Origin: Pseudarthrobacter sulfonivorans
GTDB taxonomy: Bacteria; Actinomycetota; Actinomycetes; Actinomycetales; Micrococcaceae
Length of the DNA stretch: 64,000 nucleotides
Assembly (NCBI RefSeq): GCF_024391045.1
Contig: NZ_JANFCZ010000010.1
Location: 1 to 64,000, forward strand
Direction of reading: 5' to 3'
The notes under the pieces are model-generated. The model saw only the letters and a list, made by a program, of their open reading frames with translations, had not been told where the DNA came from and did no database searches. Shown here piece after piece: positions 1 through 64,000 of the stretch. Position 1 is the first letter of the stretch. Every line of letters begins with the position of its first letter. The translations under genes were made by a program, and so were the position numbers.

Positions 1-2
1 CC

Positions 3-416
3 GGGGGCATGCCGTCCAACGCCGTAGCCCAGCGCTCCTTCGCACTCATCAATGAGTATCGGGTGGCCAACGGCCTCTCGGCCCTGCGTTACAACGCCGG
101 GCTCGCAAGCGTGGCGCAGAGCTGGTCAAACACCATGATGGCTGACATCAATGCCCAAGGCAGCGCCGGTTTCCGGCACAACCCGGGCGCGGCCGCCCAA
201 ATCCCGTCCGGTTGGACCACTTCCGCGGAGAACATCGCCGTGAATGCCGACGCCGATGCGCTCTTTGCCGCATGGAAAGCCTCACCGGGACACAACGCTA
301 ATATGCTGAACGCCGGCCTGACCGACTTTGGCTTCGGCTCCGCGCGACTCGCCGCCGGTTCCCTGTACGGGGCGCAGCTGGTGGCCACGCAAAACTTCGC
401 CACCTACAGCAACTAG
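3..416 (+). CDS. CAP-domain (SCP/PR-1-like) protein, 5' end cut off by the window
   Basis: The reading frame is open from the left edge, so this is the C-terminal domain of a probably secreted larger protein; the ATG at 9 is unlikely to be its real start. About 135 residues form one CAP domain. Visible hallmarks are the N-terminal helix ending in NEYRVANGL, the histidine of FRHNP, the ENIAVN segment and the signature SPGHNANMLN with its conserved histidine. Bacterial CAP proteins are usually exported; their substrates are mostly unknown. The domain ends the protein, and a strong hairpin follows directly. Family assignment is secure, function unknown. Confidence 0.85.
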   Translation, partial: GGMPSNAVAQRSFALINEYRVANGLSALRYNAGLASVAQSWSNTMMADINAQGSAGFRHNPGAAAQIPSGWTTSAENIAVNADADALFAAWKASPGHNANMLNAGLTDFGFGSARLAAGSLYGAQLVATQNFATYSN

Positions 417-419
417 GCA

Positions 420-453
420 AAGGAACGACGGCGGGTGACCGCCGTCGTTCCTT
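420..453 (+). terminator. Rho-independent-type hairpin after the CAP gene
   Basis: A 15-bp perfect stem (AAGGAACGACGGCGG and its complement) with a GTGA loop lies 3 bases after the stop. It sits between convergent genes (CAP on +, DUF2188 on -), so it probably serves both strands. The T-tract is poor. Confidence 0.7.
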
Positions 454-504
454 GTCTACGGGACTACCAGCCAACGTTTGGTGAGCGCCGGCAGCCCGTG
501 ACAT

Positions 505-744
505 TCAGTTCAGGTCGAATTCCCGGTATGCGTGCCCGTCCCGGGCGTGCATCACCACATGCGCCGGCTGCGATCCGATGGTCACGTGCGCAGCGGCCAA
601 TGCTTCCTTCTGAGTGCGGAAATACTGGTGCTTGCTGGTCCTGAACTTATGCAGGTCCCACTTGTTGCCATCCGTCCCGTCGCAAGGTTGTACGTGGAAA
701 ATGGCGCGCTTCACTGCCTTCTTTTCGAGCGTCGCTACGCTCAT
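505..744 (-). CDS. DUF2188 family small protein
   Basis: 79 residues from the ATG at 744, preceded by a GGAG ribosome-binding site; an open frame to 966 exists but its extra N-terminus has no family features. The sequence MSVATLEKKAVK is followed by a compact domain with WDLHKFRTSKHQYFRTQKEA and ends HARDGHAYREFDLN. This is the DUF2188 pattern, in which a tryptophan-containing strand is followed by a helix that starts 'TQKEA' and a short strand ending in arginine/glutamate. DUF2188 proteins have no established biochemical role. It stands alone, convergent to the CAP gene. Confidence 0.75.
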   Translation of the reverse strand: MSVATLEKKAVKRAIFHVQPCDGTDGNKWDLHKFRTSKHQYFRTQKEALAAAHVTIGSQPAHVVMHARDGHAYREFDLN

Positions 745-922
745 GGCGATCTCCGTCCGTGGTTTTCTGGTTGGACCAGGCTCCGCCGGGGGCACACGAC
801 GGGCCGCGGCACAAGCCATGAAATCAGTCCACTCCCAGAGCCAGGGAAAAACAAGACCCCTGTGGATTAGCCCTTTGCGATGGCGGTCGACAGAGAGCGA
901 AACCAGCGGAGTCAGAACGCGG

Positions 923-1072
923 TCAGAAGAGGTCCGCCAAGTCCTCATTGGCCTGTTCGATGTCAAAGTCCGTGGGATCCAAGGTCTCGCCGGGGCCGAG
1001 CCCCATCCATTCCCGGTACTCCTTGTGCTCGTCGTGGCCGGGATCGTTTACGGCCTGGATAACATTCGGTGG
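923..1072 (-). pseudogene. C-terminal relic of a pRiA4b ORF-3-like protein
   Basis: Directly after the TAG stop at 1073-1075 of the upstream gene, and in the same frame, 49 codons encode VIQAVNDPGHDEHKEYREWM, then GLGPGETLDPTDFDIEQANE, then a TGA at 923-925. This matches the closing segment of plasmid pRiA4b ORF-3 family proteins (a helix ending 'DP-H-EH-E---WLG' followed by 'FDP--FDL---N'). The rest of that domain is absent. I infer either that a deletion joined this tail to the gene before it, or that a stop codon now splits a former fusion. Confidence 0.55.
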
Positions 1073-2287
1073 CTACATTTCTTCCTCGTCGGGCTCTCCG
1101 TCCAGACCAAGCTCGGCCAGCACCAGGGGGTTGTCGAACGTATCCGCTATGCTTCCGACGAGAGCCGGGGGTACCCGGAAATGCGTATCGATGGTGAGCA
1201 GCCCGAGTTCCGCGAGTGCCTCCAGGCGGCCTATCGCCAATTTGGTCAGCAGCTCGGTCATCGTCTTCTCGGTTTCCGGCGCGTAGTCCGGGGCGGCAAG
1301 GACACGTTCCAGCGAGGGCGGCTCCGGAGTCGAGGCCGCCAGCAGGAGGGATCCCTGCATGGCGGAAATGGACTTCTCCCATGGCTGTTCGGGATCGTGG
1401 CGAAGAACTGCCTGGTCAAGGAAACAGGAAACGAACATGGAGTACTCGTCCAACTGCACGGTCATGTCCCCGGTCAGGAAATCGTCGGCCTCGAAGGGCA
1501 CCACTTTTGTGGGCTTGATGGCGATCAGTTCGGCGGCCTCCAGCGCCGCCCATATCTGTGCCAGCAGAGGCACCTCGTACATGCTCCGCACGGTGGGGAC
1601 TCCATCAGGGGAGGCTGTGGCTTTGCTGGCGCCCCTGGCCGTCACGCCGACGCATGCGGCCGCTGCCTCGACGTCCCGCAAGCGAAGGGCCCCGGTTGCC
1701 GTGACGGGCTTTCCATCGCCGATCCACCGCAGCAATGCCAACGCCCTTCGGATCAAGGGCAACTCTCGGTAGACTTCGAACGCGGTCTCCGGGGGAACCT
1801 GCGGAACATCCAGGAGCCGGGGCTCATCGTCGCCGTCGGCGAGCCCGTCGAAAAAGTTCAGCAGTTCCCCAAGCTGCTCCTCGGTTCCGGTCCACCGGCC
1901 GGTTTCGGACAGGAACCCGACATAGGCATGGGCAGCGTCAACGACGTAGGCGGCGTTCTCGCCGTCCGGAAGCCCGGCGGCCGAACCGTCTGCGGCGGCG
2001 ACGATTTCATCCGAGATGGCAGCGGCAAAGGGAACCATCTCCAGATTTGTCACGTCCGGCAACGCTGACCTGTCCAGATACCGGCCCAGGACGGGTTCAA
2101 CCAGCTTCAGGTAATGCACTGCGGCTGCTGCAGCGCCGGGCGAGCCGTCGTCGAACCAGTGAACAAAGGCCGGCGCCAGGGCGTCCAGGGCGCGGCTGGC
2201 CCGAAAAAGGTTGAGGGAAACCGAACCTGGATGATGACTTCCGGCCTGCCCCTTTTCCACGCGGCGTTTCTTGCTGCTCTTGCCCAC
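1073..2287 (-). CDS. Conserved hypothetical protein, pRiA4b-associated type
   Basis: 404 residues from a GTG at 2287 with an AGGTGA ribosome-binding site. The N-terminus is basic (MGKSSKKRRVEKGQ) and cytoplasmic in character, with no signal or membrane segment. Residues about 170-230 (LPLIRRALALLRWIGDGKPVT... ) resemble a winged-helix-like module that I associate, from memory, with actinobacterial proteins carrying a pRiA4b ORF-3 domain. The C-terminus is acidic (DEEEM) and ends at a TAG, behind which an in-frame pRiA4b tail is still readable. Function unknown; the protein may be truncated. Confidence 0.65.
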   Translation of the reverse strand: MGKSSKKRRVEKGQAGSHHPGSVSLNLFRASRALDALAPAFVHWFDDGSPGAAAAAVHYLKLVEPVLGRYLDRSALPDVTNLEMVPFAAAISDEIVAAADGSAAGLPDGENAAYVVDAAHAYVGFLSETGRWTGTEEQLGELLNFFDGLADGDDEPRLLDVPQVPPETAFEVYRELPLIRRALALLRWIGDGKPVTATGALRLRDVEAAAACVGVTARGASKATASPDGVPTVRSMYEVPLLAQIWAALEAAELIAIKPTKVVPFEADDFLTGDMTVQLDEYSMFVSCFLDQAVLRHDPEQPWEKSISAMQGSLLLAASTPEPPSLERVLAAPDYAPETEKTMTELLTKLAIGRLEALAELGLLTIDTHFRVPPALVGSIADTFDNPLVLAELGLDGEPDEEEM

Positions 2288-2436
2288 ATTTCACCTGTCT
2301 GCCGGAAAATACGCTGATGGTATGACGCTACTGACTCGCACTGCCGGATTCCACTTATACGTGGGGCCTGACGTCGCGCGGGCATGATCCAGCACAAAAG
2401 CGCGACGAACCTCATGGCTATTGACCCCCATGGGCC

Positions 2437-2448
2437 TAAAATACTGAC
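2437..2448 (+). promoter_or_regulatory. -10 element of a probable leaderless transcript (DUF3090 gene)
   Basis: TAAAAT at 2437-2442 lies six bases before the ATG at 2449, and no ribosome-binding site is visible. This spacing puts the expected transcription start on or beside the A of the start codon, the usual actinobacterial leaderless layout. No good -35 element was seen. Confidence 0.5.
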
Positions 2449-2997
2449 ATGCCTACACTGGTTCACGAGTTTTCCTGGCCTGATCGGGTCGTCGTTGGCA
2501 CCATCGGCCTTCCGGGCGCACGCACCTTCTACCTGCAGGTGCGCGCTGGAACGCAGATCGTGAGTATTGCCCTCGAGAAGCAGCAGTCGGCTCTGCTCGC
2601 CGAGAAGATCGACGAAATTCTCGACCAACTCATTTCCCTTGAGGGCAACCCCTTCAGCGTTCCCACGGGAACTCCCACCGAACTTGTCGATAACGACCAG
2701 CTCGACGCCGTGCAGGAGCAGTTCCGGACCGGAGCCATGACCTTGGGTTGGGACCCAACGACGGCGCAGGTCGTCATCGAGGCCTACCCGACTGCCGATC
2801 CCGATGACGATGACGAATTACTTGCTGAGGACGGCGCTGACGGGCCCGAAATGCTGCTGGTGCGAATGCCGGTGGGTACCGCCCGCGCGTTCGCCCAGCG
2901 CACCCGTGAGGTGGTCGGCGCCGGGCGTCCGATTTGCCCGAGCTGCGGATACCCGATCGACGCCGAAGGGCACGTCTGCACCCTCCCCGAGAACTGA
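2449..2997 (+). CDS. DUF3090 family protein
   Basis: 182 residues. DUF3090 is recognised by the start MPTLVHEFSWPDRVVVGTIG, the phrase RTFYLQVRAGTQIVSIALEK, and a C-terminal zinc-ribbon-like end with CPSCGYPIDAEGHVC. The four-cysteine-like end suggests metal binding. In many actinobacteria this family is encoded next to a histidine phosphatase and an SCO1664-type kinase-like gene; neither neighbour is present here, where it is a single gene facing a convergent small gene. The middle carries an acidic linker (DPDDDDELLAEDGAD). Molecular role unknown; family call strong. Confidence 0.85.
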   Translation: MPTLVHEFSWPDRVVVGTIGLPGARTFYLQVRAGTQIVSIALEKQQSALLAEKIDEILDQLISLEGNPFSVPTGTPTELVDNDQLDAVQEQFRTGAMTLGWDPTTAQVVIEAYPTADPDDDDELLAEDGADGPEMLLVRMPVGTARAFAQRTREVVGAGRPICPSCGYPIDAEGHVCTLPEN

Positions 2998-3022
2998 CGC
3001 CCGGCCAACCATCGTCCCCGGG

Positions 3023-3295
3023 TCAGGTGCTGAGCTCGGGTTCGACCAGCGTCAGGATCGTTTCCGGGCGCACGCCGTCGAACTTCATGGCGTCAGCCGC
3101 TGCCTCGGACTCCATCATTCGCCGGAACGTTTCCATGTCCGGGACTTCGACGATCAGGCCGACGCGATTGGTCTTCTCCGGGTCGACAAAGGTTCGCACT
3201 GTCATACCCGCCGGTCCAAAGAATTCCTGGCGTCGCGGCGAACTGAGCCAGTGATCAACGTCGTCGACCTCATGGAAGATTAATAAAGTTGCCAT
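3023..3295 (-). CDS. Small conserved protein, likely dimeric alpha/beta-barrel fold
   Basis: 90 residues from the ATG at 3295, which has an AGAGG ribosome-binding site; the frame is open to 3343, but that extension lacks a site. The sequence MATLLIFHEVDDVDHWLSS... with RTFVDPEKTNRVGLIVEVPD and METFRRMMES looks like the beta-alpha-beta pattern of small monooxygenase-like dimeric barrels that act on or bind small molecules. No catalytic residues can be identified. It is convergent to the DUF3090 gene and monocistronic. Confidence 0.7.
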   Translation of the reverse strand: MATLLIFHEVDDVDHWLSSPRRQEFFGPAGMTVRTFVDPEKTNRVGLIVEVPDMETFRRMMESEAAADAMKFDGVRPETILTLVEPELST

Positions 3296-3437
3296 CGTTG
3301 CCTCTGCTTTCAAAAGCGGATCAGGAGCCGGATTGGAGGGCAATCACACGAGGAAACTCCTACTCCAAGCAGAAGCTACCACGGCCGGTTTGTCTTAGAT
3401 AGGCAGCAAAGCAAAGGCGCCAGAATTGCGTCCGGAC

Positions 3438-4575
3438 CTATTCCTCGGGCGCCCTCTCCGGCGCGTCAGCCGTATCCCGCTTCCGCGACTTGAACAGCCC
3501 AGCAACCCTTCCACCCGCCGCGCCGGTGGCGCCGGCAAGGGCACCACCAAGGCCCTTCACCGCGGTGAGGGCCTGCGGCTCATCCGGGATGCCGTCGCCG
3601 TCAACGTCCACAGCACGGAACGGCCGGGACACTGCTGCCGCGGCGCTGGCCACGCCCGTCCCCACAGTGGCCGCACTCTTGGTCACGCCGTCCCCGACTG
3701 TGCTGGCCGTACCAGACAGCCAGCTTCCCGTGGACTTTGCTGCCTCCTCCAAGGCTGCCAGTGCCCGGTTGGGCTCAGCCTCACGATCGTCGGCGTCGGA
3801 CAACTCAATCTGCAAGGCAAGATGAGCCGGGAACTCCGCCGGAGCCGCGGGGAATGCTTTACGGGCGGACTCCACGACATCCCGGCCAAACACGAAGCGG
3901 CTAACTCCTCCCGTCAGCGCACCCACGCCGTATTCGATTGCCGACTGTTGTTTTCCGCTCAAGGTTTCCCGCACGGTGTTCAACTGACCCGTCTGAATGG
4001 TCCGGACGAGGCTTTGGGCCGCCCCGCTGGGCAGGGTGTCTGCAAGAGTTGTGGCCCAGTGTGACCAGTCACCGCCGCCGGCCGCGATTTTGTGGCCAAC
4101 GGCCACCACACCTTCGGGGGAAGTCTCCGCGACGTCCTTGGCCATTATCGCGATTTGTTCCTGACTTACCCGGTCATTGGTCAGCCCATAGACCAGGGCA
4201 TGAGCCTGGTCCTGGTCATAGGCCTTCCCGTGGATGTCAGCGAGAGCCAGGCCGAAGACCGCGGTGAGCTCGAATTGAAGCTGCTGATCCCCGGCAGGGA
4301 GCAGTGCCGCGATCCGGTTGGCGCCGTTTTTAGCCGCACCCATGGCCATGTTCTTCGCGGCCACCTTGGCCGCTTCCTTGGCGGTTACCTGAACAGTCTT
4401 CTTGGCTGCCTGCTTGCCTGCAGTCTTGAGACCGGCGGCCGCGACACCGCCGCCCGGAATGAGGGAAATGCCAGCGTGCGATCGAGTGACGGGCACTGAC
4501 CGCCTTCGCAATGTCTGCGTTGGCTTCTTCGTCGTCCAGCTGCGTCTCCAGCGTGACAGCCTCGCTATCGGTCAT
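3438..4575 (-). pseudogene. Ala-rich EF-hand-like protein gene broken by a +1 frameshift (possibly EcsC-like)
   Basis: The start with a strong site (AGAGGGGA) is the ATG at 4575 (MTDSEAVTLETQLDDEEANA...), but that frame goes astray after about 32 codons. The downstream frame begins in mid-domain (AGISLIPGGGVAAAGLKTAG). Removing one base near 4477 joins the parts as ...ARHSIAAGISLIPGGG..., giving 378 residues. Features are a lysine/alanine-rich helix, a middle domain (FGLALADIHGKAYDQDQAHA) and an EF-hand-like loop DVDGDGIPDE. The overall look recalls EcsC-type membrane-associated proteins, but that is a weak guess. The lesion may be genuine or a sequencing error. Confidence 0.6.
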
Positions 4576-4761
4576 TACGTTGTCCCCTCTAACCACAGGC
4601 TCAACCCTGAGCCCCTCTACCATCGCTGCAATTAGGTTCATGGGCGCGGAACACACTTCCCCTTCGCCGCAACTTCATCAGTGTCCCGCATGATGCGGCA
4701 ACAGTCGGTGCGCTACGCTGGCCCACTGCCGCCGCACTAGGGCCTGGGTGGAGTATCCTGC

Positions 4762-5403
4762 CTACGCCGGGATCTGGATCCGCGCGGCTTCCTGCAGCAG
4801 GGGGTCCGAAATGATCACCGTGGCGGTGCCGGGAGCGATATCGAAGGCAATGAACCCACGGGACTTGTCGCCCGGCAGGACATCGCCGGAGGCGAGCTGG
4901 TTGTCCGCAAACATGTTCAGGTCCGCCTTGCGGCCGTTTGCGTCCTTGGCCGAGAAGTAGAGCGGGTTGGAGCTGGTCTTGCCGGCTTCGGTCTCCCACA
5001 GCACGTCCAGGAGCAGGTAGGTCCCGTTCTTCGGCGGCGTTGCAAAGGCGGTGGCGGTCACCGTATCTGTCCGTACAGCCGAGACGATCGTAATTTTGGC
5101 GACGTCGCCGTTGCGTATCTTCACGGTGAACGGCGTCCCCACCGATGGAGCGGCCGGGGCGGCCGACGATGGTGCTGCCGCCGCCTGCGCTGCGGGCTCG
5201 GCAGGAGCCGAAGATGTAGCAGCAGATGAGATGGGGCTGGAGTCCGCCACCGGCTTGGTGCCGGCCGAACAGGAGCCCAACACGATACCGAGGAGCAGGA
5301 CGCCAGCCGGAATCACAAAGCGCTTCTTCTTATAGAACGGCCGCTTGACCGGAGCCGGGGCAATCGGCGCGGGCGGGAACGAATCAAAATTCTGGTGAAT
5401 CAT
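4762..5403 (-). CDS. Membrane-anchored DUF4352-like lipoprotein
   Basis: 213 residues. A proline-rich cytoplasmic start and KKKRF precede a hydrophobic segment (VIPAGVLLLGIVLGSCSAG) that ends in a lipobox-like LGSC, so the mature protein is probably lipid-anchored outside. An Ala/Ser/Pro linker of about 50 residues leads to a beta-rich domain starting VGTPFTVKIRNGDVAKI. Its TYLLLDVLWE and PGDKSRGFIAFDIAPG phrases match the DUF4352 / MPT63-like immunoglobulin-type fold. It is encoded 46 bases after the next gene on the same strand, so the two are probably co-transcribed. Function unknown. Confidence 0.75.
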   Translation of the reverse strand: MIHQNFDSFPPAPIAPAPVKRPFYKKKRFVIPAGVLLLGIVLGSCSAGTKPVADSSPISSAATSSAPAEPAAQAAAAPSSAAPAAPSVGTPFTVKIRNGDVAKITIVSAVRTDTVTATAFATPPKNGTYLLLDVLWETEAGKTSSNPLYFSAKDANGRKADLNMFADNQLASGDVLPGDKSRGFIAFDIAPGTATVIISDPLLQEAARIQIPA

Positions 5404-5449
5404 GGTGGTGCCTTTCGAGAGTGCGTTGTCGTGATGCTGCGCTGCGCTG

Positions 5450-6112
5450 TTACTGCTTTTCCCATTTGCCGCAGCGGGTTGAATTGAAGTCCTGCCCCGG
5501 GGAGAGAGTGACCACAGGTCGGCCCCCTCCAGGGATGTCGTTTTCGATGATGTCGCTGCCGTTGCTGCCGCTGCGGTAGATCCCCCAGTAGCAGGTGGAT
5601 CCCACGGCAGCCGCGGCCCTGTAGGTGCCCGGCTCGATGTCAGCGCCCACAGTCCAGGTACCGTCGCTGACCGTATTGGCGGCTTTCGCCTTCTCCGCCC
5701 CGGTAACCGCTTCTTCGCGGGCCTTCACGGCGGCTTCCGCTGATTTGACCGCCGCGTCCGCCTTACCCACCTCGGTCTCCCGGGTGGAAACCTTGGCTTC
5801 GCGGGAGGCGATACCGTTCTGCAGGGTGTCGTACTTGCCTTTGACCGAGGCATAGCTCGATAGAGCCGCATCCCGCTCAATCTCCACGGTCGACTTCTCA
5901 TCGGCCAGGGCCTGGTACGCCTCGCTCCCCTTCGGGTCGGGAAGTACGGTGCCGAAGGCAATTGCTCCACCAAGGAGGACGACGGCGACAGTCGCCACCA
6001 CGATGCGCTTCTTCCGGTTGCGCTTTGGCGCTGTAGCTTCCGGCTGGGCATCGAGTTCCGAATCCTCCGCCGTGTCTGGCAGCGGCGCGCCGGCATCATC
6101 TGTGTTCAACAT
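5450..6112 (-). CDS. Membrane-anchored coiled-coil protein with a C-terminal secreted domain
   Basis: 220 residues from the ATG at 6112 (GAGGAAGA site); an open frame to 6325 is not supported. Order: acidic N-tail, basic NRKKR, one transmembrane helix (IVVATVAVVLLGGAIAFGTV), and a coiled coil of about 90 residues. The C-terminal domain reads DGTWTVGADIEPGTYRA...CYWGIYRS...GRPVVTLSPGQDF. The 'V-G-DI-PGTYR' pattern with paired cysteines is common in exported actinobacterial proteins of unknown function. It is the first gene of a likely two-gene unit with the DUF4352-like gene. Confidence 0.7.
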   Translation of the reverse strand: MLNTDDAGAPLPDTAEDSELDAQPEATAPKRNRKKRIVVATVAVVLLGGAIAFGTVLPDPKGSEAYQALADEKSTVEIERDAALSSYASVKGKYDTLQNGIASREAKVSTRETEVGKADAAVKSAEAAVKAREEAVTGAEKAKAANTVSDGTWTVGADIEPGTYRAAAAVGSTCYWGIYRSGSNGSDIIENDIPGGGRPVVTLSPGQDFNSTRCGKWEKQ

Positions 6113-6257
6113 GTGCTCTTCCTCTGATCGTGGATAACCGCTGAACGGCGGCGGGATACTGCTCCCCCAATAAGCGGTTCCCCGCCGCCGCCGCAGCTCC
6201 GGAAGGTTCCTTCTTGGCTGCAGAAATGAACTTACGGTTGACATCAGCAGCAAGGCC

Positions 6258-6286
6258 TTGCATCTACTGATAACCCGCGTTATCAG
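6258..6286 (+). promoter_or_regulatory. Candidate promoter with palindromic operator for the restriction island
   Basis: The palindrome CTGATAACCCGCGTTATCAG (6267-6286; 8-bp perfect arms, 4-bp centre) lies 70 bases before the first island gene. A possible -35 TTGCAT (6258-6263) is 17 bp from a possible -10 TATCAG (6281-6286). The palindrome would then cover the spacer and -10, the classic place for a repressor. The promoter match is modest; the palindrome is exact. Confidence 0.5.
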
Positions 6287-6355
6287 CATCCAAACAGGAA
6301 TGTCCGTCCGGGCCACTAGGCTCAAGGGAAACGATTCCGACTGAAGGGGGCGGCG

Positions 6356-8416
6356 ATGGACACGACCACTGGAGCACTACGCATGACGCTCTCCGACGTC
6401 GCCGGGTTGGCCCGGGTTCAGCGACCGGTGGTGTCCATGTGGCGCAAGCGCAGTAGCGCCGGCCCGCTGCCGTTTCCCGCAGCCTCCGAGGTCGTCAACG
6501 GCATCGAACACTTCGACGCAAACCACATCACCGCTTGGCTTCAGGCCACTGGCCGGGGCAACAACCCGGAGGCGGGGAACGACGTCGCGGTTTATGCGAA
6601 CCTCGCTGCAGCAAGAAGCGGGACAAGGGACAGCCGGCAGAGCTTCGACGGGCTGACCTCACTCCTGGCACTGAAGGTCGTCACGGGACAGGCCCTGGCG
6701 CAGAGCTCGCCGGCAGAACTCCTGGATGCCGCGGATGAAGCAGACCCGGACGATATGTTCCTCTACAGCGAGCTCGAGTCCCTTGGCTCGGCGCTTCCCG
6801 GCCTTGCTGACTTCGCGGACCGGCTGGCGGACAGTGCCTTCAGCGCCCCGGCAGCCTTCGAGAAGTTGCTGGCCCACCGCTTCAAGTCGGGGTTGCGCGA
6901 ACAGTCGGACACTGCACTGACCGGCACCGCTCTGAAACTTGTCGCAGAAACAGCCCTGGAACTGGCGGCCACGTTGGACGGCAGGTTCCTCTTCGTCGAT
7001 TCGACGCCCGGCGGGAGTGACGTAATGCTCAGCATCGCGGCGGAGTCCGGCGAATCACGTCACCTCACATTTCTGGCTGCCGACCACCACGGAACCGCAT
7101 CACGCCTGGCGCGCCGGCGCCTGGCAGTACACGGGGCGGACAGCCAACCCGTGAAGATCGATGCCCACGGTGCCTTTGCAGTCAGCGGACCGGCCGTGCA
7201 CGTGGCGCAGTATCCGGCACCGGGCAACCCCGGTATGGACACCCAAGGCGTTCTCTCGGCGGTGGAGAACATCGTCCTGCAAATGGACGACTCGCAGCGC
7301 GCCGTGATCATCGCGCCCGCACGGGTCCTGTGTGACGCGCTGACGGGAGAAGCAGGAAACCTTCGCTCGGACCTCCTGCGCTCGGGCAGGGTGCGGGCCA
7401 TCGTCCGGCTGGAGGCGGGGCTCCTACGCGCCAAACCGCGCGAGCAGCAGGCGCTGTGGGTGCTGGGCCCGTCGTTCGCCGACGTCCCGATCGCGGAGCG
7501 ATGGACCATGGTGGCTGACCTTGGCGCCGTCCCGCTCAGCCTCGACGTCAGCCAGGACCTGATCAGCGACGTCGTCGCATCGATGGGCGATCACGCCACC
7601 ATCCGAGCGCACTCATTCCGGTTTGCCCGGTTGGTCCAGACCCGCGGTCTTCTGGCTGGTAAAGGTGCGCTGGTCAGCGTCCCGGCTGCCAAAAGCACGA
7701 CGGCGGCACGCGGCGCCGAGAATGCGCTGCGGATTGACGAACTCGTGCGGCTCCTCTCCCCCGCCGCTGCAGCATCTCCGGCGCTCCCGGGTATCGAGCT
7801 TGCGGAACGGCAAACGAGGATGTCCCCGGCGATTGTCCAGGAGATGCTCACCGCAGGAACGCTCAGGTACGTCAAAGGCAACCGCGTTGACGAGGGCAAA
7901 CTCAACCGGACGTCCGGCACCAGGGTCATCGGCAGCACGGAACTGCTGCAACCGCACGGGGCCGCGCCGCGGTTCATCAGCCTCCTGGACTTTGCCGCCG
8001 CGCACCCGGCGGGGCGCCTCACCGAACCCGGTGACGTAGTTTTCTTTACCAGTCCGCGGCCCGCTGCCGTGGTCGATGCGGAGGGCGGCGCCGTCGTAGT
8101 CTTCCCTGCCCGGATTCTGCGGATCGACGACGGCGACCCCGGCGGCCTGGTGCCCGACGTCGTCGCCGCGGACATCAACAGCGTGCCGGCAGCCGACAAG
8201 GCGTGGCGCAACTGGCGGGTGCGGCGCACCCCGGATGCCCAACGCCAGCCGCTCGCCGCGGCCCTCGAACAGCTGCACCACGGGCAGGAGCTGGCCCGGC
8301 AGCGTCTCCAACAGCTGGAAGAACTCGCTACCCTGATTACGGACGGCGTAGCGGGCGGAAGCCTCACCCTGACAGACCCCATGACCCACGCCGGACCAAA
8401 AGAAGGAACTCAATAA
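6356..8416 (+). CDS. HTH / degenerate N6-methylase / half-HsdS protein of a type I restriction island
   Basis: 686 residues; the ATG has a GGGGGCGG site. Residues about 8-60 form a MerR-like helix-turn-helix (MTLSDVAGLARVQRPVVSMW). The centre has the proportions of a HsdM-type methylase fold, but I find neither the DPxxGSGG cofactor motif nor the NPPF/NPPY catalytic motif, so it should be inactive. The last 200 residues look like one HsdS unit: a target-recognition-like stretch, then a helix reading PLAAALEQLHHGQELARQRLQQLEEL, ending in TDGVAGGSL. It ends TAATG, overlapping hsdM by one base, so the two are translationally coupled. I infer a DNA-binding accessory or regulatory subunit. Confidence 0.65.
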   Translation: MDTTTGALRMTLSDVAGLARVQRPVVSMWRKRSSAGPLPFPAASEVVNGIEHFDANHITAWLQATGRGNNPEAGNDVAVYANLAAARSGTRDSRQSFDGLTSLLALKVVTGQALAQSSPAELLDAADEADPDDMFLYSELESLGSALPGLADFADRLADSAFSAPAAFEKLLAHRFKSGLREQSDTALTGTALKLVAETALELAATLDGRFLFVDSTPGGSDVMLSIAAESGESRHLTFLAADHHGTASRLARRRLAVHGADSQPVKIDAHGAFAVSGPAVHVAQYPAPGNPGMDTQGVLSAVENIVLQMDDSQRAVIIAPARVLCDALTGEAGNLRSDLLRSGRVRAIVRLEAGLLRAKPREQQALWVLGPSFADVPIAERWTMVADLGAVPLSLDVSQDLISDVVASMGDHATIRAHSFRFARLVQTRGLLAGKGALVSVPAAKSTTAARGAENALRIDELVRLLSPAAAASPALPGIELAERQTRMSPAIVQEMLTAGTLRYVKGNRVDEGKLNRTSGTRVIGSTELLQPHGAAPRFISLLDFAAAHPAGRLTEPGDVVFFTSPRPAAVVDAEGGAVVVFPARILRIDDGDPGGLVPDVVAADINSVPAADKAWRNWRVRRTPDAQRQPLAAALEQLHHGQELARQRLQQLEELATLITDGVAGGSLTLTDPMTHAGPKEGTQ

Positions 8417-10044
8417 TGCCCCCAAAGGTAAAGGTGGACCTCGCCCCGTCCACCATGAAAGAACTCAAGGACACACTCTGGAAGGCCGCGGACAAGCTGC
8501 GCGGTTCCATGGACGCCTCGCAGTACAAGGACGTGATCCTGGGGCTGGTATTCCTGAAGTATGTGTCGGACGCGTTCGAGGAGCGGCGTTCGCAGATCCA
8601 GGCCGAGCTGGAGGCGGACGGGCTCAACGAAGAGCAGATCGCCCAGCTGATCGACGACGTGGATGAGTACACCGGCCGCGGCGTGTTCTGGGTGCCGGCG
8701 CAGGCGCGGTGGGAGTACCTCGCCGCGAACGCGAAGGGCCTCCCGGCAATGGACGGGGCAGCACCGAAGAGCATCGGACAGCTGATTGACGAGGCCATGG
8801 ACCTGGTCATGGCCGCCAACACCTCTCTGGCGGCCACGCTCCCCCGCATCTTCAACCGGGACAACGTGGACCAGCGGCGACTGGGCGAGCTGATGGACCT
8901 GCTGAACTCGGCCCGGTTCACCGGCCAGGGAGTCAGTAAGGCCCGCGACCTCCTCGGCGAGGTGTATGAATACTTCCTGGAGAAGTTCGCGCGGGCCGAG
9001 GGCAAGCGCGGCGGTGAGTTCTACACTCCTGCCGGCGTTGTCCGGGTACTGGTGGAGGTGATGGAGCCGAACCGCGGACGGGTGTACGACCCGTGCTGCG
9101 GTTCTGGCGGCATGTTCGTCCAGACGGAGAAGTTCCTAGAGGCCCACAACAAGGAGGGCTCGGACATCTCCGTGTACGGCCAGGAGCTGAACGAACGCAC
9201 CTGGCGGATGGCGAAGATGAACCTGGCCATCCACGGGCTCAACGCCAACCTGGCGTCCCGCTGGGGCGACACATTTGCCCGCGACCAGCATCCGGAGCTG
9301 ACCGGAGCCAACGGCGCGGACTTCATCATGGCCAACCCGCCGTTCAACATCAAGGACTGGGCCCGCTCCGAGTCCGACCCCCGCTGGAAGTACGGCGTCC
9401 CGCCGGCCGGCAACGCCAACTACGCGTGGATCCAGCACATCATTTCCAAGCTCGCGCCCGGTGGTTCTGCAGGCGTGGTGATGGCCAACGGCTCCATGTC
9501 CTCAAACTCCGGCGGCGAGGGCGAGATCCGCGCCCAGCTGGTGGAGGCCGATTTGGTGTCCTGCATGGTGGCGCTGCCCACCCAGCTCTTCCGGTCCACC
9601 GGCATCCCGGTGTGCACCTGGTTCTTCGCGAAAGACAAGACCGCCGGCCCTCGGGGTTCCGTGGACCGGACCGGTCAGGTGCTCTTCATCGACGCCCGGG
9701 ACCTGGGCTACATGGTGGACCGCGCCGAGCGTGCGTTGTCCGAGGAGGACATCGCCAAGATCGCCGGGACCTACCACGCATGGCGCGGCACCTCCTCGGC
9801 CACTGAGGAAGGATTGACGTACGACGACGAGCCCGGATTCTGCTATTCGGCTTCCCTTTCCGAGATCAAGGCTGCCGACTACGCGTTGACTCCCGGAAGG
9901 TACGTGGGGGCCGCCGAAGTGGCGGACGACGGCGAGCCGGTCGAGGAGAAGATCGCCCGGCTGTCGAAGGAACTGCTGGAGCAGTTCGACGAGTCCGAGC
10001 GGCTGGCTCAGGTCGTGCGCGCGCAGCTGGGGAGGGTGCAGTGA
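8416..10044 (+). CDS. hsdM: Type I restriction-modification methylase subunit HsdM
   Basis: 542 residues from the ATG at 8416 (AAGGAAC site); longer upstream frames are artefacts. The N-terminal helical domain (LKDTLWKAADKLRGSMDAS, LKYVSDAFEERR) is the HsdM_N type. The catalytic domain has the SAM motif DPCCGSGG at about residue 222 and NPPFNIKDW at about 307, the gamma-class N6-adenine signature. The GKRGGEFYTPAGVV lead-in is also typical. With HsdS it should methylate adenine in the system's bipartite target. It is coupled to the preceding gene (1-base overlap) and to hsdS (GTGA overlap). Confidence 0.95.
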   Translation: MPPKVKVDLAPSTMKELKDTLWKAADKLRGSMDASQYKDVILGLVFLKYVSDAFEERRSQIQAELEADGLNEEQIAQLIDDVDEYTGRGVFWVPAQARWEYLAANAKGLPAMDGAAPKSIGQLIDEAMDLVMAANTSLAATLPRIFNRDNVDQRRLGELMDLLNSARFTGQGVSKARDLLGEVYEYFLEKFARAEGKRGGEFYTPAGVVRVLVEVMEPNRGRVYDPCCGSGGMFVQTEKFLEAHNKEGSDISVYGQELNERTWRMAKMNLAIHGLNANLASRWGDTFARDQHPELTGANGADFIMANPPFNIKDWARSESDPRWKYGVPPAGNANYAWIQHIISKLAPGGSAGVVMANGSMSSNSGGEGEIRAQLVEADLVSCMVALPTQLFRSTGIPVCTWFFAKDKTAGPRGSVDRTGQVLFIDARDLGYMVDRAERALSEEDIAKIAGTYHAWRGTSSATEEGLTYDDEPGFCYSASLSEIKAADYALTPGRYVGAAEVADDGEPVEEKIARLSKELLEQFDESERLAQVVRAQLGRVQ

Positions 10045-11189
10045 TCGCGCCCCACCTACCACTGGCGGATATCGCTTCCGCTAAGGGGCTGGTTGGTGGT
10101 CCATTTGGTTCTTCATTAGTGAACAATGACTACAGGGCGAGCGGGGTTCCCGTAATTCGTGGAACGAATCTCGGCTTCGGAAGGCACTTGGGTGGTGACT
10201 TCGCTTTCGTTTCGGAGGGAAAAGTTGCACGAGACCTGTCAAGAAATACGGCGGCTCCCGACGACGTCGTCTTTACGCAGCGGGGAACGCTAGGACAGGT
10301 TGCCCTCGTCCCGGCGGATCCCTATCCCCTATACGTCGTATCCCAAAGCCAAATGCGGCTACGGGTGGACCCGTCCAAGGCGCTTGCTATGTACGTCTAC
10401 TATGCATGCGCATCGCAACCGTTCAATAGACAGATTGTGGACAATGCCATCAGTACCGGTGTACCTCACATTAACCTCGGAATTCTGAACCGCCTTACCA
10501 TTCCGCTGCCGTCCCTTCGCGAACAGCAGGCCATCGCGGAGGTCCTAGGCGCCCTCGACGACAAGATCGCTGCCAATACCAAACTGGCCGCTACGGCCCG
10601 GGACCTGGCCGAGTCGAACTTCCGGCTGATGATGCGGAATGCCGCAGATATGGCGACGCTGAGCGATATCATGTCGTTGGAATACGGGAAGGCATTGCCG
10701 ACGAGTACGCGCAGGCCTGGACCCGTGGACGTCTTCGGTAGCGGAGGTGTCACAGGCTCACACGATCAAGCCCTGTGCCCGGAACCGGGCGTAATTGTAG
10801 GGCGAAAGGGGACAGCCGGGGCTGTCCATTGGTCGCACAGGCCGTTCTTCCCGATCGATACGGCGTACTACGTCGTTCCGAAACTCGATGAAGTCAGCCA
10901 GGTCTTCAGCTACTTCCTTTTACGAACGCTTCGTCTCGACGAGATGAACAACGATTCCGCCGTGCCAGGGCTTAATCGAAATCAGGCTCATGCAGCGCCA
11001 ATCAGATTGCCGACGGCTTCCGCCATTCAAGAATTCACGCTGCTGGCAACTGAACTGTTCGACATTACCGCCCAACGGAACGAGGAGAACGCGACCCTGG
11101 CAGCAACCCGCGACACCCTCCTCCCCCAGCTCATGTCCGGGAAGCTGCGCGTCAAGGATGCGGAATCGCTGGTCGCTGCGGCTGTCTGA
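10041..11189 (+). CDS. hsdS: Type I restriction-modification specificity subunit HsdS
   Basis: 382 residues, starting at a GTG that overlaps the hsdM stop (GTGA). Two target-recognition domains (about 5-145 and 195-330) alternate with conserved helices. The first is LPSLREQQAIAEVLGALDDKI...ESNFRLMM, the second RNEENATLAATRDTLLPQLMSG, which ends in the standard 'LM SGKLRV'. Base composition inside the recognition domains is visibly less GC-rich than in hsdM and hsdR, as expected for domains exchanged between strains. It sets the target sequence of the whole complex. Confidence 0.93.
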   Translation: MIAPHLPLADIASAKGLVGGPFGSSLVNNDYRASGVPVIRGTNLGFGRHLGGDFAFVSEGKVARDLSRNTAAPDDVVFTQRGTLGQVALVPADPYPLYVVSQSQMRLRVDPSKALAMYVYYACASQPFNRQIVDNAISTGVPHINLGILNRLTIPLPSLREQQAIAEVLGALDDKIAANTKLAATARDLAESNFRLMMRNAADMATLSDIMSLEYGKALPTSTRRPGPVDVFGSGGVTGSHDQALCPEPGVIVGRKGTAGAVHWSHRPFFPIDTAYYVVPKLDEVSQVFSYFLLRTLRLDEMNNDSAVPGLNRNQAHAAPIRLPTASAIQEFTLLATELFDITAQRNEENATLAATRDTLLPQLMSGKLRVKDAESLVAAAV

Positions 11190-11260
11190 CCTTGGGCACA
11201 AATTGTCAGTGGCTGCCGATATGTTCGTGCGAACCACAGCCACCGCGAAGGGACCACATT

Positions 11261-12319
11261 ATGTCGGAGCCAGCATCGTTCGAGTCAACGCCTGCCAGAG
11301 CTGGCATGCCGGACTGGTATCCAGACTTGCTAGCCAACGTTTCCAAGGAGATCAGCGCCGGCCGTTCAAGGGCGGTCGCTGCCGTCAACCGTGAGATGCT
11401 GCTGTCGCACTGGACGATCGGCCGCGAGCTTGCCGACCGGGAGTCGGCAGAGGGCTGGGGCGCCAAGGTGGTAACCCGACTCTCCGCCGACATCCGCTCG
11501 GCGTTTCCGGATGCGCGCGGGTTCTCACCCCGCAACCTCCGCTACATGAAGTCGTTCGCGCAGGCCTGGACGGACTTCCCAATGTTGCAAGCGCCGCTTG
11601 CAACATTGCCGTGGTACCACCAGATAGCGCTGCTCGAGAAGCTCAGCGACCCGGAAACCCGGCTCTGGTACGCGGCCGCCGCCGTCGAAAGTGGTTGGTC
11701 GCGGAACGTCCTGGCCCATCACATCCAGACGAACCTCCACGAACGCTCCGGCAAGGCGATCAACAACTTCAAGGCGACGCTGCCGCCGTCGGACTCGGAT
11801 CTCGCCGAGCAGTCATTCAAGGATCCATACGTCTTCGACTTTGTGGCAATGACTGACCAGCGCAACGAACGCGGCCTGGAGAACCAGCTCATTCTTCACG
11901 TCGAAAGGTTCCTCCTAGAACTCGGCCAGGGGTTTGCGTTTGTCGGCCGGCAGGTCCGGCTCACCATCGGCGACGATGAGTTCTTTGCCGACCTGTTGTT
12001 TTACAACTTCAGGCTGCGCTGCTTTGTGGTGGTCGAACTCAAAGCCACAGCCTTCAAGCCCGAATACGTGGGCCAGATCAACATGTACATGTCCGCCGTC
12101 GACGACCTCATGGCGCACCCGGAGGACAGGCCCACCATCGGGCTTTTGCTCTGCAAGACCAAGAACAATGTGGTGGCGGAATACTCGCTTCAAGGGTTCT
12201 CCAAACCCATCGGGGTCGCTGAATGGGAATCGGAAATCGTCAAATCATTGCCCGAGGAATTCGTTTCCACCCTGCCCAGTATCAGCGAACTTGAAGCGGA
12301 ACTCTCGGGCGATGGATAA
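11261..12319 (+). CDS. DUF1016 (YhcG-like) PD-(D/E)xK nuclease domain protein
   Basis: 352 residues from the ATG at 11261, which has a GAAGGGA site; the frame is open to 11192. The N-terminal half (YPDLLANVSKEISAGRSRAV...SHWTIGRELADRE) is the DUF1016 N-domain. The C-terminal half is a PD-(D/E)xK fold with DDEFFADLLFYNFRLRCFVVVELK at about 238-258, the last ELK being the catalytic signature. DUF1016 proteins have been linked to Holliday-junction-like or recombination nucleases and often occur in restriction loci. Placed between hsdS and hsdR in the same direction, it is probably part of the operon as an accessory nuclease. Confidence 0.85.
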   Translation: MSEPASFESTPARAGMPDWYPDLLANVSKEISAGRSRAVAAVNREMLLSHWTIGRELADRESAEGWGAKVVTRLSADIRSAFPDARGFSPRNLRYMKSFAQAWTDFPMLQAPLATLPWYHQIALLEKLSDPETRLWYAAAAVESGWSRNVLAHHIQTNLHERSGKAINNFKATLPPSDSDLAEQSFKDPYVFDFVAMTDQRNERGLENQLILHVERFLLELGQGFAFVGRQVRLTIGDDEFFADLLFYNFRLRCFVVVELKATAFKPEYVGQINMYMSAVDDLMAHPEDRPTIGLLLCKTKNNVVAEYSLQGFSKPIGVAEWESEIVKSLPEEFVSTLPSISELEAELSGDG

Positions 12320-12351
12320 GCTGTGCAGTAAAAGACTTTGGGGGAATATCT

Positions 12352-15300
12352 GTGAGCACAACACCCGTCAAAATCCCGGCCATCGGTTTTTCCGAAGCAG
12401 ACTGGGAAGGGGTGGCCAAGGAGCGTCTGGGCGAACTCGATTGGAAGCCGATGACCGGCCAAGACATCGCTCCAGGCACCGGCCAACGCGACACCTGGGA
12501 CGAACTCCTGATCCGCTCGCGCTTGCTGGCGGCCCTGCAGAAATTCAATCCCACGGTGCCGCTGCAGTATCTCCAGCAGGCCGCCGCAGAAATTGCGTCG
12601 CCCAAATCCAACGATCCGATGGCCGAAAACCACCGGATCCACGGCTACTTCGTGGACGGCTACCGGCTCAGCTACATCGACACCGACGGCCTCGAAGCCA
12701 ACCCCACCATCCGTCTGCTCAGCCCCGACCCGGACCAGAACGACTGGCTCGCTGTCAACCAGGTCACGCTCATCCAGGGTGACTACAAACGCCGCTTCGA
12801 CCTCGTGCTGTACTGCAACGGCATGCCCGTCAGCATCGTCGAGCTCAAGAAGGCCGGCAGCGCCACGGCCGACGTCGCCGCCGCGCACGCCCAGCTCCAG
12901 ACCTACCTCCGAGAATTCCCGCTCGCCTTCCGCTTCTGCGTCTTCACCCTCGCCTCCGACGGCATCGAGGCCAAATACGGCACGCCGTTCACACCGCTCA
13001 ACCACTTCTCACCCTGGAACGTGGACGACGACGGCGTCCCTGTCGCTCCTGGCTACATGGAAGACGGGGAGGCGGTCACCCAGCTGGAGACAGCCCTGAA
13101 CGGGATGTACAACCAGACCCGCTTCCTTCAGCTGGTTAATAACTTCACCGCGTTCGACGGCGGCTCCGAGGGTTTGGTGAAAAGGATCGCCAAACCGCAC
13201 CAGTACTTTGCCGTGACCAAGGCCGTGGGCAGTACAGTCCAGGCCGTGGAAAGCAACGGGAAGGCTGGCGTCGTCTGGCACACCCAGGGCTCCGGCAAGT
13301 CCATGGAGATGGAGCTTTACACCAACCTTGTGGCACGGCACCCGCGGCTGAAGAACCCCACCGTTGTGGTCATCACGGACCGGAACGAACTGGATGGCCA
13401 GCTGTACGAAGGGTTCGCCAAAAGCCTGCTCCTGGCCGAGGCACCCAAGCAGATCCGCCGTCGTCATGAACTGCGGGACGAACTCTCAAACCGGACCACC
13501 GGCGGCATCTACTTCACCACCCTGCAGAAGTTCGGCCGGAGTAAAGCCGAGAAGGACGCCGGGGCCGACCACCCGCTGCTGTCTGACCGGCGGAACATCA
13601 TCGTGGTGGTGGACGAGGCGCACCGCAGCCACTATGACGACCTGGACGGCTATGCGCGGCACCTTCGCGACGCGCTGCCCCATGCAACCCTGATCGCGTT
13701 CACCGGGACGCCGATCTCTTTTGATGACCGCAATACGCGGGACGTCTTCGGCGATTACATTGACATCTACGACCTGTCGCGCGCCGTGGAGGACGGCGCC
13801 ACGGTACCTGTCTACTTCGAGCCGCGGCTGATCAAAGTTGAGTTGGCGGCCGGGATGACCGAAGAGGACCTGGACCGGTCCGCCGACGAACTCACCACGG
13901 GGCTCGACGACACGGAACGGGCGCGCATCGAGGCGAGTGTCGCCGTCGTCAACGCCGTCTACGGTGCGCCGCAGCGCATTGCGGCGCTGGCCGAGGACCT
14001 GGTGACGCACTGGGAGAACCGCAGCACGCGGATGAGGAAGTTCATTGAGTCGCCGGGCAAGGCGATGATCGTGGGCGGCACGCGGGAGATCTGCGCCAAC
14101 CTGTACGCGGCCATTGTGGCGCTGCGGCCGGAATGGCACTCGGATGACCTGTCCAAGGGGAAGATCAAGGTGGTGTACTCAGGCACGCCGTCCGACGCGC
14201 CCCCGGTGGTGAATCACGTGCGCCGCGATTCGCTGAATGCCCAGCTCAAGGAACGGCTCAAGGACGTCGATGACGAACTGGAGATGGTGATCGTCAAGGA
14301 CATGATGCTCACCGGCTACGACTCCCCTCCCCTGCACACCCTGTACCTGGACCGGCCGCTGCGGGGTGCGCTGCTGATGCAGACGCTGGCCCGTGTGAAC
14401 CGGACGTTCCGCGGCAAGGAGGACGGGCTCCTGGTGGCGTACGCACCGCTGGCGGAGAACCTGGCGAAGGCGCTGGCCGAGTACACGGACACTGACCAGC
14501 AGAAGAAGCCGGTGGGCAAGAACATCGACGACGCTATTGCGGTGACCACTGACCTGGTGGCGAAGATCGCCGGCCTGCTGGCCGGGTACGACTGGCGGGG
14601 TGTTTTGATGAAGGGCGGCCCGAAGGCCTTCCTGAATGCGGTGACCGGCGCGGTGAACTACCTGCGGTCGCCGGCGACGCCATTCGTTTCGCCTTCGCCC
14701 GACGAGGAGACCCTCGCCGCAGCCTACCGCCGGTTGTCCGGCCAGCTCTCGCGGGCTTGGGCGCTGTGTTCGGGCGCCGCGGCAATGGCTCCGCTGCTGC
14801 CCGAGGTGAAGATGTACGAGGAGATCCGGGTCTGGATGGCGAAGTTCGACGCCAACGACCGCCAGGCGTCCGGCGAGCCAGTGCCGGAGGACATCCAGCG
14901 GCTGCTGGGCGAGCTGATAGCTTCCGCTACCTCTTCCGGGGAGATACTCGACATCTACGAGGCCGCCGGCATGCCGAAGCCTTCCTTGGACGACCTGACA
15001 CCCGAGTTCATCGCGAAGACGCAGAAGGCCCGGAACCCTCAGCTGGCCATCGAAGCCCTGCGGAAACTCATTGCCGAGGAGTCCGTGGCGACAACCCGGA
15101 ACAACGTGATCCGGCAGCGTGCCTTCTCCGAACGCATTACCGAGCTGATGAAGAAGTACACCAACCAGCAGCTCACCTCAGCGGAGGTCATTGCCGAGCT
15201 GGTGGAGCTGGCCCGTGAAGTTGCCCTGGAAGGCAACCGCGGTGCGCACTTCACTCCCCCACTGAACTCGGACGAGCTCGCGTTCTACGATGCCGTTGCT

Positions 15301-15573
15301 TCGAACGAGTCTGCGGTGGAGGTGCAGGGCGAAGGGAAGCTGGCCGAGATTGCGCGGCAGCTCGTGAATGTCATGCGGCGCGATGTACGCACCGATTGGA
15401 CCGTACGGGACGACGTCCGTGCCAAGCTCCGCTCTTCAATCAAGCGGCTGCTTGTCCTCAACGGGTATCCGCCGGACAAGCAGCCCGAGGCCATCAAGCT
15501 CGTCATGGAGCAGATGGAGTCCATGGCGCCCCGGTTTGTTGAGGGGCGTAGCGGTCCTAAGCAATGGTTGTAA
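12352..15573 (+). CDS. hsdR: Type I restriction endonuclease/translocase subunit HsdR
   Basis: 1073 residues from a GTG with a GGGGGAATA site. The N-terminal nuclease domain has RFDLVLY...SIVELKK (about 148-168), a PD-(D/E)xK arrangement. It is followed by a superfamily 2 helicase motor: Walker A HTQGSGKS at about 310, motif II DEAHRSHYDD at about 420, and motif III LIAFTGTPI. Later motifs include VKDMMLTGYDSPPLHTLYLD and QTLARVNR. The C-terminal helical region should dock on the methylase. All key residues are present, so the restriction subunit looks functional. It is the last core gene of the system. Confidence 0.95.
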   Translation: MSTTPVKIPAIGFSEADWEGVAKERLGELDWKPMTGQDIAPGTGQRDTWDELLIRSRLLAALQKFNPTVPLQYLQQAAAEIASPKSNDPMAENHRIHGYFVDGYRLSYIDTDGLEANPTIRLLSPDPDQNDWLAVNQVTLIQGDYKRRFDLVLYCNGMPVSIVELKKAGSATADVAAAHAQLQTYLREFPLAFRFCVFTLASDGIEAKYGTPFTPLNHFSPWNVDDDGVPVAPGYMEDGEAVTQLETALNGMYNQTRFLQLVNNFTAFDGGSEGLVKRIAKPHQYFAVTKAVGSTVQAVESNGKAGVVWHTQGSGKSMEMELYTNLVARHPRLKNPTVVVITDRNELDGQLYEGFAKSLLLAEAPKQIRRRHELRDELSNRTTGGIYFTTLQKFGRSKAEKDAGADHPLLSDRRNIIVVVDEAHRSHYDDLDGYARHLRDALPHATLIAFTGTPISFDDRNTRDVFGDYIDIYDLSRAVEDGATVPVYFEPRLIKVELAAGMTEEDLDRSADELTTGLDDTERARIEASVAVVNAVYGAPQRIAALAEDLVTHWENRSTRMRKFIESPGKAMIVGGTREICANLYAAIVALRPEWHSDDLSKGKIKVVYSGTPSDAPPVVNHVRRDSLNAQLKERLKDVDDELEMVIVKDMMLTGYDSPPLHTLYLDRPLRGALLMQTLARVNRTFRGKEDGLLVAYAPLAENLAKALAEYTDTDQQKKPVGKNIDDAIAVTTDLVAKIAGLLAGYDWRGVLMKGGPKAFLNAVTGAVNYLRSPATPFVSPSPDEETLAAAYRRLSGQLSRAWALCSGAAAMAPLLPEVKMYEEIRVWMAKFDANDRQASGEPVPEDIQRLLGELIASATSSGEILDIYEAAGMPKPSLDDLTPEFIAKTQKARNPQLAIEALRKLIAEESVATTRNNVIRQRAFSERITELMKKYTNQQLTSAEVIAELVELAREVALEGNRGAHFTPPLNSDELAFYDAVASNESAVEVQGEGKLAEIARQLVNVMRRDVRTDWTVRDDVRAKLRSSIKRLLVLNGYPPDKQPEAIKLVMEQMESMAPRFVEGRSGPKQWL

Positions 15574-15697
15574 CAGAATTTCGTTGGGGCTACCCGGCAA
15601 GCCGATTGCCCCCACCCGTATAAACCACTGCCGGGGACACTCACGCATTAAGAGATTTTAACGACACCGTTGCGCATTAGCATGAGGACCATACAAA

Positions 15698-16708
15698 ATG
15701 AAACAAGAACTAACCGCATATATTAGCGACCTGACAATTACCAACCGAGTGTTGTTCGTCGCTGCCGCTATAGCGGGAGGGTTGCAGATTGTGAGTATGC
15801 TCGGCTACCTCGGCAATGAGCAGCCTTGGACGCTGCGCATCGTATCTTTTTCACTCCTGGCGTTGGTGGCAATTTTGTTAGAGACCCAGGTCCATCAGGT
15901 ACGACTCGAGAAGGACCGTGACGATAAAATCTCCAAACTTATCGAATCAGAAGGAGCCAATTCACGCGCGCTGGAAACAGTCAGCCAGAAGCTGGATGTG
16001 CTCACAAAGAGAAAAGCCCCGTATCACATCGAGCCGTCTTTTATTGAAAGTGAACTGGATGCTCTACTGGCGTCGGAGACAGCCAGCGTGTGGAAGTTCC
16101 GAGGCGGCTCAGGCCGTTGGCAACGGAGCCGCGTGCTACCCTCTCTCACTCGAATTAAAACCCGAGATGTCACATACAAAATGTTGATCTTAGATCCCCG
16201 AAATAACGCACTTTGTTCGCAATACGCCAAGTACCGGAATACTCATCGAAAGAACGGTGCAACTGAACAGGCGACTGCGGCATCGGTGAAAAATGACCTC
16301 TTGGCTTGTATCATCTCTGCGGCTTGGCACAGCGCACGTTCACGCATCACACCCTTTTTGTACTTGAACCAGACCTATAGCCCACTCAGGGTTGATTTGA
16401 GTAATGCCGGAGCGATGATGACAGTCTCAGACCTCTCAAGCCCGGGGCTATTCTGCCGACCAGAGTCCTGGTTTTACCAGTCTCTTGACGATGAGTTGGA
16501 ACGTTCATTGGATCAATCTCCGAAGATTGATTTCCAACACAACGAAATGGAACTCCACAGCGCCGACGCCCTTACTGTTGAACACACAGAGAGCATTCTT
16601 CGCAACACTCACATATCCACACCCCGCGGTCTGGAGCGCCTCGTGCCCGATTCGCAGCTTGCAGGGCTCGACGTTGCCGAAATCACGCGATTGTGCATTG
16701 CGGTCTGA
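15698..16708 (+). CDS. Unrecognised two-transmembrane protein with cytoplasmic coiled coil and C-terminal domain
   Basis: 336 residues; GAGGA site before the ATG. Two N-terminal membrane helices (RVLFVAAAIAGGLQIVSML and IVSFSLLALVAILLETQV) precede a charged coiled coil (about 65-110). The C-terminal domain of about 220 residues contains YKMLILDPRNNALCSQYAKY, SARSRITPFLYLNQTYSPLRVD and RPESWFYQSLDDELERSLD. The 'LILDP', 'P-LRVD-S' and 'FY' pattern recalls DUF5919/phospholipase-D-like domains, but no HKD motif is present. It shares its stop with the next start (TGATG). AT-richer codon use than its neighbours suggests recent acquisition. Likely a membrane effector or sensor; not assigned. Confidence 0.6.
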   Translation: MKQELTAYISDLTITNRVLFVAAAIAGGLQIVSMLGYLGNEQPWTLRIVSFSLLALVAILLETQVHQVRLEKDRDDKISKLIESEGANSRALETVSQKLDVLTKRKAPYHIEPSFIESELDALLASETASVWKFRGGSGRWQRSRVLPSLTRIKTRDVTYKMLILDPRNNALCSQYAKYRNTHRKNGATEQATAASVKNDLLACIISAAWHSARSRITPFLYLNQTYSPLRVDLSNAGAMMTVSDLSSPGLFCRPESWFYQSLDDELERSLDQSPKIDFQHNEMELHSADALTVEHTESILRNTHISTPRGLERLVPDSQLAGLDVAEITRLCIAV

Positions 16709-17385
16709 TGACGAACGCTGAGACGAAAAGAGTTAGCATGCTCGCTCAACTTGTGGATGATCTGAAAGCCGGCCGCATACCAATAGTCGCCCCTAAAGAG
16801 CCAGACTTAGTGCTCACAGATCTAGTCAGGGGGCTGGACCGGGTAGATGTGACATTGCATCCCCTCGGCTTTGTGCACTACGACCTGCAAAACCTGACGC
16901 CACTCGGGGCTGGAGAATTTGCGCGACTCCACGTATGGAATCCAAAGCTTTCCCCGCCCGACGCCGGAGGTGCAATACATGATCACACCTGGAATCTTTC
17001 GAGCCTAATTCTTAAGGGTTCTGTTCGAAATATAAATCTAAAACCGGAACCTGATGAGTCGGGCGACTTTACCGGTCTTAGAGTCAGATACGGACTAACC
17101 AACGAGTTCGAACCAGCAGGCAGATACAAATTGACCCTTATTAGCGATGATATCCATTCTGCGGGTAGTACCTACCGAATTCCCAGCAGGATAGTGCACG
17201 AGTCAAAGCTCCTTTCGGAATGCGCTGTGACTTTGGTCGTTGGATCATCAGATCAGCAAGCCGATGTCTTGGGCCCGCTTATTCTGACCAAAGGCAGCGC
17301 TGCGGCTCCTGGGACAAGGGTTCGCCAGGTACTAAGTAGACACGACGCGCAGGCCATCCTCGAGTCGCTGTTGCTTCAGCCGTGA
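16708..17385 (+). CDS. Cupin-fold protein coupled to the two-TM gene
   Basis: 225 residues from the ATG at 16708, which overlaps the preceding stop as TGATG; an earlier in-frame ATG at 16693 lies inside the upstream gene. The centre has cupin motif 1, GGAIHDHTWNLSSLILKGSV, with an H-x-H metal pair, and motif 2 near YRIPSRIVHESK with the third histidine. This resembles cysteine-dioxygenase-like or small-molecule-binding cupins. The substrate cannot be told. Codon use is AT-richer than the chromosome's. The tight coupling implies that it works with, or modulates, the membrane protein. A strong terminator follows. Confidence 0.65.
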   Translation: MTNAETKRVSMLAQLVDDLKAGRIPIVAPKEPDLVLTDLVRGLDRVDVTLHPLGFVHYDLQNLTPLGAGEFARLHVWNPKLSPPDAGGAIHDHTWNLSSLILKGSVRNINLKPEPDESGDFTGLRVRYGLTNEFEPAGRYKLTLISDDIHSAGSTYRIPSRIVHESKLLSECAVTLVVGSSDQQADVLGPLILTKGSAAAPGTRVRQVLSRHDAQAILESLLLQP

Positions 17386-17457
17386 CTGAGACGAACCAAA
17401 ACGCAACCGCAGTCTCCAAAGATTCCGTGCCTGCGTAGTTAAGTAGTTAAGTAGCGT

Positions 17458-17496
17458 CATGGCCCCGGATCCTCCTGACGAGGATCCGGGGCCATG
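17458..17496. terminator. Bidirectional terminator between the defence island and nrdF
   Basis: A perfect 17-bp stem (CATGGCCCCGGATCCTC and complement) with loop CTGAC separates convergent transcription units. The run ATTTGTTT follows on the + strand. It also marks the right border of the island. Confidence 0.8.
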
Positions 17497-17524
17497 ATTT
17501 GTTTCAGTATTCGGTACAAGGCGA

Positions 17525-18535
<1,011 letters not shown>

Positions 18536-18538
18536 TTA

Positions 18539-18576
18539 AGCGTACGACGGCGGGCGGGCACCCGCCGTCGTACGCT
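18539..18576 (-). terminator. Hairpin between nrdE and nrdF
   Basis: A 16-bp perfect stem (AGCGTACGACGGCGGG and complement, loop CGGGCA) stands after nrdE and before nrdF. It could partially terminate or protect the nrdE message, or give nrdF its own level. No T-run follows on the minus strand. Confidence 0.6.
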
Positions 18577-18594
18577 CACCGATTTAGTTGAAGA

Positions 18595-20811
18595 TTAAAG
18601 CATGCAGGAAACGCAGCCCTCAACCTCTGTCCCTTCCAGCGCCAACTGGCGGAGACGGATGTAGTAAATGGTCTTGATGCCCTTCTTCCAGGCGTAAATC
18701 TGGGCCTTGTTGATGTCGCGCGTGGTGGCGGTGTCCTTGAAGAACAGCGTCAGCGACAGGCCCTGGTCCACGTGCTGGGTGGCGGCGGCGTAGGTGTCGA
18801 TGACCTTCTCGTAGCCGATCTCGTAGGCATCCTGGTAGTACTCCAGGTTCTCGTTGGTGAGGTACGGCGCCGGGTAGTACACCCGGCCCAGCTTGCCTTC
18901 CTTGCGGATCTCGATCTTGGAGGCCACCGGGTGGATCGAGGAGGTGGAGTTGTTGATGTAGGAGATCGAGCCGGTGGGCGGCACGGCCTGCAGGTTCTGG
19001 TTGTAGATGCCGTGCTTCATAACCGAGGCCTTCAGCTCGCGCCAGTCATCCTGCGTGGGGATGTGGATGTTCTTGAACAGTTCCGCAACCTTCTCGGTCT
19101 GCGGCACCCACTCCTGCTCCGTGTACTTGTCGAAGAACTCGCCGGAGGCGTACTTGGACTTCTCGAAGCCGCCGAAGGTCTGGCCGGTCTGGATGGCCAG
19201 CAGGTTGGAGGCGCGGACCGCGTGGAACACCACCGAGTAGAAGTAGATGTTGGTGAAGTCCAGGCCCTCTTCGGAGCCGTAGTGCACCCGCTCGCGGGCC
19301 AGGTAGCCGTGCAGGTTCATCTGGCCCAGGCCGATTGCGTGACTCTGGTCGTTGCCGCGTGCAATGGATGGCACCGAGGTGATGTTGGACATGTCCGAGA
19401 CAGCCGAGAGGGACCGGATGGCCGTCTCGATGGTCAGGCCAAAGTCCGGGCTGTCCATGGTCTTGGCAATGTTCAGCGAACCCAGGTTGCAGGAGATGTC
19501 CTTGCCGGTCTGGTCGTAGGACAGGTCATCGTGGTACGTGGTGGGCTGCGAAACCTGCAGGATCTCCGAGCACAGGTTGGACATGATGATCTTGCCGTCA
19601 ATCGGGTTTTCCCGGTTCACGGTGTCCTCGAACATGATGTACGGGTAGCCAGATTCGAACTGGATCTCGGCGAGCGTCTGGAAGAACTCACGCGCCTTGA
19701 TCTTGGTCTTCTTGATCCGGGAATCGTCCACCATCTCGTAGTACTTCTCGGTGACCGAGACGTCGGAGAACGGCATGCCGTAGACCTTTTCGACGTCGTA
19801 CGGCGAGAACAGGTACATGTCCTCGTCCTTCTTGGCCAGCTCGAACGTGATGTCCGGGATGACAACGCCCAGCGAGAGGGTCTTGATGCGGATCTTCTCG
19901 TCCGCGTTCTCGCGCTTGGTGTCCAGGAAGCGGTAGATGTCCGGGTGGTGCGCGTGCAGGTACACGGCGCCCGCACCCTGGCGGGCACCGAGCTGGTTGG
20001 CGTAGGAGAAGCTGTCCTCGAGGAGCTTCATCACGGGGATGACGCCGGAGGACTGGTTCTCGATCTGCTTGATGGGGGCGCCCACTTCGCGGATGTTGGT
20101 CAGCGCAAACGCCACACCGCCGCCGCGCTTGGACAGCTGCAGCGCGGAGTTGATGGACCGCCCGATCGACTCCATGTTGTCTTCGATGCGGAGCAGGAAG
20201 CAGGAGACCAGCTCGCCGCGCTGCTTCTTCCCGGCGTTCAGGAACGTGGGGGTGGCCGGCTGGAAGCGGCCCTCGATGATCTCGTCCACCATCTGGGTGG
20301 CGAGCTTCTCGTCGCCGCGGGCAAGGTGCAGGGCCACCATGCAGACACGGTCCTCGTAGCGCTCCAGGAAGCGCTTGCCGTCGAACGTCTTCAGCGTGTA
20401 GGACGTGTAGAACTTGAACGCACCCAGGAAGGTTTCGAAGCGGAACTTCTTCTTGTACGCGCGGTTGTAGAGCTCGCGGATGAAGTTCATCGTGTACTGG
20501 TCGAGGGTCTCGCGCTCGTAGTACTGGTTTTTCACCAGGTAGTCGAGCTTCTCTTCCAGGTCGTGGAAGAACACGGTGTTGTTGTTAACGTGCTGCAGGA
20601 AGTACTGGTGGGCAGCCTCACGGTCGGCTTCGAACTGGATCTCGCCGTTCGCGCCGTACAGGTTCAGCATGGCGTTGAGCTCGTGATAGCCCAGTCCCTT
20701 GTACGCGGCCGGCATCTCCGGCTTCTCGACGGCGGCACTCCGCTTTTCGGCGGCTGCAGTGCCCTGGCCTTCGGCCCTGGTTACTTCTGTGTCTGCGACA
20801 GTCGTGTCCAA
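18595..20811 (-). CDS. nrdE: Class Ib ribonucleotide reductase, large (catalytic) subunit
   Basis: 738 residues if the TTG at 20811 is the start; the conserved body begins at [19 protein letters not shown] (about residue 34). Catalytic features seen are [28 protein letters not shown], the NLCSEILQ segment and the C-terminal redox pair in GCVSCML. It reduces ribonucleoside diphosphates, with electrons from NrdH. The TTG lies inside nrdI (31-bp overlap) and has no clear ribosome-binding site, so translation probably depends on coupling. The N-terminal 30 residues are poorly conserved, and the exact start is uncertain. Confidence 0.95.
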
Positions 20812-21254
20812 AACGTGTCCAATCCATTGTTTACGCGGGCAACGTCTTCTGGCGTGCCCATAAGTTCAAAGCGGTAAAGCCGGGGTATCTGGCATTTCGC
20901 CGCGATGATGTCCGCGGCCATGCAGTAGTTGTCCCCAAAGTTTGTGTTGCCTGCACCGATGACACCGCGGATCAGTTGCCTGTTCTGCGAGTTGTTCAGG
21001 AAGCGGATGACCTGCTTGGGCACCGAGCCCGCTCCGCCGGTACCGCCGTACGTCGGCACCACCAGCACGTACGGCTGGGTGGCGAGAAGCGGCGCGTCCT
21101 TTGCCTGGAGCGGGATCCGCGCCGCATCGCAGCCCAGCTTCACAATGAAACGGCGGGTGTTCTCGGAGGTGGAGGAAAAGTAGATGAGCCGGCTCTGCGT
21201 GGTGACAGGCGGCAACGGGGCCGTCTGGGCCCTGGCCTCTGCCAGTGCTGCCAC
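20781..21254 (-). CDS. nrdI: Ribonucleotide reductase-associated flavodoxin NrdI
   Basis: 157 residues from the GTG at 21254, which has GAGGTGA five bases upstream; the longer open frame to 21419 overlaps nrdH and is rejected. FMN-binding loops are visible as [16 protein letters not shown] and VPTYGGTGG, with [10 protein letters not shown] in the third loop. NrdI supplies oxidant for assembling the manganese-tyrosyl radical in NrdF. It lies between nrdH (55-base gap) and nrdE (overlap). Confidence 0.95.
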
Positions 21255-21309
21255 GGGAGTCACCTCATGTGTGAGTTCGAAAGAGTGCCGGCTGGCGGGA
21301 AGTGGGAGG

Positions 21310-21555
21310 TTACGCCACGGAGGAGACGGCCGCCTGGGCAAGTTCCTCGATCTTGTCCGGGCGGAAGCCTGACCAGTGGTCCTGATCGGTGACCACAACA
21401 GGTGCCTGCATGTAGCCAAGCGCCTTTAGGCGCTCAAGCGCATCGGCGTCCTGAGAGATGTCAACGCTCTGGTAAGCGATGCCTTTTTTGTCCAGTGCTC
21501 GGTAGGTTGCATTGCACTGCACACATGCAGGTTTTGTGTAAACCGTAACGGTCAT
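21310..21555 (-). CDS. nrdH: Glutaredoxin-like redoxin NrdH
   Basis: 81 residues with the redox motif CVQC near the N-terminus ([16 protein letters not shown]) and the NrdH-specific WSGFRPDKI near the end. It donates electrons to NrdE and is itself reduced by thioredoxin reductase. An AGGGGACAGGG site precedes the ATG. First gene of the operon, with a NrdR box about 62 bases upstream of the start. Confidence 0.96.
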
Positions 21556-21616
21556 GGTTCCCTGTCCCCTTTATCGAAATCTTCGCTCGTCTATGTCCCG
21601 CCCAAGCTGTACGTCG

Positions 21617-21632
21617 ATACTACATGTAGTGC
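21617..21632 (-). promoter_or_regulatory. Probable NrdR box upstream of nrdH
   Basis: ATACTACATGTAGTGC contains the perfect 12-bp palindrome ACTACATGTAGT (21619-21630) and fits the NrdR consensus acaCwAtATaTwGTgt. NrdR represses ribonucleotide reductase genes when dATP is high. NrdR usually binds two adjacent boxes; no equally good partner lies within three helical turns. Confidence 0.7.
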
Positions 21633-21849
21633 AGACGGCTCTTCGGAACCCCAAGATGATGTATTACAAGTATGTCATTTAATGCACCGTTAATCCACAG
21701 GCGGGCCCTTCAAAATGTCCCGGATTCCAGCGATTTTTACGCACTTCATCCACACCCTGTGGAGTACTTAGCCACATTTAACCCGCCGCGTGTCGCGTGC
21801 TGGACGGCGTGTCGCGCCTGGCAGCTTGGGGCCGGAAAAGCGTTCCGGA

Positions 21850-21865
21850 CCACTACATGTTGTGG
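21850..21865. promoter_or_regulatory. Second, distant NrdR-box-like palindrome
   Basis: CCACTACATGTTGTGG is a 14-of-16 palindrome with an excellent NrdR consensus match, but it lies 233 bases further upstream than the first box, close to the 3' end of the marR gene. The stretch 21556-21914 otherwise holds no gene that I can support. It could be a looping site or a chance match. Confidence 0.35.
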
Positions 21866-21914
21866 CCAACGGCATTCGACGGGACGCGGCAGTGAGACGC
21901 CGGTCTCTCCCGAT

Positions 21915-22418
21915 CTAGAGGTGATCCATCGCTTCGCAGGGACTGGCTCCCGGCTGGGCGCGGTGGACGCTTCTTGCCAACTCGCCGAGGAGGACACTCA
22001 AGGAATTGGCGTCGACCTCTTCGAGTCCGCCAAGAAGTTCTGCTTCTGCGGCAGCAACCCGCTCCTCATGAGCCGCAAGCATCTGGCGTCCATCTTCCGT
22101 GGCGATAATCTTCCTCGCCCGGCGATCGGAAGGGTCAGGGACACGCTCCACCACACCGGCGGCCACCAGGGTGTCGAGAAGGTAAGTCAGGACCGTTCGG
22201 TCGATGGCGAGGTGCGCACCGAGGGCCTGCTGATTCGGGGGGTCTTTATGTACGACGGCGGACAGCACCTGGAAGCCGCGGATTCCGGCAGGCATCTGCG
22301 CAACAGCGTCCTCGAAGCGGGTCTGGTATCCGCGCAGCACCATGCCCAGATTCCAACCAAGATCGCCAGGAACGGCTGCCGCTGTGATTCCGGGACGGGG
22401 CCGTGCACTTTCGGTCAT
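21915..22418 (-). CDS. MarR family transcriptional regulator
   Basis: 167 residues. The winged-helix core is plain: RGFQVLSAVVHKDPPNQQALGAHLAIDRTVLTYLLDTLVAAGVVERVPDPSDRRARKI, with the DxRDxR-like wing as DPSDRRARK. Flanking helices form the usual dimer interface. It is divergent from the reductase operon across a 95-base gap with an inverted repeat, so it probably represses that operon and itself, released by an unknown ligand or oxidant. TAGGAT lies six bases before its ATG with no ribosome-binding site, so its transcript is probably leaderless. Confidence 0.9.
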   Translation of the reverse strand: MTESARPRPGITAAAVPGDLGWNLGMVLRGYQTRFEDAVAQMPAGIRGFQVLSAVVHKDPPNQQALGAHLAIDRTVLTYLLDTLVAAGVVERVPDPSDRRARKIIATEDGRQMLAAHEERVAAAEAELLGGLEEVDANSLSVLLGELARSVHRAQPGASPCEAMDHL

Positions 22419-22424
22419 GCAACC

Positions 22425-22468
22425 ATCCTACGGCAACAGTGAAGTTGTGCAGATGTTCTGCTGAACAT
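22425..22468. promoter_or_regulatory. Divergent marR/reductase control region with inverted repeat
   Basis: The -10 of marR (TAGGAT, minus strand) is at 22425-22430. ATGTTCTGCTGAACAT (22453-22468; 6-bp perfect arms, TGCT centre) and the adjacent AT-rich ATATAGTCTGTATAAC are the only palindromic signals between the two starts and are the best candidate MarR operator. Confidence 0.5.
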
Positions 22469-22513
22469 ATAGTCTGTATAACAACATATATTGCTCCCGG
22501 AAGGATCCCCAGC

Positions 22514-23188
22514 ATGAGCACCTCGCAGAATCATCCGGTGGAACCCCGGACAATAGGGATCCTCGGCGCGGGAAGGGTCGGAACGGCCGTCGGCCGCCAG
22601 GCTCTCAAAGCCGGCTACGACGTCATGGTCGCGACCTCCAAACCTGCTGAGGACATCGCCCTCATGGTGCAGATCATGACGCCCGGAGCCATCGCTGTAA
22701 CCGCCGCGGAGGCCACTGAGGCCGACATCGTGGTCATCGCCGTGCCGCTGCATAAGTACCGCACCATCGACCCGGGCCTTCTGGCCGGCAAGACAGTCAT
22801 CGAGGCGATGAACTACTGGGCGCCCGTGGACGGCGAGATTGACGACTTCGAGAACGATGACAGAACGAGCAGCGAAATCGTTCAGGCCTACCTGGCGGAT
22901 GCGAAAATCGTGAAGACGCTCAACCACATCGGCTACCACGATCTCGAGATGGACGGCCAGGAAACCGGTTCGGGAGGCCGACGGGCCCTCGCCCTGGCCG
23001 GCGATCACCACGACTCCAAGGCTCTGGTTGGCCAATTCATTAACCGGATCGGCTACGACGCGGTGGACGCAGGGCCACTCAAGGCCGGACGCAGCTTCCA
23101 ACCGGGTACCGAAATCTTCAACGGGAGCCACACGGCGGACCAGCTGCGTTCCATCCTCACCACGGACCGTGAGCCGGTCCGTCTCTAG
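22514..23188 (+). CDS. NADPH-dependent F420 reductase-like / Rossmann oxidoreductase
   Basis: 224 residues from the ATG at 22514 (GGAAGGA site); the upstream frame to 22403 is not coding. A dinucleotide-binding start, TIGILGAGRVGTAVGRQALKAG, is followed by VMVATSKP and DIVVIAVPLHKY. This is the F420_oxidored family, which includes F420:NADP+ reductases. Whether this protein uses F420 cannot be decided from sequence. It is followed after 45 bases by a luciferase-like oxidoreductase, a natural partner if reduced flavin or F420 is made here. Likely controlled by the divergent MarR. Confidence 0.75.
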   Translation: MSTSQNHPVEPRTIGILGAGRVGTAVGRQALKAGYDVMVATSKPAEDIALMVQIMTPGAIAVTAAEATEADIVVIAVPLHKYRTIDPGLLAGKTVIEAMNYWAPVDGEIDDFENDDRTSSEIVQAYLADAKIVKTLNHIGYHDLEMDGQETGSGGRRALALAGDHHDSKALVGQFINRIGYDAVDAGPLKAGRSFQPGTEIFNGSHTADQLRSILTTDREPVRL

Positions 23189-23233
23189 CTCCGGCCTTCA
23201 CCCAACCCCAAGCACTGCACTTAGGAGAACATC

Positions 23234-24271
23234 ATGGAACTCGGCGCCTACAGCGACACCCCGCGCAATCCCGACGGGAGCCTTAGGCCGACCGCCGAGG
23301 GCATCCGCAACCTTCATGAGGCCATCGTCTTCGCAGACCGGAACGGTCTGGACTACTTCGGGATCGGGGAGCATCACACCGTGGATATGCCCGCCTCCTC
23401 CCCTGGCACCGTGATCGCCGCAGCAGCGGCCGCCACGAAGCAGATCAAGCTCGGCAGCGGGGCGAGCATCATCAGTACCGACGACCCGGTGCGGGTCTTC
23501 CAGCAGTTCGCCACCGCCGACGCCATCTCCGGCGGGGGCCGCGTGGAAATCACCGCTGGCCGCGGATCCTCGGTGGAAACATTCCCGTTATTCGGCTACG
23601 ACTTGAAGGACTACGACCGACTCTTCGCCGAAAAGCTCGATCTGCTGACGACGATCAACAACAGCCCAACCGAAAACATCACGTGGACCGGGACGGTCCG
23701 GCCCGCCCTCCACGACCTGGCCGTCGTACCCCGCCCAGTCAACGGCAGCCTGCCCCTCTGGCTCGCGACCGGTGGAAGCGCCCCGTCCTCAGTCCGTGCC
23801 GGAAAGCTGGGCCTGCCCATCTCCTACGGCATCATCGGCGGCATTCCGTCCAGGTTCGCGCCGCTGGCAGAGCTGTACCGGCAAACAGCTGCCCAGGCCG
23901 GACACACCGGCGCGGACATCAAGGTCTCCGTGGCGACCCTCGGCCTCATCGCCCCGACCAAACAGGAAGCACTGGAACGGTTCTATCCCGGTTGGTACAA
24001 CCTCAACATCGAAATGGGCAAGCTCCGTGGTTGGCCGACGCCGGACAAGCGCCATTTCCTGACGCAGGCCGACTTCCCCGGCGCGTACTACGTGGGAGAC
24101 CCTGACGAAGTCGCACGGCGCATCGTGGACCTGCACGGACACATGGGTCACATGCGCCACTTCCTGCAGATGGACATCGGCGGCCTGCCCCACGAACACT
24201 TCCTCGAATCCCTCACTCTGCTCGCCACCGAGGTCAAACCCCGCGTCCAACGGCTCCTGAAGAACCAGTAA
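23234..24271 (+). CDS. Luciferase-like (LLM class) flavin/F420-dependent oxidoreductase
   Basis: 345 residues with an AGGAGA site. The TIM-barrel LLM fold shows as MELGAYSDTP, GLDYFGIGEHHTVDMPASSPGTVIAAAAAATKQIKLGSG, then GGRVEITAGRGSSVETFPLFGY, LPLWLATGGSAPSSVRAGKLGLP and YYVGDPDEVARRIVDLH. Members oxidise or hydroxylate small molecules with reduced FMN or F420. It is in one operon with the reductase-like gene and opposite a MarR regulator, which suggests an inducible detoxification or catabolic unit. The substrate is unknown. Confidence 0.85.
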   Translation: MELGAYSDTPRNPDGSLRPTAEGIRNLHEAIVFADRNGLDYFGIGEHHTVDMPASSPGTVIAAAAAATKQIKLGSGASIISTDDPVRVFQQFATADAISGGGRVEITAGRGSSVETFPLFGYDLKDYDRLFAEKLDLLTTINNSPTENITWTGTVRPALHDLAVVPRPVNGSLPLWLATGGSAPSSVRAGKLGLPISYGIIGGIPSRFAPLAELYRQTAAQAGHTGADIKVSVATLGLIAPTKQEALERFYPGWYNLNIEMGKLRGWPTPDKRHFLTQADFPGAYYVGDPDEVARRIVDLHGHMGHMRHFLQMDIGGLPHEHFLESLTLLATEVKPRVQRLLKNQ

Positions 24272-24396
24272 CGCGCCGGAAGCCGCAGATCACCGGCATG
24301 GCCGTCCTGACACCCAGGCCGCAAAAATCCTGGCGCCGCGCGGACAGATGAGCGGGGCATTAACGGCCGTCCCGCTTGAATGTCAGACCCCCTTGT

Positions 24397-24408
24397 CATG
24401 ATGGTTGC
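24397..24408 (+). promoter_or_regulatory. Possible -10 of the HNH gene, leaderless layout
   Basis: CATGAT (24397-24402) lies six bases before the ATG at 24409. The bases GATGGTTGCATG around this start are the same as those at the marR start, so the two promoters may share a design. The hexamer is imperfect (C for T at position 1). Confidence 0.3.
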
Positions 24409-25946
24409 ATGAGGAATCCGGTGGTGGCGAAGGCATATGCCGACATCGAGGCTGCCGTGGCTGTGCTGACCGGCGTGGTGAACGAGTCTGGTCCCGGTGC
24501 GCCCTCTCCGGGGGCTGATCCGTTGCAGGAAGTGTCCGAGGATTGCCTGGATATTCTGACCGGGGCTAAGGCTGCGGACGCACAGATGGCCGGCTTGAAG
24601 GCTCTGACTGCAGCGAAATTTGTTGCGACCGCGGAGTCGTCGGCCCCTCCGGACGCTTCGGTCCAGGCCCAGGAGATGGCAGTCACGGCCGAGGTTGGGT
24701 GTGCCCTGACTATCGGTGACCGCGCGGCGGGTTCGTTCCTGGCCGTTTCGCACGCTCTCACCACCAGACTGCCGTTGACCCTGGCCGCCCTGAGGTCCGG
24801 GACCATTTCCTGGCAGCACGCCCGGGTCATGGCGGACGAAGCCGCCACCCTGGACCGGGCCGGTGCGGCGGCGTTGGAGGCCCACTTCCTGGACCCTAAC
24901 GCCCTCGATATAGTGCGGGGGTGCCCCGCCGGGGAGATGCCGGCCTCCCGGTTCCGGCACAAGGCCCGTACGTGGCGCGAACGCCATCACACCGAAAGCA
25001 TCGAGCAGCGCCACGCCAAAGGTGTCCTGGACCGCCGCGTCGAGTACGCCCCGGACCAGGACGGGATGGCCTGGCTCTCGGCGTACCTGCCCGCGGACCA
25101 GGCGGCTGCGATCTGGAACCGGACCACCGCCATCGCCCGCGGCCTGCAGGGCCCGGACGAGGACCGCACCCTCACCCAACTCCGCGCCGACGTCCTCGCC
25201 ACCGCGCTCCTGAGCAGCGGAAACACCGGACGCGGAAGCCAAGGACTCGACGCCGACGACAATCCGAACGGCACCCCGGACGGCAGTCCGGACGGGAGTG
25301 CCGGCATGGACCCGACAGAATACGGCCCAGGCCGGGTCCCGTCCCCGAGGGCCCAGGTCCTGGTGACCGTGCCGGTGTTTTCGCTGCTCGGCGCCACCGA
25401 CGAACCGGCGATGCTGGACGGGTACGGGCCGATCCCGGCCTCGATGGCCAGAGACCTCGTGGCCAACGGCGCTGACTCGTTCTACCGGGTCCTGGTGGAC
25501 CCGCGGGACGGGGCGCCGCTGGAGATCGGCCGGACCAGCTACCGGCTCACCAAGGCCATGCGGCAGTGGTTGCGGCTGCGGGACGGAAAATGCCCCTTCC
25601 CGGGGTGCAGCAACAACTCGCTGGACAACGAAGCGGACCACCTCCTCGCCTGGGCCAAGGGCGGCACCACCGGGGTGTCGAATCTGGGACAGCCCTGCCC
25701 CAAACACCACAGGCTAAGACATACCAGCGCCTGGGAACCTACCCGGCCACCCAGGACGAACCACCCGGCTGGATGTCACCCTCAGGCCGGCCCTACAAAA
25801 GCGAACACCAGGACTGGGAACCACCACAATGGCCCGCAAACCTCCAACCTCAACACGGTGCTCAGCACGGCCACACGGACCTCGTCCACACCGGGGTTTC
25901 CCTGGGAGAAGACGGCCTCGAGTGGATCCTCCACGCCCGGGCCTGA
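24409..25946 (+). pseudogene. DUF222/HNH endonuclease gene with a one-base deletion near 25742
   Basis: The DUF222 helical domain (residues about 10-330, e.g. SGTISWQHARVMADEAATLD) is followed by a full HNH module: RDGKCPFPGCSNNSLDNEADHLLAWAKGGTTGVSNLGQPCPKHHRLRH. Just after HTSAWEP the frame breaks. Adding one C to the run at 25742-25744 restores ...TPATQDEPPGWMSPSGRPYK... and a natural stop at 25946, giving 512 residues. Uncorrected, translation would run on antisense into the next gene. Such genes are multi-copy in Arthrobacter; their role (homing-like, defence or repair) is unsettled. Lesion or sequencing error cannot be told apart. Confidence 0.8.
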
Positions 25947-25965
25947 GACCCGAAGGTCGGGACCG

Positions 25966-26077
25966 TTGCTGCAGCTGCGCCTCCCGGTTGCTGCAGCTGC
26001 GCTTTCCCGGCTCCTGGAGCCGCGCCTCCCGGCTGCTGCAGCTGCGCTTTCCCGACTGCTACAGCTGCGCCTCCCGG
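25966..26077. repeat. Five tandem 22/23-bp units overlapping the 3' end of the fatty-acid methyltransferase gene
   Basis: Units at 25966-25987, 25988-26010, 26011-26032, 26033-26055 and 26056-26077 alternate 22 and 23 bp (a 45-bp higher period). Each is a variant of CTGCTGCAGCTGCGC followed by CTCCCGG or TTTCCCGG. Read on the minus strand, each unit copies the gene's last codons (REAQL); only the unit at 26056 carries the TAG stop. Confidence 0.85.
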
Positions 26078-27441
26078 CGGTCCAGCACAATCTGCTGCAC
26101 ATCCAGGTAGCCGGACTGGAACCCGGCCCGGGAGTAGCACAGGTAGAACAGCCACATCCGCTGGAAGACGGCGTCGAACCCCAACTCCCCCACCTCCTGC
26201 GAGCGCGCCATGAACCGTTCCTCCCACAGCCGCAGGGTGGCCGCGTAGTGGTCGCCCATGCCCATCCGCTCACGCACCCGCAAAGTGGTGTGCTGCTGGG
26301 TCACGCCCTCGATCGCGCGCACAGACGGCAGGAAGCCGCCGGGGAAGATGTACTTGTGCACCCAGGTGTAGGCGTTGCGCGTGGCCAGCATGCGGCCGTG
26401 CGGCATGGTGATGGCCTGGATGGCCACCTTTCCGCCCGGGGCCAGCACCCTGTCGATGGTCTGAAAGTAGATGGGCCAGTATTCATAGCCAACCGCCTCA
26501 ATCATTTCCACAGATACGACGGCGTCGAACTCGCCTTCCACCGCCCGGTAGTCCTGCAGTGCCACTGTCACCCGGTCCGCGTAGCCGGCAGCAGCAATGC
26601 GTTCCTGCGCCAGCGCCCGCTGCTCGCTGGACAACGTCACGCTGTAGACGGTCGCCCCCCGGGCAGCAGCCCGGAGCGCCAGTTCGCCCCAGCCGGTGCC
26701 GATTTCCAGCAGCCGCGTGCCGGATCCCACGCCGGCTTTGTCCAGCAGCCTGTCGATCTTGGCCTGCTGCGCCTCCGCCAGGGCGTCCCAGGGGACCGAG
26801 GCCAACGCGCCTTGGCTCTGCGGGAACAGCGCCGAGGAATAGCTCATGGTGGCGTCCAGGAAGTTCGCGAAGAGCTCGTTGGACAGATCGTAGTGGCGTG
26901 AAATGTTGCTCCGCGTGTTCTGCTCTTCGTTGCGCTCATGCCGCGGGGTCCGCGGCAGGTACAGGGTCCGGAGGGTCTGCAGCGGCTTGGGGATCAGGGT
27001 GTCCACGGACGCGGCGAAGACCTCCAGAACTCCCGCGAGGTCCGATGCCTCCCAGTCCCCCGCCATAAATGATTCCCCCAGCCCGATCAGGCCGTTGTCA
27101 CCGATCCGCCGCTCAAACGCCTCCGGCCTGACCATGGTCATGGCCGGCGCCTCCGGGCCACCGGTGCCGAGGACGGAACCGTCCGGGTACGCCACCCGCA
27201 GGGGCAACCTGCGGACCGCTGCTTTGAAGAGCAGGCCGGCGGCCTTGCCGGCCACAACGGCCTTAGTGCCCGACGGCGCGTGGGCAACTCCGGGCCAGAC
27301 GTCCGGATCGATGGTGGCGGGCGACGCCGGTACCCCGGCGGCGCCACTGCCTACAGTGTTGTGCCCGGTAGGGGGCTGCCGTGCGGACTTGGCGGCGGGA
27401 ACCTGCGCAGCGGCCGTTCCGTTCTCGTCGGTCATTGTCAT
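26059..27441 (-). CDS. Cyclopropane-fatty-acyl-phospholipid synthase-type methyltransferase
   Basis: 460 residues. After an Ala/Pro-rich N-tail of about 60 residues and a SCP2-like N-domain, the SAM-dependent core shows SNISRHYDLSNELFANFLD, MSYSSALFP, LLEIGTGWGELALRAA (SAM motif I), VTLSSEQRALAQERI and VSVEMIEAVGYEYW. It transfers a methylene or methyl group from SAM to the double bond of phospholipid-bound fatty acids at the membrane. It is the last gene of an ATGA-overlapped trio with DUF1365 and a FAD oxidase; this trio occurs in many bacteria. The product may be a cyclopropane, a 10-methyl or another modified fatty acid; sequence cannot decide. Confidence 0.88.
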   Translation of the reverse strand: MTMTDENGTAAAQVPAAKSARQPPTGHNTVGSGAAGVPASPATIDPDVWPGVAHAPSGTKAVVAGKAAGLLFKAAVRRLPLRVAYPDGSVLGTGGPEAPAMTMVRPEAFERRIGDNGLIGLGESFMAGDWEASDLAGVLEVFAASVDTLIPKPLQTLRTLYLPRTPRHERNEEQNTRSNISRHYDLSNELFANFLDATMSYSSALFPQSQGALASVPWDALAEAQQAKIDRLLDKAGVGSGTRLLEIGTGWGELALRAAARGATVYSVTLSSEQRALAQERIAAAGYADRVTVALQDYRAVEGEFDAVVSVEMIEAVGYEYWPIYFQTIDRVLAPGGKVAIQAITMPHGRMLATRNAYTWVHKYIFPGGFLPSVRAIEGVTQQHTTLRVRERMGMGDHYAATLRLWEERFMARSQEVGELGFDAVFQRMWLFYLCYSRAGFQSGYLDVQQIVLDRREAQL

Positions 27442-28169
27442 TGAACTGCCTCCTGTGAGGGGTGATGTGGCCTTTTGACGACGGGCAGGCGCCTTGCCCA
27501 GAGTTTAACGCCCTGAAAACGAATTAGTGCGGATACCAGCAGCGGCGCGGCCGGCACCGCGATGGCGGCGGCCAGGATGTTGCCGATGGTGGCCGGCCGC
27601 CGGTCCCCGTCCATGGTGGCGACGAAAGGCCGGTGCCCTTCGCGTTCCAGGACGATGGACACAGCCAGCCGATCCCCGGGAGCAGGCACCTTCATCCGGT
27701 ACTGCCCGTCAACATCGTTGAACGGTGAGACATAGAACGCCTTGGGGACGCTGGCCCGGCCGGACGCGTCCGTTTCCAGCAGGTAGCAGTGCCGTTCCCC
27801 GTAGGTGTTGTGGACCTCGGCGATGACGCATTGCAGCTCCCCGGACTCCCGGTAGCACCAGAACAAGGTGAGCGGGTTGAAAACGTGGCCGAACACCCGT
27901 GCGCTGGTCAGCATCCGGATGGGTCCGCCGTCGGGCTCTATCCCCCGGGTACGCAGGAACGCTTCGACGTTGCTGCGGATGGTGGCTGCAGGATCGCCCA
28001 GGTGGTCGGCGGCGCGGAAGTCAGCTAGCAGTTGCAGTACGCCGGGCAGGCGCGGCAGCCTGTCCACATCCACAAACCAGCTGTAACTGCGGTAGGTGAA
28101 CGCGTTCTTCAGCGGGGTCTGCCGCACGTGGGAGATGGACGTGCGGTAGATGGCTGCTGTTGTGCTCAT
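27438..28169 (-). CDS. DUF1365 family protein
   Basis: 243 residues, overlapping both neighbours by ATGA. Family marks are IYRTSISHVRQTPLKNAFTYRSYSWFVDVDRLP, RIRTLTSA-like RMLTSARVFGHVFNPLTLFWCY, the VHNTYGERHCYLL stretch and KAFYVSPFNDVDGQYRM. DUF1365 nearly always travels with a FAD-dependent amine-oxidase-like protein and a cyclopropane-synthase-type methyltransferase, as here. A role in modified-lipid synthesis follows from that association; its own reaction is not established. Confidence 0.9.
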   Translation of the reverse strand: MSTTAAIYRTSISHVRQTPLKNAFTYRSYSWFVDVDRLPRLPGVLQLLADFRAADHLGDPAATIRSNVEAFLRTRGIEPDGGPIRMLTSARVFGHVFNPLTLFWCYRESGELQCVIAEVHNTYGERHCYLLETDASGRASVPKAFYVSPFNDVDGQYRMKVPAPGDRLAVSIVLEREGHRPFVATMDGDRRPATIGNILAAAIAVPAAPLLVSALIRFQGVKLWARRLPVVKRPHHPSQEAVQ

Positions 28170-29584
28170 GCGCCCTCCGCTGCCGCGATCAGGTCGGGTT
28201 CGGCTGCCGGCGTCCCTGGTTCGTCGACATCGGGCGCGTCCCAGGCTCGTCCCAGGCTGGCGGCGGCACGGACTCCGGACAGTGCGCCGTCTTCGTGGAA
28301 ACCCCAGCCCAGATAGGCGCCGGCGTAGGCGATCCGGCTGTCGCTCAGCGCCGCAATCTGCTGCTGTGCCCGGAGCGACTCCGGGGTGTATTGGGGGTGC
28401 TCGTACACCATGCGTTCCAGCACAGTGTCCTCCCTGATCAGGTCCGACTCCCCCAGGCTCACCAGGTACGGCCGGCCATCAGCCGGCTGCAACCGCTGGA
28501 GACGGGTGAGGTCGTAACTGACCAGGACCTTGTCCGGCCTGGCGTCGCAGCCGGGGAGCCGGTAGTTCCATGATGCCCGGGCGTTGACTGCGGCGGGCAG
28601 GACGGCCGGGTCCCGGTGGAAAACGGTGTGGTTGACCGAGTAGGGCATGGCGCCGAGTGCTTCTTTTTCCTCCGGCGTGGCATCGGCAAGGAAGCCGAGG
28701 GCCTGGGCCGGGTGGGTGGCGATGACCACGGCTTCGAAATCCTCGATCCCCTCGGCAGTATCCACTTCGACGCCCAGCGCGTGCCGACGGATGGCAGTGA
28801 CGGGACTGTTGAGCCGGATATCAGGAAGCGTGGCGGCCAGCTTCTCCACATACTGGCCGGAACCGCCGGTGACGGTCCGCCACTGGGGAGAACCCTTAAT
28901 CCCCAGCAGGCCGTGATGGCCCAGGAAGGTGAACAGGTACCGTGCCGGATAGGACAGGGCCGTCGTCGGGTCACAGGACCAGACGGCGCTCACCACGGGC
29001 GTCATGAAGTGGGAGATGAAGTACGGGCTGAAGCGCTCCTGCTCGAGGAATTCGCCAAGGGTGAGCTCCCCGCCGCCGGAGCTTCGGGTTCCGGAGCTTG
29101 CGGTGCCGGAGCCGCCGTCGGACGTTGTTGTCGCATCGATCAGCGCCCGCGCCCGGCGGTAGAAGCGCATGATTTCCGCCAGCATCAGCAGGTAGCGGCC
29201 GCGCAGCAGGCTGGACGGCCGGGCGATGATCCCTTTGCCGCCGTCGCGTGCCCCCGCGTATTCCAGGCCGCAACCGTCGCACCGGATGGACATGCTCATT
29301 TCAGAATTCTGGGTCTTGACGCCCAGCTCCGCAAACAGGCGCAGCAGGGTGGGATAGGTCCGCTCATTGTGGACGATGAATCCGGTATCGATGCCGAGGG
29401 CGGAGCCGTCCGGCTGGGGGACGCTGTGCGTGTGGGCGTGGCCGCCCAGCCTGCTGTCAGCCTCGAAGAGCGTGACGTGATCATGCCGGTTCAGGATGTA
29501 GGCGGCCGTCAGGCCGGCCACTCCGCTACCCACGACGGCGATACGCCGGGCCGCCCCTCCGCTCGATGCTGGGTTCAGTGACAA
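28166..29584 (-). CDS. FAD-dependent amine-oxidase-like oxidoreductase of the lipid operon
   Basis: 472 residues from the TTG at 29584, which follows AGAGGAG at good spacing; the longer frame to 29716 would overlap the divergent lysR gene and is rejected. The FAD-binding start is RRIAVVGSGVAGLTAAYILNRH...LFEADSRLGGHA. Further family marks are GIDTGFIVHNERTYPTLLRLFAELGV and the closing IAYAGAYLGWGFHEDGALSG. It belongs to the NAD(P)/FAD-binding proteins encoded with DUF1365 and fatty-acid methyltransferases, some of which desaturate or oxidise methylated acyl chains. First gene of the operon. Confidence 0.85.
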   Translation of the reverse strand: MSLNPASSGGAARRIAVVGSGVAGLTAAYILNRHDHVTLFEADSRLGGHAHTHSVPQPDGSALGIDTGFIVHNERTYPTLLRLFAELGVKTQNSEMSMSIRCDGCGLEYAGARDGGKGIIARPSSLLRGRYLLMLAEIMRFYRRARALIDATTTSDGGSGTASSGTRSSGGGELTLGEFLEQERFSPYFISHFMTPVVSAVWSCDPTTALSYPARYLFTFLGHHGLLGIKGSPQWRTVTGGSGQYVEKLAATLPDIRLNSPVTAIRRHALGVEVDTAEGIEDFEAVVIATHPAQALGFLADATPEEKEALGAMPYSVNHTVFHRDPAVLPAAVNARASWNYRLPGCDARPDKVLVSYDLTRLQRLQPADGRPYLVSLGESDLIREDTVLERMVYEHPQYTPESLRAQQQIAALSDSRIAYAGAYLGWGFHEDGALSGVRAAASLGRAWDAPDVDEPGTPAAEPDLIAAAEGA

Positions 29585-29696
29585 CTTCGCTCCTCTGCTG
29601 ACCGTTTGCCGTTGGCTAGACAAGGGCAATTCGGAACAGCAACTGGGGTGGATGGGTTGGCGGGGCGGAACTTTCTCATCAGCGAGCCGGCAGCAG

Positions 29697-29708
29697 TAGT
29701 GTGGGCAG
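29697..29708 (+). promoter_or_regulatory. -10 element of the lysR gene (leaderless layout)
   Basis: TAGTGT (29697-29702) is six bases before the GTG start at 29709 and no ribosome-binding site is seen. The 124-base gap to the divergent FAD-oxidase gene otherwise contains only that gene's AGAGGAG site; no convincing LysR box was found. Confidence 0.45.
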
Positions 29709-30626
29709 GTGCTCAATCCCGTACATCTGAAGACCCTCCTCGAGGTTACCCGGCTGGGTTCGTTCGCAGCTGCCGCGGCGCGCCTGGGCTACACGGCCTC
29801 GGCGGTCTCCCAGCAGATGTCCGCCCTGGAACGGGAGGCCGGCGTGATCCTCTTCCAGCGCTCGGCCCGCAGCGTGGTTCCCACCGAAGCCGCAGTGGTC
29901 ATGACCCGCCACGCCGCCAAGGTGCTGACCGACATCGAGGCCCTGATGGCCGCCGCCGCCAAAACCCAGGACAGCTCCAGCCAGGAACTCAGGCTGGGCA
30001 TCTTCCCCAGCCTGGCCACCTACGTCCTGCCCCGCATCCTGAAGAACCCTGCATGGAAGGACCTCGGCATTGATCTCAGGGTGTCCGTGGCCGAGCCGTC
30101 GCAGGCCATCCACGGACTGCGTTCCGGGGGCGACCTTGATCTGGCACTGGTCTTTCAGGTGGGCCAGTCCGGGCCCGCGTGGCCGGAAACCCTCAACAGG
30201 CAGTGGATCGGTGACGACAACTTCCGGGTGGTGCTGCCGGCCGGCTGGGGGTTCGGGGCAGAGGCGAAAGTGGCTGCCGACCACCTGTCCGAACTGCCGT
30301 GGATCATGCACCATCCCGGAAGTCCCGATGCCGTGGTGATCGACCGGCTCTTTGCCGGCTGCAACCTGCACCCGCGTGTGGTGGCACGCAGTGACGATTT
30401 CCACGCGAGCCTGGAAATGGCTGCTGCCGGGCTGGGTGCCGCGCTGGTGCCGGAGCTGGCGCTGCGGAGCCGGCCCACCGGCGTTGTGGTGCTGGACGTG
30501 CCGGAGATCCGGCTGGCCCGCAACGTCTTCGCGCTGCTCCTTAACGAGAAAAAGACGGCACGGGTGCAGCTGTTTGTGGACCTGCTCGCCGATACCCTGG
30601 CGGGCCTTGGTACGGCGGGGAAATAG
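29709..30626 (+). CDS. LysR family transcriptional regulator
   Basis: 305 residues from a GTG. The N-terminal helix-turn-helix is typical: LKTLLEVTRLGSFAAAAARLGYTASAVSQQMSALEREAGVILFQRSARSVVPTEAA. A periplasmic-binding-like effector domain follows (LRLGIFPSLATYVLPRILK, then FRVVLPAGW). It is divergent from the lipid operon across 124 bp, so it may control it, although LysR regulators also act elsewhere. The effector is unknown. Confidence 0.9.
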   Translation: MLNPVHLKTLLEVTRLGSFAAAAARLGYTASAVSQQMSALEREAGVILFQRSARSVVPTEAAVVMTRHAAKVLTDIEALMAAAAKTQDSSSQELRLGIFPSLATYVLPRILKNPAWKDLGIDLRVSVAEPSQAIHGLRSGGDLDLALVFQVGQSGPAWPETLNRQWIGDDNFRVVLPAGWGFGAEAKVAADHLSELPWIMHHPGSPDAVVIDRLFAGCNLHPRVVARSDDFHASLEMAAAGLGAALVPELALRSRPTGVVVLDVPEIRLARNVFALLLNEKKTARVQLFVDLLADTLAGLGTAGK

Positions 30627-30659
30627 CCGCGAACGCTGGAATGCACGGCACTTCGGGTC

Positions 30660-30671
30660 TATGTTGAAGGT
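30660..30671 (+). promoter_or_regulatory. -10 element of the DUF2004 gene (leaderless layout)
   Basis: TATGTT (30660-30665), preceded by CGGGTC, stands six bases before the ATG at 30672. The same TCGGGTCTAT run precedes the small gene at 41229, so the two promoters share an extended -10. Confidence 0.5.
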
Positions 30672-31178
30672 ATGAACAGGGTAGCGAGCCAGCACTTTGG
30701 AGAAATCGAGCTCAACCACGGCAGGGACCACAACATCGCTGCCAGACATGAGCTCGGGGGCCAAACGCTGGAACTCGACCTGAACATCGATGCCCATGAC
30801 CATTTCGACGAAGCCGCCATGCACAAGGTGGACTACCGGCTCCGCTTCCTTCCTGAGCTGGTGGACGAAGTCCGGGAGATGATCGCCGAAGAGCTGGGGC
30901 AGGAAGGCACCAGCCCGCAGGAATACCTCAATTTCCATTGCAGCGCCCTGAAGCGGGAGACACTGCAGAAAATCTTCGGCGTCCAGGAGCGCAGCCAGCT
31001 CACTCCCGACGTGTTCCTCAAAGCCCTCAAACTCGGCCACGTGGGCATCTATCCGGGCCAGCCTGAACGGTACTTTGTCCTTGATTTCACCCTCGGCGCC
31101 CACTTTACGGACGAGGTGCTGGTTGCTTCGGCTGACGAGGACGGCGTTGTGGACGACGAAATCGTCTGGGAGTCCTGA
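30672..31178 (+). CDS. DUF2004 family protein
   Basis: 168 residues, soluble and acidic. The start FGEIELNHGRDHNIAARHELGGQTLELDLNIDA and the central YRLRFLPELVDEVREMIAEEL fit DUF2004. The second half, VGIYPGQPERYFVLDFTLGAHFTDEVLVASADEDGVVDDEIVWES, is the conserved end. These proteins are uncharacterised; some resemble immunity proteins of contact-dependent toxin systems in fold. Here no toxin is nearby and the gene is monocistronic. Confidence 0.75.
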   Translation: MNRVASQHFGEIELNHGRDHNIAARHELGGQTLELDLNIDAHDHFDEAAMHKVDYRLRFLPELVDEVREMIAEELGQEGTSPQEYLNFHCSALKRETLQKIFGVQERSQLTPDVFLKALKLGHVGIYPGQPERYFVLDFTLGAHFTDEVLVASADEDGVVDDEIVWES

Positions 31179-31239
31179 CCCCTTTCGATGGGGGACTTTT
31201 AGCCCTACCGCGGTGCCCGACCCGTTTCCACCATTAGCT

Positions 31240-31941
31240 ATGGACAAGCGCAGGCGATGGCGGCTGGCGGCGGAGTTGTTGTTTGCCGGCGTGGTGGTTT
31301 CCCTGACGGCTGGCTTGTTCCATGCCGAATCCCCTGACGCCAATGACCACGTGGCGTCCTTTGAGGCATATGCCGCGAGCGGGATCTGGACCCTGGTGCA
31401 TCTGGTCCAGTTTGTTGGCATGGCGCTGGTGATCGGCGGGTTGTTTGTCCTGTTGCCCGCACTCGTTGTCCGGCCCGGCCTGCTCTCCGTGACGGCCCGC
31501 TTCGGAGCCCTGTCCGCGGCCATCGCCCTGGCACTTTACGCCGCGCTCCAGGCGGTGGACGGTGTTGCCCTTAAACACGCCGTTGATGCATGGGCTGGCG
31601 CCGCCGAACCCGAGAAATCCATGCGCTTCGCCACCGCCGAAGGCATCCGCTGGCTCGAGTGGGGCATGCGCAGTTACCAGAGCTTCCTGCTGGGAGCCGC
31701 CTTGGTCCTCTTTGGCATCGTGGTGGCGGCGACACGGCACGTGTCGCCATTCATCGGTTACCTCATGGGACTGTCCGGGGTGGCTTACCTGGTCCAGGGC
31801 TGGATCATCGGAGCGTCCGGTTTCGCGGCCGCCAACGCATGGCCCACCCTGGTCGGGATTGTGGTGACCGTCGCCTGGACGGTGTGGCTGCTCGTCAGTG
31901 CCCTGCGGATGCCAGCGAACGCTCCGAAAGTGCCTTCTTGA
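31240..31941 (+). CDS. Six-transmembrane conserved membrane protein (DUF4386-like)
   Basis: 233 residues from the ATG at 31240; the frame is open to 31075 but overlaps the DUF2004 gene. Hydrophobic segments are LLFAGVVVSLTAGLF, LVHLVQFVGMALVIGGLFVLLPAL, FGALSAAIALALYAAL, FLLGAALVLFGIVVAA, FIGYLMGLSGVAYLVQGWIIG and LVGIVVTVAWTVWLLVSA. The ligand and role are unknown. It is followed by a bidirectional terminator shared with metE. Confidence 0.7.
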   Translation: MDKRRRWRLAAELLFAGVVVSLTAGLFHAESPDANDHVASFEAYAASGIWTLVHLVQFVGMALVIGGLFVLLPALVVRPGLLSVTARFGALSAAIALALYAALQAVDGVALKHAVDAWAGAAEPEKSMRFATAEGIRWLEWGMRSYQSFLLGAALVLFGIVVAATRHVSPFIGYLMGLSGVAYLVQGWIIGASGFAAANAWPTLVGIVVTVAWTVWLLVSALRMPANAPKVPS

Positions 31942-31991
31942 CGGCGGCGGACTCAGCGGGGCACTTGAGGAGCACTCAGTGAATAGACGCA

Positions 31992-32030
31992 CGACGGCGG
32001 CCGGTCACCCACGGTGACCGGCCGCCGTCG
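31992..32030. terminator. Bidirectional terminator between the membrane gene and metE
   Basis: An 18-bp perfect stem (CGACGGCGGCCGGTCACC and complement) with a CAC loop sits between convergent genes, 28 bases past the metE stop. Confidence 0.75.
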
Positions 32031-32058
32031 AGCTTTGCCCGGTTTTTGGGCTGGAACC

Positions 32059-34398
32059 CTACTTGGCCGTAGTGAGCAGCCCGGCGCGGACCGTCTTGGT
32101 GGCCTTGACCAGGTTGCGCAGGGACTCTTCCGTCTCGGCGTAGCCGCGGGTCTTCAGGCCGCAGTCCGGGTTGACCCAGAGCTGGCGGGACGGAACATGC
32201 TTCACGGCGGTGGCCAGCAGTTCGGTGACTTCAGCTTCGCCGGGAACGCGGGGCGAGTGGATGTCGTAGACGCCGGGCCCGACACCGCGTCCGAAGCCAT
32301 GGGACTCAAGGTCGTGGACAACCTCCATGCGTGAGCGGGCGGCTTCGATGGACGTGACATCGGCGTCGAGTCCGTCGATCGCGTCGATGATCACGCCGAA
32401 CTCCGAATAGCAGAGGTGGGTGTGGATCTGCGTGGCATCGGAAGCACCGGCGGTGGCCAGACGGAAGGAGTCCACGGACCACTTCAGGTAGGCGGCGTGG
32501 TCAGCCCTGCGCAGGGGCAGGAGTTCGCGCAGTGCTGGCTCGTCCACCTGGATGACCTTGATCCCAGCGGCTTCGAGGTCGGCGATTTCGTCGCGCAGCG
32601 CCAGGCCAACCTGGTTGGCGGTCTCGCCCAGCGGCTGGTCGTCGCGGACGAAGGACCAGGCCAGGATGGTGACGGGACCGGTGAGCATGCCCTTCATGGG
32701 CTTGTTGGTCAGCGACTGGGCGTACTCGGCCCACTTCACCGTGATGGGCGCGCTGCGGGTGACGTCACCCCACAGGATGGACGGCCGGGTGCAGCGTGAA
32801 CCGTAGGACTGGACCCAGCCGTGGACGGTTACGTCGAAGCCTTCGAGGTTCTCGGCGAAGTACTGCACCATGTCATTGCGCTCGGGCTCGCCGTGGACCA
32901 GTACGTCGTAGCCGAGTTCTTCCTGCAGCTCCACCACGCGCTTAATCTCGTCCTTCATGAGCTGTTCGTACTGCGCGTTGGTGAGATCGCCCTTGTTGTT
33001 GCGGGCACGGGCCGAACGGATCTCCGCGGTCTGGGGGAAGGATCCAATCGTGGTGGTGGGCAGCGGCGGCAGGTGCAGGGCCTTTTCCTGGGCGGCTTCA
33101 CGGACCGCATAGTCCGAGCGGCTGAAGTCCGCGGCGGTCAGGGCCCCGGTGCGGGCGCGGACATCGTTGCGGCGAACGCCTTCCGCGGTGGCGCGGGCGG
33201 CGATGACGGCCGAGGCCTCATCGATGGCTGCCTGGGCGGAAGCCGGATCGGCCAGATAGTCCGCGAGGGTCCTGACCTCAACCGCCTTCTGGTCGGCGAA
33301 CGCCAGCCAGCTGCGGAGCTCCGCCGTGAGCTGGCCCTCTTCGGTGATGTCGTGCGGGACGTGCTGGGTGGAGGTGGACGTGCTCACTGCGAGCTTTCCG
33401 GCCGCAGCCTTCAGTTCGTCCAGCTTGGCGGCGGAGGCCGCGAGGTCGTTGCGCCAGATGTTGTGGCCGTCCACGACGCCCGCAACCAGGGTCTTGTTGC
33501 CGAGGCCCGCGAGTGCCGCTGCGGAAGGAACGGCGCCCTTGAAGGCGTCGATGTGCAGGGCGTCGATGTTGGTGGCGGCCAGTGTGCCGAGCTGTCCGTC
33601 CAGCGCACCGTAAGGGGTGGAGACGAGGATCTGCGGGCGGCTGGCCGCGGCGCTGAGGACTTCGTAGGCACGGGCGACGGCGGCTTCGATTTCGGCGGCC
33701 GGGGTGTCCTGGTCAACTACCGGGGCGGGCTCGTCGAGCTGGATCCAGCTGGCACCTGCGGCGGCGAGCTTCTCGAGCAGCTGGACATACACGGGAAGGA
33801 CGTCCTCGAGGCGGGACAACGGCGCGAATCCGGCCGGAGCGTCGTCGGATGCCTTGGAAAGCAGCAGGTACGTCACCGGGCCCACGATGTAGGGGCGGGT
33901 CTCGATGCCGTTGGCCAAGGCGAATTCGAATTCCTCAACGATGCGGTTGGAGGCGAGGCTGAACTCCGTTTCCGGGCCGATCTCCGGGACTAGGTAGTGG
34001 TAGTTGGTGTCGAACCACTTGGTCATTTCCAGCGGCTGCTGGTCCTTGGTGCCGCGGGCCAAGGTGAAGTAGCCGTCGATGTCCAGCTGGCCGTCGGCAT
34101 TGAGGAGCTTGCCGAAACGGGCGGGCACTGCGCCGAGGTGGGCGGTGGCGTCCAGTACCTGGTCGTAGTAAGAGAAGGTGCCGGGAACGGCGGCGGCCTC
34201 GGTGAGGCCGAGGTCCTGCAGGCGCTTGGCGATGGTCAGCTGGATGTCCTTGGCGGCTGCGTCCAGTGCCGCTGCGTCAATCGTGCCGGCCCAGTAGGCC
34301 TCCACGGCTTTCTTGAGCTCGCGGCGGCGTCCGATGCGCGGGTAGCCCAGGAGGGAAGCGGCCGGAAAAGGGGTGGCGGAAGTGTTCTGATCAGTCAT
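32059..34398 (-). CDS. metE: Cobalamin-independent methionine synthase
   Basis: 779 residues, close to the usual length. The N-terminal barrel begins FPAASLLGYPRIGRRRELKKAVEAYW. The catalytic barrel carries TTTIGSFPQTAEIRSAR and the zinc ligands in HTHLCYSEF and NPDCGLKTR. It makes methionine by moving a methyl group from methyl-tetrahydrofolate polyglutamate to homocysteine. AAGGAATC precedes the ATG. It lies 51 bases behind metF, which supplies its methyl donor, so the two form an operon under the metF leader. Confidence 0.97.
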   Translation of the reverse strand: MTDQNTSATPFPAASLLGYPRIGRRRELKKAVEAYWAGTIDAAALDAAAKDIQLTIAKRLQDLGLTEAAAVPGTFSYYDQVLDATAHLGAVPARFGKLLNADGQLDIDGYFTLARGTKDQQPLEMTKWFDTNYHYLVPEIGPETEFSLASNRIVEEFEFALANGIETRPYIVGPVTYLLLSKASDDAPAGFAPLSRLEDVLPVYVQLLEKLAAAGASWIQLDEPAPVVDQDTPAAEIEAAVARAYEVLSAAASRPQILVSTPYGALDGQLGTLAATNIDALHIDAFKGAVPSAAALAGLGNKTLVAGVVDGHNIWRNDLAASAAKLDELKAAAGKLAVSTSTSTQHVPHDITEEGQLTAELRSWLAFADQKAVEVRTLADYLADPASAQAAIDEASAVIAARATAEGVRRNDVRARTGALTAADFSRSDYAVREAAQEKALHLPPLPTTTIGSFPQTAEIRSARARNNKGDLTNAQYEQLMKDEIKRVVELQEELGYDVLVHGEPERNDMVQYFAENLEGFDVTVHGWVQSYGSRCTRPSILWGDVTRSAPITVKWAEYAQSLTNKPMKGMLTGPVTILAWSFVRDDQPLGETANQVGLALRDEIADLEAAGIKVIQVDEPALRELLPLRRADHAAYLKWSVDSFRLATAGASDATQIHTHLCYSEFGVIIDAIDGLDADVTSIEAARSRMEVVHDLESHGFGRGVGPGVYDIHSPRVPGEAEVTELLATAVKHVPSRQLWVNPDCGLKTRGYAETEESLRNLVKATKTVRAGLLTTAK

Positions 34399-34449
34399 GG
34401 GAGATTCCTTGAAGGTTGGAGCTGTGAGGGAGTCTGAAAGTGCCGGCGG

Positions 34450-35433
34450 TCAGCTGGCCAGCTGGGGGTGCCGTGCGGCGGTGGGCCGGACAGCGGCGCT
34501 GCGGCGGCCCACGGAACGTACATGGCGCGGAAGTGCCAGTTTGTCCAGCACCTCGAGTGCGCTCACATGTTCATTGAAGGTGTACAGGTGGATGCCGGGC
34601 GCACCGGCGTCGAGGGCCGCGTTGGCCAGGTCCACGGTGGCCCGGACGCCGATGCGAAGACGTTCGGCCTCGGTCTCGGCAGCGGCCAGGCGGGCCAGGA
34701 GTTCCGGTGACGGCTCCACGCCGGCCAGTTCACCCAGGCGGGTGACGCGCCGCAGGCTGGTCAGCGGCATGACGCCCGGGATGATGGGGATGGTGACGCC
34801 GGCGCGGCGTGCCCGGCTGACGAGGTCCGCGTACTGCTCGGTGCGGAAGTAGACCTGCGTGATGGCGAAGTCGGCGCCCGACCGCTGCTTGGCGAGCAGG
34901 ACTTCCACGTCATGGGCCTCGCTGGGTGACTCCGGGTGCCGCGTGGGGTAGGCGGCCACGCCAATGGCGATCTTGCCGGCGCACAGCAGCGCCGATCGCC
35001 GCTGTTCCACGCGGCGGATGAGTTCGATCAGGTCCTGCGCGTAGCGCAGCGAACCGGCAACCGGCGGTTCGCCGTCCTGGGGACGGTCGCCCCTGAGCGC
35101 CAGGATGCCGCGCACCCCGTTGTCCAGCAGGTCCCCGATGATCTCAGCCAGTTCGTCCGGCGTGTTGCCCACGCAGGTCAGGTGGGCCAGCGGCCGGAGG
35201 GTGGTGTCCAGAACGATTCGGTTGATGAGTTCGACGGCGGTGTCCCGGTTGGATCCGCTGGCACCGTAGGTGACGGAGACATAGTCCGGCTCAGTGGTTT
35301 CCAGTTCCCGGATGGTGGTCCAGAGCGACTCCGCAGCAGCGGGCGAACGCGGCGGGAACAGCTCATAGGAGAGGGCCACAGGGGCAGTCTCGGAGAGATT
35401 GGGAGGTGTTTCGATAAGGCTTGGCGGTGACAT
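34450..35433 (-). CDS. metF: Methylenetetrahydrofolate reductase
   Basis: 327 residues with the FAD-binding TIM-barrel signature: SYELFPPRSPAAAESLW, EPDYVSVTYGASGSNRDTAVELI, AHLTCVGNTPDELAEII and GILALRGDRP. Further marks are GADFAITQVYFRTEQYADLV and GVTIPIIPGVMPLTS. It reduces 5,10-methylene- to 5-methyl-tetrahydrofolate for MetE. First gene of metFE, behind a leader of about 220 nt. The C-terminal 25 residues (SVGRRSAAVRPTAARHPQLAS) are an unconserved basic tail. Confidence 0.96.
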   Translation of the reverse strand: MSPPSLIETPPNLSETAPVALSYELFPPRSPAAAESLWTTIRELETTEPDYVSVTYGASGSNRDTAVELINRIVLDTTLRPLAHLTCVGNTPDELAEIIGDLLDNGVRGILALRGDRPQDGEPPVAGSLRYAQDLIELIRRVEQRRSALLCAGKIAIGVAAYPTRHPESPSEAHDVEVLLAKQRSGADFAITQVYFRTEQYADLVSRARRAGVTIPIIPGVMPLTSLRRVTRLGELAGVEPSPELLARLAAAETEAERLRIGVRATVDLANAALDAGAPGIHLYTFNEHVSALEVLDKLALPRHVRSVGRRSAAVRPTAARHPQLAS

Positions 35434-35653
35434 TTGCGTCCTTGGCTTTGGGCCATTGGCGGTGTCCGGTCAGCAAGACGTGACCATAAGCCGGCAATGA
35501 ATTGAGTTTGGGGAACACGAAAAAACTTCACAGGGACGCAGCCGCGACTGATACGCCTGACACGAAGTTCTCCGTGAGCAAATGTCAGGCCCACATGGGG
35601 GCACCCACACCCTCCAGAAAGGAGGATCGCTGACACGTTACCTCGGTAACTTG
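35434..35653 (-). promoter_or_regulatory. Structured 5' leader of metFE with alternative stems
   Basis: Read on the minus strand, the leader has GTTACCGAGGTAAC, then TGTCAG (35630-35635), the hairpin CCTCC-TTTCT-GGAGG, then GCCTGACA (35583-35590), then TGTCAGGC (35555-35562) enclosing CACGGAGAACTTCGTG. The middle GCCTGACA can pair with either flanking partner (6 or 8 bp), the hallmark of an attenuator or riboswitch. I recognise no known SAM, SAH, T-box or cobalamin consensus. A minimal open frame (ATG TGG GCC TGA) starts at the middle element. Confidence 0.5.
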
Positions 35654-35659
35654 TATAGA

Positions 35660-35688
35660 ACTCTAGGAGCCGGCAGGACCCGGTTCAA
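35660..35688 (-). promoter_or_regulatory. Predicted metFE promoter
   Basis: On the minus strand, TTGAAC (35683-35688) and TAGAGT (35660-35665) are separated by 17 bp. This predicts a start near 35653 and a leader of about 220 nt. The promoter lies just past the stop of the preceding VWA-operon TPR gene. Confidence 0.5.
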
Positions 35689-35752
35689 GTTCATCACCGA
35701 ATTAAGACGCAGCTTTACGCCTTGTTTCGTGACCGTGCAGAATTTTCTTCGC

Positions 35753-36562
35753 CTACCACGGCCGTTCCGCCCCGCTGCCGAAGTTATCGTCCCGAAGGTA
35801 CTCATCCCGCTCCTGCCCGGCGTTCCGCTGGCCCTGGGCCTGGCGGCTGCTCTCGTTGAGCTGGTCGAGCTGGCTCTGGGTCCCCGGTTCGGCCGGCTGC
35901 GCGGGCTCCCCGGAGTGGGTGCCAGGCCCAGGAGCCAAGGCGCCGGCGGCCGCTTCGCCCTTCCGCGTCAGCCGTTCCCCGGCCTGCTTCAGCTTGTCCG
36001 CCGCGGCACCGGCGCTGCCGCCGGCGCTGGAGTCGAAGCAACCGGCCGGGGCTCCCTCCACTACCGCAAGGCCCTCGGCGAAGAGCCGGGCAGCCGCAGC
36101 CGGGTCCCCCGCCATGGCCTTGGCATCACCGAGGCGTTCGATGCTCAGGGCCAGATTGACCCGGATGACGCAGCCGTCGGTCTGACCCGCCAGCTGCAGG
36201 GCTTCCTCGAAGCTGCGGCGCGCTCCGGCGTAGTCCCCGGCGAGGAACAGGCCGTCGCCGGCCGCGAGGGGCGCCTTGTGCGGTTCGGTGAAGTTGGCGA
36301 TGCGCAGCCCCGCGGCGGCATCCGCCAGTGCGCCGGAATTGCCGGCTTCGAAGGCGCTGCCGGCCGTTCCGGCGAATACCCCTACGCTGAGCAGCTTGGC
36401 GGCCAGGCAGAGCATGAGCAGGACCGGCAGGAGGGACCACCGGAGCAGCCGACGGCGGCGCTGCAGCCGGTCCCGCGGGGACTGGTTCCCCGGGGAATCG
36501 CGATGTACGGACGGGCCGCCGGAGGATCGGGAACTCGGGGGTGCCTGTGCCGGATGATTCAT
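35753..36562 (-). CDS. TPR-containing single-pass membrane protein of the MoxR/VWA operon
   Basis: 269 residues from the ATG at 36562, overlapping the preceding gene by ATGA; the frame open to 36691 is not used. A Pro/Ser-rich cytoplasmic start and basic DRLQRRRRLLRW precede one membrane helix (SLLPVLLMLCLAAKLLSVGVF). A tetratricopeptide-like helical domain follows (AGDGLFLAGDYAGARRSFEEALQLAG, VRVNLALSIERLGDAKAMAG), with a long Gln/Gly/Pro-rich tail. In other bacteria TPR proteins of this place (BatC/E type) assist membrane VWA complexes. Last gene of the operon. Confidence 0.75.
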   Translation of the reverse strand: MNHPAQAPPSSRSSGGPSVHRDSPGNQSPRDRLQRRRRLLRWSLLPVLLMLCLAAKLLSVGVFAGTAGSAFEAGNSGALADAAAGLRIANFTEPHKAPLAAGDGLFLAGDYAGARRSFEEALQLAGQTDGCVIRVNLALSIERLGDAKAMAGDPAAAARLFAEGLAVVEGAPAGCFDSSAGGSAGAAADKLKQAGERLTRKGEAAAGALAPGPGTHSGEPAQPAEPGTQSQLDQLNESSRQAQGQRNAGQERDEYLRDDNFGSGAERPW

Positions 36563-37656
36563 TTCCGTGCCTCCGCCAGGGGCCGCGCCGCGTCCGGACT
36601 TAAGCGTGCAGGCGGAAGCCGCCGCCAGTGGCGCAGCAACAGTACCGACTCCCGCAGTCCCAGCAGGAACGCTCCCAGGGCGAAGATCCAATAGAGCTCA
36701 GTCCGCCCGTCAAGCCCCAATTGGCCCGGATCCCGCTCGAGCGCGCCGGGATCTGCTGCCTGCATCATCGGCGCCACCGGCGCACCGGCCGAACGGTGGA
36801 CGTAGGGAACCCCCAACTGGCGGGCGATCCACTGCAGCCTGCCTTCGTCGATGACGGACAGCGCGTCCCCGCCCTTTCCTGAGGTCCGGTCCTGGATGTA
36901 GGCCGGCCCGCCGTCAGCGGCGGACCGCGGCCCGGTGTTCTCCTTCATCCGCCCGCCTTCCGGTGTGCCGTAGCCCAGGACAGCGCCCCCGTTGACCAGG
37001 CCGGCGTCAACCTTGATGGCTTCGGGCGCCGTGGCGCTGGTCTGTTCCCCGTCGCCCAGGTAATAGACCAGGCGGGGCCGTTCGGGGTGGCTGTCGCGCG
37101 CGGATCGCAGCCGCTCAACCAGGAGCTTTCCGGCGGCAGTGATGCTGCTCCCCTTGGAAAAGGCTGTCACCTGAGGCTGCAGGACCGCGGCGGCGGTGTC
37201 CAGTGCGGACGTGTCCGTGGTGAGGGGCATGCGGACAACGGCGTTGCTGTCGAACGTCAGGAGGGAAAAACGGGCGCCGGCCAGTTCACCGGCGATGGCC
37301 ATGATGTCCTGCCTGACACCATCCAACCGTGGTGAGTGGTTGCCGTAGTCTTCGGCAACGATGCTGCTGCTGGTGTCCACCACAAAGAAGACATTCACGT
37401 CCGCCGTAGCGGCCTGGGCACCGCCGCCGGGAATTCCGGGCCTGAGCGCGGCGGCCAGGAGCAGCAGCACCAGGCCGCTCCTCAGCAGCCAGTCATGGAA
37501 TTCGCGGCGGTCGCCCCCGGCGTAGCGGTCGCGTCCGGGGTCGCGTCCGGCGCCGCGCCCCCGGAACGCCAGGACCAGCCGCCAGGCCAGGAACAGCCCG
37601 GCGGCGGCAAAGAGTGTGGCCATCAGCCACCAGGGAAGGACGGGCTGCAGGGTCAT
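36559..37656 (-). CDS. Membrane-anchored VWA-domain protein (BatB-like)
   Basis: 365 residues. Two N-terminal membrane helices (WLMATLFAAAGLFLAWRLVLAF; LLRSGLVLLLLAAALRPGI) are followed by a von Willebrand A domain with an intact MIDAS start, FFVVDTSSSIVAEDYG, and RFSLLTFDSNAVVRMPLTTD. A third helix lies near residue 320 (LYWIFALGAFLLGLRE). It overlaps its neighbours by four bases on both sides. Such proteins work with a MoxR ATPase in assembly or stress functions at the membrane. Confidence 0.85.
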   Translation of the reverse strand: MTLQPVLPWWLMATLFAAAGLFLAWRLVLAFRGRGAGRDPGRDRYAGGDRREFHDWLLRSGLVLLLLAAALRPGIPGGGAQAATADVNVFFVVDTSSSIVAEDYGNHSPRLDGVRQDIMAIAGELAGARFSLLTFDSNAVVRMPLTTDTSALDTAAAVLQPQVTAFSKGSSITAAGKLLVERLRSARDSHPERPRLVYYLGDGEQTSATAPEAIKVDAGLVNGGAVLGYGTPEGGRMKENTGPRSAADGGPAYIQDRTSGKGGDALSVIDEGRLQWIARQLGVPYVHRSAGAPVAPMMQAADPGALERDPGQLGLDGRTELYWIFALGAFLLGLRESVLLLRHWRRLPPARLSPDAARPLAEARK

Positions 37657-38723
37657 GGCCGCAACCGCCAGGACGCGCCGGCCAGGACCAGCCCGGACAG
37701 GAGCGCCACCGTCAGGGGAAGGTCGGGCAGGTCCGAAACCACGGCGCGCGGCGCACCCTGCATTGCGGCTGCTTCCGTGGCCTGCACCCGGCGGACGATG
37801 TCCGCCACGGCATCCGGGCTGTTCAGCGCATAGTACGCACCGCCGCCGGCTTCAGCTGTGGCCCGCAGCCGGGCAGCGGGCTGGCCCGGGCCGGGACCGT
37901 AGTCGAAGTCGCCGGGATTCAACGCGTATACCCGGACGCCACGATCCCGGGCCAGGGCGCTCGCCTGTTCGAGGGTGAAGATCGGGTCACCTGACAAGTA
38001 GTTGTCGGTGGCAAGAATGACGGACCGGGATCGCTGGGCGGCAGGGTCCGGGCTGCTTCCGGCGCCGCCCGTGGCGGCACCGGTGCCAGCACCAGTGCCG
38101 GAATCCGCCGCAGAATTCGCAGCGGAATTCGCGGCGGGGAACCCCTTGACGCAGGACGCCAGGCCATCGCCGATCAGCGAGGATCCCCGGCCGCTCCAGG
38201 TGCCATCCAGGAAGCCCGCGCTGCCCGGGTCTCCGTCGAAGGCGGCCTTGGCCAGCTTGAGCTGTTCCTGCACATAGTCGTAGTCATCGGTCAGCGGAAA
38301 GACCTGCACCGCGCTGCTGTCGAAAATGGTGAGGCCAATCCTTTCGCCGTCGAATTCCTTCGCCAGGACACCAAAGATCTCCACGACGGCCGAGTCTGCA
38401 CTGCTCATCGAGCCGGAACTGTCCAGGCACAGCATGATGTCCCGGTTCCGCTGTTCGGGCCGGATGGTGGTCAGTTCAACGGGGCGCGCCGCCGCGGCCA
38501 CAGCGGACACCAGCAAGGTCCCTGCCGCGAGCGCCGCCACGGCGAGCCAGCGGCGGTGGCGCCGGAGGGCCGCCTGGTATTCAGGCAGGGCGGTAAGGCG
38601 GTCCGCATGGGCCACCGGCCGCCGTCGTGCGTCTGCCCGCGGGTCCGCGCGGAACGTGCGCCAGAAAGCCACGGCCGCCAGCAGCAGCGCGAGCGGAATC
38701 ACCCACCAGAACGTCAGTTCCAT
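37653..38723 (-). CDS. Membrane-anchored VWA-domain protein (BatA-like)
   Basis: 356 residues from the ATG at 38723; the much longer open frame to 39131 is a shadow of the next gene. Helices WWVIPLALLLAAVAFWRTF and WLAVAALAAGTLLVSAVAAA flank a cytoplasmic loop. The VWA domain has a full MIDAS DSSGSM and RIGLTIFDSSAVQVFPLTDDY. An alanine/glycine-rich insert of about 30 residues (ANSAANSAADSGTGAG...) splits the domain before SRSVILATDN. A last helix (LPLTVALLSGLVLAGASW) closes it. It overlaps both neighbours. Confidence 0.85.
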   Translation of the reverse strand: MELTFWWVIPLALLLAAVAFWRTFRADPRADARRRPVAHADRLTALPEYQAALRRHRRWLAVAALAAGTLLVSAVAAAARPVELTTIRPEQRNRDIMLCLDSSGSMSSADSAVVEIFGVLAKEFDGERIGLTIFDSSAVQVFPLTDDYDYVQEQLKLAKAAFDGDPGSAGFLDGTWSGRGSSLIGDGLASCVKGFPAANSAANSAADSGTGAGTGAATGGAGSSPDPAAQRSRSVILATDNYLSGDPIFTLEQASALARDRGVRVYALNPGDFDYGPGPGQPAARLRATAEAGGGAYYALNSPDAVADIVRRVQATEAAAMQGAPRAVVSDLPDLPLTVALLSGLVLAGASWRLRP

Positions 38724-39184
38724 TGCCACACCGCCTGCCGGGCCTGCTCTGCCGATTCCAGGAGGGGGGGCAGGGGTTCGGGCCCGAACTCGCCGGGGTA
38801 GGTCCTTCCGACGGCCTCGGCGATGCCGGGAAGCGGGTGCCCGCGCAGCTCGGCAAGGGTCATCCTGGGGGCGTCCACACCGGTGACGTCGCGGACGAAG
38901 CTGCGGACCAGCAGGCTCAGCTCCTGGTGCGATTCGCGGTAAGTCAGCGAGCCGTCGGCGGCACCGGCGGCCACGGCGTCGATCCGGTGCAGGTAGGCCT
39001 GCTTGAGTGCAGGAAGGTCCGACGGCGCGGTGAACCGGGCAGGCGGGGCGGGTCTCCGCCGTTGGCGGGTGCTGAGGAACACGAAGCAGTACCAGCCCAG
39101 GGCGAGCGCGAGGAGGGCAATGCCCGCCCACATCCAGCCCTGGCTGTACTGGAGGGGTCCGATGAGTCCGGGATCAGCCTGCAC
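38714..39184 (-). CDS. Small single-pass membrane protein of the MoxR/VWA operon (DUF4381-like)
   Basis: 156 residues from a GTG at 39184 that lies inside the end of the DUF58 gene. One membrane helix (MWAGIALLALALGWYCFVFLS) is followed by a basic linker and a soluble helical domain (DLPALKQAYLHRIDAVAAGA, SHQELSLLVRSFVRDVTGVDA, LAELRGHPLPGIAEAVGRTYP). The position and layout between DUF58 and the VWA genes fit DUF4381/BatD-adjacent proteins. Function unknown beyond the complex. Confidence 0.75.
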   Translation of the reverse strand: MQADPGLIGPLQYSQGWMWAGIALLALALGWYCFVFLSTRQRRRPAPPARFTAPSDLPALKQAYLHRIDAVAAGAADGSLTYRESHQELSLLVRSFVRDVTGVDAPRMTLAELRGHPLPGIAEAVGRTYPGEFGPEPLPPLLESAEQARQAVWQWN

Positions 39185-40058
39185 GCCGGTGCCTTTCCAG
39201 GAGGGCGAACAGTTCAGTCATTACCATGCTGGTGCCGGTCACGCGGCCTTCACTGATGCCTGCGCGGCGGAACATGGCCTGCCTGCCGGCATCCCGCTCC
39301 CCCGCTGCCTTGGCGTACGCTTCGGCGACCGCCGGGGATGCGGCCAGGTGTGCCATCAGCGCCGAGGAGTCCGCCACGCTGAAGGCGTCCTGGCCGGAGT
39401 CGCCTTCCCCGGCGAGGTTCGCGTCGCGGATCGTGAGCCAGAGGATTTCGTGCTGGGCACGCAGCCGGCGCAGCAGCTGTTCGAGGTCCGGGCCGGCAGC
39501 GACTTCGTCCGCTACGACGAACAGCAGGAACCTGCCCTTCACCGTGCGTGCCACGTGATCCAGCTGCGCCTCGATCCGGCTGGGCCCCGCGTCCAGGGTG
39601 GGGGCGGAATCGATCTTCCGCAGGAGCCGTTCCAGGTGGGCTTCGCCGGCCTTCGCCGGGATGGCGTGCGTGCGCTGACTGTCCCCGCAGACCAGGCCCA
39701 CCACGTCACCGTGCCGCTGCGCGAGGTAGCCCACCACCCCGAGGGCCATGACGGCGACGTCTTTTTTGGGTTCGCCGTCGCGAGCCTCGGCCGCCATGTT
39801 CCGGCCGGTATCCGTGACCAGCAGAACGGTCTGCCGCCGCACCGCCACATACCGTTTGATGAGCGGCGACCCGTGCCGGGCGGACGCTTTCCAGTCGATG
39901 TCGCGGACGTCGTCGCCCGGGACGTAGGCCCGGAGATCGTCAAAGTCGAGGCTGCGGCCGCGGAACACCGAACCGTACTCGCCGTCGAGCATGCCGCGGG
40001 CTTGGCGGTGGGCGAAGATGGACATCTTCGACTTCACCCGCGTCAGGAGGCTGGTCAC
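39174..40058 (-). CDS. DUF58 domain protein
   Basis: 294 residues. It has the diagnostic GEYGSVFRGRSLDFDDLRAYVPGDDVRDIDWKASARHGSPLIKRYVAVRRQTVLLVTDTG. DUF58 has a degenerate VWA-like fold, and its genes follow moxR in nearly all such operons, as here (8 bases apart). No membrane segment is seen in this version. It probably links the ATPase with the membrane VWA proteins. Confidence 0.92.
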   Translation of the reverse strand: MTSLLTRVKSKMSIFAHRQARGMLDGEYGSVFRGRSLDFDDLRAYVPGDDVRDIDWKASARHGSPLIKRYVAVRRQTVLLVTDTGRNMAAEARDGEPKKDVAVMALGVVGYLAQRHGDVVGLVCGDSQRTHAIPAKAGEAHLERLLRKIDSAPTLDAGPSRIEAQLDHVARTVKGRFLLFVVADEVAAGPDLEQLLRRLRAQHEILWLTIRDANLAGEGDSGQDAFSVADSSALMAHLAASPAVAEAYAKAAGERDAGRQAMFRRAGISEGRVTGTSMVMTELFALLERHRRAG

Positions 40059-40066
40059 TGTGCGGC

Positions 40067-41074
40067 TCAGGGAGTCTGGACGGACGCCACGACGGCGTCA
40101 ATGACCGCCTCCACGGGAACCTGTTCTGCAACGGCGTCGAACCCCAGGATCAGGCGGTGCCGCAGGACGCGGTGGGCGAGCGATTTCACGTCCTCCGGAA
40201 TCACGTGGTCCCTGCCGCTCAGGAGTGCCACGGCCCGGGCGGCCTGGCTGAAGGCAATGCTGGCGCGGGGGCTGGCGCCGAATTCAATGAAGCCGGCGAG
40301 GCGGCGGTCGATGTACTGCACGGCGTTGCGGGTGACAAACACCAGGCCCACGATGTAGTTGATGATGGCGGGGTCGATATAGATCCGGCGGGCCACTTCC
40401 TGCACGCCGGCCACGGCGTCCAGGGAAGCCGCGGCCGCCGGTTTCTGCTCCGCCGTGAACACCCCGGCGTCAATGCGCCGGAGGATCTCCGTTTCCTCGG
40501 CGGGCGACGGGTAATCCAGCACATCCTTGAGCATAAAGCGGTCCATTTGGGCTTCCGGCAGCTGGTATGTGCCTTCCTGCTCGATCGGGTTCTGCGTGGC
40601 GAGCACCAGGAACGGCGAGGGCAGCCTGTATTCTTGGCCCCCGATGGAGGTCTGCCGTTCCTGCATAGCTTCGAGCATGGCGCTCTGTGTCTTGGCGCTG
40701 GAGCGGTTGATCTCATCGAGCAGGACAATGTTGGCGTGCACCGGCCCGAGCTGCGTGATGAAAGTACCCTTCGCGGCGTCATAGATCTGTGTGCCCACGA
40801 TGTCGCTCGGCAGCAGGTCCGGGGTGCACTGGATCCGCCGGAAGTCCGCGCTGACGGCCTCGGCCACGGTCTGGGCCGCCGTGGTTTTGGCCAGCCCCGG
40901 AACGCTTTCGAGCAGGATGTGGCCGCCGGTGAAGAGGCCCACCAGCAGGGACTCCCGAAGCCGTTCCTGGCCCACCACCTTGGCGTCGAAGCTGCGGGAA
41001 ATGTTGGCGGCCACCTGCTGTGCCCGGGCCAGTTCCGCCGGTTCGATTCGTGCGGGCGAACTGGTCTGAAGCAA
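40067..41074 (-). CDS. MoxR family AAA+ ATPase
   Basis: 335 residues from the TTG at 41074, which has a GGGGGAGA site; the frame to 41182 lacks one. Walker A is HILLESVPGLAKTTAAQ, Walker B NIVLLDEINRSSAKTQSAMLEAM, sensor 1 LVLATQNPIEQEGTYQLPEAQ with the MoxR-specific MDRF. The C-terminal lid contains SPRASIAFSQAARAVALLSGRDHV. These ATPases remodel or activate partner proteins containing VWA domains. First gene of the six-gene operon, likely transcribed from the 154-base gap before 41229. Confidence 0.95.
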   Translation of the reverse strand: MLQTSSPARIEPAELARAQQVAANISRSFDAKVVGQERLRESLLVGLFTGGHILLESVPGLAKTTAAQTVAEAVSADFRRIQCTPDLLPSDIVGTQIYDAAKGTFITQLGPVHANIVLLDEINRSSAKTQSAMLEAMQERQTSIGGQEYRLPSPFLVLATQNPIEQEGTYQLPEAQMDRFMLKDVLDYPSPAEETEILRRIDAGVFTAEQKPAAAASLDAVAGVQEVARRIYIDPAIINYIVGLVFVTRNAVQYIDRRLAGFIEFGASPRASIAFSQAARAVALLSGRDHVIPEDVKSLAHRVLRHRLILGFDAVAEQVPVEAVIDAVVASVQTP

Positions 41075-41216
41075 TGGATCTCCCCCTGATGGCTGATGCC
41101 TGGTGACTGCGGTCTGCTGTGTGGCCGCACGGCGGCTCTCCGCCCGCCATCCTATCCAAGCCACCCGGTGTCCGGCCTGCAATGGGGACCCCTCCCCATG
41201 GCAGGTCCCTCGGGTC

Positions 41217-41228
41217 TATTCTGTTGGA
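41217..41228 (+). promoter_or_regulatory. -10 element of the small gene at 41229 (leaderless layout)
   Basis: TATTCT (41217-41222), preceded by CGGGTC, lies six bases before the ATG. It has the same arrangement and upstream decamer (TCGGGTCTAT) as the promoter at 30660. Confidence 0.5.
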
Positions 41229-41426
41229 ATGATTGAGCTACCAGCCAGTTACCAGGAGTATCTCGCAGGCAAAAGCGAGAGTTTCGTCAACACCGTGCGG
41301 CCCATCCTGATGCAGTCGGCAGCGGATAAGTCCCACGGCGTGCGGGTACTCAACCTGCCGCACGGCCACCAGGCCCATTTGGACGACGCCATCCCGTTCG
41401 GGACTGTCGTGGAGGACATTGACTGA
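41229..41426 (+). CDS. Small hypothetical protein, 65 residues
   Basis: The ATG at 41229 sits at leaderless spacing from a good -10. The product, MIELPASYQEYLAGKSESFV...GVRVLNLPHGHQAHLDDAIPFGTVVEDID, is balanced in composition, with no membrane segment, and ends just before the convergent permease gene. The GHQAH segment and acidic tail could bind a metal, but nothing shows it. The frame to 41103 upstream has no start signal. I do not recognise the family; the promoter layout is the main support that it is real. Confidence 0.5.
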   Translation: MIELPASYQEYLAGKSESFVNTVRPILMQSAADKSHGVRVLNLPHGHQAHLDDAIPFGTVVEDID

Positions 41427-41454
41427 CCGCAGGGACTTGCGCGTGGGGGCCGCG

Positions 41455-42339
41455 CTAGCCTTTCACGGCACCTGACAGGGCGAAGGAGCTGCCCGCGCCG
41501 CGGGCCACCACGACGTAGAGGGCCAGGACCGGCACTGAATACAGGATGGAAAAAGCGGCCAACTGCCCGTAGGCCACAGCCCCGTGCTGTCCGAAGAAGC
41601 TGAAGATCGACACGGCCGCGGGCTGCCGCGCTTCGGTCAGCAGCAGCACGAAGGGGACAAAGAAGTTTCCCCAGGCCTGGATGAACACAAAGATGAACAC
41701 CACGCCCAGCCCCTGCCGCATCAGGGGAAGCACAATGGTCCGCAGCGCCGTGAGTCCGGAGGCTCCGTCCACCCAGGCTGCCTCCTCCAGTGATAGCGGC
41801 ACGGCATCCATGAAGTTCTTCGTCATCCAGATCGCCATGGGCAGGGTGGTGGTGGCCATAAAGAAAATCGTGGCGGGCATCGAATCCAACAGGTCCAGTT
41901 GAACGAACAGCCCGTAGACCGGGACCATGATGGCCGTTATCGGCAGGCACGTGCCGAACAGGATCGTATACAGGAACGGGCGGTTGAACCGGGACTGGTA
42001 CCGGGAGAGCGGATACGCGGCCAGGACGGCCGCTGCGAGGTTGACGGCAGCAGTTCCTGCGGACAGGACCATGCTGTTCCACAGTGGCTGGAAGAGCAGC
42101 CCGGGCGTCATGATCGCGGTGAAATTGGCCAGGGAGACCTCGCGCGGGAGCCTTGCCTCGTGCCCGGCTGAGGCATCCACGGAAGCGAGCACCAGCCACA
42201 GCAGGGGCAGGACAAAGCAGGCACCAATCAGGATCAGGGCAGCGTCCGCCGGGACCCGGGCGCGCTGCTGTGCCCGCGACACCGCACCGCCTGCCGTCCG
42301 CCGCCTGCTCCCGGCGGTGCCCCGCACCGGCGTCGTCAT
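41455..42339 (-). CDS. Carbohydrate ABC transporter permease (MalG-type)
   Basis: 294 residues with six predicted membrane helices and an arginine-rich N-tail. The ATPase-docking EAA loop reads EEAAWVDGASGLTALRTIVLPLM. Typical MalG-family start after the tail is AALILIGACFVLPLLWLVLASVD. It overlaps the preceding permease by ATGA. With its partner it should import an oligosaccharide or glycoside; the ligand cannot be named. Confidence 0.92.
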   Translation of the reverse strand: MTTPVRGTAGSRRRTAGGAVSRAQQRARVPADAALILIGACFVLPLLWLVLASVDASAGHEARLPREVSLANFTAIMTPGLLFQPLWNSMVLSAGTAAVNLAAAVLAAYPLSRYQSRFNRPFLYTILFGTCLPITAIMVPVYGLFVQLDLLDSMPATIFFMATTTLPMAIWMTKNFMDAVPLSLEEAAWVDGASGLTALRTIVLPLMRQGLGVVFIFVFIQAWGNFFVPFVLLLTEARQPAAVSIFSFFGQHGAVAYGQLAAFSILYSVPVLALYVVVARGAGSSFALSGAVKG

Positions 42340-43253
42340 GGCTTGGACTCCCGGAGGAGGCGGACATAGGCTGCACCGAAAACCAGGCCGATCAGGATCA
42401 GGACGGACGCCACGGCCGTCCCATAGCCGATGTCACCAAACTTGAATGCCTCCTGGTAAGCCAGCACCGGAAGGGTGGTGCTGGCATTGGCAGGGCCGCC
42501 CGCCGTCATGACCCAGATGAGGGTGAAGACGGCGAGGGTCTGCAGGGTGATGAGCATCAGGTTGGTGGCGATGCTGCCCCTGATCATGGGGAGGGTCACG
42601 TAGGCCAGCCGCTGCCAGCCGCCGGCACCGTCCATCAGCGCGGCCTCCGTGACCTCGCCGGGAACTTCGTCCAGGGCGGCCCGGTACACCAGCATGGAAA
42701 AGGCCGTGCCGCGCCAGATGTTGGCAAGCATGATGGCCACCATGGGGAATGAATACAGCCAGTCGGGACGGCCCAGGCCCACGGAACCCAGTAACTGGTT
42801 CAGCGTCCCGTCGCGGCTGAAGTAAGCGTACGCGGCGAACGCCGCCACGATTTCCGGCAGTACCCAGGCGGCCACCACTGCGGTTCCGACGACGGCGGTC
42901 ACCGGCCGGCGCGCCCGCCGCATCAGGACGGCGATGGCCAGTCCCAGGACGTTCTGGCCCACGATGGCTGAGCCCGCGACGAAGATAACGGTCAAGGCAA
43001 GGGACAGGGGCAGGACCGGATCGGTGAAAAGGCGCTGGTAGTTCTCCAACCCCACCCAGCCGGGACTGCGGGCATTGCGGCCGGTCAGGGCGGCGTTGGT
43101 GAACGAGGCGTGGAAGGCCCACAGGACCGGTCCGGCCAGGAACACCAGCAGGAGCAGCACGGCCGGGATCACCGGGAGCAGCCGCGCCCGCCGCCGGAGC
43201 AGCGGATGAACCCGGCTGACGGCGCGCTGCCGCGGGGACGTGGACATTGCCAC
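42336..43253 (-). CDS. Carbohydrate ABC transporter permease (MalF-type)
   Basis: 305 residues, six membrane helices. The EAA loop is EVTEAALMDGAGGWQRLAYVTLPMI; the helix before it follows FSMLVYRAALDEVPG. Its start is three bases after the stop of the binding-protein gene. No ATPase gene is in the operon, which is usual in actinobacteria, where a shared MsiK-type ATPase, encoded elsewhere, energises many sugar importers. Confidence 0.92.
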   Translation of the reverse strand: MAMSTSPRQRAVSRVHPLLRRRARLLPVIPAVLLLLVFLAGPVLWAFHASFTNAALTGRNARSPGWVGLENYQRLFTDPVLPLSLALTVIFVAGSAIVGQNVLGLAIAVLMRRARRPVTAVVGTAVVAAWVLPEIVAAFAAYAYFSRDGTLNQLLGSVGLGRPDWLYSFPMVAIMLANIWRGTAFSMLVYRAALDEVPGEVTEAALMDGAGGWQRLAYVTLPMIRGSIATNLMLITLQTLAVFTLIWVMTAGGPANASTTLPVLAYQEAFKFGDIGYGTAVASVLILIGLVFGAAYVRLLRESKP

Positions 43254-43256
43254 AAG

Positions 43257-44609
43257 CTACTTCACGACGGTTTTGGCGTCACCTACGATGCCCTTCACCG
43301 CCGAGTCGTACTCTGCGGCGGCCTGCTCAGGGGATTTCGCGCCCGTGATCACAGCCTCGGTTGCCTCCTGGACAGCTGCCGAGATCCGTGGGTAGTCGGC
43401 TGTGGCGGGGCGGTAGTGCGTGACGGACACGAGTTGGGACACGTCCTTCACAAACGGGTTGGCCGCCTGATAGGCGGCGTCGGAGGCAACGTCCTTGCGG
43501 ACTGCGATCTGGGAGCTTGCGATGTTGAAGGCCAGGGAGTTCTTCTGGTTCAAGGCGGCGGAAAGGAAGTCGAACGCCAGTTGGGGATCCTTGGTCGCGG
43601 CCCCGACCGCGAGCGTCCACCCGCCGGACATGCTGACCCCGCCGGGCGCCTGGCCTTTCTGGGTGGGAAATGCGGCCACGCCCATGTCCTGACCGTAGTC
43701 GGGCCACTCGTAGCTGCCGCCTTTCTGCCAGAAGGAGGGCGTATAGGAGCCTTCCACCGTGGCGGCCATTTTGCCCTGCGGGAGCCACTCCCCGAAGACC
43801 TTCTTCCACACATTTGCGTCGAGCGCCTCGGCCGGCGAAACAGCCAGCTTTTCGTCGTAGAGGGTTTTGAGGAAGGCCAGCGAATCCGTGAAGCCCTGCG
43901 AACCCAGCACCCACTTTTTGGCATTGGCGTCGTAGAGTTCGGCCCCGGTTCCGTACAGCAGCTCATAGAAGCTTTGCATTACGGTGCCTTCACCGGTGGC
44001 CTTGCCGGCATACATGTTGAACGGCACCACTGCGGGGTTGCCGGCCTTGATCTTCCGCGCCGTGTCCAGGATATCCTGCCAGGTGCGGGGTTCCCACGGG
44101 ACACTGATGCCGGCGGCGGTGAGGACTTTCTTGTTGTACCAGATGGCCCGGGTGTCGGTGCCCAGCGGGACCGCGTACGTGCCGCCGTCGTCCCCCAGTC
44201 CTGCCGCCTTGGCGCCATCCTCAAACGAGTCCCAGTCCTTCCACCCGTCGAGAAGACTGTCCAGTTTCAGGAGGTACCCGGCATCGACGTCGGAGCGCAC
44301 CTTGAAGGTGTCCTCGTAGAAAACGTCCGGGGCGGTGGAGGCTGAGCGGAGGGCCAGAGCAAGTTTGGTTCCGTAATCGTCGTCGTTCGCCTGGATGGGT
44401 TCCAACGCAACAGTGACACCCTGATGGGCGGCCTCAAATTCCTGCTTGGCGGACTGGAAGAGAGTGTCCAGTGCGCTGAAGGAGTCCGTCTTCTGGTAGA
44501 CCACCTTGAGGGTTTTGGTTTCCGCTTGAGGGGCGGCCGGTGAACAGGCAGCCAGCGCCATGGCCACAGCGGCAAACACTGACAAAATTTTCAAGGCCCG
44601 AGGACGCAT
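43257..44609 (-). CDS. Sugar ABC transporter substrate-binding lipoprotein
   Basis: 450 residues from the ATG at 44609 (GGAG site); the longer frame to 44822 is not used. A lipoprotein signal ends in LAACSPAAP, so the mature protein is anchored outside. The body is a family-1 solute-binding fold: TLKVVYQKTDSFSALDTLFQ, VALEPIQANDDDYGTKLALAL, AVPLGTDTRAIWYNKKVLTAAGI and SMSGGWTLAVGAATKDP. Neighbours are two permeases behind and a ROK regulator 106 bases ahead on the same strand. Confidence 0.92.
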   Translation of the reverse strand: MRPRALKILSVFAAVAMALAACSPAAPQAETKTLKVVYQKTDSFSALDTLFQSAKQEFEAAHQGVTVALEPIQANDDDYGTKLALALRSASTAPDVFYEDTFKVRSDVDAGYLLKLDSLLDGWKDWDSFEDGAKAAGLGDDGGTYAVPLGTDTRAIWYNKKVLTAAGISVPWEPRTWQDILDTARKIKAGNPAVVPFNMYAGKATGEGTVMQSFYELLYGTGAELYDANAKKWVLGSQGFTDSLAFLKTLYDEKLAVSPAEALDANVWKKVFGEWLPQGKMAATVEGSYTPSFWQKGGSYEWPDYGQDMGVAAFPTQKGQAPGGVSMSGGWTLAVGAATKDPQLAFDFLSAALNQKNSLAFNIASSQIAVRKDVASDAAYQAANPFVKDVSQLVSVTHYRPATADYPRISAAVQEATEAVITGAKSPEQAAAEYDSAVKGIVGDAKTVVK

Positions 44610-44715
44610 GATGCTCCATTCAAATAATGGCTGCCGTCCCTTGTAACTGCGGGCCCCCAGCCGCGGCGATATGCACATGCTAGATGGGGCTCCTGCCGCA
44701 GGCAAGGAGCCCTGG

Positions 44716-45972
44716 CTAGACTTCCAGGAGAAGCCGCTGCGCCCGGGGCGCCAGGGTGTGCTCGAGGACCAGGCAGGCAGCTCCAACGGCGCCCACGTCC
44801 TCGCCCACTCCCGTGCCCACAACCTCTATGGTGTGGATCAGGCGGGCCGCGCTGTTGGCATCCACCAGGGCCGGGATCTTCTCAAGGTAGCGGTCCGCGA
44901 TCCTGCTCCAGAACGGGCCGCCGAACACCACCCTTTCCACATCAAGCGTGTTGGTGACTACCGAGACGGCCCGGGCCACGAGGACAGCGGACTTGTCGAT
45001 GATGGCCAGCGCCTTCTCATCGCCGGCGTCGGCGAGGTCACATAACTGTGCGAAGCTCTGCTGCACCTCGGCGCCGCTGTTGTGGTCCGCGGAACCGTCA
45101 AGGATTCCGGCCGCGACGGCTTCCGCCACCAGCACCTTCGGAATAACGGACGATTTTACACAGCCCCGGAGGCCGCAGTCACAAACCGGGCCATCCGGAT
45201 CCACCACTATATGGCCGATTTCGCCGGCATTCCCCGAGGTTCCCCGCACCACTTCATCGTTGAGCACGATGCCGCAGCCGATGCCGGTGCCCATGTACAT
45301 AAACACGAAGCTGCCCGCGCCGCTGGGGCCGCCGGCCCAGGTTTCAGCGACGGCGGCGCTGGTGACGTCCTTGTCCACCAGGACGGAGTAGCCGGTGGCC
45401 TTGGCCAGGGCGTCACGGAGTTCAACGCGGTCCCAGCCCGGCAGCAGGGGCGGGTCAACCACGGTGCCGTTGTCCAGGTCGATCGGTCCGGGCGCAGCCA
45501 GGCCCAAGCCGGCGATCTTGGTCACGTCCACACCGGAATCGGCAACCAGCTCACCGATTTTGGTGGCCATGGTGGCAATCACGGCGGCGGGATCATTGCC
45601 GCCAGGGGTCTTGATGCGGGAGTGCTGCACCACTGCACCGACGAGGTCCAAAACCACAAAAGTGGTCACGGCGGGGTCCAGGTGGACGCCCACGGCATAC
45701 ATGCCCGCCGGATTGAGGCGCAGCATGGTGCGCGGTTTGCCCGGGCCGCTGCCTTCCTTTCCGGCTTCCACAATCAGGTGCTGGTCCAGCAGGCGGCGCG
45801 AGATGTTGGAGATGGTCTGCGGCGAGAGGCCCACGATCTGGGCGAGTTCCACACGGCTCAGGCCGCCCGAGGAACGGCGGATGGCATCGAGGATTACCGT
45901 GAGGTTAAAGTCCCCCATGCGCGGCAGGTTGGTCCCGCGCCGTGGAGCCGAGGGCTGGCGTAGTTCTGACAC
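44716..45972 (-). CDS. ROK family transcriptional regulator of the sugar importer
   Basis: 418 residues from the GTG at 45972 behind GGGGAGA; the frame is open to 46197 without support. A winged helix (RMGDFNLTVILDAIRRSSGGLSRVELAQIVGLSPQTISNISRRLLDQHLI) precedes an actin-like ROK domain. Its signatures include GLGLAAPGPID, the zinc-binding type CDCGLRGC and SGNAGEIGHIVVDP. DNA-binding ROK proteins sense sugars or sugar phosphates. Its place directly upstream of the importer suggests that it controls it. Confidence 0.9.
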   Translation of the reverse strand: MSELRQPSAPRRGTNLPRMGDFNLTVILDAIRRSSGGLSRVELAQIVGLSPQTISNISRRLLDQHLIVEAGKEGSGPGKPRTMLRLNPAGMYAVGVHLDPAVTTFVVLDLVGAVVQHSRIKTPGGNDPAAVIATMATKIGELVADSGVDVTKIAGLGLAAPGPIDLDNGTVVDPPLLPGWDRVELRDALAKATGYSVLVDKDVTSAAVAETWAGGPSGAGSFVFMYMGTGIGCGIVLNDEVVRGTSGNAGEIGHIVVDPDGPVCDCGLRGCVKSSVIPKVLVAEAVAAGILDGSADHNSGAEVQQSFAQLCDLADAGDEKALAIIDKSAVLVARAVSVVTNTLDVERVVFGGPFWSRIADRYLEKIPALVDANSAARLIHTIEVVGTGVGEDVGAVGAACLVLEHTLAPRAQRLLLEV

Positions 45973-46076
45973 GGTCTCCCCTATAGTTTGCGGCCGGGTA
46001 CTGATGATGTCTGAATGGTACGTTACCGCCTGACGCACGCCCAGAGCCGGAGGCAGGCAACGACGCGGCCGGACGG

Positions 46077-47276
46077 CTACGCCCGCCTGGTGCTGACAGC
46101 CACCGTGAATTTCGGGTTGTTGCCCCTGACCGTCGTGGGGCCGACCAGCCGCTCCAGTGCCGGGAGATACTGCAGGTGCCGGTTGAAGACTGTCCACAAC
46201 TGGCCACCGGGGGCGAGGACTCTGGCGGCCGCCTCAAACAGCTTGATGCCGGCCCCGGCGTGGACGCTGGCGCCCAGGTGGAACGGCGGGTTCAGCAGGA
46301 CAAGATCGGCGCTGGCCGCCGGCAGTGTGCTCATGGCGTCATCCTGCAGCGCGGTGATCCGGTCCGCGAGGCCGTTGGCCCGGGCAGTGGCTTCCGCCGA
46401 GGCGACGGCGGCGGCCGAGCGGTCCGTGGCCGTAACCCGGCTTTCGGGATTCTGCCGTGCGTACATGGCCGCGAGGATCCCGGTGCCGCACCCCAGATCC
46501 ACGGCATGCCGGGCCGCCGGCATCTCCGGCAGGAATGTCAGGAGGAACCTGGTGCCTATGTCCAGCTTGGTTCCGGCGAAGACCGCGCCGTGCGCGGCTA
46601 CGTCAAGGTCCAGCTCGGCAAGGTGTTCGACGGCGGGATGTCCAACGGCCGGGCGCCCGACGGCGGCGTGTCCGACGGCGGCGTGGGGGCTTCGTGCGTC
46701 CGCCTCCCCGGCCGTATCCGCAGAGGCCTGCCTGGCCCCGCCGGCAATGATGAGCCGGGACTTCTGCCGGGCCAGTTGAGGCTGTACGGTCCGGAAGTGG
46801 CGCTCCAGGACGGCGTTCATCCCCAGCGACATGTGCTTGACCCGGCCGCCGGCGATGAGCACAACATCCGGGTCGGCGTACCGGGCCACGGCTTCGGCGA
46901 TTTCTTCGAGTTCCGCCAGGGTCCGGGGCAATTGCAGCAGCACCAGCCCGGCGCCGGCAAGCAATTGCTCCCCCAGCGGCAGCTGCTCATAGCCGGCCAG
47001 CCCCAGGGCGCTTGCGTTGTTCCGCAGGGCACGTTCACCCGTGATGAGGTCCTCGTGGACACGGACCCGCCGGACACCGAGGGACGCCAAGGCGCCCAGG
47101 GTGAGGGCGCCGTAGCGGTCGCCGATGACTGCCAGGCGGATTTCCGGACCTACCCGGCCGGCCGCGGCGTCAAGCAGGAGCTTGTCCGTGGCATCCCAGG
47201 CCTGCAGGTTGGGTGCCTCAACATCCGGGTATCGCCTGAGCATGCCGAAGATGTCCTCAAGGCTGTTCTCTGCCAC
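46077..47276 (-). CDS. RlmG/RsmC-like rRNA guanine-N2 methyltransferase
   Basis: 399 residues from the GTG at 47276 (AGGA site); a GTG at 47321 overlapping the preceding stop is an alternative. The N-terminal pseudo-methylase half (PEIRLAVIGDRYGALTLGAL) is followed by the catalytic half with VDLGCGTGILAAMYA and the catalytic NPPFHLG. That is the two-domain layout of RlmG/RsmC, which modify guanines in rRNA. Four five-residue repeats (AAVGH-AAVGR-PAVGH-PAVEH) sit in the interdomain linker. Which rRNA base is methylated cannot be told. Confidence 0.85.
   Translation of the reverse strand: MAENSLEDIFGMLRRYPDVEAPNLQAWDATDKLLLDAAAGRVGPEIRLAVIGDRYGALTLGALASLGVRRVRVHEDLITGERALRNNASALGLAGYEQLPLGEQLLAGAGLVLLQLPRTLAELEEIAEAVARYADPDVVLIAGGRVKHMSLGMNAVLERHFRTVQPQLARQKSRLIIAGGARQASADTAGEADARSPHAAVGHAAVGRPAVGHPAVEHLAELDLDVAAHGAVFAGTKLDIGTRFLLTFLPEMPAARHAVDLGCGTGILAAMYARQNPESRVTATDRSAAAVASAEATARANGLADRITALQDDAMSTLPAASADLVLLNPPFHLGASVHAGAGIKLFEAAARVLAPGGQLWTVFNRHLQYLPALERLVGPTTVRGNNPKFTVAVSTRRA
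46623..46682 (-). repeat. Four in-frame 15-bp tandem repeats in the methyltransferase linker
   Basis: Units 46623-46637, 46638-46652, 46653-46667 and 46668-46682 each encode a variant of [A/P]AV[G/E][H/R]. The array keeps the frame and lies between the two domains. Confidence 0.8.
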
Positions 47277-47317
47277 GTGGTTCCTGCCGTTTGCGGGTCT
47301 GCTGGGTGGTTGGGCTG

Positions 47318-48376
47318 TCACTGCTGAAACGCGGGCAGCTTCAGGATGGCGGCAACGGCCGCCCTGCCCGCGCGGTTCGCGCCGATGGTGGACGACGACG
47401 GGCCGTAGCCCACCAGGTGCACGCGCGGTTCGGCTACCACCTGGGTTCCGTCCATCGCGATCCCGCCGCCGGGTCCCCTGAGGTGAAGCGGCGCGAGGTG
47501 TTCGAGCTCCGCGCGGAATCCGGTGGCCCACAGGATCACGTCTGCCCGGAGGAGACTGCCGTCGGTGAGCCGGACGCCGTCGGGCTCTATGGACGTAAAC
47601 ATGGGCTGCCGGTCCAGCGCGCCGCGCTTTTGCGCAGCCCGCAGGGCGGGCGTCCAGATCAGGCCGGTGACGGCCACGACGCTCTGCGGGGGCAGTCCCT
47701 GCCGGACGCGTTCTTCCACGAGGGCGACGGCGTCGTGCCCCGCCTGGGCGTCGAAGGTGGCGTCCCGCCACTCGGGCTCGCGCCGGGTGAACCAGCTGGT
47801 GGCGGTCACCTGGGAAATCTCATCCAGCAGCCCGACGGCGGAAATCCCGCCGCCCACCACGATGACGTGCTTTCCGCGGAATTCCTCGGCGGAGACGTAG
47901 TCAGCAACATGCAACTGCCGCCCCCGGAACGTGGCGCGGCCGGGGTAGATGGGCCAGAAGGGCCTGGTCCAGGTGCCCGTGGCGTTGATGACCGCTTTGG
48001 CTGAGCAGGCACCCCGGTCGGAGCTGACCAGAAGCCTCCCGGCCGGATCCGTGTCCTCCCTGGCAACTGAGGTGACCTTGACCGGGCGCAGGACGTGGAT
48101 CCCGAGCTCCCGTTCGTAGGCGTCGAAGTACCTGCTCAGGAACTCGGAGCTGGGTTCCGCGGGATCAACATCGGGTTTGGCGATTCCGGGGAGGTCACTG
48201 ATGCCGTTGACCGTTTCCATGATGAGGGTTTTCCAGCGGTGCCGCCATGCACCGCCCGGGCCCTGTTCGGCGTCGAGGATCCTGTACCCCACTCCCCTGC
48301 GCTTCAGGTGGTAGGCCGCCGAGAGTCCCGCCTGCCCTGCGCCGATGACCACAACGTCCGTGGTTACTTTGTCCAT
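47318..48376 (-). CDS. Flavin-containing monooxygenase-like FAD/NAD(P) oxidoreductase
   Basis: 352 residues. The FAD site is VVVIGAGQAGLSAAYHLKRRGV with LDAEQGPGGAWRHRW; the NADPH site is GKHVIVVGGGISAVGLLDEI. NATGTWTRPFWP and DVILWATGFRAEL are the usual FMO-like ATG motifs. It could oxidise a small nucleophilic substrate (trimethylamine, arsenical or siderophore-precursor type); sequence does not decide. The methyltransferase gene follows at once, so co-transcription is possible without functional link. Confidence 0.85.
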   Translation of the reverse strand: MDKVTTDVVVIGAGQAGLSAAYHLKRRGVGYRILDAEQGPGGAWRHRWKTLIMETVNGISDLPGIAKPDVDPAEPSSEFLSRYFDAYERELGIHVLRPVKVTSVAREDTDPAGRLLVSSDRGACSAKAVINATGTWTRPFWPIYPGRATFRGRQLHVADYVSAEEFRGKHVIVVGGGISAVGLLDEISQVTATSWFTRREPEWRDATFDAQAGHDAVALVEERVRQGLPPQSVVAVTGLIWTPALRAAQKRGALDRQPMFTSIEPDGVRLTDGSLLRADVILWATGFRAELEHLAPLHLRGPGGGIAMDGTQVVAEPRVHLVGYGPSSSTIGANRAGRAAVAAILKLPAFQQ

Positions 48377-48395
48377 GTCTGCAGGCCGGGTTCCG

Positions 48396-48749
48396 CTAGA
48401 CCTTCTTCACCACGGAGGATTTCAGCTGCATGGGGCCCACACCGTCCACTTTGCAGTCGATGTCGTGGTCTCCCACGCCGTCGATGAGCCTGATCCCGCG
48501 GACCTTGGTTCCCACCTTGATCACGCCGGAGCTGCCTTTGATCTTCAGGTCCTTGACCACCGTCACGGTGTCGCCGTCCGCGAGGACGTTGCCCACCGCA
48601 TCCTTGATGACACGCGGCCCCGGCTCGCCGACGTCGGACGTTGCCCCGGCGGCCCACTCGTGGCCGCATTCCGGACAGACCAGGAGCGCACCCATCTCAT
48701 AGGCGTAGGGACTGGCACATTCGGGGCACGGCGGCAGCGACTCATTCAC
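48396..48749 (-). CDS. PhnA/YjdM-like zinc-ribbon protein
   Basis: 117 residues from a GTG at 48749. The N-terminal zinc ribbon has CPECASPYAYEMGALLVCPECGHEW, and the C-terminal SH3-like domain has VIKDAVGNVLADGDTVTVVKDLKIKGSSGVIKVGTKV. This is the PhnA/YjdM family, named for phosphonate use but without a proven enzymatic role. TATCAT (48756-48761) precedes the GTG by six bases (GGGGGA), so the message may be leaderless, with the G-run mimicking a ribosome-binding site. Confidence 0.85.
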   Translation of the reverse strand: MNESLPPCPECASPYAYEMGALLVCPECGHEWAAGATSDVGEPGPRVIKDAVGNVLADGDTVTVVKDLKIKGSSGVIKVGTKVRGIRLIDGVGDHDIDCKVDGVGPMQLKSSVVKKV

Positions 48750-48833
48750 TCCCCCATGATAATCGGGCCGCCGCACTGACAGGCGCGCACCGCCGTCGTA
48801 CTGTTGGGCCATACCTGAAGAAAGGCACTCACC

Positions 48834-50141
48834 ATGGCAACGGACAATCGGGCAGCGCCGCTGCTGGCGAAAGCGCTGGGCATCGTCCTTGGAACTGATG
48901 AGATACCGCTCAGGTTGCGTGCCTGGGATGGATCGGAGGCCGGGCCGCCGGAGGCCCCCGTCCTCGAGTTTCGGCACCGCCGGGCGTTGCGGCGGATCCT
49001 GTGGTCGCCCGGTCAGCTGGGGCTGAGCAGGGCCTATGTTGCCGGGGACATCGACGCTCCTGGCGACATTTTCGCTGCCTTCACGGCCCTGAGCTCGGCG
49101 GGCAAGTTTTCCGAACCCGGTCCGTTCCGGCCACTGACGCCCCGCGAACTGGGCACGCTGGTGAGTACGGCCGTCCGGCTGGGGGCGGTGGGCCCCAACC
49201 CTGCCCCGCCGCCGGAAGAAGCAAGGGTGACCCGGAAGGGCCGGCTCCACACGCGGCAGCGGGATGCTGCGGCCATCTCGCACCACTACGACGTCGGCAA
49301 TGACTTTTATGCCCTCGTGCTGGGGGCGTCGATGGTGTACTCGTGTGCTGTGTGGGGCGAGCCCTCTTATGCGGACAACAACGGCCTTCCGGCCGGTCTG
49401 GACGGGGCGCAGAAGGCCAAGCTGGACCTGGTATGCCGGAAGCTGGGCCTCCAGCCCGGGATGAGGGTACTGGACGTGGGCTGCGGGTGGGGCAGCTTTG
49501 CCCTGCACGCCGCCCGGAACTACGGCGTCACCGTGGTGGGAGTGACCCTCTCCTCGGAACAGGCACTGCTTGCCCGTAAGCGCGCCGCGGATGCAGGCCT
49601 GACGGAGAAGATTGACATCCGGGTGCAGGATTACCGGGATGTCCGGGACGGCCCCTTTGACGCGATCAGTTCCATCGGCATGTCCGAGCACGTTGGCCGG
49701 GAACAGACGCCCCACTATGTGGAGGTCCTCCATGGGCTGCTCCGCCCCGGGGGCCGGCTCCTCAACCACGCCATCTCCTGGAACGCCGGCCCCACCAAGC
49801 CGGACCCGGACTCGTTCATCCCGCGCTATGTCTTCCCGGACGGCGAAATGCTCAGCCTCGGCGAGATGGTCACAGCGCTGGAAGGGGGCGGGTTCGAGGT
49901 CCTGGACGTGGAGGCGTTGCGCCAGCATTACGCGCTGACTCTTCGTGCCTGGGTGCGGCGACTGGAAACCAACTGGGACGAAGCAGTGGCCCTCACCAGC
50001 CGGGGCAGGGCCCGGATCTGGCGGCTATACATGGCGTCAAGCGCCCTCGGTTTTGAAAACGGCCTGACGGGGGTGAACCAGATCCTGGTCCAGCGCGCCG
50101 GCGGAGACGCGCCGCCGCTGCGACGGACCGACTGGATCTGA
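48834..50141 (+). CDS. Second cyclopropane-fatty-acyl-phospholipid synthase-type methyltransferase
   Basis: 435 residues with GAAAGG before the ATG. The N-domain has LRLRAWDGSEAGPPEAPVLEF and LGLSRAYVAGDIDAPGDIFA. The catalytic core has ISHHYDVGNDFYALVLGASMVYSCAVW, VLDVGCGWGSFALHAARNYG, VTLSSEQALLARKRA and SSIGMSEHVG. It transfers a carbon from SAM to unsaturated acyl chains of membrane lipids. Compared with the copy at 26059, it stands alone, without DUF1365 or FAD partner, so the two may make different products. A 15-bp tandem repeat follows the stop. Confidence 0.88.
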   Translation: MATDNRAAPLLAKALGIVLGTDEIPLRLRAWDGSEAGPPEAPVLEFRHRRALRRILWSPGQLGLSRAYVAGDIDAPGDIFAAFTALSSAGKFSEPGPFRPLTPRELGTLVSTAVRLGAVGPNPAPPPEEARVTRKGRLHTRQRDAAAISHHYDVGNDFYALVLGASMVYSCAVWGEPSYADNNGLPAGLDGAQKAKLDLVCRKLGLQPGMRVLDVGCGWGSFALHAARNYGVTVVGVTLSSEQALLARKRAADAGLTEKIDIRVQDYRDVRDGPFDAISSIGMSEHVGREQTPHYVEVLHGLLRPGGRLLNHAISWNAGPTKPDPDSFIPRYVFPDGEMLSLGEMVTALEGGGFEVLDVEALRQHYALTLRAWVRRLETNWDEAVALTSRGRARIWRLYMASSALGFENGLTGVNQILVQRAGGDAPPLRRTDWI

Positions 50142-50158
50142 CGGGCCTGGATTTAGAA

Positions 50159-50233
50159 CGTCGACATTTGAACCGTCTGCGTTTGAACCGTCTGCGTCTA
50201 AACCGTCTGCGTCTAAACCGTCTGCGTTTGAAG
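50159..50233. repeat. Five tandem 15-bp units behind the second synthase gene
   Basis: Units of the form CGTCTGCGTTTGAAC run from 50159 to 50233 (first unit CGTCGACATTTGAAC, last ending GAAG), with TTTGAAC/TCTAAAC variation. They lie between the stop at 50141 and the terminator at 50248. Confidence 0.85.
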
Positions 50234-50247
50234 CGCCGGCAAAACGA

Positions 50248-50275
50248 AAAGAGCCACCCGGCGGGGTGGCTCTTT
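50248..50275. terminator. Bidirectional terminator for the synthase gene and the tRNA-Ala gene
   Basis: AAAGAGCCACCC pairs with GGGTGGCTCTTT (12 bp, loop GGCG). T-runs follow on both strands (TTTTTG on +, TTTTCGTTTT on -), so it ends both converging units. Confidence 0.88.
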
Positions 50276-50296
50276 TTGTTGGACACGTGGTCCGTT

Positions 50297-50372
50297 TGGT
50301 GGAGCTGAGGGGACTCGAACCCCTGACCCCCTGCATGCCATGCAGGTGCGCTACCAGCTGCGCCACAGCCCC
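50297..50372 (-). tRNA. tRNA-Ala (anticodon GGC), CCA encoded
   Basis: 76 nt on the minus strand from GGGGCTGTGGCGCAGCTGG to CAGCTCC-A-CCA. The acceptor stem carries the alanine identity pair G3:U70. The anticodon stem CCTGC/GCAGG encloses ATGGCAT, giving anticodon GGC. The T-arm is GGGTTCGAGTCCCC-like and complete. The terminal CCA is in the DNA. The 73-nt body is identical to the second copy at 50590-50662. Confidence 0.96.
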
Positions 50373-50551
50373 AAAACCGCTGCTCTCCCGGCCTTTCCGG
50401 CCTGTCGAAGCAACCTGATTAGCTTAATGGAAATCCGCGCCGCGCGCCAATCGGGAGCTCCGGCCGGCAATCCCTGGTTTATTCCCGCCCCGGACGACGC
50501 GGGAATAGGCAGGACGGGGGTGAATTGACGGGCGGCCCGGGACAACAAAAA

Positions 50552-50583
50552 AGTCCGCCGGAATCTTTCGATTCCGGCGGACT
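50552..50583 (-). terminator. Intrinsic terminator behind the upstream tRNA-Ala copy
   Basis: AGTCCGCCGGAATC pairs with its complement around GAAA (14 bp), followed on the minus strand by TTTTTTG. It separates the two tRNA genes into independent units. Confidence 0.9.
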
Positions 50584-50589
50584 ATCCGG

Positions 50590-50662
50590 TGGAGCTGAGG
50601 GGACTCGAACCCCTGACCCCCTGCATGCCATGCAGGTGCGCTACCAGCTGCGCCACAGCCCC
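50590..50662 (-). tRNA. tRNA-Ala (anticodon GGC), CCA not encoded
   Basis: 73 nt identical in sequence to the copy at 50300-50372, including G3:U70 and anticodon GGC, but the discriminator A is followed by CCG in the DNA. CCA must be added after 3' trimming. It has its own terminator 7 bases downstream. Confidence 0.95.
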
Positions 50663-50762
50663 GGACCTTCGTTGCTTCCCGGTCTCCCCGGAGCAACTCA
50701 AATATCTTAGACCAGCATTTCCGAAAATTCCAAATCGGGCATATTCGCGCCGGTGAGGCTGG

Positions 50763-51164
50763 TTATTCGGCGTCTGAAGCGGCTGATGCCTTGGCGGATG
50801 TGTCTTCGTCAAGCTGCAGGTCGACGACAGGGCAATCCTTCCAGAGGCGCTCCAAGGCGTAGAACACGCGGTCTTCCTCGTGCTGGACGTGGATCACAAT
50901 GTCCGAGTAGTCGAGCAGCACCCAGCGTCCGCCGGCGCGGCCTTCACGGCGTACCGGACGAAGGTCCTGCTTGGACAGCTCTTCCTCGATGCCGTCCACG
51001 ATGGCATTGACCTGGCGTTCGCTCGGTGCGGAGGCGATGAGGAAGACGTCCGCCAGGGCGAGGCGTTCGCTGACATCGAGCGCCACAATGTCGTGGGCGA
51101 TCTTGTCTGCAGCCGCTTTGGCGGCGTGGCGGGCTGTGGTGATGGATGAATCGGATGCAGTCAC
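50763..51164 (-). CDS. rsfS: Ribosome silencing factor RsfS
   Basis: 133 residues. The RsfS core is clear: DIVALDVSERLALADVFLIASAPSERQVNAIVDGIEEEL, followed by GRWVLLDYSDIVIHVQHEEDRVFYALERLWKD. It binds L14 on the 50S subunit and blocks subunit joining in starved or resting cells. The C-tail (EDTSAKASAASDAE) is unconserved. It is the last gene of the nadD-linked group; two tRNA genes on the same strand follow. Confidence 0.95.
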   Translation of the reverse strand: MTASDSSITTARHAAKAAADKIAHDIVALDVSERLALADVFLIASAPSERQVNAIVDGIEEELSKQDLRPVRREGRAGGRWVLLDYSDIVIHVQHEEDRVFYALERLWKDCPVVDLQLDEDTSAKASAASDAE

Positions 51165-51210
51165 GGGACTCCTTGTAGTTTTCTAAAGCTTTGTCAGGGG
51201 GCGCAGCGGG

Positions 51211-52431
51211 TCAGCGCGAGATGCCGGTGGCGATGAGAATGACGCCTGAAATGAGAGCCACGATCCCGAAAGCCAGGACCAGGACCTGCATCAGCCTGAG
51301 CCGCTTTGCGCGGGTCAGGCCTGCCGTCGCCGCGTCCAGCGGCTCCAGGCCGTGGGCGGAGCGGGCCGGAATACGAAGGTCCTCAAACTGGCCGTCCCCC
51401 TCGTTTCCCGGAACGTCCGAAACACTGGGAATCAGTCGCTTCGGTTCAGCCGCGGCGCGGGCAGCAGCCTCGGCCCGGGCGATGACCCGGGAGCGGCCCG
51501 TCGATGCCCGCGGCGCCTGTGCCGGGGCCGCCTGCCGTGATGCGGCTGCGGGACGGCGGCCCTTGCTCCCCGGCCGGACTTTGGCTCCGGACTGGGTCTG
51601 CACCGGCACGTACGAGGTTGCCGGGGGTTTCATGACCGGCCGGTCCAGCCCTGGCACGTGCTCAAATTCGAGGGGCGTGACCATGGCGAGGTTGTCTGCG
51701 GTGGCCGGACCGGACTGTACGGCCGACGGACCGGTCTTCGAGGCCGCGGGAACGGCCTGCGTGGATGCGGCGGGCGGTGCCGCCTGTTCTGCCAATTTCT
51801 GTTTGGCCATGGCCCGGCGGTTGAGGACCGCGGCACGCTCGGCCAGGGCGATCTGTTCGGCGAGGATGTCCGGGTCCACGGCCTCGGGGTCGAGGGAAGC
51901 TATGTGTTCCATTTTGGCGAGCTGGTTCTTGGCCTGCTCGGCAATCAGGGCGCGGGCTGCAAGGGCCTGCTCCACGCTCATGCCGTCCGGAAGCCCCGCT
52001 CCGGTGCCGGGGGCAGCTGCCGGCCGCGGTCCAACGGATCCGGGCTTGGCGGCCGCCGGGGACGCGGGGGCAGCAGGAAGCGGCTTGCCCATGGGGGCCG
52101 CGATGATGGGGTTGGCCGAAGTGACGGCCTGTTCCTTGAGTTGCTGAAGCCTCAGCTGCCGGCGCGTGGGCGGTCCGCCCGCCGAAAGATGGCCTTCCTT
52201 TTCCTCAAGTTCCTTAATGGTGCGAAGCGCGGCACGGTCCCGGGCGCGGATCTGCGATGACCGTTGGGCCTGGGTCTGTTCCGGGACGGAATCCACCGGC
52301 GCGTCAGCAGCGCGGCGTTGTTTTGAGGCAGGCGAAACCTGGCCCGGGCCCGTGGACCCGGTAGCCGTCTTCTCATCTCTGGCCTGCCGCAGTTCGCGGC
52401 GGCTGCGGACGGGGGGCTGTTCCTGACTCAT
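51211..52431 (-). CDS. Conserved actinobacterial protein with C-terminal membrane anchor
   Basis: 406 residues. A highly charged N-terminal region (SRRELRQARDEKTATG; DRAALRTIKELEEKEG) and helical segments rich in alanine (EQALAARALIAEQAKNQLAKMEH, ERAAVLNRRAMAKQKLAEQ) lead to one transmembrane helix at the very end (LMQVLVLAFGIVALISGVILIATGI). The protein thus faces the cytoplasm as a tail-anchored chain, with long low-complexity Ala/Pro linkers. I recall such a gene between nadD and rsfS in related Micrococcaceae, but no function is known. Confidence 0.7.
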   Translation of the reverse strand: MSQEQPPVRSRRELRQARDEKTATGSTGPGQVSPASKQRRAADAPVDSVPEQTQAQRSSQIRARDRAALRTIKELEEKEGHLSAGGPPTRRQLRLQQLKEQAVTSANPIIAAPMGKPLPAAPASPAAAKPGSVGPRPAAAPGTGAGLPDGMSVEQALAARALIAEQAKNQLAKMEHIASLDPEAVDPDILAEQIALAERAAVLNRRAMAKQKLAEQAAPPAASTQAVPAASKTGPSAVQSGPATADNLAMVTPLEFEHVPGLDRPVMKPPATSYVPVQTQSGAKVRPGSKGRRPAAASRQAAPAQAPRASTGRSRVIARAEAAARAAAEPKRLIPSVSDVPGNEGDGQFEDLRIPARSAHGLEPLDAATAGLTRAKRLRLMQVLVLAFGIVALISGVILIATGISR

Positions 52432-52438
52432 TGAAAAC

Positions 52439-53164
52439 TCATTCAGTACTTGCTGGCTCGTCTATTTTAGTAATTCGCACCGCATCGGGAGGGGTATCCC
52501 CCGCATACAGCCCGTATTTGGCGATGTATTGCACCACCCCGTCCGGCACCAGGTACCAGACCGGGTTGTTCGCGGCCACCCGCACCCGGCAGTCGGTGGA
52601 GGAAATCGCCATGGCGGGCACCTCCAACAGGCTGACATCCTCACGGCCCATGCCGTCAAGCACATGTCCGGGACGGGTCACACCGACGAAATGGGCCAAT
52701 GACCACAGCTCATCGATGTCTTTCCAGGACAGGATCTGCGCGAGGGCGTCCGCGCCGGTGATGAAGAACAGGTCAGCCTCCGGACGCTGGGTCCGGAGGT
52801 CGCGCAGGGTGTCTATGGTGTACGTCGGACCGGGCCGGTCGATATCCACCCTGCTTACCGTGAAACGGGGATTCGATGCAGTGGCGATCACCGTCATAAG
52901 GTACCGGTGTTCAGGCTGGCTGACCTGCTTGTGCGTTTTCTGCCACGGCTGCCCGGTGGGGACGAAGACCACTTCGTCCAGACCGAACTTGGCGGCAACC
53001 TCACTGGCCGCCACAAGGTGGCCGTGATGGATGGGATCGAACGTCCCGCCCATCACGCCCAGGCGCAGCCGTCCTTGCGCACCGTCAGGGTGCAGAACAC
53101 GGGAAATGTCAGTGGCCTTGGCCGTGGTCGTGCTTATTGGGGTGCTGGCGGTGCGGATCTGCAT
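52439..53164 (-). CDS. nadD: Nicotinate-nucleotide adenylyltransferase
   Basis: About 241 residues if the ATG at 53164 is used. The conserved body starts at [24 protein letters not shown], which contains the nucleotidyltransferase HxGH motif, and ends with [13 protein letters not shown], the ISSTxxR motif. It makes deamido-NAD from nicotinate mononucleotide. The true start is uncertain: the ATG at 53164 overlaps the end of the upstream small gene by 56 bases, and the next in-frame start is the ATG at 53053, inside the conserved motif. Function is not in doubt. Confidence 0.9.
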
Positions 53165-53342
53165 GCTCTTCGGTCGCCGCGTGCCGGTTACCCAGGTTGG
53201 AGTAGGACAGCGTGACAAACATCAGTCCCAGCAGGATCACGAACATCACGCCGCCGATCACAAACGGAGGTGCGATCAGAGGCGCCGCTTCCTCATGTTC
53301 AGCGGCGGCGGCAACGGTCATGGCGATCTGCTGGAGCAGCAT
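53109..53342 (-). CDS. Small His-tailed single-pass membrane protein
   Basis: 77 residues with AGGGGAG before the ATG. One membrane helix ([21 protein letters not shown]) separates an Ala-rich N-terminus from a tail rich in histidine ([25 protein letters not shown]), which could bind metal. Genes of this size and topology sit between proA and nadD in related genomes, from memory. Its end overlaps the likely nadD start. Confidence 0.75.
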
Positions 53343-53421
53343 TTTCTCCCCTAGGTTTTCAAGGATGTGGGCAGCGGATATTTTCCCGCCGTTCCGGTCT
53401 TCTGTCTATGTTACCGCGTTG

Positions 53422-54798
53422 TTAGCTGCGGACCTGGCCCTCGCCCTGCACAATCCACTTGGTGGTGGTCAGCTCAGTGAGGCCCATCGGCCCGCGGGCG
53501 TGCAGCTTCTGGGTGGAGATGCCTACTTCGGCACCCAGACCCAGCTCGCCGCCGTCGGTAAACCGGGTGGACGCGTTGACGATGACCGCTGCCGAGTCGA
53601 TCTCCGCAATGAACCTCTCCGCATTGGCGAGGTTGTTGGTGAGGATCGCCTCGGTATGGCCAGTGGACCAGGTGCGGATGTGCTTCACGGCGTCATCCAG
53701 GCTGTCCACCATGGCCACGGCCAGGTCAAGGTCCATGTACTCGGTTTCCCAGTCCACATCCGTGGCCGGCGTGGACTCGATGGACGCGGGCAGGGCAGCC
53801 CGGATGCGCTCATCCGCGTGCAGGGTGACTCCGGCGCCACGCAGCGCGGCAGCCACGGCCGGCAGCACGGTGGAGCGGGAGTGGACCAGCAGCGTTTCCA
53901 CGGTGTTGCAGACGCTGGGCCGCTGGGTTTTGGCGTTCAGCAGGATCTCCACCGCCATCTCTTCACTGGCGGATTCGTCGATGAAGATGTGAACGTTACC
54001 TTCACCGGTTTCGATGACGGGAACGGCGGCGTTCAACACGACGGACTGGATCAGCTCCCGGCCGCCACGGGGAATCAGGACGTCCACGCGGCCGCGCGCC
54101 CGCATCAGCGCGTTGGCGCCCTCCCGGCCGTACTGGTCCACCGTCTGCACGGCGTCGGACGGCAGGCCCACGCTGTGCAGGGCGTCGCGGATCACCTGCA
54201 CCAGGGCATCGTTGGTAGCGGCCGCGGCCGTGCCGCCGCGGAGAATGACGGTGTTGCCGCTCTTGAGCGCGAGGCCGGCGATGTCAACAGTGACGTTGGG
54301 GCGGGCCTCGTAGATGGCGGCCACGACGCCCATGGGCACATTGACCTGGCGCAGGCGGAGGCCGTTGGGCAGGGTCTGGCCGCGGACCACATTACCCACG
54401 GGATCCGGCAGGGTGGCGAGGTTCTCCAGGGCGTCCACCAGCCCGGTGATCCGGGCATCGCTCAGGGTCAGCCGGTCCAGCATGGCGGCAGAGGTCCCGC
54501 TGGCCTTGCCGGCAGCCACATCCTTTGCATTGGCGGCCAGGATCAGGCTCTTCTTCTCCAGCAGGGCGGCCCCGATGGCGCGGAGGCCACGGTCCTTCCA
54601 GGCCCGGTTGGCCCGGGACATCCGCCGGGATGCCTGCTTGGAGCGGTCGGCGATAGCGTGGACAGCGGCCTCGACGTCCTCCGTCGACAGCGGCACCGCA
54701 CCCGCCGGCGATGTCGCGTCCGGCGCCTTCGGCGCACCGGAAAGTCCCGTGTTGTCTTCGGGAGTCGCAGCAGTGGGGTGGGTCAGGGCCTCAGTCAT
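53422..54798 (-). CDS. proA: Gamma-glutamyl phosphate reductase
   Basis: 458 residues, with an unconserved N-tail of about 35. The aldehyde-dehydrogenase-like core shows VNVPMGVVAAIYEARPNVTVDIAGLALKSGNTVILRGG. The catalytic cysteine is in AKTQRPSVCNTVETLLVH. It reduces glutamyl-5-phosphate in proline synthesis; ProB makes the substrate and is encoded 26 bases upstream. TAAACT (54805-54810) lies six bases before the ATG without a ribosome-binding site, so proA may also have its own leaderless transcript. Confidence 0.96.
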   Translation of the reverse strand: MTEALTHPTAATPEDNTGLSGAPKAPDATSPAGAVPLSTEDVEAAVHAIADRSKQASRRMSRANRAWKDRGLRAIGAALLEKKSLILAANAKDVAAGKASGTSAAMLDRLTLSDARITGLVDALENLATLPDPVGNVVRGQTLPNGLRLRQVNVPMGVVAAIYEARPNVTVDIAGLALKSGNTVILRGGTAAAATNDALVQVIRDALHSVGLPSDAVQTVDQYGREGANALMRARGRVDVLIPRGGRELIQSVVLNAAVPVIETGEGNVHIFIDESASEEMAVEILLNAKTQRPSVCNTVETLLVHSRSTVLPAVAAALRGAGVTLHADERIRAALPASIESTPATDVDWETEYMDLDLAVAMVDSLDDAVKHIRTWSTGHTEAILTNNLANAERFIAEIDSAAVIVNASTRFTDGGELGLGAEVGISTQKLHARGPMGLTELTTTKWIVQGEGQVRS

Positions 54799-54810
54799 GA
54801 TCCAAGTTTA
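54799..54810 (-). promoter_or_regulatory. -10 element of proA (leaderless layout)
   Basis: On the minus strand TAAACT, then TGGATC, then the ATG. The hexamer lies in the 26-base gap after proB, so it would act as an internal promoter of the cluster. Confidence 0.4.
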
Positions 54811-54824
54811 GGCGAGTGCGGCCC

Positions 54825-57615
<2,791 letters not shown>

Positions 57616-57626
57616 TTAAAAGAACA

Positions 57627-57654
57627 GTGGAGCGGACCATATGGCCCGCTCCAC
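57627..57654 (-). terminator. Attenuator-like hairpin between rpmA and obgE
   Basis: GTGGAGCGG pairs with CCGCTCCAC around a 10-base loop, followed on the minus strand by TGTTCTTTT. It probably ends part of the ribosomal-protein transcripts before obgE. Confidence 0.65.
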
Positions 57655-57671
57655 CGCTTCAGAACTATTTG

Positions 57672-57935
57672 TTACTCTGCAGCTGCAGCAGCAACGATGT
57701 TGACGACGCGGCGACCGCGGCGGGTGCCGAATTCGACGGCTCCCGGGGTCAGCGCGAACAGGGTGTCGTCGCCGCCGCGGCCAACGCCGGCGCCCGGGTG
57801 GAAGTGGGTGCCGCGCTGGCGGACGATGATCTCGCCTGCGGAAACTACCTGGCCGCCGAAGCGCTTGACGCCGAGGTACTGGGCGTTGGAGTCACGACCG
57901 TTGCGAGTGGAACTCGCGCCTTTTTTATGTGCCAT
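57672..57935 (-). CDS. rpmA: 50S ribosomal protein L27
   Basis: 87 residues, family-typical: [29 protein letters not shown], then [27 protein letters not shown]. The N-terminus reaches the peptidyl-transferase centre, and here starts directly without the cleaved extension known from Firmicutes. Encoded 59 bases after rplU. Confidence 0.98.
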
Positions 57936-57994
57936 TTGAAATGCCTGCCTCTAAATTCTGGGGAATCTGCTGAAAACCTGAACAGTAACGAAGG

Positions 57995-58315
57995 TTACTT
58001 GATACCAGTGATCTTGACCTTGGTCAGTTCCTGACGGTGACCCTGGCGCTTCTTGTAACCGGTCTTGTTCTTGAACTTCTGGATGACGATCTTCGGACCA
58101 CGGAGGTCATTGAGGATCTCAGCCGTGACAGTTACCTTGGCCAGGTCCGCAGCTGCGGAGGTGACCTTGTCACCGTCCACCAGGAGCAGGGCAGGCAGCT
58201 CAATGGTGCTGCCAGCTCCACCGGCGACGCGGTTGAGGGTAACGAAGTCTCCTACGGAGACCTTCTCTTGCCGGCCGCCTGCGCGGACAATCGCGTACAC
58301 CACTTGGGAACTCAC
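57995..58315 (-). CDS. rplU: 50S ribosomal protein L21
   Basis: 106 residues from a GTG at 58315 with a GAGAGAA site; another GTG at 58303 is possible. The sequence [26 protein letters not shown] and the closing [26 protein letters not shown] are diagnostic. First gene of the rplU–rpmA–obgE–proB group, with its promoter in the preceding 260-base gap. Confidence 0.98.
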
Positions 58316-58436
58316 TTCTCTCGACGTTTATAACTAAATTTGCGTGCGGACCCGGAACCAAAACTGGCTGGGTTTCCCGCTGTGCCTCAACGCCGTGGGG
58401 TCATAACCCAAGTGTTGGCGTAAGCACCGAAGATCT

Positions 58437-58466
58437 AGAATACGCTAATTTCGCCTTCGGCCGCAA
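58437..58466 (-). promoter_or_regulatory. Possible rplU–rpmA promoter
   Basis: On the minus strand TTGCGG (58461-58466) and TATTCT (58437-58442) are 18 bp apart, predicting a leader of about 115 nt before rplU. The rest of 58316-58575 shows no gene; the leader could hold an L21 autoregulatory structure, but I recognise none. Confidence 0.4.
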
Positions 58467-58575
58467 ATGAGGCTGGTAACGGCCGGTTGCCTGTGATAGC
58501 TCCCACGTCGGGGAACAGTCCTGACAATCCGAAACCGTGCCCGACTATCGTACCGGCTGCAACGGCCATTGCGGT

Positions 58576-60177
58576 TCAGGCATGCAGCCGCGGCGCGTCA
58601 AAGAAGTCAACTTCGAAACGGCATGAGTGCCGGAAGGCCTCCAGCATGGCCTCCCGTTCCTCGCCCGATGCCTTCCGTCCGGCCTCGTCGGCCCACCCCA
58701 GGGCTTCGCGCGTGGCCTGCGCGAAATCCTCGTCCGCGTAGGTCCGCAGCCATTCCGCATACGGATGCGCGGCAGGCGCGCCGGCCGCAAGGAACTGGGA
58801 ATGGAGGGTTTGTCCCACCTCGGCGTACAACCAGAAACACGGCAGGAGCGCCGCCACAAGCACTCCGTAGCTGCCGGATGCGGACACTGCCAGGAGATGG
58901 TCCACGTAGGACTTGGTGACCGGGCCCAGGACGTGTTCCACCGTCCGGGTACTCAGCCAGGTGCGGTGCAGTTCCGATTCGACCTCGAGGCATTGCCGGG
59001 CGGACCGGGCCCAGAACAGCTGGGCGGCTTCAGTGGGTGCGAGGGCACTTGCGCGGGCCAGCACCCGGGAGTAGCCGTTCAGGTAGATGGCGTCCTGGGC
59101 GAGGTAGTAGGCGAACTGATCCTCCGCCAGGGTGCCGGCGGCCAGTCCGCGGATGAAGTCAAGCCCGTAGATGGCGTCCAGGTCGGCGGCCGCCGCCTGG
59201 CGAAGGGCCGCTGCGAATTCCCCGGCGGCGGGAGCCGGCTGCAGGTGGTGGAAGTGGTGGATGGGTCCATTGCCGGAGCCGACCTCCAGCTGGCCGGAAG
59301 CCTGAAGGGCACCGGCAAGCCAGGACTTCACCTGCCGCAGGGAGGCTTCCCAGTCCCCCAGCCGGGCCTGTGCCGTGGCCATGGCGGAAGACAGCGAGCA
59401 GCCGGTTCCGTGGCTGTTGCGGGTGGCGATCCGGTCCCCCGCCACTTCCACCACCGGGCCGGAGAGCAGTCCCCCGGCGTTGACCAGCGCATCCGGGCAG
59501 GCATCGCCGTCGAGGTGGCCTCCCTTGACGAGGATGGTGGCTCCGGTGGCGGCAGCGAGCCGCGTCCCCTGCTCCAGCGCGCCGGTCCAATCCTTCGCCT
59601 GCGGTTCGCCCACCAGGATGGCCAGCTCGGCGAGGTTGGGCGTGATCAGGTCCGCGAGCGGCAGCAGGGCACGCAGGGCGGCCTCTGCGGACTCCTTCAG
59701 CAGCCGGTCGCCGCTCGTGGCCACCATCACCGGATCGAGAACCACGACGGCGGGACGGACCTGTTCCAACCAGGTGCGGACCGTGCCGATTACCTCCGCA
59801 TTGCCCAGCATGCCGATCTTGACGGCGTCGATGCTGATGTCATCGCTGATCGCGTCAAGCTGCCGACGCAGGAAATCAGCAGGCGGCACGTGGACATCCT
59901 GGACACCCTGCGTGTTCTGCACGGTCAACGCGGTGATGGCGGCCATGCCATAGCCGCCCAGGGCAGCAATGCTCTTGAGGTCCGCCTGGACGCCTGCCCC
60001 GCCGGACGGATCCGAGCCGGCGATCGACAACACACGCGGGGTATCGCGCAGGACGGCCACCGAAGCAGCGGACCCGGCTGCCGGGAGCCGCCCGGCACGC
60101 GATTGTGCCGGTTGGGTAGGCACAGCGGTATCGGACGTTTCGGGAGTTGCGGAAGGAAGGACAGAAATAGAAGCCAA
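58576..60177 (-). CDS. thiD: ThiD–TenA fusion: HMP(-P) kinase with thiaminase-II-like domain
   Basis: 533 residues. After a 45-residue variable N-tail, the ThiD domain (about 47-300) shows RVLSIAGSDPSGGAGVQADLKSIAALGGYGMAAITALTVQNT, VLDPVMVATSGD and the anion-hole NSHGTGCSLSSAMA. The TenA domain (about 310-530) has QDAIYLNGYSRVLA and the catalytic-cysteine segment LLPCFWLYAEVG. ThiD phosphorylates the thiamine pyrimidine; TenA recycles it from broken thiamine. One chain thus salvages and activates the pyrimidine. It is controlled by the TPP riboswitch directly upstream and stands alone, without other thi genes. Confidence 0.94.
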   Translation of the reverse strand: MASISVLPSATPETSDTAVPTQPAQSRAGRLPAAGSAASVAVLRDTPRVLSIAGSDPSGGAGVQADLKSIAALGGYGMAAITALTVQNTQGVQDVHVPPADFLRRQLDAISDDISIDAVKIGMLGNAEVIGTVRTWLEQVRPAVVVLDPVMVATSGDRLLKESAEAALRALLPLADLITPNLAELAILVGEPQAKDWTGALEQGTRLAAATGATILVKGGHLDGDACPDALVNAGGLLSGPVVEVAGDRIATRNSHGTGCSLSSAMATAQARLGDWEASLRQVKSWLAGALQASGQLEVGSGNGPIHHFHHLQPAPAAGEFAAALRQAAAADLDAIYGLDFIRGLAAGTLAEDQFAYYLAQDAIYLNGYSRVLARASALAPTEAAQLFWARSARQCLEVESELHRTWLSTRTVEHVLGPVTKSYVDHLLAVSASGSYGVLVAALLPCFWLYAEVGQTLHSQFLAAGAPAAHPYAEWLRTYADEDFAQATREALGWADEAGRKASGEEREAMLEAFRHSCRFEVDFFDAPRLHA

Positions 60178-60182
60178 CGAGA

Positions 60183-60259
60183 CATCCCTTCGCCGGTGCT
60201 AACCGGACAGGTTCAACGGGTCTGGATCTCAGCCGGCTCTTTGCGCGGCACCCCGTGTC
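60183..60259 (-). promoter_or_regulatory. TPP riboswitch (THI element)
   Basis: On the minus strand the conserved parts occur in order: CACGGGGTGCC, GGCTGAGATC, ACCCGTTGAACCTG, CCGGTTAGCACCGG and CGAAGGGA, six to seven bases before the thiD-tenA start. The GAAGGGA end overlaps the ribosome-binding site, so thiamine pyrophosphate probably blocks translation. Confidence 0.95.
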
Positions 60260-60310
60260 AGTAACCCACCCTAGCGTTTTCGCCGTCCCGCCGCCTCAGA
60301 TGAAGCACCA

Positions 60311-60363
60311 ACACAGAATGCCCGCACCCGCCCCGGAATGGGGCAGGTGCGGGCATTCTGTGT
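60311..60363. terminator. Strong terminator behind rne
   Basis: An 18-bp outer stem (ACACAGAATGCCCGCACC and complement) encloses an inner GCCCC-GGAAT-GGGGC hairpin, 19 bases after the rne stop. No T-run follows on the minus strand. Confidence 0.75.
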
Positions 60364-60381
60364 GGGTGGCCCCGCGAAGAA

Positions 60382-63300
60382 TCAGAGTTCCGAAGCGGGT
60401 ACCCCTACACCGAGGATGATTGGCGCGTTGGTGTCTGTCGGTGTGGTGGCGGAAGCCTTGGCCGGTTCCGGTGCCTTGGCGGTATGGGTGTGTCCCGCCG
60501 AGGCCACCGGGACGGCCTCGTGGTGCTCCACCGTGGTGGCGTTGGCTGCGCCCTGGGCCCGGCTGGCACTCCGGGTCCGCCGCGGACGGCGGGTCCGGGA
60601 CTGCTCGGTGTGGTCGGAGTAGTCCTTCTCCGCCGCGACGGGAGCCTGGACCGGAGCCTGCGACGGCGCCTGACGGGCAGGCTCTGCCGCCTGCCGAACA
60701 GCCTGCCGGCTTTCGGCCGGAGCGGTTTCAGCTTCCGGTGCCGGTTCGCCAAGCTTGGCGAACGCCTCCGCCAGGCGGTCGAGAGTCAGAGCAGGAGCCT
60801 GCGGCTGGTCCTCATGGTGCTCCACGAACGGCAGCACCACCTGCTCGCCACCGAACGTCAGCACGGCGGCCGGGCGGCCGGTGCTGTCCGCCGCGGAAGG
60901 AGCGGAAGGATGGGCCGGGGCAGCGGCCGGGGCCTCCGTGCCGGATGCCTTGCCGGCGGCAGCGTGGGCTACTTCCTCGTCGTGCAGGTGGGCGGCGTGG
61001 GCGGCCGCGGCAATGTTGGCAAGGGCAGCCCTGGTGGCCTCGGCCTTGGCATGGCGCTCGGCGTCGCTCGGATCCGGGTGGACCGTGTGGACCTGCACCG
61101 GGGCTGCCGGCGCCACGTCCAACGCCTGCCCGCCGCGGCCGCGGCGGCGCTTGCGGTCCGTCCGGCCACCCTGCTGGGCGTCCTGACGCGTCTCATTGCG
61201 CTGGTTGTCCGTGCGCTGCGTGTCCGGGCGGTTGTCCGCACGCTGCACGTGGTGCTCGGCGGCGACGGTGTTGGCGCGGCGGTGTTCCACGGGGTCGTCG
61301 TGGGTGACAATTCCCCGTCCGGCGCAGGTTTCGCACTGTTCGCCGAAGACCTCCAGGAGTCCGGTTCCCATGCGCTTGCGCGTCATCTGCACCAGTCCCA
61401 GCGATGTCACTTCAGCCACCTGGTGCTTGGTCCGGTCACGGCCCAAGCATTCCACCATGCGGCGCAGCACAAGGTCGCGGTTGGATTCAAGGACCATATC
61501 GATGAAGTCGATAACGATGATGCCGCCGATGTCGCGGAGCCGGAGCTGACGGACCACTTCTTCGGCCGCTTCGAGGTTGTTCTTGGTGACGGTCTCCTCG
61601 AGGTTTCCGCCGCTGCCGGTGAACTTGCCGGTGTTGACGTCCACCACGGTCATGGCTTCGGTGCGGTCAATGACCAGCGAACCGCCGGACGGCAGGAACA
61701 CCTTGCGCTCGAGGGCCTTGTGGATCTGTTCATCGATCCGCCAGGCGGCGAAAATGTCCTGGTCCTTGGTCCACTTTTCCAGGCGGCCCACCAGGTCCGG
61801 GGCAACGTACGTGACGTACGCCTCGATGGTGTCCCATGCCTCTTCACCGGAGACGATCAGCTTCGAGAAGTCCTCGTTGAAGACGTCGCGGACCACCTTG
61901 ATGGTGAGGTCCGGTTCGCCGTAAAGCAGTTCCGGGGCCAGGATCTTGGTGGACGTGGACTGGCTTTCGATGCCCTCCCACTGCGCGCGCAGCCGGTTGA
62001 TGTCGTGCGTGAGTTCCTCTTCGGAGGCACCTTCCGCGGCGGTCCGGACAATCACACCGGCGTGCTCGGGCAAACGGTCCTTGAGGATCCGCTTAAGGCG
62101 GTTGCGTTCGACGTCGGGCAGTTTGCGGGAAATGCCCGTCATCGAGCCGCCGGGGACGTAGACCAGGTAGCGGCCCGGGAGGGAGATCTGGCTGGTCAGC
62201 CGGGCACCCTTGTGTCCCACGGGGTCCTTGGTCACCTGGACCAGGACGGTGTCGCCGGATTTCAGGGCATTTTCGATGCGGCGCTGCTTGCCTTCGAGGT
62301 TGACGGCTTCCCAGTTCACCTCGCCGGCGTACAGCACGGCGTTGCGGCCGCGTCCAATGTCAACGAACGCCGCTTCCATGGAGGGCAGGACGTTCTGCAC
62401 CTTGCCGAGGTAGACGTTGCCGATCAGGGAGTCCTGCTGGGTCTTGGAGACAAAGTGCTCTGCCAGGACGCCGTCCTCCAGGACGCCGATCTGGATTCTG
62501 TCGTCGCGCTGCCGGACGATCATCTGGCGGTCCACTGATTCGCGGCGGGCCAGGAACTCGGCCTCGGTGATCACGGTCCTGCGGCGGCCCGTGTCGCGGG
62601 ACTCACGGCGGCGCTGCTTCTTGGCTTCGAGCCTGGTGGAGCCCTTCACGCTGGTCACCCGGTTGTTGACGGGTGCTTCGCTCACCGCGCGCGGCGCGCG
62701 CACCCGGGTCACCGTGTTGGGCGGATCATCGCCCTCTCCACCGGTCAGTTCAAGATCCTGGTCACCGCGGCGGCGGCGACGACGACGACGGGACGTCACG
62801 CCCTCATCGGCCGGACCGGAGGTCTCTTCGTCGTCGTCTCCGGCACCGTCCTGGCCGTTTTCGGAACCCTCAGTGTCGGCGCCGGCCTCGGTGTCGCTGC
62901 CGCGGCTGCGACCGCGGCGGCCACGGCTGCGGCGACGACGGCGGCTGTTGGCGTCGTCCTCTTCGTCCTCTTCGGCGTCGTCCTCTTCAGTCTCTTCCGC
63001 GGCGGCGGGAGCGGGGCGGACAACGGCTGTCAGGTCCGGGGCCTGGAAGAGTACGGACGTTGCTGAGCCCGGCTCCAGGAAGAGTGACCCGAACGGGCTT
63101 GCGGCTGCCGTGGCGTCCTGCTCGTCGGCCCGCGCGGCGGCGTCAGCCTGCGCCGGGGTTGTCGCCGCGGCGCTGGCGGTGGCCACGGCTGCGGCGGTGA
63201 CTGTTGCCTCGGGGGCTGTCGGCTCGGGAGCTACCGTCTTCGGGGCTTCATCACCGGCTACGGCGTTGTCGGGCGCAGCAGTGTCTGGCGCAGTAGTCTC

Positions 63301-63885
63301 AGCCGCTTCCGTGCCAGTCGCTGCAGTCCCAGCCGCTGCAGCGTCAGGGGCCGCTATTTCAGTGGCTGCACTTTCGGGGGCGGAGGCCTTGCGGGTGGCC
63401 ACACGGCGGCGGCGGACCGGCTTGGCGTCCGGGGCTGCGTCGGCAAGCGGGGACCCGGCGGCGGGTTCCGGCGCGGTGACGGCCGCTGCGTCGGCCGCTG
63501 GGGTGGCGGGCGATTCGGCGGCTGACGCCCCGGTGGCGGGGGTACCGACTGCTGGCGCTTCAGTGGCTTCGGCGGCGAAGGCGGGCAACGGTTCCGCGGC
63601 TTCCGGCTTCTTCCGGGCGCGGGTCCGCCGGACGGGCGCTTTGACTTCCGGCGCGGCTTCCACCGCATCAACTGCTCCAAGGACCGCGGCGGTCCCGGCG
63701 TCGGGCTGGGCCGCGGCTTCTGCTGGGGACCCTTCACCAGTGGACGGGACGCTGTCTGCCTTCGGCGCCGCTTTCCGGCGGGTCCGGGTGGCCTTCCGTG
63801 GCGCCTCGGTGATCTCCGCTGCAGCCGTTTCAGCATTAGCTGCAGCTGCTTCAGCATTAACGGCTGGTACGTGTTCGTTGTCCAT
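60382..63885 (-). CDS. rne: Ribonuclease E/G
   Basis: 1167 residues. The first 420 are low-complexity: Ala/Pro/Thr-rich, then an acidic run (EETEEDDAEEDEEDDA) and Arg-rich runs (SRRRRRSRGRRGRSRG), typical of disordered RNA/protein-binding arms. The catalytic core (about 440-860) has the S1 domain (IGNVYLGKVQNVLPSMEAAFVDIG), the DNase-I-like metal site (VVDVNTGKFTG, IIVIDFIDM) and the zinc link CETCAGRG. A second disordered tail of about 300 residues closes it. It starts mRNA decay and processes rRNA and tRNA. Actinobacterial RNase E carries arms on both sides, as seen here. Confidence 0.96.
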   Translation of the reverse strand: MDNEHVPAVNAEAAAANAETAAAEITEAPRKATRTRRKAAPKADSVPSTGEGSPAEAAAQPDAGTAAVLGAVDAVEAAPEVKAPVRRTRARKKPEAAEPLPAFAAEATEAPAVGTPATGASAAESPATPAADAAAVTAPEPAAGSPLADAAPDAKPVRRRRVATRKASAPESAATEIAAPDAAAAGTAATGTEAAETTAPDTAAPDNAVAGDEAPKTVAPEPTAPEATVTAAAVATASAAATTPAQADAAARADEQDATAAASPFGSLFLEPGSATSVLFQAPDLTAVVRPAPAAAEETEEDDAEEDEEDDANSRRRRRSRGRRGRSRGSDTEAGADTEGSENGQDGAGDDDEETSGPADEGVTSRRRRRRRRGDQDLELTGGEGDDPPNTVTRVRAPRAVSEAPVNNRVTSVKGSTRLEAKKQRRRESRDTGRRRTVITEAEFLARRESVDRQMIVRQRDDRIQIGVLEDGVLAEHFVSKTQQDSLIGNVYLGKVQNVLPSMEAAFVDIGRGRNAVLYAGEVNWEAVNLEGKQRRIENALKSGDTVLVQVTKDPVGHKGARLTSQISLPGRYLVYVPGGSMTGISRKLPDVERNRLKRILKDRLPEHAGVIVRTAAEGASEEELTHDINRLRAQWEGIESQSTSTKILAPELLYGEPDLTIKVVRDVFNEDFSKLIVSGEEAWDTIEAYVTYVAPDLVGRLEKWTKDQDIFAAWRIDEQIHKALERKVFLPSGGSLVIDRTEAMTVVDVNTGKFTGSGGNLEETVTKNNLEAAEEVVRQLRLRDIGGIIVIDFIDMVLESNRDLVLRRMVECLGRDRTKHQVAEVTSLGLVQMTRKRMGTGLLEVFGEQCETCAGRGIVTHDDPVEHRRANTVAAEHHVQRADNRPDTQRTDNQRNETRQDAQQGGRTDRKRRRGRGGQALDVAPAAPVQVHTVHPDPSDAERHAKAEATRAALANIAAAAHAAHLHDEEVAHAAAGKASGTEAPAAAPAHPSAPSAADSTGRPAAVLTFGGEQVVLPFVEHHEDQPQAPALTLDRLAEAFAKLGEPAPEAETAPAESRQAVRQAAEPARQAPSQAPVQAPVAAEKDYSDHTEQSRTRRPRRTRSASRAQGAANATTVEHHEAVPVASAGHTHTAKAPEPAKASATTPTDTNAPIILGVGVPASEL

Positions 63886-64000
63886 ATGTAGCTACACTCC
63901 TGCCCCTGATGTGCCGCCACATCCGGCACCCGTTGGGGCAATTTTTGTCAAACCCGCAGGCGTTGACAGAAGTCAAGTGGATACTCCCAGGTTCGCACCG

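Follow-up and report, generated by a model that had tools for sequence, protein, structure and literature searches.

What kind of module, if any, is formed by the two genes that lie between a type I restriction-modification (RM) operon and nrdF in Pseudarthrobacter sulfonivorans? We analyzed the whole 64,000-nucleotide stretch of DNA that holds them (the window), for which a first-pass annotation had proposed a membrane-acting defence or signalling pair. Both plus-strand open reading frames were found where that annotation had placed them (Table 1), and its motifs LILDP, SPLRVD, FY, IHDHTW and RIVHES were all present in the translations. The TGATG by which the genes had been described as joined is present at 16706–16710, and thus ATG 16708 is a possible start of the cupin gene; the overlap remains uncertain, the common start of the homologues being ATG 16738. 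The pair was AT-richer than its flanks, as proposed: the GC content was 0.516 in gene 1 and 0.525 in gene 2, compared with 0.583–0.659 in hsdM, hsdS, the YhcG-type gene and hsdR, 0.591 in nrdF and 0.65 in the window.

Table 1 Features of the locus (positions in the window).
Feature	Position	Strand	Remarks
hsdM, context	8203..10044	+	
hsdS, context	10041..11189	+	
YhcG-type PDDEXK nuclease, PADLOC PDC-S02, context	11192..12319	+	
hsdR, context	12352..15573	+	
Gene 1, membrane protein (two TM helices predicted) whose cytoplasmic domain is PLD-like	15698..16708	+	336 aa
Predicted membrane helix 1 of gene 1, aa 14–35	15737..15802	+	AF2 secondary structure and hydropathy count
Predicted membrane helix 2 of gene 1, continuing as long coiled-coil-like helix, aa 43–106	15824..16015	+	AF2 model
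PLD-like fold of gene 1, aa 108–280, without HKD motif	16019..16537	+	Model and alignment
Gene 2, five-His cupin	16738..17385	+	215 aa; alternative upstream start ATG 16708
HxH of cupin (H81, H83), predicted metal ligands	16978..16986	+	Invariant, 42/42 aligned cupins
H154 of cupin, predicted third metal ligand	17197..17199	+	Invariant, 42/42 aligned cupins
Terminator-like hairpin separating the pair from nrdF	17456..17498	.	19 pairs, long, GC-rich

The pair indeed lies between hsdR and a terminator-like hairpin that precedes nrdF. The region has two terminator-like sites, compared with a mean of 1.7 after shuffling, the hairpin at 17456–17498 being the long GC-rich one. Upstream, the order is hsdM, hsdS, the YhcG-type nuclease gene and hsdR, so that the nuclease gene (11192–12319) sits within the type I RM operon, with hsdS on one side and hsdR on the other. 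nrdF belongs to the host backbone, with a match in all 41 genomes of the genus. The nrdF flank was fetched in eight relatives; a similar RM operon occupied the same place in three and was absent there in five. The hsdR–nrdF site may be a defence hotspot. In the three with the operon, the slot before nrdF is taken by other cargo. At L154 and L156 this is a small gene that looked RelE-like by eye, the L154 copy of which had no PADLOC match, and at L152 (14873–18002) a PADLOC PDC-M07 pair with a ThsB-like TIR gene.

Neither gene product of the pair scored above the cut-off in Pfam or NCBIfam, and neither had a PADLOC match at E 10. Against PDB sequences, the window proteins gave chance-level rows only, and profile searches of the same sequences gave none. 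The two N-terminal membrane helices proposed for gene 1 were recovered as two hydrophobic stretches and as AF2 helices 14–35 and 43–106. In the AF2 model of gene 1, the two membrane helices lead into a long helix, after which comes the PLD-like domain. Residues about 105–280 matched the folds of TrmB, TrmBL2, SauUSI, Nuc, BfiI and NgoAVII, with low Foldseek TM-scores against PDB chains for the models of both gene 1 and gene 2. Gene 1 is thus similar in fold to TrmB- and PLD-family domains, but it has a predicted membrane anchor and lacks the HKD motif. HxKxxxxD was missing at the expected position in 55/55 gene-1 sequences; the sole full match elsewhere was at the C-terminus of P0097, and P0081 had HxK in the region without the remainder. 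An active PLD was rejected for gene 1 because of this missing motif. The invariant residues of the domain are R143, D166, C173, R231 and E266. Lacking the catalytic motif, the PLD-like fold suits a sensor role, and on the model the soluble domain of gene 1 is likely a small-molecule sensor.

Gene 2 was modelled as a cysteine-dioxygenase-like cupin. The model has the cupin fold and three-His metal site by which cysteine dioxygenase is recognized, and the HxH...H site is common to gene 2 and this family (YubC, mammalian CDO). However, all five His were invariant in the alignment of 42 cupins, two more than in cysteine dioxygenase, and no Cys was invariant. Cysteine dioxygenase also has a substrate Arg and Ser-His-Tyr / Cys-Tyr residues. 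The sequence match of the cupin to phrog_4786, 'cysteine dioxygenase', was weak (E 5.5e-5). We did not adopt a cysteine dioxygenase identity, because of the two extra invariant His and the lack of an invariant Cys. The best structural matches of the cupin include dioxygenases, lyases and isomerases. The cupin model also matched the fold of a giant-virus protein named NUDIX ADP-ribose pyrophosphatase (BFVD A0A7D3QW33). Altogether, the folds of the pair (for gene 1 two membrane helices, then a long helix and a domain of PLD-like fold; for gene 2 a CDO-like cupin) are predicted by confident models.

We examined how firmly the two genes are associated. In the protein database, relatives, including the window's own, numbered at least 11 for gene 1, 24 for the cupin and at least 69 for the wider profile, the first and last of these searches having scored only candidates that shared most words. 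Those with a named organism were actinobacteria. Gene 1 was present in 20/394 genomes of the class and 3/376 of the order, and the cupin in 25/394 of the class and 6/395 of the family. Among the best 80 of 260 gene-1 relatives from a scan of named genomes, a downstream same-strand cupin was found in 80/80. We then compiled 105 loci (103 distinct), all chosen for holding gene 1, from the window, 22 genome-census loci, these 80 and two plasmids. Both genes lay on one strand in all 105, and the cupin domain was located −60 to 150 bp from the stop of gene 1 in 102 (exceptions L033, L122 and L129). Loci with a cupin and no counted gene 1 (L050, L051, L214–L218, L222 and L223) were omitted from this set. 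The first-pass annotation had named homologues occurring mostly apart as evidence against a pair; from the side of gene 1 this was not the case, and from the side of the cupin the association was looser, with an adjoining gene 1 in 20/25 class genomes, 4/6 family genomes and 2/4 plasmids. The seven bacterial cupin loci without a counted gene 1 that we examined (L050, L051, L214–L218) include L215, whose cupin is 548 bases from the contig end, so that gene 1 possibly lies outside.

The plasmid-borne pairs came from Rhodococcus opacus and Methylobacterium, a proteobacterium. A first contig scan of genomes with the cupin alignment gave no match, and neither did a DNA-level plasmid search. Divergence of gene 1 and of the cupin ran in parallel (mirror correlation 0.93, shared descent uncorrected), and the Micromonospora copies were 85–92% identical. 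The pairing of gene 1 with the cupin and the absence of the PLD motif are solid observations.

At L050 (9646–11107) and L051 (8771–10308), a divergent cupin accompanies a different membrane protein, the soluble part of which has a VRILLPDP motif. These partners (262 and 264 aa) appeared PLD-like by eye, had E values of 0.0016 and 0.0069 against the gene-1 model, and matched gene 1 at 41.6% in profile comparison, mostly over the membrane part. They were not counted in the gene-1 family, as the E values were weak and the match was mainly in the membrane part.

Our preferred reading, put forward tentatively, is that the two genes form a conserved module: gene 1 would be a membrane effector gated by a ligand, and the cupin would keep it inactive by removing this signal. 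A nucleotide-like compound, probably derived from NAD+ or ADP-ribose, would serve as the signal. Upon its rise, the PLD-like sensors would gather into clusters, and their membrane helices would then breach the inner membrane and stop phage growth, a pore action suggested by analogy. The cupin would remove the signal and hold its resting level low, acting as an off-switch.

In its mode of action the pair would resemble, by analogy, TM-macro Thoeris or Panoptes. The TM-macro ThsA protein is a membrane effector that has two helices and a soluble domain, the latter binding NAD-derived nucleotides and clustering, according to the available part of its description (PMC11204291). Gene 1 likewise has two predicted membrane helices and a soluble domain, and TIR-type genes lie near many of its homologues; in contrast to Thoeris, the soluble domain is PLD-like rather than Macro, and a cupin takes the place of the TIR protein as partner. 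Neither Pfam nor PADLOC found a Macro domain on gene 1, and no TIR (ThsB) partner lies beside the window pair, which adjoins hsdR and nrdF. Panoptes reportedly consists of mCpol, a small-molecule enzyme, and 2TM-beta, a 2TM protein that carries a ligand domain. The present pair resembles it in having two genes of these kinds, but the enzyme is a cupin rather than a cyclase, and the 2TM protein carries a PLD-like rather than a beta domain; no mCpol cyclase was found as partner in the window. Since the Macro domain, TIR partner and mCpol partner are absent, the pair belongs to neither system. No described system with this pairing turned up in the literature searched, in line with the first-pass annotation and within partial coverage: the pair is without description in the available parts of PMC7824862, PMC9503650, PMC7159879, PMC11204291 and PMC10100988, and the terms sought are absent from that of PMC10853773.

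A rather unlikely alternative is a housekeeping membrane sensor of actinomycetes for redox, thiol or envelope stress that sometimes moved with islands and has no part in immunity. We clustered the neighbours of 104 loci and found an inositol-monophosphatase-type gene in 76, a giant gene in 74, a transporter in 60, uvrB in 59 and coaE in 31, counts that are approximate because the gene calls of GC-rich loci include wrong-frame ORFs. For each of the first four clusters, the Pfam name comes from a single representative, and coaE was named by eye. The uvrB site, which includes coaE in the stretch for 31 of its 59 loci, is a stable chromosomal location in Actinomadura and Streptosporangium, among others; the stretches fetched for Micromonospora and Nocardia loci showed no uvrB. 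This location, the high identity of the Micromonospora copies, the inositol-monophosphatase-type neighbour and the presence of cysteine dioxygenase among the nearest cupin folds all favour a housekeeping role. So does the lack of a convincing defence gene among the scanned neighbours at L047 and L049–L051, which include a YchF GTPase, NAD(P)-binding proteins, an alpha/beta hydrolase and a helicase-associated domain.

The giant gene points the other way. The product of the representative contains TIR, NA-iREase3 and WD40 domains, and a pattern search detected a TIR-type start in 57/74 giant loci. Housekeeping contexts, which the first-pass annotation had taken as contrary evidence, were found in part, at the 59 uvrB loci, yet 55 of these also have the TIR-type giant. 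As so many loci lie beside uvrB, the giant there reflects conserved gene order and is not independent evidence; it also occurs in 19/45 loci away from uvrB and is thus not merely a passenger of that site. PF22739 was detected in 16/20 genomes with gene 1 versus 36/394 overall (class census, shared descent uncorrected), and in 13 of those 16 on the same contig within 18 kb. The TIR/NA-iREase3/WD40 giants are a frequent neighbour in actinomycetes, but the window's own genome had no match to PF22739. At L039 (1842–10439), where the boundaries overlap, gene 1, the cupin, the inositol-monophosphatase-type gene and the giant overlap or abut as an apparent four-gene operon.

A housekeeping role also fits poorly with the patchy presence of both genes in the censuses and with their surroundings in three places. 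The window pair is AT-rich cargo beside an RM operon, the L042 pair adjoins a type IV REase gene, and the plasmid-borne L220 pair has a CARF gene about 5 kb away, with an ORC-CDC6-like ATPase between. Defence genes were likewise located beside the L218 cupin, which lacks gene 1 and adjoins BrxD and BrxHI. This BREX context, the TIR-like/Macro context and the NUDIX context of L217 all belong to cupins without a gene-1 match in the stretch. The PADLOC context scan covered chosen neighbours and has no background rate behind it; it gave nothing at L051 and one weak mad1 match at L050 (E 6e-4), and L048 yielded a weak Dsr1 match (E 1.5e-4) as well as a PIN_8 protein without a PADLOC match. The proposal of a membrane defence or signalling pair thus gains from the conserved pairing, the PLD-like fold without its motif and some defence contexts, and loses from the 59/104 loci at uvrB.

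With regard to the ligand, the proposed link of the cupin to a small molecule gains some support from nucleotide-processing genes beside the cupin in a few loci. On one strand of L214 (11847–14347), a NUDIX gene is followed by a TIR-like/Macro-like gene and the cupin, with no gene-1 match in the stretch. The middle gene matched a PADLOC TIR effector (E 2.4e-6), its Macro-like part having a Pfam E of 0.0011, below the cut-off. At L217 a NUDIX gene abuts the cupin. A general enrichment of the NUDIX box near the cupin was not shown: 112 loci had 2 near hits (757 kb) and their far flanks a single one (1,370 kb), a count that overlooks a fusion at L042. The ten window ORFs scanned had no TIR, Macro or NUDIX. 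In the available parts of the sources, NUDIX enzymes are a class breaking NDP-X bonds and are discussed, together with Macro domains, in relation to NAD and ADP-ribose derivatives (PMC9503650), as are TIR proteins (PMC11204291). An ADP-ribose-type ligand is, from these ties, a reasonable guess and no more. The fusion at L042 (10339–11397) is a single protein of cupin and NUDIX domain, encoded next to the type IV restriction enzyme gene.

Relatives of the cupin were also found in 296 phage records at E 0.01, none spanning 80% of the query. By name, 284 were from Pseudomonas, 7 from Brevundimonas, 4 from Pbunalikevirus and 1 from another source. A cupin homologue was detected in 97 viral contigs (80 of them kept) and in two Pseudomonas plasmids. 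A search of 50,697 phage records at E 1e-3 gave no match to window gene 1, no gene-1 match was present in the 82 phage and plasmid stretches, and viral scans with the first cupin alignment and with the gene-1 alignment found nothing. The homologues of the window cupin include phrog_4784, a family common in Pbunavirus (for example L304:5061–5609 and L222:7968–8537). The bacterial and phage cupin profiles matched over 164 columns at 98.7%, and the five His were conserved in 13 aligned phage-type sequences. phrog_4784 thus has the same five His, but occurs in phages and prophages without gene 1; by eye, an integrase-like gene lies within a few genes of many copies.

Cupins also serve phage metabolism, and the phage cupin may have such a role. 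A signal-destroying enzyme would, by analogy, suit both a host off-switch and phage counter-defence; destruction of cyclic ADP-ribose signals by a phage enzyme has been described (PMC13232231, available part). It is conceivable, though unlikely, that the pair represents undescribed immune signalling in which a dead-PLD membrane pore reads an NAD/ADP-ribose-type signal, the five-His cupin destroys this signal, and the cupin was captured, as phrog_4784, by phages of Pseudomonas and Brevundimonas for a counter-defence that destroys the signal.

The cupin could also act with the opposite sign and make or mature the activating signal, for example by oxidizing a nucleotide conjugate, with gene 1 as the effector. 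Dioxygenases, lyases and isomerases among its structural matches are consistent with this. The partner enzyme of Panoptes is said to make the signal. The partner of the TM-macro Thoeris effector also does so, according to the available part of PMC11204291. The phage cupins without gene 1 and the NUDIX fusion fit removal better, and we regard signal-making as distinctly unlikely. A toxin-antitoxin pair, in which the cupin would block gene 1 by direct binding without a small molecule, agrees with the close adjacency, the parallel divergence and the phage relatives of the second component, but is improbable, because the five His shared by bacterial and phage cupins indicate a conserved metal site, more than a binding surface, and the fold of gene 1 binds ligands elsewhere (TrmB).

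If a signal-removing cupin does restrain gene 1, the pair would extend membrane-effector immunity by a new type of sensor, a PLD fold that lacks its catalytic motif, and by the new chemistry of a cupin. It would also provide a testable function for phrog_4784, a phage family of unknown function.
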